DNA of 42,158 bases, from the NCBI GenBank assembly GCA_004292515.1, contig RDXB01000045.1, positions 1 to 42,158 on the forward strand, given 5' to 3'. The notes beneath the pieces were generated by a model. It did no database searches, was not told the origin of the DNA, and saw only the letters and a program-made list of their open reading frames with translations. This document shows, in pieces, positions 1-42,158 of this stretch. Position 1 is the stretch's first letter, and each line of letters opens with the position of its first letter. This DNA comes from Oscillatoriales cyanobacterium. Its GTDB lineage: Bacteria > Cyanobacteriota > Cyanobacteriia > CACIAM-69d. Position numbers and translations under genes: made by a program.

Positions 1-540
1 GGCGTGGCCAAGGCCTACACCACGCGGGTTGGCGAAGGGCCCTTCCCCACGGAAGCCCTCGATGAAGCGGGCGAACACCTGGGTGAGCGGGGTGCAGAAT
101 TTGGCACGACCACGGGCCGCAAGCGTCGCTGTGGCTGGTTTGATGCGGTGATTGGTCGCTATGCGGCGCGGATCAATGGCCTCGACTGCCTGGCCATTAC
201 CAAGCTGGACGTGCTGGATGAGTTGGCGGAAATCAAAGTCTGTGTGGCCTATGAAATTGATGGCCAACGCTGCGAGCATTTCCCCGCTGGGTCGCACCAA
301 TTTGCCAAGTGCCAGCCGATCTATGAAACCCTACCGGGCTGGCAAACCTCCACGAGTAATTGCCGCAATTTAGACGATCTGCCAAAACAGGCGCTGGATT
401 ATCTGAAGTTTTTGGCGGAGTTGATGGATGTGCCGATCGCGATCGTTTCCTTGGGAGCCAGCCGCGATCAAACCATCATCATTGAAGACCCCATCCATGG
501 CCCCAAGCGGGCCCTGCTGTACGAAAACGGTCAAGGTTAG
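1..540 (+). CDS. purA: Adenylosuccinate synthetase, C-terminal part (left edge of window)
   Basis: PurA joins IMP and aspartate using GTP to make adenylosuccinate, the first committed step to AMP. The reading frame is open through base 1, so only the last 179 residues are present. They carry typical PurA C-terminal features: [11 protein letters not shown], the [16 protein letters not shown] segment that contributes to the IMP and aspartate loops, and the [15 protein letters not shown] block. The stop is at 538-540. The next gene, rplY, follows after 235 bases on the same strand, but a strong inverted repeat lies between them, so co-transcription is uncertain. The identity is secure; the start lies outside the window. 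Confidence 0.95.
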
Positions 541-563
541 TCGTAAAACCCATAGACCCTTTG

Positions 564-586
564 GGGGCAGGTTTCAAACCTGCCCC
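564..586. repeat. Perfect 23-bp inverted repeat, dispersed family copy 1
   Basis: The arms GGGGCAGGTTT and AAACCTGCCCC flank a central C. A diverged copy occurs at 1175-1201 (GGGGTAGGTTTGAAACCCGCCCC), so this is a small dispersed palindromic repeat. A T-rich stretch follows about ten bases later, so it may also end purA transcription. Confidence 0.75.
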
Positions 587-775
587 TACGACAATTTTTC
601 CCCGGTTTTGATCGGGAACGATCAAAACCATTGTGTGAAAACCGTTCCTCAAGATTGGGGAATTTGGGTTTAATCTCTGTTAGAATTCTTTGGCTTTCAA
701 CGCCGACGATAGCTCGATCGCCCGCCGATTCTTGCTTGACTAAGTGCGATCGATTCCACAATAGGAGCTAATTCC

Positions 776-1075
776 ATGAGCCTTTCTTTTGAAGCAAAAG
801 CCCGCCCCGAAGGTAGCAAGCCCGGTGCTTTGCGTCGTGAAGGGTTGGTGCCTGCCAACCTGTACGGTCACGATGGTGCCAACTCGGTGCTGCTGACGAT
901 TAACGCCCGTGACTTGGGCTATATGCTGCGGGAAGCCCGTGTGCGCGAAACCCCGATCGAACTGTCGATCGCCGATTTGGACTGGAAAGGCTCCGTGGTG
1001 CTGCAAGAAGTGCAAAAGCACCCCTGGAAATCGACTTTGGTTTATCACGTCAGCTTCTTGGCCACCAAGGGCTAA
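776..1075 (+). CDS. rplY: 50S ribosomal protein L25 (bL25), short form
   Basis: bL25 binds 5S rRNA in the large ribosomal subunit. The 99-residue product corresponds to the short L25 form without the C-terminal CTC extension. The opening SLSFEAKARPEGSKPGALRREGLVPANLYG is typical of the family, where the segment around GxLR..G.VPANLYG contacts 5S rRNA. An AGGAG ribosome-binding site sits about eight bases before the ATG. A hairpin with a T-rich tail follows the stop codon. The gene lies downstream of purA on the same strand. Identity is well supported by length and sequence. Confidence 0.93.
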   Translation: MSLSFEAKARPEGSKPGALRREGLVPANLYGHDGANSVLLTINARDLGYMLREARVRETPIELSIADLDWKGSVVLQEVQKHPWKSTLVYHVSFLATKG

Positions 1076-1113
1076 AGCTCCCAACTATCTGACAGGATCA
1101 TCGTGAAATATAG

Positions 1114-1146
1114 GTAGGGCAATTGAGTTTCGATTGCCCTACTTTG
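1114..1146 (+). terminator. Hairpin terminator after rplY
   Basis: GTAGGGCAAT and ATTGCCCTAC form a 10-bp stem with a short loop, followed by TTTG. It lies about 40 bases after the rplY stop. Confidence 0.65.
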
Positions 1147-1174
1147 TATTTGAAATCAGTGTATTTGGAATCAG

Positions 1175-1201
1175 TAGGGGTAGGTTTGAAACCCGCCCCG
1201 C
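1175..1201. repeat. Dispersed palindromic repeat, copy 2 (diverged)
   Basis: The segment GGGGTAGGTTTGAAACCCGC resembles the perfect palindrome at 564-586 with mismatches. It lies just before the ribosome-binding site of the next gene. Confidence 0.55.
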
Positions 1202-1232
1202 CGACAACTACCACCCCTCAGGAGTTTCGCCC

Positions 1233-2741
1233 ATGGATTCGACCTTACCGCCCTTGGTGCAACAGATGCTCCAGCCGGAGTTTTATCCTCACCCGGTGCA
1301 AGAGCCGATCGCCTTAATTCAAACCCATGTTTCGTTTGTATTTTTGACCGGCGATTGGGTTTACAAACTCAAAAAGCCGGTGAATTTTGGGTTTTTAGAT
1401 TATTCAACGTTGGAGCGGCGCAAGGAATTTTGCGATCGAGAAATTGAACTCAACCAACGGGGCGCTGCGGAACTTTATGCCGGGGTGGTGGCGATCGCCC
1501 AAGTGGGTGACACCTACCAACTCACTGATGCACAACCGGCGGTGGAATATGCCGTCAAAATGCATCAATTTCCCCAAGATGCTTTGATGAGTGCCCGATT
1601 CGATCGCGGGGAAGTCGCCGAAACGGAAATCATTGAACTGGCCCGGGTAGTTGCTGAGTTTCATCACGCAGCTCCCACCAGCGACTACATCAGCACCTTT
1701 GGGGAAATTCCGCAAATCAAAGTGTCTTTTGATGAGAACTTTCAGCAAACTATGGGCTACATTGGCGGCCCCCAAACCCAAGAGCAATTTGACTTAACTC
1801 AACGCTGGACAGAGGACTTTTTTGCGAATAACGCGGATCTCTTCAATGGACGGGTTGCCGGTGGGTTTATTCGCAATGGCCATGGCGATTTGCACCTCGG
1901 CAATATTTGTTGGCTAAACGATCGCCCCCGCCTGTTTGACTGCATCGAATTCAACGAGCCGTTCCGGTTTGTAGACACGATTTATGATGTGGCATTTTTG
2001 GCGATGGATTTGGAGGCCCGCGGCCGTGCTGACCTGGCCAATGCCTTCGTCAATGAATATGCGGAGCGATCGGGCGATTGGGCGGGGTTGGCCCTGCTGC
2101 GGTTGTATCTGAGCCGTCAATCCTACGTGCGGGCGAAGGTCACATCCTTTTTGCTGAATGATCCGGCGATTCCCGAGGTCGATCGCGCTGTTGCTCACGA
2201 TCGCGCCGCCGCCTACTATCGCCAATCGGCCAGCTATGCCCAAGCGCGATCGGGCAAGCTGCTGGTGATGTGTGGCCTGTCTGGTTCGGGTAAATCCACC
2301 GTGGCCCGCCAGTTGGCCCGCCAAACCAACGGGATTCAGATTCGATCGGACGCAGTGCGCAAGCATTTGGGCGGTGTGCCGCTGGATCGAAAGGGGCCGC
2401 AATCCCTCTACAGCGCCGAGATGACCGCCCAAACCTACGATCGCCTGTTGCAATTGGGGCTGGATCTGGCCAGTCGGGGCGAAACGGTGATTCTCGATGC
2501 CAAGTACGATCGCAGCGAATTGCGGCAAGCAGCGATCGAAGGGGCAACCGAGCAGCAAGTGCTGATCGAGCTGATCCATTGCACCGCCCCGATCGAAGTC
2601 CTGCGCGATCGGCTCGATCGACGACAGGGCGACATCGCCGACGCAACGGCCGAGTTGCTGGCTTCCCAGGTGGCTGCTTTTGAGGCCTTCAGTCCCAACG
2701 AACGGGCCCTGCTGCGGACGATCGACACCAGCCAAGCCTAA
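1233..2741 (+). CDS. Fused APH-like phosphotransferase and P-loop kinase
   Basis: The product has 502 residues and two parts. The first (about 1-330) is an aminoglycoside-phosphotransferase/choline-kinase-like fold, shown by HGDLHLGNI near residue 217 and a downstream LFDCIEFN metal-binding segment. The second is a P-loop kinase with Walker A GLSGSGKS at about 348-355, resembling gluconate- or zeta-toxin-like kinases. This fused architecture is usually annotated as a bifunctional aminoglycoside phosphotransferase/ATP-binding protein; the natural substrate is not known, and real antibiotic resistance is unlikely. I chose ATG 1233 because CAGGAG precedes it; the open frame extends upstream but without a ribosome-binding site. 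Confidence 0.85.
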   Translation: MDSTLPPLVQQMLQPEFYPHPVQEPIALIQTHVSFVFLTGDWVYKLKKPVNFGFLDYSTLERRKEFCDREIELNQRGAAELYAGVVAIAQVGDTYQLTDAQPAVEYAVKMHQFPQDALMSARFDRGEVAETEIIELARVVAEFHHAAPTSDYISTFGEIPQIKVSFDENFQQTMGYIGGPQTQEQFDLTQRWTEDFFANNADLFNGRVAGGFIRNGHGDLHLGNICWLNDRPRLFDCIEFNEPFRFVDTIYDVAFLAMDLEARGRADLANAFVNEYAERSGDWAGLALLRLYLSRQSYVRAKVTSFLLNDPAIPEVDRAVAHDRAAAYYRQSASYAQARSGKLLVMCGLSGSGKSTVARQLARQTNGIQIRSDAVRKHLGGVPLDRKGPQSLYSAEMTAQTYDRLLQLGLDLASRGETVILDAKYDRSELRQAAIEGATEQQVLIELIHCTAPIEVLRDRLDRRQGDIADATAELLASQVAAFEAFSPNERALLRTIDTSQA

Positions 2742-2917
2742 ACCGTCTCCAACTGCCGCCCAATCCTGACCACCACGGCTACAGGTTCCGCTTGGCCAGT
2801 GGTTGGGATGGCAGTAGACACCGCCCGCAGCCGCGACTTAAAGTTGCAGTAGCTTCATATCCCTATGGGCGGTGTGGTTCTGCAGCCGCCACCGTCGATC
2901 GCTACCATCCCCGAGTC

Positions 2918-3229
2918 GTGAGTTATCTATTCAAAGGTCTGATTTGGCTTTTCTTCTTGTGGCTAGCCCTGGTTGGGGTGGGCTACAGCATCTGGGCGGC
3001 GTTGCTGTTGGCGGCTTTTGGTGGGGCAGCCGGTGCCATTATTTCCGTCTGGTGGGCCCAACCCGCTGGCGAGCCGGTGATTCCGCGTCGCACCTTTGAG
3101 CGGGTCGAGCGCGCCCCCCAAACCTATGCCTACGAAACGCTCCAGTCTTCTCGGCAAAAGCGGTTGGGCCGGCGGCGACGGCGACAAACAAGCTGGCTCG
3201 ATCGCTGGCTGGTGCGTCAGGCTCGCTAG
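2918..3229 (+). CDS. Small membrane protein with basic C-terminus
   Basis: This 103-residue protein starts at a GTG. Residues about 3-45 form two hydrophobic segments (FKGLIWLFFLWLALVGVGYSIW and a glycine/alanine-rich stretch ending in IISVWW). A cytosolic tail follows with an arginine cluster (KRLGRRRRRQ) and a final WLDRWLVRQ. No enzymatic motif is visible. The frame is open upstream to 2792, but that part has no membrane character and no clear ribosome-binding site, so the GTG is preferred. I do not recognise a named family. Confidence 0.6.
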   Translation: MSYLFKGLIWLFFLWLALVGVGYSIWAALLLAAFGGAAGAIISVWWAQPAGEPVIPRRTFERVERAPQTYAYETLQSSRQKRLGRRRRRQTSWLDRWLVRQAR

Positions 3230-3681
3230 GCCGATCGGCAGCGATCGCCACGCTTCCCGCCCATGGCCGTCTCCCCTGGGTCACCAATCACTATGTCTCT
3301 CCCCGATCGCCGCTTGATCTCACCCTCGGTATGGGTAAGTTGTGATCGCCGAGCGCGTGGTGGCGCATCGTGGCATCTACCATTCCTCTGCTATATCTCA
3401 GAGGATGTCTGAGCAACCAAACTTGACACTTTGCAAATTTGATACCCTGCAAACTTGACACCTTGTATGCCCCACGGATCGACGGAAACAAGGAGCTTCG
3501 GCCCCCTGCTGCCCCACGACCACTGGTACTCGGTTTGGGCCGCAAGATACTGCTCAGACATCCTTTCAGGGTGCGATCGAAACTGACCCCCTTCAGCGCT
3601 GGCCAGGCCTCTGCCCTGGAACACGACTGGCACAATTGAAGGCAGCCCCCGCGCGATCGCACATGGAGGACAACGGCAACC
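3230..3681. other. Gene-free spacer before the diguanylate cyclase gene
   Basis: These 450 bases contain no convincing coding frame. The one clear structure is the 16-bp triple repeat at 3419-3466. I see no obvious terminator or promoter. Confidence 0.5.
3419..3466. repeat. 16-bp tandem repeat, three copies
   Basis: Three adjacent units: AAACTTGACACTTTGC, AAATTTGATACCCTGC and AAACTTGACACCTTGT. The second and third units differ from the first at a few positions, so this array is older than the perfect duplications elsewhere in the window. Confidence 0.8.
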
Positions 3682-5907
3682 ATGCAGCAATGGAGCCGAT
3701 GGCGAGCTCAACAACTTTTCCGTCACAGCCGACATTTAGCCGATTGGGCGATCGTCGCCACAATTGCTGGTGGACTCCTGTTAGCCCGGGGTCTAGGCTG
3801 GCTACAGCAAGCCGAATTAGCAGCCTATGACTGGCTAACGATCGCCCGATCGCCCCTGCCCCCCAGCGATCAGGTTGTGATTGTGGGTGTGGATGAACCG
3901 GACATTCAAATCCTGGGCAATTGGCCCGCCAGCGATCAGGATCTCAGTCAACTGCTCAGTCGGTTGGTGGCCGCTGAACCTGCCGCCATTGGCCTGGATA
4001 TCTATCGGGACTTTTCGATCGGTCGTGGGCAATTGGCCCTCAATCGCCTCCTGAGTCAGGAAAAAGTCCCGATCGTCGGCATCACTCTGATTCCCGATGC
4101 CGAGAAAAAAGGGGTCAACCCCCCGCCTGCCTTAGCCCAGAGCGATCGGGCTGGTTTCAACAACATCATCGTTGACCCCGACGGCCGTATCCGCCGCCAC
4201 GTGCTCTATTGGTGGACAACCGACCCCAAAACCGGCCAGCGCGTCATGCATCGCAACTTCGCGCTGATCCTGGCTCAGTTGTACTTGCAAAAACGCCATC
4301 AGATTGAGCTGCAAGTGACCGATCGCCCTGAGCAGTTGCAGTTGGGTCGGCTGCGACTGTCGCCCCTGAAGGCCAACAGTGGCGGCTACAGCGGCATTGA
4401 TGCAGCCGGCTATCAAGTCCTGGCCGATTGGCGCGGCCCCGCTGGCACCACGCCCGTAGTGTGGTGGCGCGATGTGGTGGCAGGTCGTGTCCCCCCTGAG
4501 CGGCTGCGGGGGCGGATTGTGCTGATTGGGGCGATGACCGAAAGCCTCAAGGATTATGCCTACACGCCCTACAGCAGCCAGGGGCAGGCCTCCGCCCAGC
4601 CAGTGTTTGGGGTGGAGTTGCAGGCCCAGGCGATCGAGCAGTTGCTGGACTCCGCCCTGAATGGCCGATCGCCCATGCGTACTTGGCCCGATTGGAGCGA
4701 GGGGTTGTGGGTCGTGCTGTGGATCGCGGTGGCGGCCCGGGTAGTCCAATCCCGGCGATCGATCTGGCGTGTGGTCGGCAAGCTGCTGTTGGCGATCGGG
4801 GCTATGGGGGCAATCACGGTTGGCAGCTTCCTTGGGGGCTGGTGGATCCCGCTGGTGCCAACGGGAATGGGGATGCTATTGGGGGCGGGCAGCCTGGCGA
4901 TCGCCACCTTGCAACGTCAGCGCGAACAAATCCGCTCCACCGTCTTTTTTCAACAAGTGCTAGAAGCGATTCCCGAGCCAATTTTTGTGAAAGATTGCGA
5001 CCAGCGGTGGATTGCAGTCAACTCAGCCTTTTGTAGCTTCGTGGGGTTGGGGGCCTCTCAACTGGTGGGGCGCACTGCCCATGAGGTGTTGCCGCCGGAT
5101 CTAGCCCAGGCGATCGCCCAGGAAGATGAGCGCGCGCTGACCCACCCTGGGCCTTGGGAAAACCAACTAGCCTGGCCCGATGCCTTCGGGCGCGATCGCA
5201 CAGTCGCCACCAAACGCACCGTCCACTGCGATCGGGCCAACAACCGCTTTCTGGTCGGCGTGATCCGGGATATTACCGAACAGCAGCGGGCCGAAGCCGA
5301 ACTGCGCCGCACCGCCGCCGAACTGCGCGACTACACTGAGCAACTCGAACTAGCCCATGATGTGCTGCAATACCAAGCCCGTCATGACGGCTTGACAGGC
5401 ATGGTCAATCGTAAATATTTTTATGAGCGCCTGACGTTTGCCCTCAAGCAATCCTGCGAAGAATCCTTTGTGGGGGCGATTTTGTATCTGGATTTGGATG
5501 GCTTCAAAGCCGTCAACGACACCCTCGGCCACCGGGCCGGCGACTTGCTCTTGATTGAATGCGCCCAGCGCTTGACCCAAAACCTGCGTGGCAGCGACAC
5601 GATCGCCCGCTTTGGTGGTGATGAATTTGTCGCCTTGTTGCCTGCCATCCCCCAAGCAGAGGTGGCCGCCTGCGTGGCCCAAAAGCTACTCAACGCCGTC
5701 AGCAAGCCCTATTGCATCGAAGGGCAAACCTGCCAAGTCACCGTCAGCATCGGCATTGCCCTATTTCCTAGCGACGGGACAAGCAGCGATCGCCTAGTGG
5801 AATATGCCGACACAGCCATGTTCGCCGCCAAGGGTCTGGGCAAAAATGCCTTTTGTCTTTACTCCGAGCTACCCGCCTTGCAAACCGATCTTGTGCCCCA
5901 ACGCTAG
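3682..5907 (+). CDS. CHASE2-PAS-GGDEF diguanylate cyclase
   Basis: The 741-residue protein probably senses an extracytoplasmic signal and makes cyclic di-GMP. An N-terminal membrane segment (about 20-40) precedes a CHASE2 sensor domain (about 50-330), then closely spaced transmembrane helices (about 340-415), a PAS domain (from about 425, FFQQVLEAIPEPIFVKD), a short coiled linker and a C-terminal GGDEF domain (about 565-735). The catalytic RFGGDEF is intact. An RGSD sequence five residues before GGDEF matches the RxxD inhibitory site, so product inhibition is likely. The order is typical of cyanobacterial CHASE2 cyclases. The ATG at 3682 has no strong ribosome-binding site but starts right before the first membrane helix. 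The signal is unknown. Confidence 0.92.
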   Translation: MQQWSRWRAQQLFRHSRHLADWAIVATIAGGLLLARGLGWLQQAELAAYDWLTIARSPLPPSDQVVIVGVDEPDIQILGNWPASDQDLSQLLSRLVAAEPAAIGLDIYRDFSIGRGQLALNRLLSQEKVPIVGITLIPDAEKKGVNPPPALAQSDRAGFNNIIVDPDGRIRRHVLYWWTTDPKTGQRVMHRNFALILAQLYLQKRHQIELQVTDRPEQLQLGRLRLSPLKANSGGYSGIDAAGYQVLADWRGPAGTTPVVWWRDVVAGRVPPERLRGRIVLIGAMTESLKDYAYTPYSSQGQASAQPVFGVELQAQAIEQLLDSALNGRSPMRTWPDWSEGLWVVLWIAVAARVVQSRRSIWRVVGKLLLAIGAMGAITVGSFLGGWWIPLVPTGMGMLLGAGSLAIATLQRQREQIRSTVFFQQVLEAIPEPIFVKDCDQRWIAVNSAFCSFVGLGASQLVGRTAHEVLPPDLAQAIAQEDERALTHPGPWENQLAWPDAFGRDRTVATKRTVHCDRANNRFLVGVIRDITEQQRAEAELRRTAAELRDYTEQLELAHDVLQYQARHDGLTGMVNRKYFYERLTFALKQSCEESFVGAILYLDLDGFKAVNDTLGHRAGDLLLIECAQRLTQNLRGSDTIARFGGDEFVALLPAIPQAEVAACVAQKLLNAVSKPYCIEGQTCQVTVSIGIALFPSDGTSSDRLVEYADTAMFAAKGLGKNAFCLYSELPALQTDLVPQR

Positions 5908-6190
5908 GGCCAAGGGAGGCGGGCCCGTCAGATTAATAGCTGTCATTGCAAATTTCAATGGGTCGATCGCCCCTCCCTGAAGGCCGCAGCCGAAACCAAG
6001 GCCGCCACAAGCACCGATCGCCCGTACAATGTTGCGTGGAACCTGAGTTGCGTAGACCTCCAATGGCTGCCACTTCAACCCGAGTTTGTGCAAAGCTCGG
6101 CTACTTGGTGTGGCCATGCCAGCGTCACAGACCCAGGTGTTCTGTCACTCCCATCATCTTTAGATTTAGGCTTTTCTAGGAGAGCGCCCC

Positions 6191-6532
6191 ATGGCCCACG
6201 CGGTAGGCTCGATCGAAACCAAAGGCTTCCCCGCCGTCTTGGCTGCCGCCGATGCAATGGTCAAGGCCGGGCGCGTCACCCTCGTGGGCTACATCCGCGT
6301 GGGGAGCGCCCGTTTTAATGTGAATGTGCGCGGCGAAGTGGCCGAAGTGAAGCAAGCCGTTGAAGCGGGAATTGCCGCCGCCGAGAACGTGTTTGGCGGT
6401 GTGGTTGAATCCTGGGTGATTATTCCCCGTCCCCACGAAAACGTGGTGGCCGTGCTGCCGATCGAATACAACGACAAGGTGGAAGAATACCGTGTAGCTG
6501 TGCAAGGCCCGCGCCTACTGACCTCGATCTAA
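6191..6532 (+). CDS. ccmK4: Carboxysome shell hexamer protein, CcmK4 type
   Basis: This BMC-domain protein of 113 residues forms hexameric tiles of the beta-carboxysome shell around RuBisCO and carbonic anhydrase. Its opening (AVGSIETKGFPAVLAAADAMVKAGRVTLVGYIRVGSARF) and WVIIPRPHENVVAVLPIEY follow CcmK4 more closely than CcmK1/K2, which have GYEKIGSGRV and HIIARPHEN. The pore region and the hexamer-edge lysine of the AADAMVKAGR segment are intact. AGGAGAG lies a few bases before the ATG. In many cyanobacteria ccmK3 directly precedes ccmK4; here the upstream 280 bases hold no second BMC gene. The main ccm operon lies about 34 kb away at the right edge. Confidence 0.9.
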   Translation: MAHAVGSIETKGFPAVLAAADAMVKAGRVTLVGYIRVGSARFNVNVRGEVAEVKQAVEAGIAAAENVFGGVVESWVIIPRPHENVVAVLPIEYNDKVEEYRVAVQGPRLLTSI

Positions 6533-6549
6533 GACTGCAACCCGCAGCC

Positions 6550-6583
6550 CCAGTTTCACCCTAATTCCAGTTTCACCCTAATT
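6550..6583. repeat. 17-bp perfect tandem duplication
   Basis: CCAGTTTCACCCTAATT occurs twice in direct succession (6550-6566 and 6567-6583), just after ccmK4. A second duplication of 14 bp (TCAAATCACCTCAA) follows at 6602-6629. Confidence 0.85.
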
Positions 6584-6710
6584 ACATCCCAATCACCCCA
6601 ATCAAATCACCTCAATCAAATCACCTCAATCATTAAATGATTTGCTGGTCGATCGCGCTGATCGTGATCGACCACTTGGTGTTTTGGGAGCTGGGCGATC
6701 GCCTTACACC

Positions 6711-6795
6711 AGTAGGTTGGGTAGAGCTTGCGAAACCCAACGCGATCCGTGCAGAGCTTGCTGGTGTTGGGTTTCGTGCCTCAACCCAACCTACT
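6711..6795. repeat. Imperfect long inverted repeat (MITE-like) between convergent genes
   Basis: The left arm begins AGTAGGTTGGGTAGAGC and continues GCGAAACCCAACGC. The right arm reads GTTGGGTTTCGTGCC then TCAACCCAACCTACT. The arms are largely complementary, giving a hairpin of roughly 85 bases. It resembles GTAGGTTGGGTT-type repeats familiar from many cyanobacterial genomes, and a half copy occurs near 8411-8426. It lies between the convergent ccmK4 and HDAC-family genes, where it could act as a bidirectional terminator. Confidence 0.7.
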
Positions 6796-6827
6796 AGCTA
6801 CTAGCTACTTTTAAGGATGTCACGCTA

Positions 6828-7745
6828 CTAGAGCCGATAGCATCGGGCTACCTGAGCCGCCGCCCGATGCACCAGCGCATGGCGATCGACCAAGGCGGCC
6901 AAGTCTTCGCAGTAGCCCCCACCAATCACGCAGGCCACGGGCACTCGGGCTGCCATACAAGCCATCAGCACCTGCATATCTCGCCGGAAGATGCCGCTAT
7001 CAGTCAGTGCCAGTTTGCCCAGCAAATCGCCACCGTGGGGATCAACGCCCGCATCGTAGAGCACCAAGTCCGGCCGCACTTGGGTTAGCAGATCGGGCAA
7101 GAAGCGATCGAGCGTTTGCAAATAATCATCGTCCTCCATCCCCTCCGGCAGGGCCACATCTAAATCGCTGGCCTGCTTGCGGGCCGGAAAGTTAATTTCG
7201 CAATGCATCGAAAAGGTAAACACTCTCGGATCATCGCGAAAGATCCAAGCCGTGCCATCGCCCTGATGCACATCTAAATCCACAATCAGAATTCGATCGA
7301 CCCGCCCTTCCGAGAGCAACACCCGCGCCGCGATCGCCAAATCATTGAAGATACAAAACCCCGATCCAAAGTCGGGAAAAGCATGGTGCGTGCCGCCCGC
7401 TAGGTTGCAAGCTAACCCATGCTCCAGAGCCAGCCGCGCCGTCAGCACCGTGCCGCCCACCGCAATCCGAGTGCGATTGGCAAGGGCCGGTGACCAAGGC
7501 AGCCCAATTCGGCGCTGGGCCTTGGGGTCAAGCGTGCCCGTGCAATAGGCTTCCACATAGGCTCGATCATGCACCAGCTCAAGCCAAGCCTGGGGCGGGC
7601 GATCGGGCTGGTGAAACTGTTCAGGATCGGCCGTGCCGTCCGTTCGCAACAGGTCGTAGAGCCTTGCAAACTTTTGCATCGGAAACCGATGACCCGGTGG
7701 CAAGGGCGCGACATAATCGGGATGGTAGACAAGCGGCAAGTTCAT
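6828..7745 (-). CDS. Histone-deacetylase-family (AcuC-like) hydrolase
   Basis: This 305-residue protein belongs to the zinc-dependent arginase/deacetylase fold, whose bacterial members deacetylate protein lysines, polyamines or small amides. Visible family features are the opening YHPDYVAPLPPGHRFPMQKF, AGGTHHAFPDFGSGFCIFND with the catalytic histidine pair, VDLDVHQGDGTAWIF with zinc-binding Asp and His, and YDAGVDPHGGDLLG near the C-terminus. The frame also allows starts at 7799 and 7790, but conserved sequence begins at the ATG ending at 7745, and this start avoids overlap with the divergent gene at 7780. No strong ribosome-binding site is visible for any of these. The substrate is unknown. 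Confidence 0.87.
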   Translation of the reverse strand: MNLPLVYHPDYVAPLPPGHRFPMQKFARLYDLLRTDGTADPEQFHQPDRPPQAWLELVHDRAYVEAYCTGTLDPKAQRRIGLPWSPALANRTRIAVGGTVLTARLALEHGLACNLAGGTHHAFPDFGSGFCIFNDLAIAARVLLSEGRVDRILIVDLDVHQGDGTAWIFRDDPRVFTFSMHCEINFPARKQASDLDVALPEGMEDDDYLQTLDRFLPDLLTQVRPDLVLYDAGVDPHGGDLLGKLALTDSGIFRRDMQVLMACMAARVPVACVIGGGYCEDLAALVDRHALVHRAAAQVARCYRL

Positions 7746-7779
7746 CGCAGGAAGGGCTTGAGGAGCCGGAGGGCGATCG

Positions 7780-8352
7780 ATGGCCGTCATCGCCCCCATG
7801 CCGCCAGCTTTGTTGAAAATTGGAATCGAAACCGTGCAACCTTTCAGTGCAGTTTGGACTTACGGCAGCACCGACCCGCAGAATCCTAGTTATTTTGAAA
7901 CGATCCGTCAATGGTGGATCGGGTTGTCGGGCCAGCCCGTCACTTGGCGACAGCGGCTGATCGATCGCACCACCGATCCTGCCGCCCTCGACTGGGAAGC
8001 CGAGCGGTTTGACGAAGAATTTGTGATCAGCAATCTCGACCTGCGGGGAATCACGCTTTATTACCGGAAGCAGGGCAGCGATGTGGAACGCAGCACGCGC
8101 CCCCAAACCCTCCAGCTCTCGGCGAATGGGCAATATCTGTTTATCTATCCCCAGTCGCAAAATGATCTGGTGATTCGGGTCGGTCAGCCCGAAGCGCGTC
8201 TAGAGACGATCGACCTCACCAATCCCACTGCCACGGTGGCCACGGGCGAGGGACGCTGTTTGCTGACCCTCACCGATGCGATCGCCGGGGCAGCCGTGCG
8301 CGTCACCCTGAATGCCGAATCCCTGCTCGCCCTCAAAAAACTGCTGCCCTAA
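7780..8352 (+). CDS. Conserved-looking hypothetical protein
   Basis: The 190-residue product has no motif I recognise. It is soluble-looking, with FSAVWTYGSTDPQNPSYFETIRQWWIGLSGQPVTWRQRL near the N-terminus and a beta-rich C-terminal half with regular alternating hydrophobics. ATG 7780 is preferred because GGAGGG precedes it with a six-base gap; ATG 7798 has no such site. The gene is divergent from the HDAC-family gene, with only about 35 bases between the chosen starts, so the two probably share a compact promoter region, and some regulatory sequence must lie inside one or other coding region. Confidence 0.7.
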   Translation: MAVIAPMPPALLKIGIETVQPFSAVWTYGSTDPQNPSYFETIRQWWIGLSGQPVTWRQRLIDRTTDPAALDWEAERFDEEFVISNLDLRGITLYYRKQGSDVERSTRPQTLQLSANGQYLFIYPQSQNDLVIRVGQPEARLETIDLTNPTATVATGEGRCLLTLTDAIAGAAVRVTLNAESLLALKKLLP

Positions 8353-8428
8353 CCCATCAGCCCCACCAATCCGTAGTCTAATCCCGTAGGTTTGTTGAGG
8401 CACGTAGTCCTGTAGGTTGGGTTGAGCA

Positions 8429-8550
8429 AGTAGGGTGGGCAGTGCCCACCAACCAATACGAAAGCAGCATGATTGCATCCAAGCTCAGGAACTGTGGTCT
8501 GAAAGTCAGTTCCGATTTATGGGGGAGTGATGGGCAGTGCCCACCCTACT
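8429..8550. repeat. MITE-like segment with inverted terminal repeats
   Basis: The left end is AGTAGGGTGGGCAGTGCCCA and the right end is TGGGCAGTGCCCACCCTACT. The two ends are inverted copies apart from the centre of the inner palindrome, and about 80 bases lie between them. A single related end occurs at about 31709-31729 (GTAGGGCGGGCACTGCCCAC). No transposase is present, so this would be a non-autonomous element or two independent repeat insertions. Confidence 0.6.
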
Positions 8551-8570
8551 GATGCGCTACTGATGCGCTG

Positions 8571-8700
8571 AAACCCTGATGCTGCCGTTAGCAAATCGTG
8601 GGGAGCAAGGGGCTTAAGCCCCTTGTTACGACGACTGGGGCATGGAAAATCGATGATTTCAGAGTCGTTCCAGAAAATGATGACATCCCCTAGCTACTAG
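8571..8700 (+). repeat. Long copy A of the CAAGGGGCTTAAGCCCCTTG element
   Basis: The perfect 20-bp palindrome is at 8606-8625. The flanks (ATCGTGGGG-AG before, TTACGACGACTGGGGCATGG after, then ATTTCAG and AAATGATGACATCCCCTAGC) match copies at 12320-12446 and 23911-24007. Together they define an element of roughly 65-125 bases. Confidence 0.8.
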
Positions 8701-8740
8701 CGATCGAGTAATTTTTCACTGAACAGAGCAACAGAACACA

Positions 8741-8782
8741 ATGGGGCGATCGGGAATGGGGCGATCGGGAATGGGGCGATCG
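8741..8782 (+). repeat. 15-bp tandem repeat encoding alternative starts
   Basis: ATGGGGCGATCGGGA occurs twice, then a partial third unit (ATGGGGCGATCG). Each unit contains a GGCGATCG HIP1-like core and an in-frame ATG. Confidence 0.85.
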
Positions 8783-9286
8783 AGTTGGTGGTGGAGCGTC
8801 ATCCTTTTGGGCTTGGGCGGCTGTGCATCCGGGCGGTTAGTTAGCTTTCCGGCCGATCCAGGAGGAACCAACCCCAGCAGTCTGAACAGCGCCTTTGGCG
8901 AAAACAGCCCAGCCTTGGCCGGTCGGTGGCTGGTGTTTGTGTCCGATCGCCGGGGTAGCCAGGATCTGTTGCTCTATGACATCCAAGATCGCCGGATGGT
9001 GGAACTGCCGGAGCTAAACGCCTTCGACACGATCGCCGCCAGCCCCAGCATTTCCGAAGATGGCCGCTGGATCGCCTTTGCTGCCAGTCGCCAAGGCCGC
9101 ACCGATATTTATCTATACGATCGCCCCAATCGCCAACTGCGCAACCTGACCCAAACCCTGCAACTGGAAACCCGCAATCCACAAATCAGCGCCGACGGTA
9201 GCCGGATCGTCTTTGAAATTGAGCGGAGTGGTCAATGGGATATCGCGGTTTATACCCGTGAGGGACAGCCGATCGAGATCCCCTAA
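8741..9286 (+). CDS. TolB/PD40-like beta-propeller lipoprotein
   Basis: The 181-residue protein begins with a repeated MGRSG segment, then a hydrophobic stretch ending in the lipobox LGGC, so it is probably a lipid-anchored envelope protein. The mature part holds two to three WD40-like PD40 repeats of the TolB type: SVSEDGRWIAF-like segments (SPSISEDGRWIAFAA, NPQISADGSRIVFE) and LYDIQDRR or LYDRPNRQ strands. TolB-like repeats usually mediate protein contacts in the periplasm; no partner is evident here. The first 45 bases are three near-identical 15-bp units, each with its own ATG (8741, 8756, 8771), so the true start is ambiguous. The ribosome-binding site is weak. Confidence 0.8.
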   Translation: MGRSGMGRSGMGRSSWWWSVILLGLGGCASGRLVSFPADPGGTNPSSLNSAFGENSPALAGRWLVFVSDRRGSQDLLLYDIQDRRMVELPELNAFDTIAASPSISEDGRWIAFAASRQGRTDIYLYDRPNRQLRNLTQTLQLETRNPQISADGSRIVFEIERSGQWDIAVYTREGQPIEIP

Positions 9287-9350
9287 CAGCGGTTGATAAT
9301 AGTTCCGCTGTGGCTGAGATGTTGGCTAGTTTGGCTAGGGAGAGGCGATC

Positions 9351-10742
9351 GTGCAAAGGGCTTGGGTAGTGGGTTTGGGCAAATCGGGCGAGACGGCGGC
9401 GCGGCTGCTGGCGACCCAGGGCTGGCAAGTTACGGTCAGCGATCGCGGCCAGGGCGATCAGCTGGCTCCCGTTGAGGCGGCTTTAACCCAGGCGGGGATT
9501 ACGGTACGGTTGGGCGACAACTTCGATCCTGAATCGATCGCCCCGCTGCCCAATTTGGTGGTGGTTAGTCCCGGTGTGCCTTGGGACAGCCCCGGCTTGG
9601 CCCGGGCCCGGGCACTGGGCATCGACACGATCGGGGAAATGGAACTGGCCTGGCGCAACCTGGGCGATCGCCCCTGGGTCGGGATCACCGGAACCAACGG
9701 CAAAACCACCACCACGGCCCTGACCGCCGCCATTTTCCAGGCGGCCGGCTTCAACGCCCCCGCTGGCGGCAACATTGGCACGGCGGCCTGTGGTTTGGCC
9801 CTACCCTCCGATGCGCCCGATGTGCCCAATGCGCCCCCGATCGATTGGATTATTGCCGAGGTCAGCAGCTATCAGATCGAGTCCTCCGCCACCCTGTCCC
9901 CCAAAATCGGCCTCTGGACGACCTTTACCCCCGACCACCTGGCCCGCCACTACACGCTGGATAACTATTTCGAGATTAAGGCCAGCCTGCTTGATCGCTC
10001 AGAATTACAAATCTTGAATGGTGATGATCCGGCCCTGCGGCAACGGGGCCCGGCTCGCTATCCCAACGCGATTTGGACGAGCACTCAAGGTCAGGCTGCT
10101 TTGCCGGCCAATGCCGATCGCGGTGCTTGGCTGGCCGATGGGTGGGCGATCGTGGCGGGTCAGCCGATCGTCCCGGCCGCCGACCTGGCCATGACCGGCA
10201 ACCACAATCACCAAAACCTACTGATGGCTGTGGCCGCTGCTCACTACGCCGGGATTGCGCCCGAGGCGATCGCCCAGGCCGTGCGCGACTTTCCCGGTGT
10301 GGCCCATCGGTTAGAACGGGTGGGCAGTTGGCGATCGGTTCAGTTCATCAACGACAGCAAGGCCACCAACTACGACGCGGCGGAAGTGGGGCTAAAGGCA
10401 GTGGCCAAGCCCGCGATCCTGATTGCCGGGGGCGAGGCCAAGGAAGGTGATGATCAGGCCTGGATTGCGGCGATCCAAGAGCGGGCGGCGGCGGTGTTGT
10501 TGATTGGCAGTGCGGCTTCGGTGTTTTATGAGCGGTTGGTGGGAGCGGGGTACGATCGCGCTGAAATTGTCGAAACGCTGGAGCGGGCAATTCCCCGCGC
10601 GGCGGAGCTGGCCCAGGGACACCCAGCGGCGATCGTGCTGTTGTCGCCAGCCTGCGCCAGTTTTGATCAGTTCCCCAACTTTGAAGTGCGGGGCGATCGG
10701 TTTCGTGAGCTATGCCTCGACTGGATTGCCCACCAGGTCTAG
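9351..10742 (+). CDS. murD: UDP-N-acetylmuramoyl-L-alanine--D-glutamate ligase
   Basis: MurD adds D-glutamate to UDP-MurNAc-L-alanine in cytoplasmic peptidoglycan precursor synthesis. The 463 residues fit the family length. The N-terminal UDP-binding Rossmann part opens with [15 protein letters not shown]. The ATP-binding loop [14 protein letters not shown] lies near residue 110-125, followed by the EVSSYQIE segment, then [14 protein letters not shown] and the C-terminal domain with HRLERVG...FINDSKATN and [12 protein letters not shown]. It starts at GTG 9351, with GGGAGAGG about five bases upstream. It lies about 600 bases before murQ, so the two cell-wall genes are near each other but separated by a repeat-rich spacer. 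Confidence 0.96.
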
Positions 10743-10820
10743 CGATCGGTGTCTGGGTCGGCCAAAACCAGGCCAGAGGTTAATCAACAGTCATGAGACT
10801 TCTTACGTGAATCAGCCAGC

Positions 10821-10950
10821 AGCCCCTCATCCTCCAACCCCTGCTCCCAAGATGGGCGAAGGGGAGCCAGGATTTGAGGTTTTCAGCGATCCCGTTTCGG
10901 ATCTACAAGTCCCTCGCCCGACTTGGGCGAGGGATTTAGGGTGAGGGTCT
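10821..10950. repeat. Dispersed repeat with complementary ends, copy 1
   Basis: It opens CCCCTCATCCTCCAACCCCT, contains GGGCGAAGGGGAGCC and CTCGCCCGACTTGGGCGAG hairpins, and closes with GGGATTTAGGGTGAGGG. This composition matches the ccctcatcccc/gggtgagggt repeats common in cyanobacterial spacers. A shorter diverged copy is at 11161-11255. Confidence 0.65.
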
Positions 10951-11160
10951 TGATTGATGCAAGAGGTCTATGGTTTCGACATTTTCACATTTCCTAGGTG
11001 CGATCGTTTCCTAGTGGGACTCATATAGGACTCATACCAGTTTCGATTGCCAATGCTACAAATTCTAATGCTACAAATTCTGCGCTGAAATCCTTGGTGG
11101 GTAAGCATCTGGAGTAGCGTCAATTCACGAGATTGGTATGACGCAAAATCTCAATGATCC

Positions 11161-11255
11161 GCATTTCCCAACCCCTGCTTCCAACTTGGGAGAGGGGGAG
11201 TCAGCATTCGGTTCCCCGCGCCCTGTTTGGAAGAGGGGCTAGGGGCGAGGGTTTT
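11161..11255. repeat. Dispersed repeat, copy 2 (diverged)
   Basis: CCCAACCCCTGCTTCCAACT followed by TGGGAGAGGGGGAG and GAAGAGGGGCTAGGGGCGAG corresponds to the repeat at 10821-10950, with substitutions and deletions. Confidence 0.55.
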
Positions 11256-11341
11256 GGCAAGTCCTGTGTCAGTCCTATCCGATCTGTTGTCCGATATGTT
11301 GGGGGATACACAATTTCCGAGTTTGGGTGGGAGAGTTTGCC

Positions 11342-12268
11342 ATGTGCGCTGCTGCGATCGACCGGGGACATTTGCTGACCGAACAGGCCAACCCCAACAG
11401 CGAGGCGCTCGATCGCCTGTCCTCGTTGGAACTGGTGGATTTATTTAACCGTGAGGATGCCAAAACCCTCGAAGCGATCGCCCAGGCCCGGGAACCCCTG
11501 GCCCAGGCGATCGACCTAGCAGCAGCGGCCCTGACCAGTGGCGGCCGACTGTTCTACATCGGTGCAGGCACTAGCGGCCGGCTGGGCGTGTTGGACGCTT
11601 CGGAATGCCCGCCCACGTTTTGCACACCGCCCGAACTGGTGCAGGGAATTATTGCGGGGGGCGCACCGGCTTTGCTCAAAAGTTCTGAGGCGCTCGAAGA
11701 TCGGGCTGATGATGGGGCAGCGGCCATGGCCGAGCGATCGGTGGGCGATCGCGATGTGGTGGTGGGGATCACGGCCGGCGGCACAACCCCCTACGTTCAG
11801 GGAGCCTTGATCGAAGCGGCCCGACGGGGAGCCAAAACTATCTTTATGGCTTGTGTGCCGATCGCCCAAGTGCCGCCGCCGGGTGGAGCCGTGGATGCCG
11901 ATATTCGGTTGCTGGTGGGGCCAGAAATTTTGGCCGGTTCGACCCGGTTAAAGTCGGGAACCGTCACCAAAATGGCCCTGAATCTGATTTCGACAGGGGC
12001 CATGGTCAAGCTGGGCAAGGTCTACGGCAATCGGATGGTGGATGTGTCCGTCACCAACGACAAATTGCGCGATCGGGCTGTGCGGATTGTGCGCGACTTG
12101 GCCGAGGTCGATCGCCCCACTGCCGAGCAGCTCTTGGATCGATCGGGCAACCGGGTCAAAGCCGCCCTGCTGATCCATTGGGCTGGGGTCGATCGCGATC
12201 GGGCCGAGGCCTTGTTGACCGAAGCTGACGGGCAACTCCGCACCGCCCTGGATTTGGCGCGATCTTAG
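11342..12268 (+). CDS. murQ: N-acetylmuramic acid 6-phosphate etherase
   Basis: MurQ cleaves the lactyl ether of MurNAc-6-phosphate to give GlcNAc-6-phosphate and lactate in cell-wall sugar recycling. The 308-residue protein shows RGHLLTEQANPNSEALDRLSSLELVDLFNREDA at its start, the SIS-fold phosphosugar loop GAGTSGRLGVLDASECPPTF, the catalytic-region EALEDRADDGAAA, GITAGGTTPYVQGAL and the C-terminal KMALNLISTGAMVKLGKVYGNRMVDVSVTNDKL. ATG 11342 is preferred over the in-frame GTG at 11327 because GGGAGAG precedes it and family similarity starts there. murD lies upstream, so the pair may reflect a shared role in peptidoglycan metabolism. Confidence 0.94.
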   Translation: MCAAAIDRGHLLTEQANPNSEALDRLSSLELVDLFNREDAKTLEAIAQAREPLAQAIDLAAAALTSGGRLFYIGAGTSGRLGVLDASECPPTFCTPPELVQGIIAGGAPALLKSSEALEDRADDGAAAMAERSVGDRDVVVGITAGGTTPYVQGALIEAARRGAKTIFMACVPIAQVPPPGGAVDADIRLLVGPEILAGSTRLKSGTVTKMALNLISTGAMVKLGKVYGNRMVDVSVTNDKLRDRAVRIVRDLAEVDRPTAEQLLDRSGNRVKAALLIHWAGVDRDRAEALLTEADGQLRTALDLARS

Positions 12269-12292
12269 TCGCGCAGCAAGCTCAACAGGTTT

Positions 12293-12321
12293 ATCGTTCC
12301 CACATTGAACGTGGGAACGAT
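12293..12321. terminator. Perfect-stem hairpin after murQ
   Basis: ATCGTTCCCAC and GTGGGAACGAT are fully complementary with a 7-base loop. There is no T-run, so it may be a dispersed hairpin repeat as well as, or rather than, a terminator. Confidence 0.55.
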
Positions 12322-12446
12322 GGAATCCTGATTCCACCGTTAGTGGATCGTGGGGCAGCAAGGGGCTTAAGCCCCTTGTTACAACGACTGGGGCATGGAA
12401 GATCAACCGTTTCAGCTTGCCCCCAGGAAATGACGACCCCCCTAGC
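12320..12446 (+). repeat. Long copy B of the CAAGGGGCTTAAGCCCCTTG element
   Basis: The palindrome is at 12359-12378. The left flank (CTGATTCCACCGTTAGTGGATCGTGGGG) and right flank (TTACAACGACTGGGGCATGG, TTTCAG, CCAGGAAATGACGACCCCCC) match copy A. It reaches into the last codons of the minus-strand gene ending at 12442. Confidence 0.8.
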
Positions 12447-12801
12447 CTTCATCGGCGGCCAAAGGCTTCTCGCGCGCTTCTGCAACTGGGCGGCCGTTGC
12501 GGCTACCCAGTTGGCGGCGCACATCGTCGATCGCGTCGTTGAGCTGGGCAATCTTGTCTTCTAGGCCCTGGCGCGCCGTTTCCATGCGGGCATCGCTACT
12601 TTCCGCAGCCGTCAAGCGCGGCCGGCGACGCGGGCGGTTCAAGGGATCTGGCTCAGGGCGATCGCCTTCCGTCGCGCCGCCACCCTCCGTGAGTTCATCC
12701 TGGCCACGGCTGGCAAGGGCAGTTCCTAACAGGCCGCCCACCACACCGCCCACCAAAGCACCCCAAAAAAATCCACTCCCAAACCCATCTCGGTTGGCCA
12801 T
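12442..12801 (-). CDS. Glycine-zipper membrane-anchored protein with coiled coil
   Basis: The 119-residue protein opens MANRDGFGSGFFWGALVGGVVGGLLGTALA, a single glycine-zipper membrane segment of the kind annotated as YtxH-like. A basic and acidic linker (GGGATEGDRPEPDPLNRPRRRPRL) follows, then a C-terminal helix (ARQGLEDKIAQLNDAIDDVRRQL) with heptad character. AAGGTAGG lies just before the ATG. The opposite strand is also open over most of this span, but it has neither a ribosome-binding site nor sensible hydrophobicity. Related small proteins occur widely in cyanobacteria without a known function. A repeat element overlaps its 3' end. Confidence 0.7.
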   Translation of the reverse strand: MANRDGFGSGFFWGALVGGVVGGLLGTALASRGQDELTEGGGATEGDRPEPDPLNRPRRRPRLTAAESSDARMETARQGLEDKIAQLNDAIDDVRRQLGSRNGRPVAEAREKPLAADEG

Positions 12802-12910
12802 AACCTACCTTGCCTCGTTGCTTGCTTCTTGAGTAATCCATCGTGACTGATTGGCCGTGGCGGCCGAGCGCCAGCCTTTGCTCACGATCCGCAGTATTTC
12901 CCAGCGATCT

Positions 12911-12953
12911 ACATTTCCCGGTGATCCACATTTCCCGGTGATCCACATTTCCC
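12911..12953. repeat. 17-bp tandem repeat, 2.5 copies
   Basis: ACATTTCCCGGTGATCC at 12911-12927 and 12928-12944, then ACATTTCCC at 12945-12953. Confidence 0.85.
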
Positions 12954-12975
12954 ACCGCGATCGCTGCGAATCATT

Positions 12976-13062
12976 CGACTCTGCCCAATCCGACTCTGCC
13001 CAATCCGACTCTGCCCAATCCGACCCTGACCAATCTGACTCTGCCCAATCCGACCCTGCCTA
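12976..13062. repeat. 15-bp minisatellite overlapping the upp stop codon
   Basis: CGACTCTGCCCAATC occurs three times perfectly (12976-13020), then three variant units (CGACCCTGACCAATC, TGACTCTGCCCAATC, CGACCCTGCCTA). The last unit contains the minus-strand TAG of upp at 13060-13062. Confidence 0.85.
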
Positions 13063-13713
13063 AAACGTACCAAAGGCCCGATCGCCCGCATCGCCCAAGC
13101 CCGGCACAATCCAGCCGCGCTCATTTACACCTTCATCGATCGTCGCCGTGTACACCACCAAGCCCGGAAACTGTTGATTCAGCAGTTGCAAGGCCGGGGG
13201 AGCCGCCACGATCGAAATAATCCGAATTTGCTCCGGTGTCAGGCCCCGTTGGGTCAGCTCCTTCATCGCCGCCTCGATCGAGCCGCCCGTGGCCAACATC
13301 GGCTCTGAAATCAACACCCGCGCCCCCTCAGGAAACTGCTCCGGCAGCCGATTCAGATAGCAAGACGGCTCCAGGGTTTCCTCATTCCGTACCAGCCCCA
13401 AGTGATAAACACTAGCCAAGGGCACGACGGGCAAAATCCCCTCCATCAACGCCAAACCCGCCCGCAAAATCGGCACTACGGCCATCGGCGTTTCGGGGCT
13501 AATGAACGTGGCCGGACAACTGCCCAAGGGGGTCTCCACCAACGCATCTTCGGTGGGCAGCCACTCACGCACGGCCTCGTAGGCCAGCCAGCGGCCCAAC
13601 TCCGCCAAGGCACTGCGAAACAGGGTTGGCGGTGTTTGTGCATCCCGCGCCACGCCCAGCCAATGCTGAATCAGGGGATGCGGCGGCACATACACGCGAA
13701 GTTGCAGAGGCAT
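13060..13713 (-). CDS. upp: Uracil phosphoribosyltransferase
   Basis: Upp converts uracil and PRPP into UMP in pyrimidine salvage. The 217-residue length fits the family. It shows HPLIQHWLGVARD, ETPLG, the VPILRAGLALMEGI segment, the PRPP loop EPMLATGGS and the uracil-binding WIVPGLGDAGDRAFGT. The PRPP loop has Glu where many Upp proteins have Asp (DPMLATGGS), a conservative change that should keep pyrophosphate contact. The start is the ATG ending at 13713. The stop codon lies inside a 15-bp minisatellite unit, so the last residues (FGTF) border repeat sequence. Confidence 0.92.
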   Translation of the reverse strand: MPLQLRVYVPPHPLIQHWLGVARDAQTPPTLFRSALAELGRWLAYEAVREWLPTEDALVETPLGSCPATFISPETPMAVVPILRAGLALMEGILPVVPLASVYHLGLVRNEETLEPSCYLNRLPEQFPEGARVLISEPMLATGGSIEAAMKELTQRGLTPEQIRIISIVAAPPALQLLNQQFPGLVVYTATIDEGVNERGWIVPGLGDAGDRAFGTF

Positions 13714-13950
13714 GGGACAAAGGAAAAAGGGTTGGGGCCGATCGTCGCTTGCACAGGTCTGGCGAGGGGCGATCGCGCCAAGTCAGGATGATTCTACCCG
13801 GTTCGGTTGTCGCCACGAACCGAATCTGTGACCTAGGTAACAAAGCGATACGCCTTGACCACCGATGGTTTGGGCGCTGATTTCCCTAGGCAATTAGCCA
13901 ACCGCAGCCCAGCGTTGTTGCTTGATTACTGAGAATTTGTTGCAAGACAG

Positions 13951-13980
13951 TTGACAAGAATTTCTAGTAAGAGTTATTCT
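13951..13980 (+). promoter_or_regulatory. Sigma-70-type promoter for a candidate small RNA
   Basis: TTGACA (13951-13956) and TATTCT (13975-13980) are separated by 18 bases. The -35 is a perfect consensus. The region is AT-rich with no coding frame on the plus strand downstream before a terminator. Confidence 0.6.
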
Positions 13981-13986
13981 TTTGAG

Positions 13987-14052
13987 CGTGTTCTTCTCTC
14001 TAGTAAACGGCGGGTGGGGCTAATCAGCATTTGCGGATTAGTCCTTTTTTTT
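13987..14052 (+). ncRNA. Candidate small RNA of about 65 nt
   Basis: A predicted transcript starting about seven bases after the -10 at 13975-13980 would be a pyrimidine-rich single-stranded 5' part (TTCTTCTCTCTAG), then AACGGCGGGTGGG, then a terminator stem ending in eight Ts. Size and layout resemble short cyanobacterial Yfr-type RNAs, but I do not see the ACUCCUCACAC core of Yfr1, so I do not name it. The next plus-strand gene starts more than 300 bases later, so it is unlikely to be a simple leader of that gene. Confidence 0.5.
14018..14052 (+). terminator. Rho-independent terminator of the candidate small RNA
   Basis: GGCTAATC (14018-14025) pairs with GATTAGTCC (14036-14044) with one bulge, followed by TTTTTTTT. 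Confidence 0.75.
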
Positions 14053-14370
14053 GGCCGATTTTCCTTTTTAGCCGATTTTCCCTGACTGCTTCGCCAGCCA
14101 AGGGTTACAGCTATTTGCAGCTATTCGTAGCTTATTGAGAATAGATATACATAAATGCTCCATAAATGCTCTGAATCATGACTTCCCAGCATCAGCAGCG
14201 GCGATCAGCGGCGATCACTGGACCCACCAAACCCGCGATCGCCCACCGAGTCCATCACGCGCATTCGGCCCCAGCCAATCATCCAGACCTGCGAGACTTC
14301 CCAAGTGCAACACTCAGTTAGACTCGAATGGGGCCGCCCCGCCCATTGCTCATCCGTTTGTGCTGCTGCC
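14053..14370. other. Spacer before crtH
   Basis: It holds short duplications only: AGCCGATTTTCC-like units around 14052-14082, CATAAATGCTC twice (14150-14171) and GGCGATCA-containing units near 14200. I see no gene and no strong promoter or ribosome-binding site. Confidence 0.5.
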
Positions 14371-15918
14371 ATGACCATCCTCGATCGCCCCACCCCCCAG
14401 CCCCAATCCACCGCCCGTGACCTGTCCCACGATTGGGATGCGATCGTGATTGGCTCCGGCATTGGCGGCCTAGTCACCGCCACCCAATTGGCCGCCAAGG
14501 GGGCCAGGGTATTGGTGCTTGAGCGCTACCTGATTCCTGGGGGCAGCGCCGGATACTTCGATCGCGCCGGTTATCGCTTCGATGTGGGCGCATCGATGAT
14601 CTTTGGCTTTGGCAACCAAGGCACGACCAATTTGCTGACCCGTGCCCTAGCCGCCGTGGGTCAGTCGATCGAAACGATCCCCGACCCGGTGCAAATTCAC
14701 TACCACCTGCCCAATGATTTGGAGGTGAAAGTCCATCGGGACTACGAGCAGTTTTTGCAAGAGCTGGGCGATCGCTTCCCCCACGAGCGCCAGGGCATCC
14801 GCCAGTTTTATGACGAATGCTGGGCGATTTTTAACTGCCTAAACGCGATGGAGCTGCTGTCTTTAGAAGAACTGCGCTACCTGATGCGGGTGTTTTTCCA
14901 AAACCCGCTGGCCTGTTTGGGCTTGGTCAAATATTTGCCGCAAAATGTCGGGGCGATCGCCCGCCGCTACATTAGCGATCCCGAACTGCTGAAATTCATC
15001 GACATCGAATGCTATTGCTGGTCGGTGGTGCCAGCCGACCTGACCCCGGCGATCAATGGGGGCATGGTCTTTAGCGATCGCCACTACGGCGGCATCAACT
15101 ACCCCAAAGGCGGCGTGGGCCAAATCGCCCAAAAGCTGGTGGATGGCCTCGAAAGCCACGGCGGCCGGATTCAATATAAAGCGCGGGTGACGCAAATCTT
15201 GACCGATCGCGGGCGGGCCGTGGGGGTGAAGCTGGCCTCGGGCGAAACCCTGCGGGCCAAGCGGATTGTGTCAAATGCTACCCGCTGGGACACCTTTGGC
15301 AAGCTGCTCGATCGCGACCAACCGATCGACGAAGATCGCTGGCAAGAGCGCTACCAAAAATCCCCCAGCTTCCTCAGTGTGCACATGGGCGTGCGGGCCG
15401 ATGCCCTGCCGGCCGGCATCGAATGCCACCACATCCTGGTTGATCACTGGGACAACATGGAACAGGCCTATGGCACGGTGTTTGTGTCGATTCCCACCCT
15501 GCTCGACCCGGACTTGGCCCCGCCCGATCACCACATCCTGCACGTTTTTACACCCGCTTGGATCAGCGATTGGCAGCACTTGTCGCCCAACGAATACGCC
15601 GCCAAAAAGCAAGCCAAGGCCAAAGACCTGCGCGATCGCCTGGCCCCGATCATCCCCAACCTAGAAGAGGCGATCGACTACATCGAAATTGGCACACCGC
15701 GCACCCACCGCCGATTCTTGGGCCGCATCGATGGTTCCTATGGGCCGATTCCCACCCGCAAGCTACCCGGTTTGCTGACCATGCCCTTTAATCGCACCGC
15801 CGTCCCCAACCTCTACTGCGTGGGTGACAGCACCTTCCCCGGTCAGGGCTTGAATGCGGTGGCTTTTTCGGGGTTTGCCTGTGCCCACCGAGTCGCCGCC
15901 GATTTGGGATTACTTTAA
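14371..15918 (+). CDS. crtH: Carotenoid (prolycopene) isomerase
   Basis: CrtH isomerises poly-cis-lycopene to all-trans-lycopene in the plant-type carotenoid pathway, probably at membranes with reduced FAD. The 515-residue protein has the dinucleotide fold near the N-terminus ([31 protein letters not shown]), then [39 protein letters not shown] and the C-terminal flavin motif [22 protein letters not shown]. These match CrtH/CRTISO more closely than phytoene desaturases. ATG 14371 is chosen because conserved sequence follows soon after it; a longer frame from 14305 has no clear signal. A small membrane-protein gene follows on the same strand. Confidence 0.93.
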
Positions 15919-16096
15919 TTCAGCCTCGATCGCCCAGTTGCCGCTCCCGATATTGCGAGGCGATCGGGAGATCTTTGGGCTGGCGGAAATCCCGACTCCA
16001 ACCGCATCCGATCCTGAGCTGAGGCTGGCTACCCTGGAAGGGCCAGTCAGCCCCATCGAGTATGGCTGCCAACACCATCAGCAACAGAGCAAACCG

Positions 16097-16345
16097 ATGA
16101 AACCTCAACCCGATCTCGACCCAACTCTCACGGCGAGGCAGCGATTTTGGGGTGGCGCGAGCATTGGCCTGGTCGGTCTGGCCTTCGCCGCACTCTACTG
16201 TTACGGCGTGACCGACGTGCCTTGGCCCGTTGCGGGCTGGTTTTTGGGTGTGGGCAGCAGTAGCCTGCTCGGCCTGCTCGCCGTCAAATTCAAAGCCGAC
16301 CCGCGCCGAATGTTAACCGCGCTGTTGGATTCGCTACCCGGTTAA
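16097..16345 (+). CDS. Small two-helix membrane protein
   Basis: The 82-residue product has a short polar N-terminus (MKPQPDLDPTLTARQRFWGG) and two hydrophobic helices (about 22-40 and 47-68) ending in LGLLAVKFKADPRRMLTALLDSLPG. The frame is open back into the 3' end of crtH, but that upstream part reads as shadow sequence, so the ATG at 16097 is preferred although no strong ribosome-binding site is visible. It follows crtH on the same strand and could be co-transcribed. I do not recognise a named family. Confidence 0.6.
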   Translation: MKPQPDLDPTLTARQRFWGGASIGLVGLAFAALYCYGVTDVPWPVAGWFLGVGSSSLLGLLAVKFKADPRRMLTALLDSLPG

Positions 16346-16432
16346 GCACCTGGGAAAGGTGGCAGCGTAACCAGCCTAATAGCGCAGCTGCCTTAATTTA
16401 GTGGGTCACAGTCGCGAAGTTAGTCGTCGTAA

Positions 16433-16452
16433 CAAGGGGCTTAAGCCCCTTG
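16433..16452 (-). repeat. 20-bp palindrome copy, opposite orientation
   Basis: A perfect CAAGGGGCTTAAGCCCCTTG. The flanks (TCGTCGTAA before, CTGCCTAACGAT after) are the reverse complement of the flanks of copies A-C. A 32-bp segment from 16440 (CTTAAGCCCCTTGCTGCCTA...) is duplicated, giving a half palindrome at 16472-16484. Confidence 0.85.
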
Positions 16453-16572
16453 CTGCCTAACGATTTGATTTCTTAAGCCCCTTGCTGCCTAACGATCTAG
16501 AGATGGCAATAGTTATTTGATTTAACCTATCAAAATAAGCTTGCCGCGCTACTAGTCGCACAACTGTCGTAA

Positions 16573-16592
16573 CAAGGGGCTTAAGCCCCTTG
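16573..16592 (-). repeat. 20-bp palindrome copy, opposite orientation
   Basis: A perfect CAAGGGGCTTAAGCCCCTTG preceded by TGTCGTAA and followed by CTGCCCCACGATC, the inverse of copies A-C. It lies about 40 bases after the stop of the GNAT gene. Confidence 0.85.
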
Positions 16593-16629
16593 CTGCCCCA
16601 CGATCGGTATTAATGGCAGATGACGCAGC

Positions 16630-17154
16630 CTAGTCGGGATACCAGAACATACCCTTAATCCCTTCAGGGTCGGGCATGAATCCCAGGCTCTTGTAAAACT
16701 CGACCACATGGGGATCGGCAAAGAGCGTGATGTTGCTGATGTCCTCCCGGCGTAGGCGATCGATGGTTTGACGCATCAAAGCCTTGCCCAGCCCGCGTCC
16801 CTGAAATTCGGGGTGCACCACCACGTCCCACACGGTTGCATTGAAAGCGTGGTCAGATGTGGCTCGCGAAAACCCAATCAGTCGGCGCTTGGCCCCGCGC
16901 TGCTCCCACATCGACAGCACCAAGAAGCTGTGCTGGATCGCTTTTTTCACCTTCCGCAGGGGACGGCGCGCCCAACCGACAGCGTCACAAAGTTCTTCGA
17001 GGTCGTAGAGGTCGATGTCTTGATTGGTGCTGAAAAAAATTCGAGTTTCGCCCGTTTGGGGATCTTTTTCTAGGGGCCAATAGCCGGTGGTCGCCTCAGC
17101 CATGGCGGCCGGGCGATCGTCCTGCGTTCCAAATAAGCTCTTCCAGAACCCCAT
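16630..17154 (-). CDS. GNAT-family N-acetyltransferase (Ycf52-like)
   Basis: This 174-residue protein should transfer acetyl from acetyl-CoA to an amine or protein. The acetyl-CoA loop is [16 protein letters not shown] (Q/RxxGxG/A type), followed by [33 protein letters not shown], a typical GNAT C-terminus. The opening [11 protein letters not shown] and the region [26 protein letters not shown] resemble the cyanobacterial and plastid Ycf52/NSI-like acetyltransferases. The frame stays open for 120 more codons upstream, but that part is not GNAT-like, so the ATG ending at 17154 is preferred. The acceptor is unknown. Confidence 0.85.
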
Positions 17155-17473
17155 GTGAGCCTTGTAATTCGTCTTACCAATCGAACTGAACTCGCCTACC
17201 CACTGAATCACAGGGCAATCACGCTTTATTTTGCCACGGGTTGACCGCAACCGTACGTCACAACCTACACTAGCGGCGCGATCGCCCCCAAATTTTGTCC
17301 CAACCCCCAGACGACCCACGCCCACCGATTCTCTCTCGCCAAGTTCCGATCGCCAACAATTCGCCAACAATCTGCATTCGCCTAGGGGTTTCCACGCACC
17401 CAAACTGTTCTTATGATGGACTTGGCGCGCTAGTAGCGGTAAAAACACGGTGGCAGGTGCGGTAACATCCGGG

Positions 17474-18193
17474 ATGAGTTCGGGCCTCAAGCCCTCAACG
17501 CTCGACTTGCTCAAGCGCTTCAACCGCGCCTTTCCGCAGTTTTACGAGCAGTTTGTCAGCAGCGAAATTCAGCTTCAGAATCTGCGATTGGCCTACCAGC
17601 TCTATAAGACTCGTCAGGCTGTGATTGAGCTGAAGCCTGAAGGTAGCAAAAGCGCCCTGCACTTTGCCTACCGTAATCAGTCTTTCCTTCTTAGCGATAT
17701 TTTCGGGGTGCTGGCGGCCTACGGGCTGACGATTCACAGCTTGAGCCTCTATGGGCAAATTCACCCGCCGATGCTGGTGTTTATCAAGCTGGTGGTGTCG
17801 CGTGGCAGCAAGGCCCTCACGCCCAAAACCTCAGAAAATGTCTGCCGTGCCATTCGGGAAGCCTTGGCGGGTCACTTTGAGGTGGAAGAGATGCTGGCGG
17901 TGGAGTTCAACCTCGATGCGGGGTTGGAGCAGGTGGAAACAGAATTCTACGTCGATCCGGTGTTTCACCTGCCGGCATTGCTGATCGAAGCGGATAACCA
18001 GCCGGGGTTGTTTTACAAAGTGATGTACGCCATTTGGCAAGAGGACTTGCTGGTGGTGAATGCCAATTTGTTGGTGTGGCGGGGGCGAACGCGGTTGATT
18101 TTGTATCTGCTGGGCCCCAATGAGAGCTTGATTCCTGAATATTTGGGTCAAAGGATTGCCGAGGGGGTTCGGCAACGCCTGATGGGGTGTTAA
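17474..18193 (+). CDS. ACT-domain-like conserved protein
   Basis: The 239-residue product begins [48 protein letters not shown]. It then appears to contain two ACT-like regulatory folds: around 65-125 ([25 protein letters not shown]) and around 165-235 ([50 protein letters not shown]). The DxPGLFYxV pattern resembles ACT domains of PII uridylyltransferases, which bind amino acids; no nucleotidyltransferase part is present. A GTG at 17450 is an alternative start. The gene is divergent from the GNAT gene. No specific ligand can be named. Confidence 0.65.
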
Positions 18194-19462
<1,269 letters not shown>

Positions 19463-19508
19463 CCCGTGATTCAGCCTTCAACCTCTCAGCCCGTCAACCC
19501 CTGACAGA

Positions 19509-19528
19509 CAAGGGGCTTAAGCCCCTTG
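19509..19528. repeat. 20-bp palindrome copy
   Basis: A perfect CAAGGGGCTTAAGCCCCTTG, about 45 bases after the hetR stop. Only part of the flanking consensus is recognisable (CTCCCGACGATT). Confidence 0.85.
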
Positions 19529-19590
19529 CTCCCGACGATTCCGTCGCGCTTGCCCCGGACAATTCCATCACGGTGGAATCCAGTGCAATC

Positions 19591-19638
19591 AAAAACCCCC
19601 GATCCAGCTCGGTTCATCAGAACCAGTTGAATCGGGGG
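19591..19638 (-). terminator. Terminator of groESL, possibly bidirectional
   Basis: CCCCCGAT (19596-19603) and ATCGGGGG (19631-19638) form the outer stem, with an inner GGTTC/GAACC stem. On the minus strand the stem is followed by TTTTT (complement of 19591-19595). It lies between the convergent hetR and groL. Confidence 0.8.
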
Positions 19639-19691
19639 TTGTGGTTTTGAGGAAGGGCGATCGCCCTTCCTCTGTCTCACGCGGTTGGTGA

Positions 19692-21446
<1,755 letters not shown>

Positions 21447-21499
21447 TTAGAAGCGTCGGTTCAATCGGGGTTCGATCGAGACGGCTCCGGTAGGGCTAA

Positions 21500-21811
21500 T
21501 TAGCCGACAACCGCCAAAATGTCTTTTTCAGAGAGCAGGACGTAATCTTCGCCGCCGAGCTTGATGTCCGTGCCAGCGTACTTGGAGTAGAGCACTTTGT
21601 TGCCGGGGCTGACTTCGGGGGCTTGGCGGCTACCATCGTCGTTGCGCTTGCCGGGGCCAACGGCCACGACTTCGCCAACTTGGGGTTTTTCTTTGGCGTT
21701 ATCGGGCAGGAGGATGCCGCCTGCGGTTTTTTCTTCAGCGGCGGCGACTTTCACCAACACGCGATCGCCCAAGGGAGTCACGGTCGATACGCTCAACGAT
21801 ACGGCTGCCAT
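21500..21811 (-). CDS. groS: Co-chaperonin GroES
   Basis: GroES is the heptameric lid of the GroEL cage. The 103-residue protein contains [44 protein letters not shown], including the mobile loop ([11 protein letters not shown]) that binds GroEL, and ends KDILAVVG. The ATG ending at 21811 gives [18 protein letters not shown], the usual cyanobacterial start; the longer frame upstream is not GroES-like. It precedes groL by about 170 bases on the same strand. The CIRCE operator lies about 140 bases upstream of the start. Confidence 0.98.
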
Positions 21812-21950
21812 ACGAAAACTGTCTCCAGTGGTTGGGTTTAGAAAGCTAGACCAATGGTTTGTGAGTGGGGAGCAACGGTGGCGCGGGGCGATCGCAGTGC
21901 CCAAATTTTGGGTCAAAATCTGGGGTCAATCGATCGGGCGCGGCACGTTT

Positions 21951-21977
21951 TTAGCACTCCCTCCACACGAGTGCTAA
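21951..21977. promoter_or_regulatory. CIRCE operator (HrcA binding site) of groESL
   Basis: TTAGCACTC (21951-21959), nine spacer bases, then GAGTGCTAA (21969-21977): a perfect match to the CIRCE consensus. HrcA represses groESL through this site and is released at heat shock. The site is upstream of groS on the minus strand. Confidence 0.97.
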
Positions 21978-22316
21978 TTTACTGGAGACCCATGGCTCTG
22001 ACAACGCGCCGATCTGTACGGGTTCCCGAACTGAGGGGGCGATCGGGGCGCGCAAACCCAAGGCTGATAGGAGTTTAGGCTGGTTATCCCCAGGGTCATT
22101 GGGCTGGGCGAATTGGGCGTTGTTGGGCTGGGCTTTAGGGGTTGAAGGCTCAGGGCTGAAGGCTAAGTGTTGGGTTTTGATTGTTGAATTGTGTGGGATG
22201 AACCGTTTGGAGCGAATCCTTGGACGTTGAACCGGAGTCTGGCGGGACAGCAACGGTTTTGAGATTCGCAGGTGTTGAGATAAACAGGTGTTGCATTGCC
22301 AGGAGAACGCCAAACC
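21978..22316. other. Spacer between groESL and the ferredoxin-like gene
   Basis: It shows low-complexity duplications such as GGGCTGGGC and GAAGGCT-containing units around 22090-22165. I see no gene and no convincing promoter. Confidence 0.45.
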
Positions 22317-22853
22317 ATGACGATCGAATCAACCAACTCACCCCTAAACACGGGCGAAGTGTTTCTAGATATGGGGGCAGGGGATATGAGGGCAGATACA
22401 GGGGCGATCGAATCCTCCTGCTCAACCACCGAGGCGCGATCGCTGCTGCCGGTGGTGCGTACCTTGGGGATCGATCGGATCGTGCGCCATGTGTTTTTGT
22501 GTGCCGACCAAACCAAGCCCCTCTGTTGCGACAAGGAGGCGAGTTTGGTGGCTTGGGATTATTTAAAGCGGCGGCTGCGGGAGCTGGGTCTCGATGGCTC
22601 GGGCGGGGCGATCACGGGCGCAGATTTACCGACGGTGGTGTTTCGAACCAAGGCTAATTGCCTCCGGGTTTGTACGGAGGGGCCAATCCTGCTGGTGTAC
22701 CCCGAAGGTGTGTGGTATCGACGGGTGAATCCTGAGGCGATCGAGCAAATTATCCAAACCCATTTGATCGGGGGTCAGGTGGTCGAAAGCCTTGCCTTCT
22801 ATGAACGATCGCTGCCGATCGCAACGAGCAGCCCCACCGTAACTAGCCCGTAA
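22317..22853 (+). CDS. Thioredoxin-like [2Fe-2S] ferredoxin domain protein
   Basis: The 178-residue protein has a C-terminal thioredoxin-fold ferredoxin domain (from about residue 55): HVFLCADQTKPLCCDKEASLVAWDYLKRRLRELGL, then VFRTKANCLRVCTEGPILLVYPEGVWYRRVNPEAIEQIIQTHLIGGQVV. The cysteines in FLCADQTKPLCC and ANCLRVC are the expected ligands of a Shethna/NuoE-like cluster. The first 50 residues are low-complexity and acidic. AGGAGA lies about eleven bases before ATG 22317; an in-frame TTG at 22296 is less likely. It probably acts in electron transfer; the partner is not shown by the neighbours. Confidence 0.82.
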   Translation: MTIESTNSPLNTGEVFLDMGAGDMRADTGAIESSCSTTEARSLLPVVRTLGIDRIVRHVFLCADQTKPLCCDKEASLVAWDYLKRRLRELGLDGSGGAITGADLPTVVFRTKANCLRVCTEGPILLVYPEGVWYRRVNPEAIEQIIQTHLIGGQVVESLAFYERSLPIATSSPTVTSP

Positions 22854-23232
22854 TTTGGGGGCGATCGCCCTAGATCAGCGCGATCGCCAACTGGGAGCGA
22901 TCGCCCGGAGTCGAAAACCGGCTCAAACCAACGACTGGCACAGTCTATCCGTATTTTTTCGAGGATTAACCTGGTAGCACTGAACACCAAGCTTGGCATA
23001 CACTAATAAACAAGTTTCTCACCCCCCAGTTTTCATAGGCTTGACTCCAAAAGTCTTGGCTTTTGACCTTTTGCCGCATTGGTGTCGTTTTTGATCCGTC
23101 AGCGATCGCCCATCAGCGATTCTGTAAATTCGCGGAAAAATAACCCGCCAATCCTCGCCCAAGGCTCAGACGAGACTCCCTGATTGGGCCTCTGTTTGCT
23201 CGGGTCTTTCGACTCCTTTGGCATCTCTTCCC
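22854..23232. other. Spacer upstream of the response-regulator gene
   Basis: The first 60 bases are dense in GCGATCGC motifs. The rest is AT-richer with CTTGACTCC and CTTTTGACC segments that could serve as -35 boxes, but no matching -10 is convincing. No gene is visible. Confidence 0.4.
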
Positions 23233-23880
23233 ATGAGAAGAAGCAACCTCGGTATTCAAAAGCGCATTCTCTTCATCGACGACGATCCGCAAATGACGTT
23301 GTTGGTGAAGGACTATTTGGAATTTCACGGCTATGTGGTGATTCCGGCCAGCAATGGTCGGGAAGCGCTCGATCAGCTCGATCGCGACATTCCCGACATG
23401 ATTATTTGCGATGTGATGATGCCGGAAATGGATGGCTACACCTTGGTCAAGTCCGTGCGCCAAGATCCGCGCACCAACTGGATTCCAGTGCTGTTGCTGT
23501 CGGCTAAGGGTCAGAGTCAGGATCGGATCAAAGGCCTCACCACTGGGGCAGATATCTACATGACCAAGCCCTTTGAACCCGAAGAGCTGGTGGCCCAGGT
23601 GGAATCGTCACTCAAGCAGGCTTCGCGGCTGATTCGCTACCAAGCCAAGGGCGATCGCTCTCCCAAGTTCAAAGTGCCCAAGGACGTGGAGCTGACCCCC
23701 ACGGAATTGCGGGTGGTGCAGTTGGTGGCGCGCGGCATGGCCAACCGGGAAATTGCCGAGATGATGAGCGTCAGCCAGCGGACGGTGGAAAGCCACGTCA
23801 GCAATATGTTGAGCAAGACGGGCCTGAGCAATCGCACGGAGCTGGCTCGCTGGGCGATCGAAACCCGCATGGCTCTGTAG
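23233..23880 (+). CDS. NarL/LuxR-family response regulator (Ycf29-like)
   Basis: The 215-residue two-component regulator has an N-terminal receiver domain (about 10-125) with FIDDDP, the phosphorylatable Asp in MIICDVMMPEMDGY, Ser in LLSAKG and Lys in MTKPFEPEEL. A C-terminal LuxR-type HTH (about 150-212) follows: LTPTELRVVQLVARGMANREIAEMMSVSQRTVESHVSNMLSKTGLSNRTEL. The combination resembles the cyanobacterial and red-algal plastid Ycf29 regulators. No histidine kinase is adjacent, so it is an orphan here. ATG 23233 is preferred over an in-frame TTG at 23218; no strong ribosome-binding site is visible. Target genes are unknown. Confidence 0.88.
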   Translation: MRRSNLGIQKRILFIDDDPQMTLLVKDYLEFHGYVVIPASNGREALDQLDRDIPDMIICDVMMPEMDGYTLVKSVRQDPRTNWIPVLLLSAKGQSQDRIKGLTTGADIYMTKPFEPEELVAQVESSLKQASRLIRYQAKGDRSPKFKVPKDVELTPTELRVVQLVARGMANREIAEMMSVSQRTVESHVSNMLSKTGLSNRTELARWAIETRMAL

Positions 23881-23910
23881 CCACCCTCGCTAGGGGCTAT
23901 CGTCAAATCG

Positions 23911-24007
23911 CCCGCCACCCTGACTCCACCGTGAGGAGATCGTGGGCAGCAAGGGGCTTAAGCCCCTTGTTACGATGATTGGGGCAAGGAAAATCGATCA
24001 TTTCAGA
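23911..24007 (+). repeat. Long copy C of the CAAGGGGCTTAAGCCCCTTG element
   Basis: The palindrome is at 23950-23969. CTGACTCCACCGTGAGGAGA before it and TTACGATGATTGGGGCAAGG then ATCGATCATTTCAG after it match copies A and B. The far right part (AAATGATGAC) is not present. Confidence 0.8.
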
Positions 24008-24154
24008 TCTACACCCGACCCAAAATCCAACAAAAACGGGGACGATCGCGCGATCGCCCCCGCTGAGTATTCCAGCATTTCAAAAGAGTGGGCAGGGCGA
24101 TCGCCAATCCGCAATGGATCAGGCGGCGATCGCCCCGGTCAGACAAGCACCGAT

Positions 24155-24186
24155 GTTAGACAGCGGCCAAGTTAGACAGCGGCCAA
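24155..24186. repeat. 16-bp tandem duplication covering the rpe stop codon
   Basis: GTTAGACAGCGGCCAA occurs perfectly at 24155-24170 and 24171-24186. The second copy encodes the last rpe codons and its TAA; the first copy repeats that end outside the gene. Confidence 0.9.
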
Positions 24187-24870
24187 TTCGCGGGCGTTCG
24201 GGTTCTTGCTGTTGCGAATCCCTTCGATCGCCGTTGCGTAATCCGGCGCGTTGAACACGGCCGAACCGGCAACGATCGCATTTGCACCCGCTTCGATCAC
24301 TTGCCAGGTGTTGTCTACCTTCAGGCCACCATCCACCTCAATCCACGGATCGAGGCCGCGCTCATCGCACATTTGACGCAGCTTGCGAATCTTCGGCAAC
24401 ACACCGGGGATGAACTTCTGGCCGCCGAAGCCGGGGTTAACGCTCATGATCAACACCAGGTCGCACAGTTCCAGCGTGTATTCAATCAGCTCCAGCGGAG
24501 TCGAAGGGTTCAACACCACGCCGGCCTTCGCGCCCGCTTCCTTGATTTGGGCCAGGGTGCGGTGCAGGTGGGGCGAGGCGTTGTGCTCCGCGTGGACGGT
24601 GATGTGGTCTGCGCCGGCCTTGGCGAAGGCCTCCACATATTTTTCGGGTTCGACGATCATTAAGTGCACGTCGAGGGGCTTTTGGGTGTGAGGGCGCACC
24701 GCTTCAACGATCAGCGGGCCGATCGTGATGTTGGGCACGAAGCGACCGTCCATGACATCGACGTGAATCCAATCAGCACCGGCAGCATCTACGGCCCGAA
24801 TTTCTTCACCTAGGCGGCTGAAATCGGCGGATAGAATGGAAGGGGCGACGACGATGGGCTTTTGGCTCAT
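24172..24870 (-). CDS. rpe: Ribulose-phosphate 3-epimerase
   Basis: Rpe interconverts ribulose-5-phosphate and xylulose-5-phosphate in the Calvin cycle and pentose phosphate pathway. The 232-residue TIM barrel shows [17 protein letters not shown], the metal-site [54 protein letters not shown] and the phosphate-binding [16 protein letters not shown]. The ATG ending at 24870 gives the usual [11 protein letters not shown] start. The final codons and the stop are duplicated in tandem just downstream. Confidence 0.97.
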
Positions 24871-25067
24871 GGTGGGTGCGTCCTCAGGGGGCGGGCAAGG
24901 GTAGAAATTGTATTTGTTTTAACAGAATGTGAACAATTTTTGTTAAAAATTGCGGGTTTTTCAGGGTTTCTTGACGAGCGATCGCGCTACAACCCAGAAA
25001 TCAGCGACTCGCCATCCCGCTGAGTTCGCCAAGTCAGTCAGCTTCCATCCGCTAGCAGTGAGGAGTT

Positions 25068-26744
25068 ATGGGTCGATCGCGCCACTCGTTTTCCCCCCAA
25101 TTTGATCGCCTGCGCCATCTGCTCGCCCACTGTGGGCGCTGGGTGTTGTTAGGGGCGATCGGCTGTTCGATCGCCACCGCCGCCAGCGCCACCCTGCCCC
25201 GACTGCGGTTGCCCAGCTCCACCGGCCCCGGCGGCATCGACTCCGATCGCCTGCACCAACCCCCCTACAACCTCACGGGCCGCAAAATCGGCATCGGCCA
25301 AGTAGAAATTGGCCGCCCCGGCCGCTTTGGCCTCGACAAGTCCGTGGCCAACGCCAATAACTTCACGCCGGCGGGTTTGTTTGTCCTAGAAGCGCCCGTT
25401 AACTCCGATGAACATATCGATGGCCATGCCCACAGTGTGGCCGGCGTGATGATTGGTCGGCCCGGCAAGTTTGCCAGCGGCGTAGCGCCCAATGCGCGGC
25501 TCTATGCGGCCGCCACAGGGCCATCGGAGGGCAACGGCCAGGTGGCCGAGTGCATTGCTAGCCAGCAAGTCGCTCTGCAAAACAACGGGGATGTACGCGC
25601 CATTAACTACAGCTTTGGTGAACCCCTGAGCCAGGACGATCGCCTCAGTGCCACCCTGGACGGCAACTCCCTGCTGACCCTGTGCGTGGACTGGTCAGCC
25701 CGCACCCATGAAGTGCTGTATCTGATTGCTGGGAACCAAGGTGGCGGGGGAATTTCGATTCCAACTGATACCTTCAATGGCATCAATGTGGCCTTCACCC
25801 GTCGGTTCAAAGGACTGTTCTCGAAGTTGGATTTTGCCAACCTGGGGAATGTGGTCACGGGTGTGGGGCGGCATTTGGTCGGTGTGGAAAGCAATGCGGG
25901 TCTGCGCCGCTCGATCGGGCTGGTGGCTCCGGGGTCTGATGTGGCGCTCTATGAGCTGGGTGGTCAAATCAGCTATGCCAGCGGTACTAGCTTTGCCACG
26001 CCCCATGTGACGGCGGCGGTGGCTCTGCTGCAAGAGTGGGGCGATCGACAACTGGCCGCCCAGCAACCGCACTGGACGAAGGATGCCCGCCGCCACCAAG
26101 TGATGAAAGCGGTGTTAATGAACGCTGCGGACAAGGTACAGGATGCGGGCGATGGCAAACGGCTGGGGATGACGCGGGATGTGTGGCGCGAAGATGAGAA
26201 AACTTGGCTAGATTCCGATGCCCTCAGCGATCCGACGATTCCGCTGGATGAGCAAATCGGGGCGGGCCAACTGAATGCCTACCGGGCCTATCAACAGTTT
26301 GCACCGGGTCAATGGCGGCCGGATGAGGCTGTGCCCTTGGTGGGTTGGGCGTTTCAATCCTTGACTCTGAAAGATGACCAACCGGCGTTTCACGACTACC
26401 CGATCGCCCAACCGCTGCAAGGGGGAAGCTTTGCGGCCCTGACCCTGGCTTGGAGCCGCCATGTGGACTTGCTCGATCGCAATAACAATGGCAAGTTCGA
26501 TCGGGGTGAGGGTTTTGTGAGCAAAGGTCTGAGTGATTTTGATCTGTACCTAATCCCGGAAGGGGAAACCGTGGCCACCACAACCAACCCCTGCCGATCA
26601 ATTAGCTCTGTGGACAGCGTGGAACATGTATTTTGCGAAGTGCCCAAAACGGGTCGCTACCGGGTGCGGGTGGCTTTGAAAGAAACAGCCGTGGACCAGA
26701 GCGATGAGTATGCCCTGGCTTGGTGGACTGTGGGAGCCAGATAG
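25068..26744 (+). CDS. Secreted subtilisin-like (S8) peptidase with Glu at the Asp position
   Basis: The 558-residue protein starts with a signal peptide (WVLLGAIGCSIATAASA, cleavage near residue 41). The catalytic domain shows His in GHAHSVAGVMIG (about 120), the oxyanion Asn in LIAGNQGGGG and Ser in ASGTSFATPHVTAAVALLQEW (about 311). Where S8 enzymes usually have DTG or DSG, this one has GIGQVEIGRPG, so Glu seems to replace the catalytic Asp. A C-terminal domain includes DRNNNGKFDRGE, a good EF-hand-type calcium loop, and ends in a beta-rich module. It is probably periplasmic or extracellular. A small membrane-protein gene starts on the base after its stop, suggesting translational coupling. 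Confidence 0.87.
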   Translation: MGRSRHSFSPQFDRLRHLLAHCGRWVLLGAIGCSIATAASATLPRLRLPSSTGPGGIDSDRLHQPPYNLTGRKIGIGQVEIGRPGRFGLDKSVANANNFTPAGLFVLEAPVNSDEHIDGHAHSVAGVMIGRPGKFASGVAPNARLYAAATGPSEGNGQVAECIASQQVALQNNGDVRAINYSFGEPLSQDDRLSATLDGNSLLTLCVDWSARTHEVLYLIAGNQGGGGISIPTDTFNGINVAFTRRFKGLFSKLDFANLGNVVTGVGRHLVGVESNAGLRRSIGLVAPGSDVALYELGGQISYASGTSFATPHVTAAVALLQEWGDRQLAAQQPHWTKDARRHQVMKAVLMNAADKVQDAGDGKRLGMTRDVWREDEKTWLDSDALSDPTIPLDEQIGAGQLNAYRAYQQFAPGQWRPDEAVPLVGWAFQSLTLKDDQPAFHDYPIAQPLQGGSFAALTLAWSRHVDLLDRNNNGKFDRGEGFVSKGLSDFDLYLIPEGETVATTTNPCRSISSVDSVEHVFCEVPKTGRYRVRVALKETAVDQSDEYALAWWTVGAR

Positions 26745-27149
26745 ATGCAACCGCCACCCGAGGATCTGCCGTCCCTGGGGGATCAGACTCAGTTGGGGGT
26801 GCGCGATCGGGATCTTGACCCGATCGGCTCCCGGCTGCGGCTCTATCTCTACTACGCACCGATCGTCGGTTGGTTGCCGGCCCTGCTGGCCTTGAGGCGA
26901 TCGCCCTCGTTGGACGATCGGGAATTTGTGGCGGCCAAGCGATCGGTGCAGTTGGCGATCGGCTGGGCGATCGGGTTGGCGGTGGGCAGCACGGTGGGCG
27001 AGCAATTACCCGATCCGACCCTGACCTTTCTGCTGTTGCAGAGCGCCTGGACGAGCACCTATTGCCTGATTTGTGTGGGGTTGATGGTGTCGGTGTGGCG
27101 GCGACGCTCCTGGGCGATCGGGCCAAGGCGTGGGCGATCAAATCAGTGA
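26745..27149 (+). CDS. Small multi-helix membrane protein coupled to the S8 peptidase gene
   Basis: The 134-residue protein has a polar N-terminus (about 30 residues) and three hydrophobic segments: LYLYYAPIVGWLPALLAL (about 33-50), VQLAIGWAIGLAVGSTVG (about 67-85) and TFLLLQSAWTSTYCLICVGLMVSVW (about 93-118), then a basic tail. The ATG follows the peptidase stop without any gap, so the two are almost certainly on one transcript. The layout resembles the small DUF4870-like membrane proteins, but I cannot assign it with confidence. It could anchor or assist its neighbour; that is inference. Confidence 0.65.
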   Translation: MQPPPEDLPSLGDQTQLGVRDRDLDPIGSRLRLYLYYAPIVGWLPALLALRRSPSLDDREFVAAKRSVQLAIGWAIGLAVGSTVGEQLPDPTLTFLLLQSAWTSTYCLICVGLMVSVWRRRSWAIGPRRGRSNQ

Positions 27150-27438
27150 TCGGCTTTTGATTCCGAGCAATTGGGATGACAGACAGAACCTAGCAGGCGA
27201 AATTCTGCTGATTTGACAGCTATTGGTATCCATCAACTCAATAAAGTCACTCAAAATTCAATCCTTTAGCTGAACTTCACAAATAAAATTTCACAGAACT
27301 TCGCAAATAAGACCCGTATAGTTTTGCGCTATTCTGATCTAAGTCACTTGCGAGAACAAATGCTGACTCACAAACAGCTTTTGTGCTTGCTAGTCACCTC
27401 TCAATTGTTTGAACCAATCCCAATTGGCTTGAAATCTT

Positions 27439-29832
27439 ATGGCTCAACTGGACAGCACTCAGATCGCAGCTTGTCAGAATCTACAGGAATCCGTCGAAGC
27501 AATTGTGAGTCTGGTTGAGCAGGAGCCTACCCTCAGGAATCAAGATATTACATCGGTCAATACTTCTCTGCGCAAGGCGATCGCTCCCACTTTTGAAGTC
27601 GCCTTTGTGGGTGCTTTCAGCGCTGGTAAATCGATGTTGATTAATGCCTTGCTGGGTCGAGAGTTGCTCTACAGCGCCGAAGGTCACGCCACGGGTATTG
27701 AGTGCTATATCGCCTACGCGCCGAGCGATCGCGAACGAGTCGTCTTGACCTTTGCCAGCGCGGCTGAAATCCATGAAGAAGTGCAGGTTTTGTTAGAACG
27801 ATTGGGGGTTTCCTCGGTGATCGATTTAAACCGTGAAGAAACCGTTTCCACGATTTTGACTGCCTGCGAAAAGATGGTTGAAAAAGAAGGTGGTGAATCC
27901 AAGTCGGAGCGGGCGAAACAAGCCAAAGCACTGAAATTGCTCATTGAAGGATGGTGGGCCAATCGCGATCGGATTCATCCCACCCTCAATCAAACCTACT
28001 CGATGGAGCAATTTAACTTCACCAACCTCAAAGATGCTGCGGCCTATGCCCGACGGGGTAGCAACAGCGCCGTGCTCAAGCGAGTGGAATATTACTGCTG
28101 CCATCCCTTGTTAGAAGATGGCAATGTGCTAGTGGATTTGCCAGGGATTGATGCCCCTGTGAAGAAAGATGCCGCCCTCACCTACAACAAAATTGCCAAT
28201 GAGGATACCTCTGCGGTGGTGGCAGTCTTGAAACCAGCGGCCGCAGGTGACATGACCAAAGAAGAAACCGAACTCCTAGAAGCTATGCGGAGTAATTCGG
28301 GGATTCGCGATCGGGTCTTTTTTGTTTTTAATCGAATTGATGAAACCTGGTACAACGTGCAGTTGCGGCAGCGGCTAGAGTCGCTAATTGCTAGTCAGTT
28401 CCGCGATGGTCAACGACTCTACAAAACCAGTGGCTTGCTGGGGTTTTATGGTAGCCAGTTGCGAGATACAAATCTGGGCGATCGCTTTGGGCTAGATAGC
28501 ATTTTTGCTAGCAGTGTCAAAGGATCAGAAATTGCCGAGGACACACCACAGTTTGTCTACGAGTTTAACCGCTACTGTTCCAGTTCCAGCAAGCTGCCGG
28601 CCAGTCGGTTTCGGATTTCGGTGAACAACTACGAAAGCCAAAATGAAAACTATGTTCGGATTTTGAGTGAATATGGGTCGCCGCTGGTCAATCAGCTCAT
28701 TCATGACAGTGGAATTGAATCCTTTCGGGAAGGAATTACTCGTTACCTAACGGAAGAGAAACGCCCTCAGCTTTTCTCAACTTTGGCCAATGATTTACAG
28801 CCGATTTGTTTGGCCTTGCGTCGTTTGTATGGCGATCGCTATCGAGAGCTAGACAGCCAACCCACGGAGCTAGAGGGAATTAAAAGCAATCGGCTCGATC
28901 GACTGAACACAGACCTGAAACGATTAGCCGAGAGTTTTGCCAATCATCTCAAGCAAGAAGTCAACGAAATTGTCACTAATCAATGTGTCAGTTTTGAGGA
29001 TGACTTTCGGAATCTGCAAGTGCGGATGCAAGGCCGAATGGGTGAATTGCTCAATGGTTTTTCGGTGAAGCAGGCCTATCAACGGGCGACCTTGGCGCAC
29101 CCACGTAATTCTACTGCGCCGTTGTTGGCGATCTTGGTTGAGGCGTTTTATTACCTGGCTAACGAGCTAGAAGAAGTACTGACCACGGAAATTGAGCGGG
29201 TGATTCGGCGGCTATTTTCGCTGTTGATGGATCGGATTCGCCACCAGGATTACTATCGGGAACTCTGCCGTTTGGTGGGAGATGATGCGGGGCTAGAAGA
29301 ACGATTGCAGGCGATCGAGCAATCGGTACAGTTGGCCCTGCGCAGTGAAGCCAGTACCGAGTGCGATCGCTATGTGCGCGAAAGTCCCGATTTCTATCAA
29401 GAAGGAACCGCCTCGATCTATCAATTTCGGGAAGTGTTGCGCCAAACTTCTGTGGGCTATGACTTTATGCCCATGGTGGAAGCAGAACCTGCCATTCGCC
29501 AATTACTAGAACTCGATTTCTCGCCCAAGGTGAAACGCACAGTCACTAGCACCTTTCGCCAGGCTGTCAGTCAAACCCTGAAGTCGCAATTGTTGCCTGT
29601 GGCGGGGGAGTACGAAGAGGTGATTTTGCAGCAATATACGATCGCACGAAATCATTTGGAGAAAACGATCGAGAAGGAAGCGCAAGAACAATTGCTGCAA
29701 CTGGCAGAGGAACAAGCCGAATTGCAAGCCAAAATCACGACTTACAATCAATCGGTTGAGGCGATCGACGCTTGTTTACAATCGATGGGGTGCGATCGCT
29801 ATCAACTCCCGATCGTGGAAGGCGCAATCTAA
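27439..29832 (+). CDS. Dynamin-like GTPase
   Basis: The 797-residue protein belongs to the bacterial dynamin family, which remodels or tethers membranes and in some bacteria takes part in phage defence or envelope stress. G1 is VAFVGAFSAGKSMLIN (residues about 54-69), G3 is VDLPGID (about 233) and G4 is FNRID (about 298). Long helical regions follow; a moderately hydrophobic stretch (APLLAILVEAFYYLANEL, about 555) could be the membrane-contacting tip. The C-terminus is a coiled coil (HLEKTIEKEAQEQLLQLAEEQAELQAKITTYNQ). Four KGK-type genes and an HNH gene follow on the same strand. HIP1 sites occur throughout, as in neighbouring native genes. Confidence 0.9.
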   Translation: MAQLDSTQIAACQNLQESVEAIVSLVEQEPTLRNQDITSVNTSLRKAIAPTFEVAFVGAFSAGKSMLINALLGRELLYSAEGHATGIECYIAYAPSDRERVVLTFASAAEIHEEVQVLLERLGVSSVIDLNREETVSTILTACEKMVEKEGGESKSERAKQAKALKLLIEGWWANRDRIHPTLNQTYSMEQFNFTNLKDAAAYARRGSNSAVLKRVEYYCCHPLLEDGNVLVDLPGIDAPVKKDAALTYNKIANEDTSAVVAVLKPAAAGDMTKEETELLEAMRSNSGIRDRVFFVFNRIDETWYNVQLRQRLESLIASQFRDGQRLYKTSGLLGFYGSQLRDTNLGDRFGLDSIFASSVKGSEIAEDTPQFVYEFNRYCSSSSKLPASRFRISVNNYESQNENYVRILSEYGSPLVNQLIHDSGIESFREGITRYLTEEKRPQLFSTLANDLQPICLALRRLYGDRYRELDSQPTELEGIKSNRLDRLNTDLKRLAESFANHLKQEVNEIVTNQCVSFEDDFRNLQVRMQGRMGELLNGFSVKQAYQRATLAHPRNSTAPLLAILVEAFYYLANELEEVLTTEIERVIRRLFSLLMDRIRHQDYYRELCRLVGDDAGLEERLQAIEQSVQLALRSEASTECDRYVRESPDFYQEGTASIYQFREVLRQTSVGYDFMPMVEAEPAIRQLLELDFSPKVKRTVTSTFRQAVSQTLKSQLLPVAGEYEEVILQQYTIARNHLEKTIEKEAQEQLLQLAEEQAELQAKITTYNQSVEAIDACLQSMGCDRYQLPIVEGAI

Positions 29833-29854
29833 AATGACCCTGAATTTAGGGCAG

Positions 29855-29874
29855 CAAGGGGCTTAAGCCCCTTG
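29855..29874 (+). repeat. 20-bp palindrome copy between the GTPase and first KGK gene
   Basis: A perfect CAAGGGGCTTAAGCCCCTTG preceded by GGGCAG and followed by TTATAACCACTTG, the same orientation as copies A-C but with short flanks. It lies in the 86-base gap between the two genes. Confidence 0.85.
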
Positions 29875-29918
29875 TTATAACCACTTGCTATAAACCCTCG
29901 CGATTAGGATTTTGACTC

Positions 29919-30245
29919 ATGACTGAGCCTCTAATTTATCGGCTAGATGCAGATGATGTGATTCGCTCCGATGATGGTGATTTACCTTTTGTAGAAGTGC
30001 CTATTTGCTTAGTCAGTCAGATGACTGCTAGCTTGGAGGAAGCCTATGATGAGGAGCAGGAGCAAGCGGCTTTTGCTGATGGGTTTCCTTGTCGTGTTTT
30101 GCGTCCCGGACAAAAACAATGGCTCTCTGGCAAGGTACGTTTTTTCTTAGAGTTTGAGCTTGATCCTGATCAAGTCGATGAATCTGTGAGTGCTGAAACT
30201 CCCGATTCATCCCTAGATCAACTCCGTAAACTCGCTGGCGAATAA
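29919..30245 (+). CDS. KGK-family small protein 1
   Basis: The 108-residue acidic protein is the first of four tandem paralogues. It has the shared N-terminal LDADDVI element, the core FPCRVLRPGQKQWLSGKVRFFLEFELDPD (about 58-88) and the C-terminal SSLDQLRKLAGE. The W..GKVR..LEF.pD core fits the cyanobacterial KGK family, which has no assigned function. Of the four, only this one keeps Lys in the GK-V-R position. It starts 86 bases after the GTPase gene. The region is AT-richer than the flanking genes and lacks HIP1 octamers. Confidence 0.7.
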   Translation: MTEPLIYRLDADDVIRSDDGDLPFVEVPICLVSQMTASLEEAYDEEQEQAAFADGFPCRVLRPGQKQWLSGKVRFFLEFELDPDQVDESVSAETPDSSLDQLRKLAGE

Positions 30246-30347
30246 CTCAGTGCAATTCTAGGCTTGAGCAGCATTTCATAATGAAAACTGATACTACAAT
30301 GATAGTGCTGACTTACAGAAAGCCAACTCAAGGAGTTTTCAAAATCT

Positions 30348-30650
30348 ATGGCTAATTCTGAAATGCGCGAACTGCTTCCTGATGAAGTGATCAATATCAA
30401 GCCTGGTTATTATATTCAACATCCCACTTGTCAAATCCAAGAATTGATTCAGCTCTTTAGATCAAAATCTGCTCATGAAATCCAGGCCCTTTTCTCAGAA
30501 GAGGGTCTGGAGTGCCAAGCATTACAGTTTGGTGCAAGGAGCTGGGAAGCAGGGCGCTTGAAGATTGTTCTTCAGTTTGAACCAGATTCATCTAATTCTG
30601 ACGATTCAGAATCAACATTGGATGAAATTCGTCGCTTGGCAGGAAGTTAA
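30348..30650 (+). CDS. KGK-family small protein 2
   Basis: The 100-residue protein has the shared plan: LLPDEVINI near the N-terminus, EEGLECQALQFGARSWEAGRLKIVLQFEPD in the core (about 51-80), an acidic serine-rich linker (SSNSDDSES) and the C-terminal TLDEIRRLAGS. AAGGAG lies about 14 bases before the ATG. It follows paralogue 1 after about 100 bases and precedes paralogue 3 by 36 bases. No catalytic residues are evident; a binding or adaptor role is possible. Confidence 0.7.
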   Translation: MANSEMRELLPDEVINIKPGYYIQHPTCQIQELIQLFRSKSAHEIQALFSEEGLECQALQFGARSWEAGRLKIVLQFEPDSSNSDDSESTLDEIRRLAGS

Positions 30651-30686
30651 CTGCTGTAGTAGTTTCATGTGAAGATACAGAAAATT

Positions 30687-31010
30687 ATGGATCTATCAAA
30701 AATGTACCAAATTTTACCTAATGAAGTAGTGACGCTAGAAGACCCTGTTTACGATCTCAATGGCCCAACCAACCGAATCTCAGAAATACAGGCAGTTATT
30801 GAGAATCATCTTGGCAGGAATTTGAATGCTTTGACCTCGGAAGAGGGAGTCAGGTGTGAAGCATTGTTTCTGGGTGTCCCTGAGTGGCAGCCAGGCCGAT
30901 TGCGATTGATGTTATTGTTTGAGCCAGATGAACCAGTAGAAGAAGAGTTGTCACCAAATGATGAGCTGGATAAATCTCTCAGTGAACTTCAGCGTTTGGC
31001 AAACAGTTAA
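30687..31010 (+). CDS. KGK-family small protein 3
   Basis: The 107-residue protein starts MDLSKMYQILPNEVVTLEDP. The core is EEGVRCEALFLGVPEWQPGRLRLMLLFEPDEP (about 57-88), followed by an acidic linker and SLSELQRLANS. An in-frame GTG at 30669 would add six residues, but the start at 30687 keeps the same distance to the L-P-x-E-V element as in the other paralogues. The sequence is strongly diverged from its neighbours, so the duplication is not recent. Confidence 0.68.
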   Translation: MDLSKMYQILPNEVVTLEDPVYDLNGPTNRISEIQAVIENHLGRNLNALTSEEGVRCEALFLGVPEWQPGRLRLMLLFEPDEPVEEELSPNDELDKSLSELQRLANS

Positions 31011-31043
31011 CTCAACAATGTAAAAGTAATTTCGGTGACGGCT

Positions 31044-31436
31044 ATGGAAAAAAGATTCTTGCCTCTAGAACCAGAAGAGGTGATTTCAGCAAATCACAAA
31101 CACAATATTGCTGTACGCCACAATACTTGCACAGTTTCAGAATTTATACTGGGTCTCTCCAGATATCTAAAGGCTTATTCTGATAGCAGCCGTGATGTTC
31201 CTTTCTATTGGGATGATAATCGGCAACAATGGTTCACTGATGAAGGTGTCGAGGGGCACGCTTTGCGATATGGAGAAAAGGGGTGGCAGTCAGGGCGGTT
31301 GAGATTGTCGATCGAGTTTTATCCCGATGAACCAGAGCCAGAACCAGAAGCGGCGGAATTGCCCTTGCTTGAAGCCAGCATTGAACCGGCTGATTCTCCG
31401 TTAGATGAAATTCGGCGATTGGCGGAGGAATCGTAA
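31044..31436 (+). CDS. KGK-family small protein 4 (longest)
   Basis: The 130-residue protein has LEPEEVISANHK at the start, an insert of about 20 residues (SDSSRDVPFYWDDNRQQWF) before the core DEGVEGHALRYGEKGWQSGRLRLSIEFYPDEPEPEP, an extended acidic linker and SPLDEIRRLAEES at the end. The GW..GRLR..IEFYPDEP core is the clearest family signature of the four. A GTG at 31035 is an alternative start. Its stop shares one base with the start of the HNH gene (TAATG), which suggests coupled translation. Confidence 0.72.
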   Translation: MEKRFLPLEPEEVISANHKHNIAVRHNTCTVSEFILGLSRYLKAYSDSSRDVPFYWDDNRQQWFTDEGVEGHALRYGEKGWQSGRLRLSIEFYPDEPEPEPEAAELPLLEASIEPADSPLDEIRRLAEES

Positions 31437-31672
31437 TGGCAAAAACGCCTCGGATTAAAATTGATCCAGCCGTTCGACAATATGTGCTTGATCGCGACAA
31501 TCACCAATGCCAAAGTTGTGGCAGCCGCGATCGCCTAGAAATTGACCACATCAAATCCCTCGCCGCTGGCGGATCAAACGACATCAGTAATTTGCAGACC
31601 CTTTGCCGCAGTTGTAATGCTCGCAAGCGCGATCGCCTCGACTTGCGGTTCGATCGCCGCTTCAATTGGTGA
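31436..31672 (+). CDS. Small HNH endonuclease-like protein
   Basis: The 78-residue protein is a minimal McrA-type HNH domain. It has CQSC and CRSC zinc-binding pairs framing the LEIDHIKSLAAGGSNDISNLQTLC core, with the expected DH and N positions, and a basic C-terminus (NARKRDRLDLRFDRRFNW). Such proteins nick or cut DNA. GGAGG precedes the ATG by seven bases, and the start overlaps the stop of KGK paralogue 4. Unlike the KGK genes, it contains GCGATCGC sites. Whether it works with the KGK proteins or is a neighbour by chance cannot be told from sequence. Confidence 0.85.
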   Translation: MAKTPRIKIDPAVRQYVLDRDNHQCQSCGSRDRLEIDHIKSLAAGGSNDISNLQTLCRSCNARKRDRLDLRFDRRFNW

Positions 31673-32170
31673 TAATCACTCTATTGCAATCACGGCGATT
31701 GATAGTCCGTAGGGCGGGCACTGCCCACCGAGTAACTGCTTCATCGTATCTACTACTTGATGTACCAATTACTTGAAATACCAATCGTTGTAGGTAAAGG
31801 CTACATGACAAACATTAAATCTAGTTTTTGGGCATACAGTTTTTGGGCATACAACTAAGTAGGATCTTAATAGCTCAGTCCTGATAAAAAGCTGGCAGAA
31901 TTACCATCACAGTCTTGACAGATTCGATCAATAATCGCCAGTTCTTGACTAGAGAAAATATCGTAATTTGCAGAGTTAATCCAATAGACAGAATCAAAGT
32001 ATTGAGAAAATATTGAGTTTGGCTGAGTCAACAAACCTAGCGAGGGGTAACGGTACAGAGAAAATAATTCAATGAGCAGACTGCTTTGATAGTTCTATGG
32101 TTGCGATCGCCCCTGATCCCTGCACCGCAACCCCCATTGGAGACTGTCCCTTGGGGGTTATAAGCAGGAA
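31673..32170. other. Spacer with repeat end and a possible gene fragment
   Basis: It contains one GTAGGGCGGGCACTGCCCAC repeat end (about 31709-31729), a duplicated TTTTTGGGCATACA unit near 31826-31855 and an AT-rich open frame on the minus strand (31867-32094). Confidence 0.5.
31867..32094 (-). pseudogene. Possible 3' fragment of a lost gene
   Basis: A 75-codon open frame lies between an in-frame TAG (32095-32097) and its TAA (31867-31869). It lacks ATG or GTG; the only usual alternative starts are internal TTGs. The translation looks protein-like (LYRYPSLGLLTQ, YFDSVYWINSANYDIFSSQE, LAIIDRICQDC) with aromatic and acidic residues in a plausible mix. I cannot assign a family. It may be the remaining C-terminus of a decayed gene, or a chance frame in AT-rich DNA. 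Confidence 0.35.
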
Positions 32171-33760
32171 TTACAGCGGGCGGTAAACGCGGTAGTTCAC
32201 GTTGGGGAAGATGTTATCGATCGCCTCCACCTTTTGCAGCCAGCCCGAGTCCACCTTGCCCGCGCGAATATCGTCGTAGAGCTTCGTGAACCGCATCATA
32301 TGCGATCGCGTCCGGCGCACCGCGTAGGGAACCATCGTTCCTGTCCGCATGATGAACGCCCAGTCCGACGACTGCGCCAACAGCAACTCCCGCGCCGCCT
32401 GGTTCAGCGCCCGCCACTCCAGCTCATCGGCCGGCTCCAGCTTCGACAGCTCAATCATCCGTTCCGCCCCCTTGTGCAAGTGCGGATAGATCCAGGCATT
32501 CGTGTCGTTCAGCCAATATTCGTGGAAGCCCTTGTAACCCCAGCTCGATTGGGACGGGCGACAGACCTGTTGCGTCGGCTGTTTTTGCAAATAGTCCGAC
32601 AGGTGGGTCATTTGGAAAGTTTTTTGATCAAACCAAGACTTGCGGAACAGGAAATCGAGGAACCAAGGCCCCTCATACCACCAGTGACCAAACAACTCCG
32701 CATCGTAGGGCGACACCACGATCGGGGGGCGCTGCATCAGCCCATGCAGATAGGAAACCTGTTGGCTGCGGTTGAACATGAAGTTGGTAGCGTGTTCTGC
32801 CGCCTTTTCCCGCGCCCAGTAGGGATCGTAGAGCGCCTTGTCCGAGAGGCCCGCCGTCCGACTGGTGATTTTGTGGTACTTGATGCCCACATTCTTCCGC
32901 TGGCCGTTGGGCATGATGTAGGGCTTGATGTAGTCGTAGTCCGATTCCCAGCCGATGTCTTTGTAAAATTCTCGGTACTCAGCCGCGCCGGGGTAGCCCA
33001 CTTCGGAAGACCAAACCTGTTGCGAGGATTCGTGGTCGCGACCAAAGGCGGCCACCCCGGCTTCGGTGAAGATGGGCGAATAGGTGCCAAATCGGGGGCG
33101 GGGACGGGCATATAAAATCCCGTGGCCGTCGGTGAGAAAGTAGCGCAGGTCGGCATCGGCTACCATCCGTTCGAGGCCTTCGTAGTAGGCACATTCGGGC
33201 AGCCAAATGCCTTTGGGGGCGCGGCCGAAGTTTTCTTCGTAGTGCTCGACGGCGACTTTCAGTTGGGCCCAGACGGCTTGGGGATACATCTTCATCAGGG
33301 GCAAGTAGCCGTGGGTGGCCCCGCAGGTGATGATGTCGATGTTGCCGGAGTCTTGGAATTTTTTGAAGGCGGTGACGAGGTCACGATCGTATCGTTCCCA
33401 CAGTTCGCGGACTTCCCGAAATTCGGTGATGTAGTGCTCGGCTAGGTAGCGGAGGTGTCCGTTGAATTCGTTGTGGATGTATTCTTTCTCGACGAGTTCT
33501 TGCAACTGGGCCAGGTGCTGGTCGTAGCGATCTTGCAAGAGGGGGTCGCGGAGCATGGACACCAAGGGCGGGGTCATACTCATGGTGATTTTGAAATCTA
33601 CGCCATCGCGCTCGAGTCCTTCAAAGGCGCGTAACAGGGGGACGTAGGTTTCGGTGATGGCTTCGTAGAGCCACTCTTCCTCTAGAACGTAGTCACTTTC
33701 GGGGTGACGTACGAAGGGCAGGTGAGCGTGCAGGACGAGGGCGACGTAGCCGAGAGTCAT
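32171..33760 (-). CDS. GH57 1,4-alpha-glucan branching-type enzyme
   Basis: The 529-residue protein is a glycoside hydrolase family 57 enzyme with a DUF1957-type C-terminal part; members form alpha-1,6 branches in glycogen or act on alpha-glucans. It shows VALVLHAHLPFVRHPE at the start, the nucleophile region IWLPECAYYEGLE, the acid/base region VSPYDAELFGHWWYEGPWFLDFLFRKS and the C-terminal helical part ending RVYRPL. The ATG ending at 33760 gives MTLGYVALVLHAHLPF, the family's usual start; a longer frame adds seven unconserved residues. It is probably involved in storage glucan metabolism. Confidence 0.9.
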   Translation of the reverse strand: MTLGYVALVLHAHLPFVRHPESDYVLEEEWLYEAITETYVPLLRAFEGLERDGVDFKITMSMTPPLVSMLRDPLLQDRYDQHLAQLQELVEKEYIHNEFNGHLRYLAEHYITEFREVRELWERYDRDLVTAFKKFQDSGNIDIITCGATHGYLPLMKMYPQAVWAQLKVAVEHYEENFGRAPKGIWLPECAYYEGLERMVADADLRYFLTDGHGILYARPRPRFGTYSPIFTEAGVAAFGRDHESSQQVWSSEVGYPGAAEYREFYKDIGWESDYDYIKPYIMPNGQRKNVGIKYHKITSRTAGLSDKALYDPYWAREKAAEHATNFMFNRSQQVSYLHGLMQRPPIVVSPYDAELFGHWWYEGPWFLDFLFRKSWFDQKTFQMTHLSDYLQKQPTQQVCRPSQSSWGYKGFHEYWLNDTNAWIYPHLHKGAERMIELSKLEPADELEWRALNQAARELLLAQSSDWAFIMRTGTMVPYAVRRTRSHMMRFTKLYDDIRAGKVDSGWLQKVEAIDNIFPNVNYRVYRPL

Positions 33761-34185
33761 AGCAATTGTCCTAGAGCGCAATTAATAAGCGGGCTACAGC
33801 GATCGAACTGTAGAAGTTCGACGGCTGGGAGCTAAAGTTTCGCTTAAGCTTTAGCAGATTTTAAGGCGAAGTGCGACCGGGGGTAGGTCGTGAATGTAAC
33901 CAGATCCTGGGCGGGCGGGATCTGAGGGGATCTGGCGGGATCTGAAGGGGATCTAGGGGGGATCTGAAGGGGATTTGGGGGGGATCGAGCTGGGACGGGG
34001 CAGGAATTGTCGATCGCCAGGGTGGGGGCGATCGCAGCCAAGGGGAATTGCTGATCCGGTTGCTGTTGGGTTGGGCCAGAGCGTGGTGGGGAAAGTCCCC
34101 CGTTCAAGATTGGTTGCGCCACAATGGAGATCGCTTCATTGGCGCTTTGTTAGCAAATCTTGAGCAAGCATAGGGATAGATCACA
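33761..34185. other. Divergent spacer with GGGATCT array
   Basis: It contains a degenerate array of about six GGGATCTGA(G/A)-type units, 10-14 bp each (33917-33987). No gene is convincing on either strand. Confidence 0.55.
33917..33987. repeat. Degenerate GGGATCTGA tandem array
   Basis: The units run GGGATCTGAG, GGGATCTGGC, GGGATCTGAA, GGGGATCTAGGG, GGATCTGAAG, GGGATTTGGG. The array lies in the region between the GH57 gene and the next plus-strand gene. Confidence 0.75.
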
Positions 34186-34560
34186 ATGTATATGACCCTA
34201 GCGAACGATCGATTGCGGATCGATTTGGAAGGCTGGGAAAAGCTGTGGGCCTTTCACTGGCCGACTTATTTGGAATTGCCCTTGGCGCAAATTCAAGCCG
34301 TGCGATTGGGAATGCCGTCAAGTGACTGGCGGGAGTTACGAGCGCCGGGGACGTTTTTGCCCGGTGTGATGAAGGCAGGAACCTACTACACGCCTCGGGG
34401 CCGAGAGTTTTGGTATGTGGTCAACCAGGGCGGGGAATTTCTGATGCTGGTGCTGTCGGGCCATCACTACGCCCAAGTGGTGTTGACGTTGCCGGACGCG
34501 GCGGATTGGCAACACCGCATCGAGCAGGCGATCGCCCCAACGCCGTCTCCTGTGGGGTGA
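34186..34560 (+). CDS. PH-like small hypothetical protein
   Basis: The 124-residue protein shows alternating strands: LRIDLEGWEKLWAFHWPTYLELPLAQIQAVRLG, then GTYYTPRGREFWYVVNQGGEFLMLVLSGHHYAQVVLTLPDAADWQHRIEQAI. The strand-rich core ending in one amphipathic helix is like bacterial PH domains and their DUF relatives, but the assignment is by pattern only. The ATG at 34186 or 34192 could be the start. No membrane segment is visible, and no operon partner is close. Confidence 0.6.
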   Translation: MYMTLANDRLRIDLEGWEKLWAFHWPTYLELPLAQIQAVRLGMPSSDWRELRAPGTFLPGVMKAGTYYTPRGREFWYVVNQGGEFLMLVLSGHHYAQVVLTLPDAADWQHRIEQAIAPTPSPVG

Positions 34561-34735
34561 TTGCTGCCTGAGCGATCGAGCTAGGCGATGACGATCAAGA
34601 CGATGACGATCAAGGCTGTGGTCACATCACCTGAAACCCGGATTCCAGCGCGATCGCACAGCAACACCCACCCAACAGATAGCCCTGCGGAAAACCTGAA
34701 AACAGGGTGCGCGGTGCTGCGCTGGAAATCTACGC

Positions 34736-35842
34736 TTAGAAAGAGATGATCAGATACTGATCGCTGAATTTTGCCCCCTTCACCGATCGCCCGGCCAAGG
34801 CGGGGGGCAAGAAGATATTGCGGCGCTGCTCGCCTGCCTCGATCGTCACCTCCGGCCCCGATTGGGTGAGGTGAATTTGTCCCTTGGTGAATCCCGGCAA
34901 GAACAGCTTCACCTGTTGGGCTGCCAGGTCGATGGTGATCGGGCGGGGAGCCTGCTGGGCCAAGGTGGCAAAATCTGGCATCAACGGGATCAGGGCATCC
35001 CAATTTGGGAGGGTAGGTTGCTCAGGGATTTCCGTCACAGTCAGGGGATTGAAATCAGCATCGATCGCCCCTGGATTGCGCAATCGATTCAAAAACAAAC
35101 CACCGACGGTCAGCCCCGCCTGTTGTGCGCTCCCCCAAAGGTATTGAGCCAGGGCCTGCGAAACCGCATCGCCGTTGGCCACCAGCCAGCCCGCCACCCG
35201 GCGCGGATCGGCCAACACATTCCGCCCCCGATCGAGCAAGTCCTGAAACTCACCCAAGGGGCCTTCCCACGGAGCGCTCGACATACCGCCACTGCTCAAC
35301 ACTGCCATAGAAATCGGCTGCACAAAGGGCGAAATCGCCTTGGCAAAGTCCGACTCGGTCACCACTTTTTGGAACCGGCGCACATACCAGGACAAGACTT
35401 CGGGAGCCGCCATGGTGAGCAGTGTTGCCCGATCGCTGTTGCCGTCATAGACGATCGCGTCGTAATTGCCCAAAGCTTCGTATTGCCGCAGGGCATTCAA
35501 CGCCAGCGCCCGATCCATCCCCGGCAACACGGCCAGCTCTTCGCCGTAAACATTGCGGAAAAAGGGTTGGCGCAAATATTCCGACTCTAGGCGCTTAATT
35601 TCATCCCAACCACGCTCCAGCAGGGTGGTGGCGGCCGGTTGCACAGCCCAGAGGTTGGAGCTGATCTCCTGGGGATCTGAGCCGATCGCCCCCGTCCCCA
35701 ACATCATGCCCAGGGTGGGCCCAGCATCTTGCCCAAACAGCAGCACCCGCTTGCCTTGGCTGGCCAGGGCCATCGCCGCCGCGATCGCCAGGGTCGATCG
35801 CCCCGATCCCCCTTTTCCCAACAGCGTCAGCGTGAAAGCCAC
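34736..35842 (-). CDS. Get3/ArsA-family ATPase (Get3d-like)
   Basis: The 368-residue protein is a SIMIBI ATPase. Its P-loop LLGKGGSGRSTLA (about 7-19) is the deviant Walker A with Arg instead of the second Lys. The switch region GQDAGPTLGMML follows. The C-terminal 80 residues (LPGFTKGQIHLTQSGPEVTIEAGEQRRNIFLP) form an alpha-crystallin-like beta module, as described for the photosynthetic Get3d branch. It starts with GTG (ending at 35842). It is divergent from chlG, an arrangement I associate with cyanobacteria. Arsenite transport is not expected; a role in targeting or cofactor handling is possible. Confidence 0.83.
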   Translation of the reverse strand: MAFTLTLLGKGGSGRSTLAIAAAMALASQGKRVLLFGQDAGPTLGMMLGTGAIGSDPQEISSNLWAVQPAATTLLERGWDEIKRLESEYLRQPFFRNVYGEELAVLPGMDRALALNALRQYEALGNYDAIVYDGNSDRATLLTMAAPEVLSWYVRRFQKVVTESDFAKAISPFVQPISMAVLSSGGMSSAPWEGPLGEFQDLLDRGRNVLADPRRVAGWLVANGDAVSQALAQYLWGSAQQAGLTVGGLFLNRLRNPGAIDADFNPLTVTEIPEQPTLPNWDALIPLMPDFATLAQQAPRPITIDLAAQQVKLFLPGFTKGQIHLTQSGPEVTIEAGEQRRNIFLPPALAGRSVKGAKFSDQYLIISF

Positions 35843-36082
35843 GATCGCAATCCTCTATCGTTATCGCCCCCCATTGTGCCAATGATTGCTGACCGGCGTG
35901 TATTGACTACCGCATCTCGCCCAAAATTTTGATCCGTTGATTAACCCCCGCATCCCATAGCGAGCGATCGCCCCCCGGCAAAGAACCCACAACGGAGCAC
36001 CCCAACCAGCCGGGCCCGTGGGAGAGCAGACGCGATACCATGACTCCCAACGACCAGCAAGATCCAACCCATCGATCGAACC

Positions 36083-37084
36083 ATGACTACCGAACCCAAC
36101 ACCGAGGCGACCAAAACGCCCACCCCTGCTGAAGACAGCGGCTCCAAAGCTCGGCAAATGCTGGGGATGAAGGGAGCCGCCAGCGGTGAAACCAATATTT
36201 GGAAAATTCGCCTGCAATTGATGAAGCCGATCACCTGGATCCCTCTGATTTGGGGCGTGGTCTGCGGGGCGGCTTCCTCGGGGCACTATGAATGGAGCCT
36301 AGAGAATTTCCTAAAATCGGCGCTTTGTATGTTGATGTCGGGGCCGCTGCTGACGGGCTATACCCAAACGATCAACGACTACTACGATCGGGAAATTGAC
36401 GCGATCAACGAACCCTACCGCCCCATTCCCTCCGGCGCGATTTCGATTCCGCAGGTGGTGACGCAAATTTTGGTGCTGCTGTTCGGTGGCATCGGCGTGG
36501 CCTACATTCTCGATCGCTGGGCGGGTCACGAATTCCCGATCATCACGGCCTTAGCGGTTGGCGGTTCGATCGTCTCCTATATCTATTCCGCACCGCCCCT
36601 GAAGCTGAAGCAAAACGGCTGGCTCGGTAACTATGCCCTCGGCGCGAGCTATATCGCCCTGCCTTGGTGGGCGGGCCAAGCGCTGTTTGGCACCCTCACA
36701 CCGACGGTGGCAGTGGTGACGCTGATCTATAGCTTGGCAGGCTTGGGAATTGCGATCGTCAACGACTTTAAAAGCGTGGAGGGCGATCGCACCCTAGGGC
36801 TAAAATCGCTACCCGTCATGTTTGGCATCGGCACAGCCGCTTGGATTTGTGTAGCCATGATTGATGCATTCCAAATCGGTATTGCAAGCTATTTAGTCAG
36901 CCTCCATGAAAATTTGTACGCTTCGATCTTGGGTTTGTTGATCATTCCGCAAATCGTGTTTCAGGATATGTATTTCCTACGTGATCCGCTCAAGAATGAT
37001 GTGAAATATCAAGCCAGCGCCCAGCCTTTTTTGGTGTTGGGTATGTTGGTGGCTGGTTTGGCCATGGGTCACGCCGGCATCTAG
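36083..37084 (+). CDS. chlG: Chlorophyll synthase
   Basis: ChlG prenylates chlorophyllide with a C20 alcohol diphosphate, the last step of chlorophyll synthesis, in the thylakoid membrane. The 333-residue UbiA-family protein shows the first Asp-rich motif NDYYDREIDAINEPYRPIPSG and the second NDFKSVEGDRTLGLKSLPV. It has about eight to nine membrane helices. A hydrophilic N-terminus (TTEPNTEATKTPTPAEDSGSKARQMLGMKGA) precedes the domain. The ATG at 36083 is the first start consistent with this. It is divergent from the Get3d-like gene across 240 bases. Confidence 0.97.
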   Translation: MTTEPNTEATKTPTPAEDSGSKARQMLGMKGAASGETNIWKIRLQLMKPITWIPLIWGVVCGAASSGHYEWSLENFLKSALCMLMSGPLLTGYTQTINDYYDREIDAINEPYRPIPSGAISIPQVVTQILVLLFGGIGVAYILDRWAGHEFPIITALAVGGSIVSYIYSAPPLKLKQNGWLGNYALGASYIALPWWAGQALFGTLTPTVAVVTLIYSLAGLGIAIVNDFKSVEGDRTLGLKSLPVMFGIGTAAWICVAMIDAFQIGIASYLVSLHENLYASILGLLIIPQIVFQDMYFLRDPLKNDVKYQASAQPFLVLGMLVAGLAMGHAGI

Positions 37085-37114
37085 GCTTCATCACCAATCC
37101 AAACCAACACCAGA

Positions 37115-37134
37115 TAAGGGACTTCAGCCCCTTG
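37115..37134. repeat. Diverged palindrome copy
   Basis: TAAGGGACTTCAGCCCCTTG keeps the right arm of the 20-bp palindrome but has changes in the left arm. Confidence 0.5.
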
Positions 37135-37235
37135 CTCCCAGAGTTTCGGGATGATCAGTAGGGGCGCACCGTCGTGCGCCCTCTGTACTTTTGGGTCATT
37201 TACAGACAGTTTTTCAAAATAGGAGAAAGCGATCA

Positions 37236-37538
37236 ATGGCTGATGCAATGCTGTATCAAGAGAATGGATATTTTGTGGTGCTAGAAACCAATCAGCCCGA
37301 AGTGATTCTGTCGGTGGAAGAGTTGCGCGACAAGCTGACCGGTGTGGTGGAATCTTTGGGCGATCGGCTACCACAGGATTTGCAACGCTTGGACACCACC
37401 ACCGATCGCGTGCAATCCCTCATCGACCAAGCTTGCGAGCTAGATTTAGGCCCCGACGCATTTTTGCAATGGTACGCAGTTCGCCTAGAAAAGCCATCAT
37501 TCACCAAAAGAAAAGGGGGTAGTGCCGTAATTCAGTAA
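37236..37538 (+). CDS. CRR7-like protein with an element-derived C-terminus
   Basis: The 100-residue protein resembles the chlororespiratory reduction 7 (CRR7) family, linked in plants to assembly of the NDH-1 complex. The pattern is YFVVLETNQPEVILSVEELRDKLTGVV, LPQDLQRL and CELDLGPDAFLQWYAVRLEKP, which fits the family's terminal QWY.VRLE. AGGAGAA precedes ATG 37236. The last 12 residues (FTKRKGGSAVIQ) are encoded largely by the left inverted-repeat arm of the adjacent transposon remnant, so the natural stop has probably been lost. The assignment is moderately confident. Confidence 0.68.
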   Translation: MADAMLYQENGYFVVLETNQPEVILSVEELRDKLTGVVESLGDRLPQDLQRLDTTTDRVQSLIDQACELDLGPDAFLQWYAVRLEKPSFTKRKGGSAVIQ

Positions 37539-37615
37539 TGATGAACGGGTGAAAGCCTTACAGTGTAAGCAGTCTTTTTCCAAAAAACATCATCTCACAG
37601 GCACTACCACCCCTT
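37513..37615. repeat. Inverted repeat flanking the left side of an IS remnant
   Basis: AAGGGGGTAGTGCC (37513-37526) and GGCACTACCACCCCTT (37600-37615) are complementary apart from a two-base gap, with 73 bases between. The right arm is also in frame with the TnpB remnant (ALPPLDVRDW). Confidence 0.7.
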
Positions 37616-37837
37616 GATGTGCGTGATTGGACTTGTCTGTACTGCGGTGCAACCCATGATTCTCCTTCGGAGACGCTACTCGAACGCGACATCAATGCAG
37701 CGATTAATATCCAAGTCGCGGGCGGACAGTCCGAGACTCAAAACGGACGTGGAGGCCAGTGTCAATCCAGTTCGCTGGTAGCAGCCGATGAAGCGTCAAC
37801 CCGTGGTCTAGTCGAGCAACTTCGGTTGTTTGCTTAG
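37601..37837 (+). pseudogene. TnpB (IS200/IS605) C-terminal remnant with a 24-bp insertion
   Basis: The frame reads ALPPLDVRDWTCLYCGATHD, then an eight-residue interruption (SPSETLLE), then RDINAAINIQVAGGQSETQNGRGGQC to a stop. This is the zinc ribbon and third RuvC motif of an IS605 OrfB/TnpB nuclease; the first cysteine pair and everything upstream are gone. The interruption is encoded by 24 in-frame bases (37661-37684, starting TCTCCTTCGGAGA), absent from the usual THDRDINAA. The normal right end of the element follows at 37838-37876. It cannot make an active nuclease. Confidence 0.88.
37661..37684. repeat. 24-bp small dispersed repeat-like insertion
   Basis: TCTCCTTCGGAGACGCTACT followed by CGAA, containing the hairpin TCTCC-TTC-GGAGA. 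The sequence style (ccttcggagacgct..gcgaac) resembles very small mobile repeats known from Nostoc-type genomes. Confidence 0.6.
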
Positions 37838-37876
37838 GGCCGGAATCCCCGCTCCTTTAGAACGGGGAGGATGTCA
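37838..37876 (+). mobile_element. IS605-type right end with hairpin
   Basis: GGCCGGAATCCCCGCTCCTT, then TAGAACGGGGAGGATGTCA, with CCCCG (37847-37851) pairing with CGGGG (37863-37867). In IS605 elements this end also encodes the 3' part of the TnpB guide RNA scaffold. The last bases provide the minus-strand TGA of mobA (37874-37876). Confidence 0.72.
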
Positions 37877-38488
37877 ATCTTGCAAATCTTCAGGGCTGTT
37901 GCAGTTATGCAGGATTGCGGCTTCGGCATCGCTGAGGGGAATGCTGATCAGGCTGCCTGCTTGGGCCAAGCGATCGAGCAAGGGTTGAAACGATCGCTGG
38001 CCTCGCGCCAAGCAGTGGGCTAAGTCGGGGGCAATGTCTGGCCGATAGAGACCACAAAGTGGCTCCCAGTAAGCATCATGACGCGGCACAAGGGCTAAGT
38101 GCGTTGTGCTTAGGGCCGCTCGGCGATCGAGCCAACTTCGACAAACGGTTTCATCTAGGCAGGGCAAATCGCAGGCCAACAGCCACAGCCAACGCACTGA
38201 GGGCTGCTCTGGAGCTAGGGTTTGCTGATATTGCGCGATCGCCTCTAGCGCGGCTGCCAAGGGGCCTTGCCCCGCCGCCGATTCGGTCCACCAATGGACT
38301 GGCGTGCTTGTGACACTCATTCGATAGCGATCGGGCCAGGGGCACAGCACGGCCGGTGGCGTTTGGGTCACCGCAGCCGCCACCCGGCAGACGCGATCAA
38401 TGATGGGCTGGCCATCCCAAGACAACAGCGCTTTATCCCGTCCCATCCGACGACTTGCGCCACCGGCCAGAATAATGGCTTGGATCAC
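37874..38488 (-). CDS. mobA: Molybdenum cofactor guanylyltransferase
   Basis: MobA attaches GMP to molybdopterin to make the guanine-dinucleotide cofactor used by enzymes such as nitrate reductase. The 204-residue protein begins [25 protein letters not shown], the nucleotide-binding signature, and shows [15 protein letters not shown] with the metal-binding Asp and [19 protein letters not shown]. The start is the ATG ending at 38488. The stop codon lies in the right end of an IS605 remnant, so the last residues may have been changed by the insertion. No other cofactor genes are next to it. Confidence 0.92.
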
Positions 38489-38953
38489 GCTGGATTCATG
38501 CCCCCAAATTGTATTGATCTTGTCTTCGTTGAAATCCTACCCGATCACCCTTTCAGCGTTGCATAGGGCATCAGCGTTGCATAGGGCATCAGCACCAATT
38601 TTGGGGGAATGATCCAGGCACCAGCTTCAACTTAAGGAATGCATTCCCTAGGTGCAACCGGGTTGCCCTTGCCCCAAACCTGCTCTCAGAAAGGGCGAGG
38701 GGCTGTTCGACTAGCCTAAAACCCTCCCAGGCTAGGAAATGATGACACCTCCTAGGCCACGGACACTGGCCCAGTCCTGGGATCTCCTGCTGCAATCCAT
38801 TGCTTGGTTGTGCTCGAAATGTTCGGAGCGATCGCCCAAGACACCAAAAATTGCGGTAAAACGTTGCCTGCTTTGCAGTTTTTGTCGTTTGGCGAATCCG
38901 CTTGCGAATCCTCTGGTACGCCCTGGCGCGTCCCTGACTTTTGGTTGACCCCC
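38489..38953. other. Divergent spacer between mobA and the LysR gene
   Basis: It holds an 18-bp perfect tandem duplication (38553-38588) and, near 38729-38758, CTAGGAAATGATGACACCTC, which matches the right end of the long palindromic elements A and B. A short open frame continues upstream of the LysR start but has no coding character. Confidence 0.55.
38553..38588. repeat. 18-bp perfect tandem duplication
   Basis: TCAGCGTTGCATAGGGCA at 38553-38570 and 38571-38588, followed by TCAGC. Confidence 0.9.
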
Positions 38954-39889
38954 ATGCGCTTGGAGCAATTAGAAGCATTCATCGCCATTGCCGATGGCGG
39001 CAGCTTTCAGACGGCAGCCAAGCGCTGTGGCGTGACGCAATCAACCATTAGCCGCCAGCTTCAGGCCCTCGAAGCTGTTTTGGGGTTGACCTTGGTTCGT
39101 CGTAGCAATCCGGCACAACTGACCCTGGCGGGCGATCGCTTGCTGCCCCACGCAAGGCGAATGCTTCAAGAATGGGACGCAGCCACCACGGCTATTTCCT
39201 CCCTGCGCGAAGGCCAACAGCCAGAACTATGTGTGGCGGCGATCCATTCGGTTTGTGCCTACCAGCTCCCGGCCATCCTGCAAGAATTTATCCAGACCTA
39301 TCCAGAGATACAATTGCGCGTTACAGCCTTGGGGAGCGATCGATCGCTGAAAGTGCTGCGCGATGGGCTAGTGGATGTGGCTGTGGTGATGAACAATCGC
39401 TTTCTAACCAACAATGCAGACTGGGTGGTGGATTCGCTCTACACCGAGCCAGTGGTGGCCCTAGTGGGCAGTGCCCATCCCTTGGCTGGGTGCGATCGCG
39501 TGTCTTGGGGCGATTTAGGCGCGCATCCCCATGTGGTGTTCAAGGATGGCTATGGGATGCAGCGCCTTGTACAAGAGCAATTTGCTCGCCAGGGGCTGAC
39601 CCTTCGGGTGGCGTTGGAACTGAATACACTCGATGCATTTCGGGGCGTGGTGCGCCAGGGCAAGTGCGTGGCCCTGTTGCCGGAGTCGGCGGTGATGGAA
39701 GCGCGTCACGATCGAGACTTACGAGTGTTGCCCTTGGCGGAACCGACGATCGAACGGGAAGTGGTGTTGGTGACCACACGCGATCGGCTCCAACTCAAAC
39801 CCATCAGCTACTTTCGACAACTGGTTTACGCCACCCTGAATCAAAAAATGCTGCTAGGCAATCGGGTGATCGGGCAGTCGATCGGCTAA
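38954..39889 (+). CDS. LysR-family regulator, PacR-like
   Basis: The 311-residue protein has an N-terminal winged HTH (MRLEQLEAFIAIADGGSFQTAAKRCGVTQSTISRQLQALEAVLGLTLVRRS) and an effector-binding domain of the periplasmic-binding fold. The start resembles the cyanobacterial PacR group, which controls carbon assimilation in Anabaena, more than RbcR, CmpR or NdhR; this assignment is from memory of the N-terminus and is tentative. ATG 38954 is chosen because LysR homology begins there. It lies 1.5 kb from the end of the ccm operon, so a link to inorganic-carbon metabolism would fit. Confidence 0.83.
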   Translation: MRLEQLEAFIAIADGGSFQTAAKRCGVTQSTISRQLQALEAVLGLTLVRRSNPAQLTLAGDRLLPHARRMLQEWDAATTAISSLREGQQPELCVAAIHSVCAYQLPAILQEFIQTYPEIQLRVTALGSDRSLKVLRDGLVDVAVVMNNRFLTNNADWVVDSLYTEPVVALVGSAHPLAGCDRVSWGDLGAHPHVVFKDGYGMQRLVQEQFARQGLTLRVALELNTLDAFRGVVRQGKCVALLPESAVMEARHDRDLRVLPLAEPTIEREVVLVTTRDRLQLKPISYFRQLVYATLNQKMLLGNRVIGQSIG

Positions 39890-39936
39890 GTTATCCTCGG
39901 CAATGCTCAAGCTCAACCTAGAACTGCTCCCTATTC

Positions 39937-40302
39937 ATGGCGAAATCGCTCCCCCTTGGCACAATCGTGGTGTTAGCAATCAATAGCCTGCTATCAATCG
40001 GGTTGCTGTGGCTGGCGGTGCAACTGTGGAACTTGCGTCGCGCCTTGCAGGGAGTTGCCCAAGGGATGGAGTCGGCCGCGCGCAGCACCCATGCCATTTT
40101 GGGGCAGGCACCCGAAAACATTGCGATCGGTCAGCACGGTATCCACGGCTTTCGCCAAAACTATCGCAACTGGGAACCTGGCCTGGCCGCTAGCTTCCAG
40201 CGAGTGACCTGGGCATTGTCGCTGATTCAGCAGTTCAATCGACTCTGGCCCGGCTCCAGTCAGGGGCGATCACCCAAAAAGCCAGCCAAGGGGAATTCCT
40301 GA
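39937..40302 (+). CDS. Single-helix membrane-anchored hypothetical protein
   Basis: The 121-residue protein has one N-terminal membrane helix (LGTIVVLAINSLLSIGLLWLAVQLWNL, about 7-33), an amphipathic helix rich in small residues, and a basic C-terminal tail (GRSPKKPAKGNS). It follows the LysR gene on the same strand after 47 bases and may be co-transcribed. Its end faces the end of ccmO. I do not recognise a family name. Confidence 0.65.
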   Translation: MAKSLPLGTIVVLAINSLLSIGLLWLAVQLWNLRRALQGVAQGMESAARSTHAILGQAPENIAIGQHGIHGFRQNYRNWEPGLAASFQRVTWALSLIQQFNRLWPGSSQGRSPKKPAKGNS

Positions 40303-40346
40303 TTGAGGACTTGTATTGATAACCTGATTGAGGACTTGATTGATAA
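40298..40346. repeat. Tandem duplication of 24-25 bp
   Basis: CCTGATTGAGGACTTG(TA)TTGATAA occurs at 40298-40322 and 40323-40346, the second with a small deletion. The first copy overlaps the stop codon of the preceding gene. Confidence 0.8.
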
Positions 40347-40390
40347 CCTGACCAATAATCTGATTGCTGACTTGTGATCTGCCTCAAGCC

Positions 40391-41167
40391 CTAGAGTCGT
40401 TCTTCAAAGCGCTCAAGCTGCTGCGGTTCACGGATCGGCACTTCCACCGGTTCCAACCGCTGCAACTCCGGCAAGGCCACAGGCTGCATGACTTTGCGAT
40501 CGACTTGCCGCAGTTCGATCGGAATGGCCCGGCGAGCTTCCACCCTCGCTTGCCAATGCTCTGCCAACGGCAAGGCCCGTTCCAAATCTTCAAGGGCGCG
40601 CGGAATCACCATCACTGCGTGGAGCTGGCCAATCCGCTCGGCTTCGGCCATGCCCACTTGGATCGCCATACCCACATCGGCCACCGACCCCCGCACGATC
40701 GCCGTGCAAAGACCATCCCCGATCGTTTCATAGGCTGCCAGCCGCACATCCGCCGCCTTCAACATGGCATCGGCCGCCCCCACCATCGCTGGAAACCCGA
40801 TCGTCTCCAGCAATCCAACGGCTTGGTTGGCAAAGGGGCTGCGGGGCATCTCGGCGATCGCCTCCCAACTGGGTGGCTGAATCGGCAACACCGCGTCGAG
40901 GTTGGGCATTGGGCGCGGAATCACGGTTTTGCCCATCAGTTGCCCGAACTGTTGAGCCGTTTCAGCACCGGCTTCCACCGCAATGCGGACATCGGCAATG
41001 TTGCCCCGCACGATCGCCGTGCAATGACCGCTGCCAGTTTTTTCAAAACCTACCAAAGTCACCCCTGAAGACTTCAGCATCATGTCTGCCGTGCCGACGA
41101 TCGCCGGAAAGCTGCGGGTCGAGACCATGCCCAGGGCAGATTGATTAGCGGGAGTTGCAGCGGTCAT
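40391..41167 (-). CDS. ccmO: Carboxysome shell protein CcmO (double BMC domain)
   Basis: CcmO is a tandem-BMC trimer tile needed for beta-carboxysome shell assembly. The 258-residue protein has two BMC domains. The first (about 10-95) begins ALGMVSTRSFPAIVGTADMMLKSSGVTLVGFEKTGSGHCTAIVRG. The second (about 115-205) begins AVGLLETIGFPAMVGAADAMLKAADVRLAAYETIGDGLCTAIVRG. Each ends in a VIPRP/VIPRA segment. A charged C-terminal extension (LRQVDRKVMQPVALPELQRLEPVEV...) follows. It lies about 370 bases downstream of ccmN on the same strand, the order of a ccmK-L-M-N-O operon. Confidence 0.95.
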   Translation of the reverse strand: MTAATPANQSALGMVSTRSFPAIVGTADMMLKSSGVTLVGFEKTGSGHCTAIVRGNIADVRIAVEAGAETAQQFGQLMGKTVIPRPMPNLDAVLPIQPPSWEAIAEMPRSPFANQAVGLLETIGFPAMVGAADAMLKAADVRLAAYETIGDGLCTAIVRGSVADVGMAIQVGMAEAERIGQLHAVMVIPRALEDLERALPLAEHWQARVEARRAIPIELRQVDRKVMQPVALPELQRLEPVEVPIREPQQLERFEERL

Positions 41168-41540
41168 CGCAGCGGGGGGAAACGAGGAAGAGGACTAAAA
41201 CGGTTGCTCGGATGATGGCGTGGGCCGTTGTGTGGGCCGTCTTTTTATCTTAGGCCGGTTATCTTAGACCGGTTGATCAAAGACCGGTTTTGGGGCGTGA
41301 GGCGATGTTCCAATACCAAATACCCAATACCGGCAAGGGATTTGGCAAAACCCCTAGGGCGATCGCACTCACCCGACATTCGCAAAAGACCCCATGACGG
41401 CTCATCAATGCCTTTGGTCATTCAATGATCTGGCGAATGGTCTAGCAAATGATCTGGCAAATGGTTTGGCATGGTCTAGACCCCTCAGCACGTAACTCAT
41501 CATTACTGACCATTCATTACTGACCATTCATCACGCAGTC
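41168..41540. other. Spacer between ccmN and ccmO with duplications
   Basis: Units repeated here include GGCCGTTGTGTGGGCCGT, CGGTTATCTTAGACCGGTT-like repeats (41250-41290), GATCTGGCAAATG-type units (41428-41465) and CATTACTGACCATT twice (41501-41528). No gene is visible. Confidence 0.55.
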
Positions 41541-42158
41541 CTACTCATCATGCTCGTGGGGAGCCGATCCGTTGAGAGTCCCTGCACCGTTCTGGGCCGA
41601 TTGATCTGCCGCCTGATTCAAGGATTGCTGGTACGGAAACATCATCGACAGCAACCGATTCACATGCATTCGTCCATAGACCTCCACCGTTTGTTCCACA
41701 ATGTGGTGATCAGTGGTTTGAGTCACGATCGCCCCGGCATCTCCGGGATTCAGCGGAACAGCAGCCGGAACGGCCGGCGTAGCAATGGGGCGGGGCTGGA
41801 TCGGACTGAGATGCGGACTCAACCCCGGTGGTGCTTGGTAGGGGACCGGATCCGGGAGGGGCGGTGTGGCTGGGGTGGCTGGCGGAAAATACCCGCCCGT
41901 GAAGGCTTTACTGTAGCGGCGACCCGTATCCTGGCGCTCTTCGTCGTCTTCATCCCAGGGCGAAGGGATGGCACTGGAGGACGCGGTCGCAGCGGGTGCG
42001 GCTGGGGGCGCGCTCTTGTGCTCGTCAGGCTTGTTGGTTGGCGTACCGTTCAGCGTGGCGGCGGTGGGTTGACCGGGCGAGGCGATCGCAGGTTGAGGTT
42101 GGGTGGGGGCGATCGGTTCGTTGCCCAGCCACTGGCCCGGGGCGATCGTTTGGCCGGG
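41541..42158 (-). CDS. ccmN: Carboxysome assembly protein CcmN, C-terminal part (right edge of window)
   Basis: CcmN bridges the CcmM-RuBisCO core and the CcmK shell through a C-terminal encapsulation peptide. The minus-strand frame is open to the window edge, giving 205 residues. The first (GQTIAPGQWLGN) fit the end of the hexapeptide beta-helix. A long proline/alanine/threonine-rich linker (about 140 residues) follows, then a short VEVYGRMHVNRLLSMMFPYQ, an amphipathic helix matching the encapsulation peptide. Unlike the usual form, about 25 residues follow it (DQSAQNGAGTLNGSAPHEHDE). The start and the beta-helix lie outside the window. Confidence 0.85.
   Translation of the reverse strand, partial: PGQTIAPGQWLGNEPIAPTQPQPAIASPGQPTAATLNGTPTNKPDEHKSAPPAAPAATASSSAIPSPWDEDDEERQDTGRRYSKAFTGGYFPPATPATPPLPDPVPYQAPPGLSPHLSPIQPRPIATPAVPAAVPLNPGDAGAIVTQTTDHHIVEQTVEVYGRMHVNRLLSMMFPYQQSLNQAADQSAQNGAGTLNGSAPHEHDE

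What the first reader, a model, noticed from the sequence alone, without database searches (positions are those of the whole stretch)
27439..31672. Dynamin-like GTPase, four tandem KGK paralogues and an HNH nuclease as one candidate system
On one strand a 797-residue dynamin-like GTPase is followed by four small paralogues and an HNH nuclease gene. The gaps shrink from 86 and about 100 bases to 30-40 bases, and the last pair shares one base. Four diverged copies kept side by side suggest subunits or specificity variants. Bacterial dynamins and HNH nucleases both occur in phage-defence and membrane-stress contexts, so the set could be a defence or membrane-remodelling module. The function is inference.
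Basis: partly seen in the sequence, partly recalled or inferred. Interest (0 to 1): 0.78.

Follow-up and report, generated by a model that had tools for sequence, protein, structure and literature searches.

The report
Cyanobacterial dynamin–KGK–HNH nuclease gene cassette
Across cyanobacteria, a gene for a membrane-reshaping dynamin is followed by one to five copies of a small puzzling protein and then by a small DNA-cutting enzyme; the dynamin/small-protein link was known, but the enzyme is a third partner that seems not to have been noted, and it points to an unexpected link between membrane remodelling and DNA cutting.

Summary
In detail: a 797-aa dynamin-like GTPase (DLP), four diverged KGK genes and a 78-aa HNH nuclease gene lie on one strand, and the last pair shares one base. 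The GTPase is an orthologue of SynDLP (Synechocystis Slr0869), and the DLP–KGK neighbourhood is already published ('KGK clade'). New here: the HNH gene is a true third partner. In 386 cyanobacterial genomes this HNH occurs once per genome, in 79 of the 90 genomes with the DLP and in 8 of the other 296. In 56 genomes (36 genera, 15 families) it lies downstream on the DLP strand. No other gene family near the DLP exceeds 10 genomes. Every pair of the three is found without the third. The nuclease's catalytic and zinc residues are almost invariant; KGK proteins evolve fast. The DLP tree follows taxonomy, and the DLP was not found on plasmids or phages, so the cassette looks like an old, vertically inherited operon rather than a mobile defence island. 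In Synechocystis slr0868–0871 are derepressed together in a lexA mutant (published). Most likely mechanism (inferred): KGK adaptors couple a membrane-assembled dynamin to the nuclease. An anti-phage role is possible but unsupported.

The parts
27439..29832 (+). Dynamin-like GTPase, orthologue of SynDLP/Slr0869 (KGK clade); P-loop GAFSAGKS at residue 58, extended motif LINALL at 67, DLPG at 233, NRID at 298, HPRN loop at 554, BSE cysteines C12 and C779
   Evidence: phmmer to PDB 7zw6 E 1.1e-298 over residues 11-793; motif positions; Pfam
29919..30245 (+). KGK protein 1 (108 aa)
   Evidence: Pfam PF08872 2.6e-11; orthologue in two genomes of the genus, 74% identity
30348..30650 (+). KGK protein 2 (100 aa)
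   Evidence: Pfam PF08872 7.9e-10
30687..31010 (+). KGK protein 3 (107 aa from ATG 30687; 113 aa from GTG 30669)
   Evidence: Pfam PF08872 1.7e-8; start chosen from the alignment with close relatives
31044..31436 (+). KGK protein 4 (130 aa from ATG 31044; 133 aa from GTG 31035); AlphaFold2 model: alpha/beta core, low-confidence acidic linker, C-terminal helix
   Evidence: Pfam PF08872 6e-14; model mean pLDDT 84.9
31436..31672 (+). Stand-alone HNH nuclease (78 aa); start codon overlaps the KGK4 stop by one base; Cys4 zinc site and D37/H38/N52/N61/K64 kept
   Evidence: Pfam HNH 2.2e-15; residue conservation in 75 orthologues; cassette profile E 8e-40

Best explanation
This is one member of an old, vertically inherited, cyanobacteria-wide operon of three components: a SynDLP-type dynamin, zero to five fast-evolving KGK proteins and one conserved HNH nuclease. 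Shown here: gene order, same-strand close packing, single-copy co-occurrence, retention of nuclease residues and specificity of the neighbourhood. Inferred: the three proteins work together. The dynamin assembles on stressed thylakoid or cytoplasmic membrane. KGK proteins act as adaptors or regulators: a folded core plus a flexible acidic linker with a conserved C-terminal helix (SPLDDLRR) that bind the dynamin and the nuclease. They thereby place or restrain the HNH nuclease at the dynamin-coated membrane, where it cuts DNA (incoming, extruded or damaged). Expression is stress-linked and LexA-repressed in Synechocystis.
For: DLP orthology to SynDLP, which binds and fuses membranes in vitro (PMC10104851). 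Co-occurrence: DLP in 90, KGK in 93 and HNH in 87 of 386 genomes; DLP+HNH 79, all three 70. It also holds inside one family, where the genes come and go: 15 both, 3 DLP only, 1 HNH only, 19 neither, without the Microcystis-like genus. Order DLP-(KGK)n-HNH: of 90 DLP loci 44 have KGK and HNH, 12 HNH alone, 13 KGK alone, 21 neither; all cassette genes are on the DLP strand and downstream. Only DLP, HNH and KGK are conserved in these loci; the next cluster is in 10 genomes. KGK-HNH pairs persist away from the DLP in at least four families, DLP-HNH without any recognised KGK and DLP-KGK without HNH. HNH residues near-invariant; HNH dN 0.023 and DLP 0.038 against 0.16-0.48 for KGKs. DLP tree follows families. 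slr0868-0871 rise 6-16-fold together in a Synechocystis lexA mutant (PMC4759255).
Against: No physical interaction, co-transcript in this organism or nuclease assay is available. 21 of 90 DLP loci have neither gene beside them; in 23 of the 79 DLP+HNH genomes the HNH is not close to the DLP. Some genomes have DLP+HNH and no recognisable KGK, so KGK cannot be an obligate bridge everywhere. [quoted passage not shown] slr0870/slr0871 were not confirmed here to be KGK/HNH; PCC 6803 is not among the genomes found. No LexA-like box of the RGTACNNNDGTWCB type was found upstream of the 90 DLP genes.
Confidence: 0.45

Rival explanations
1. Anti-phage module: the dynamin senses or seals membrane damage during infection, fast-evolving KGK copies are recognition subunits, and the HNH cuts phage DNA at the entry site.
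For: Precedents: DynA of B. subtilis delays phage lysis (PMC8844932); SNIPE is a membrane-bound nuclease that cuts DNA during injection (PMC13190303). KGK copies are numerous, variable and fast-evolving. The nuclease keeps its catalytic residues.
Against: DLP tree follows taxonomy and most families are single clades; DLP not found on plasmids or phages; no curated defence model fits; flanking genes differ between lineages and none is shared widely; in this window the neighbours are rpe, a subtilase, a GH57 branching enzyme and a Get3-like ATPase. Defence genes in the flanks of the other loci were not scanned.
Confidence: 0.2
2. DLP and KGK form the functional unit (KGK regulates dynamin assembly); the HNH is an independent housekeeping nuclease that is merely inherited next to them.
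For: DLP-KGK without HNH occurs (13 of 90 loci); the published clade definition uses KGK only (PMC5827413); in 23 genomes the HNH is not close to the DLP.
Against: No other neighbour is kept like this. HNH co-occurs with DLP as tightly as KGK does (79 against 77 of 90). HNH sits behind the DLP even where KGK is absent, and beside KGK where the DLP is elsewhere. The K and H frames overlap in 16 of 44 KGK-HNH loci.
Confidence: 0.2
3. The small HNH protein no longer cuts DNA; it is a zinc-stabilised binding module that regulates the dynamin.
For: Only 78 aa with no added DNA-binding domain. HNH-like folds can be structural: DotN/IcmJ of a type IVB secretion system matches the cassette HNH profile.
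Against: D37, H38, N52, N61 and K64 are kept in 74-75 of 75 orthologues, as expected for a working HNH.
Confidence: 0.1
4. The association only reflects shared ancestry in large-genome cyanobacteria and carries no functional link.
For: Vertical inheritance and the sampling of many small-genome lineages inflate the phylum-wide co-occurrence statistic.
Against: Genes flanking the cassette did not stay together over the same span; co-occurrence holds within one family where the genes come and go.
Confidence: 0.05

Closest known systems
SynDLP / KGK clade of cyanobacterial dynamin-like proteins (Jilly et al. 2018, PMC5827413; 2023, PMC10104851; PDB 7zw6)
   Same: DLP orthologous over its full length, both BSE cysteines, HPRN loop, extended P-loop, KGK gene downstream
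   Different: Four KGK copies here; the HNH gene is not mentioned in the main text of PMC5827413; no paper held contains 'dynamin', 'HNH' and 'cyanobacteria' together
LeoA/LeoBC (Eleos) bacterial dynamin systems
   Same: Bacterial dynamin GTPase in a multi-gene operon; weak similarity in the N-terminal GTPase region (PADLOC LeoA E 2e-12, residues 9-73)
   Different: One dynamin, no Leo partner genes, different accompanying proteins; not a member
B. subtilis DynA (PMC8844932)
   Same: Bacterial dynamin acting in membrane surveillance and phage tolerance
   Different: No nuclease partner in the abstract; only weak similarity to the NCBIfam dynamin DynA model (33.8 bits, cut-off 1600)
SNIPE membrane-bound nuclease (PMC13190303)
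   Same: Idea of a nuclease acting at the membrane
   Different: Similarity is conceptual only; no sequence comparison was made
Stand-alone HNH nucleases and IscB-type HNH domains
   Same: HNH motif and residues; best PDB relatives 5h0m, an IscB (9k2z) and 4h9d
   Different: A distinct, highly conserved cyanobacterial family, one per genome, linked to DLP and KGK

Membership tests
KGK-clade cyanobacterial DLP (SynDLP) | Full-length sequence similarity to SynDLP | tested here: met
   phmmer E 1.1e-298, residues 11-793
KGK-clade cyanobacterial DLP (SynDLP) | Two BSE cysteines forming a disulfide in SynDLP (C777 and its partner) | tested here: met
   C12 and C779 align with the N-terminal and C-terminal cysteines of SynDLP; the bond itself was not tested
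KGK-clade cyanobacterial DLP (SynDLP) | HPRN stalk loop and extended P-loop GxxxxGKSxLINALL | tested here: met
   HPRN at 554, GAFSAGKS at 58 and LINALL at 67
KGK-clade cyanobacterial DLP (SynDLP) | KGK gene downstream | tested here: met
   Four KGK genes
KGK-clade cyanobacterial DLP (SynDLP) | Oligomerisation, GTPase and membrane activity | not testable with these tools
   Needs biochemistry
PF08872 KGK | Score above the curated cut-off of 25.6 bits | tested here: met
   44.4, 39.7, 35.3 and 52.9 bits
HNH endonuclease | Zinc cysteines and DH...N...N..K motif | tested here: met
   Near-invariant in 75 orthologues
HNH endonuclease | DNA cleavage | not testable with these tools
   Needs an assay
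Eleos (LeoA/LeoBC) defence system | Leo dynamin together with its Leo partner gene | tested here: not met
   One dynamin in the cassette, with only partial similarity to the LeoA and LeoBC models in the GTPase region; the other cassette genes are KGK and HNH
Anti-phage defence system in general | Carriage on mobile elements, patchy horizontal distribution | tested here: not met
Anti-phage defence system in general | Neighbouring defence genes (defence island) | not tested
   Only conservation of flanking genes was tested; they were not scanned for defence families

The most novel reading that the evidence does not exclude
A cyanobacteria-wide dynamin-nuclease module in which a membrane-assembled dynamin, through KGK adaptors, positions or releases an HNH nuclease at the membrane, so that DNA is judged by where it is (at a damaged or entered membrane) rather than by its sequence.
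Probability: 0.2. Interest if true: 0.85.

Novelty: new variant of a known kind. Interest (0 to 1): 0.6.

Why it matters
SynDLP is a cyanobacterial dynamin with a solved structure, yet its role in the cell is unknown and it appears not to be essential under standard growth. A conserved nuclease partner gives a concrete, testable lead: look at DNA as well as membranes, and under stress (salt, high light, phage, DNA uptake). It would also be an unusual link between a dynamin and a nuclease in bacteria.

Tried and rejected
KGK fold: Foldseek and VIA-align gave only weak SWIB/MDM2-like hits (best E 0.22, Z about 3); no claim is made, and a missing match does not show a new fold. KGK profile against PDB sequences: no match. 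Defence system by PADLOC: only generic hits. LexA box (RGTACNNNDGTWCB) upstream of the DLP in 90 genomes: none. KGK hidden in the DLP tail of genomes without KGK: none seen; those tails are acidic and lack the KGK motif. KGK fusions as a clue to function: the 441-492-aa proteins are KGK plus an acidic repeat tail next to a tilS-like gene, a separate KGK branch. One HNH upstream of a DLP (G195) looks like a group II intron-type protein, not the cassette HNH. Identifying Synechocystis PCC 6803 in the held genomes failed (closest 79%). Promoter and terminator scan: no more promoters than in shuffles.

Full report
OBSERVATION. The window (cyanobacterial, contig 78 of a 3.98-Mb draft genome) carries, on the + strand, a 797-aa dynamin-like GTPase (27439-29832), four KGK-domain genes and a 78-aa HNH gene (31436-31672). 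Gaps are 86, 102, 18, 24 and -1 bases with the longest starts; relatives suggest ATG starts at 30687 and 31044 for KGK3 and KGK4, which gives 36 and 33.

WHAT THE GTPASE IS. It matches SynDLP (Slr0869; PDB 7zw6) over residues 11-793 with E 1e-298 and keeps both BSE cysteines (C12, C779), the HPRN loop and the extended P-loop. It is a member of the published 'KGK clade' of cyanobacterial DLPs, in which a KGK gene typically lies downstream (PMC5827413; PMC10104851). That part is therefore known. The main text of PMC5827413 does not mention HNH or a nuclease; its supplement could not be read. No paper held contains dynamin, HNH and cyanobacteria together.

THE HNH IS A THIRD PARTNER. I built a profile from 18 cassette HNH proteins and searched 386 genomes drawn evenly from the phylum. 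It matches 87 genomes at E<=1e-22, once in each. The SynDLP-type DLP is in 90 and KGK in 93. DLP and HNH occur together in 79, DLP and KGK in 77, all three in 70. The Fisher p-value (4e-60) is inflated by shared ancestry, so I repeated the DLP/HNH comparison in one family where the genes come and go: 22 both, 7 DLP only, 2 HNH only, 19 neither; without the Microcystis-like genus 15, 3, 1, 19.

ORDER AND SPECIFICITY. I fetched the 90 DLP loci (and the window itself) and mapped them. After the DLP come: KGK(s) then HNH in 44 (one of them KGK-HNH-KGK), HNH alone in 12, KGK alone in 13, neither in 21. Every one is on the DLP strand and downstream; KGK copy number is 0 to 5. In 16 of 44 KGK-HNH loci the reading frames of KGK and HNH overlap, often by 4 bases (longest starts were used, so larger overlaps are uncertain). 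Clustering every gene in these loci, only DLP (90 genomes), HNH (56) and KGK (56) are conserved; the next cluster is in 10 genomes. The flanks change between lineages while the cassette stays.

EVERY PAIR OCCURS WITHOUT THE THIRD. KGK-HNH pairs sit away from the DLP in G306, G078, G131, G336 and Microcystis-like genomes. DLP-HNH occurs with no recognisable KGK in the genome (for example G002, G066, G207, G298). DLP-KGK occurs without HNH. Where the HNH has moved away it is mostly still closest to the HNH of its own relatives.

CONSTRAINT. HNH Cys25, Cys28, Asp37, His38, Asn52, Cys57, Cys60, Asn61 and Lys64 are kept in 74-75 of 75 orthologues. Between this genome and a congener, HNH dN is 0.023 and DLP 0.038, but the KGKs range over 0.16-0.48. 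KGK1 has a clear orthologue in the congener (74%); the others are shuffled and diverged, so the array appears to turn over by birth and loss. The KGK4 model (pLDDT 84.9) shows an alpha/beta core (residues 16-89), a low-confidence linker and a C-terminal helix at 122-132; S121, L123, D124 and R127 of that helix region are among the few columns kept in 90% or more of 91 KGKs. No confident structural relative was found.

INHERITANCE. The DLP tree (85 sequences) groups by family with the least possible number of changes, 20. The DLP was not found in 72,556 plasmid or 50,697 phage records. This is the pattern of an old core trait with losses, not of a mobile defence system.

REGULATION. In Synechocystis, slr0868, slr0869, slr0870 and slr0871 rise together 6- to 16-fold in a lexA mutant (PMC4759255), whose expression profile the authors liken to salt stress. 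This supports co-expression across the DLP and its downstream neighbours, though I could not confirm here which of slr0870/0871 is KGK or HNH. In the relative G014 the order is DLP-KGK-KGK-KGK-HNH.

MECHANISM. Shown: conserved three-part gene unit with a probably active nuclease and a membrane-active dynamin orthologue. Inferred: KGKs are adaptors or regulators between them, and the nuclease acts at the membrane. What DNA it cuts is unknown; foreign DNA entering, or DNA released under membrane stress, are the leading ideas. Defence is a rival, not the preferred reading; precedents are DynA (PMC8844932) and SNIPE (PMC13190303).

Noticed in passing
window 29850-29880 (between DLP and KGK1): An 18-base palindromic repeat AGGGGCTTAAGCCCCTTG lies between the DLP and KGK1; it occurs about 360 times in this genome (362 forward and 373 reverse matches with up to 1 mismatch, against 0 for the reversed control).
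   Followed up: partly
L177:3949-5427 and L178:4193-5518: KGK domain fused to a long acidic repeat tail (441-492 aa), between a cytochrome c biogenesis-like membrane protein gene and a tilS-like gene in two families; a separate KGK branch, not the cassette.
   Followed up: partly
L180:6564-7388 and L181:6618-7373: Longer KGK open frames behind the DLP (275 and 252 aa) that carry two KGK matches each, apparent tandem fusions of neighbouring KGK genes.
   Followed up: no
L173:4827-5769 and G385 locus L266: Broken DLP genes with KGK and HNH still nearby, or several stop codons in the DLP match, suggesting decay of the cassette in some lineages of family f7.
   Followed up: no
window 34736-35842 (-): Gene matching the NCBIfam model NosAFP (Get3/ArsA-fold putative tail-anchor ATPase) at E 5.9e-156.
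   Followed up: no
window 25068-26744 (+): Subtilase-family serine protease followed without a gap by a 134-aa ORF (26745-27149) with no family match.
   Followed up: no
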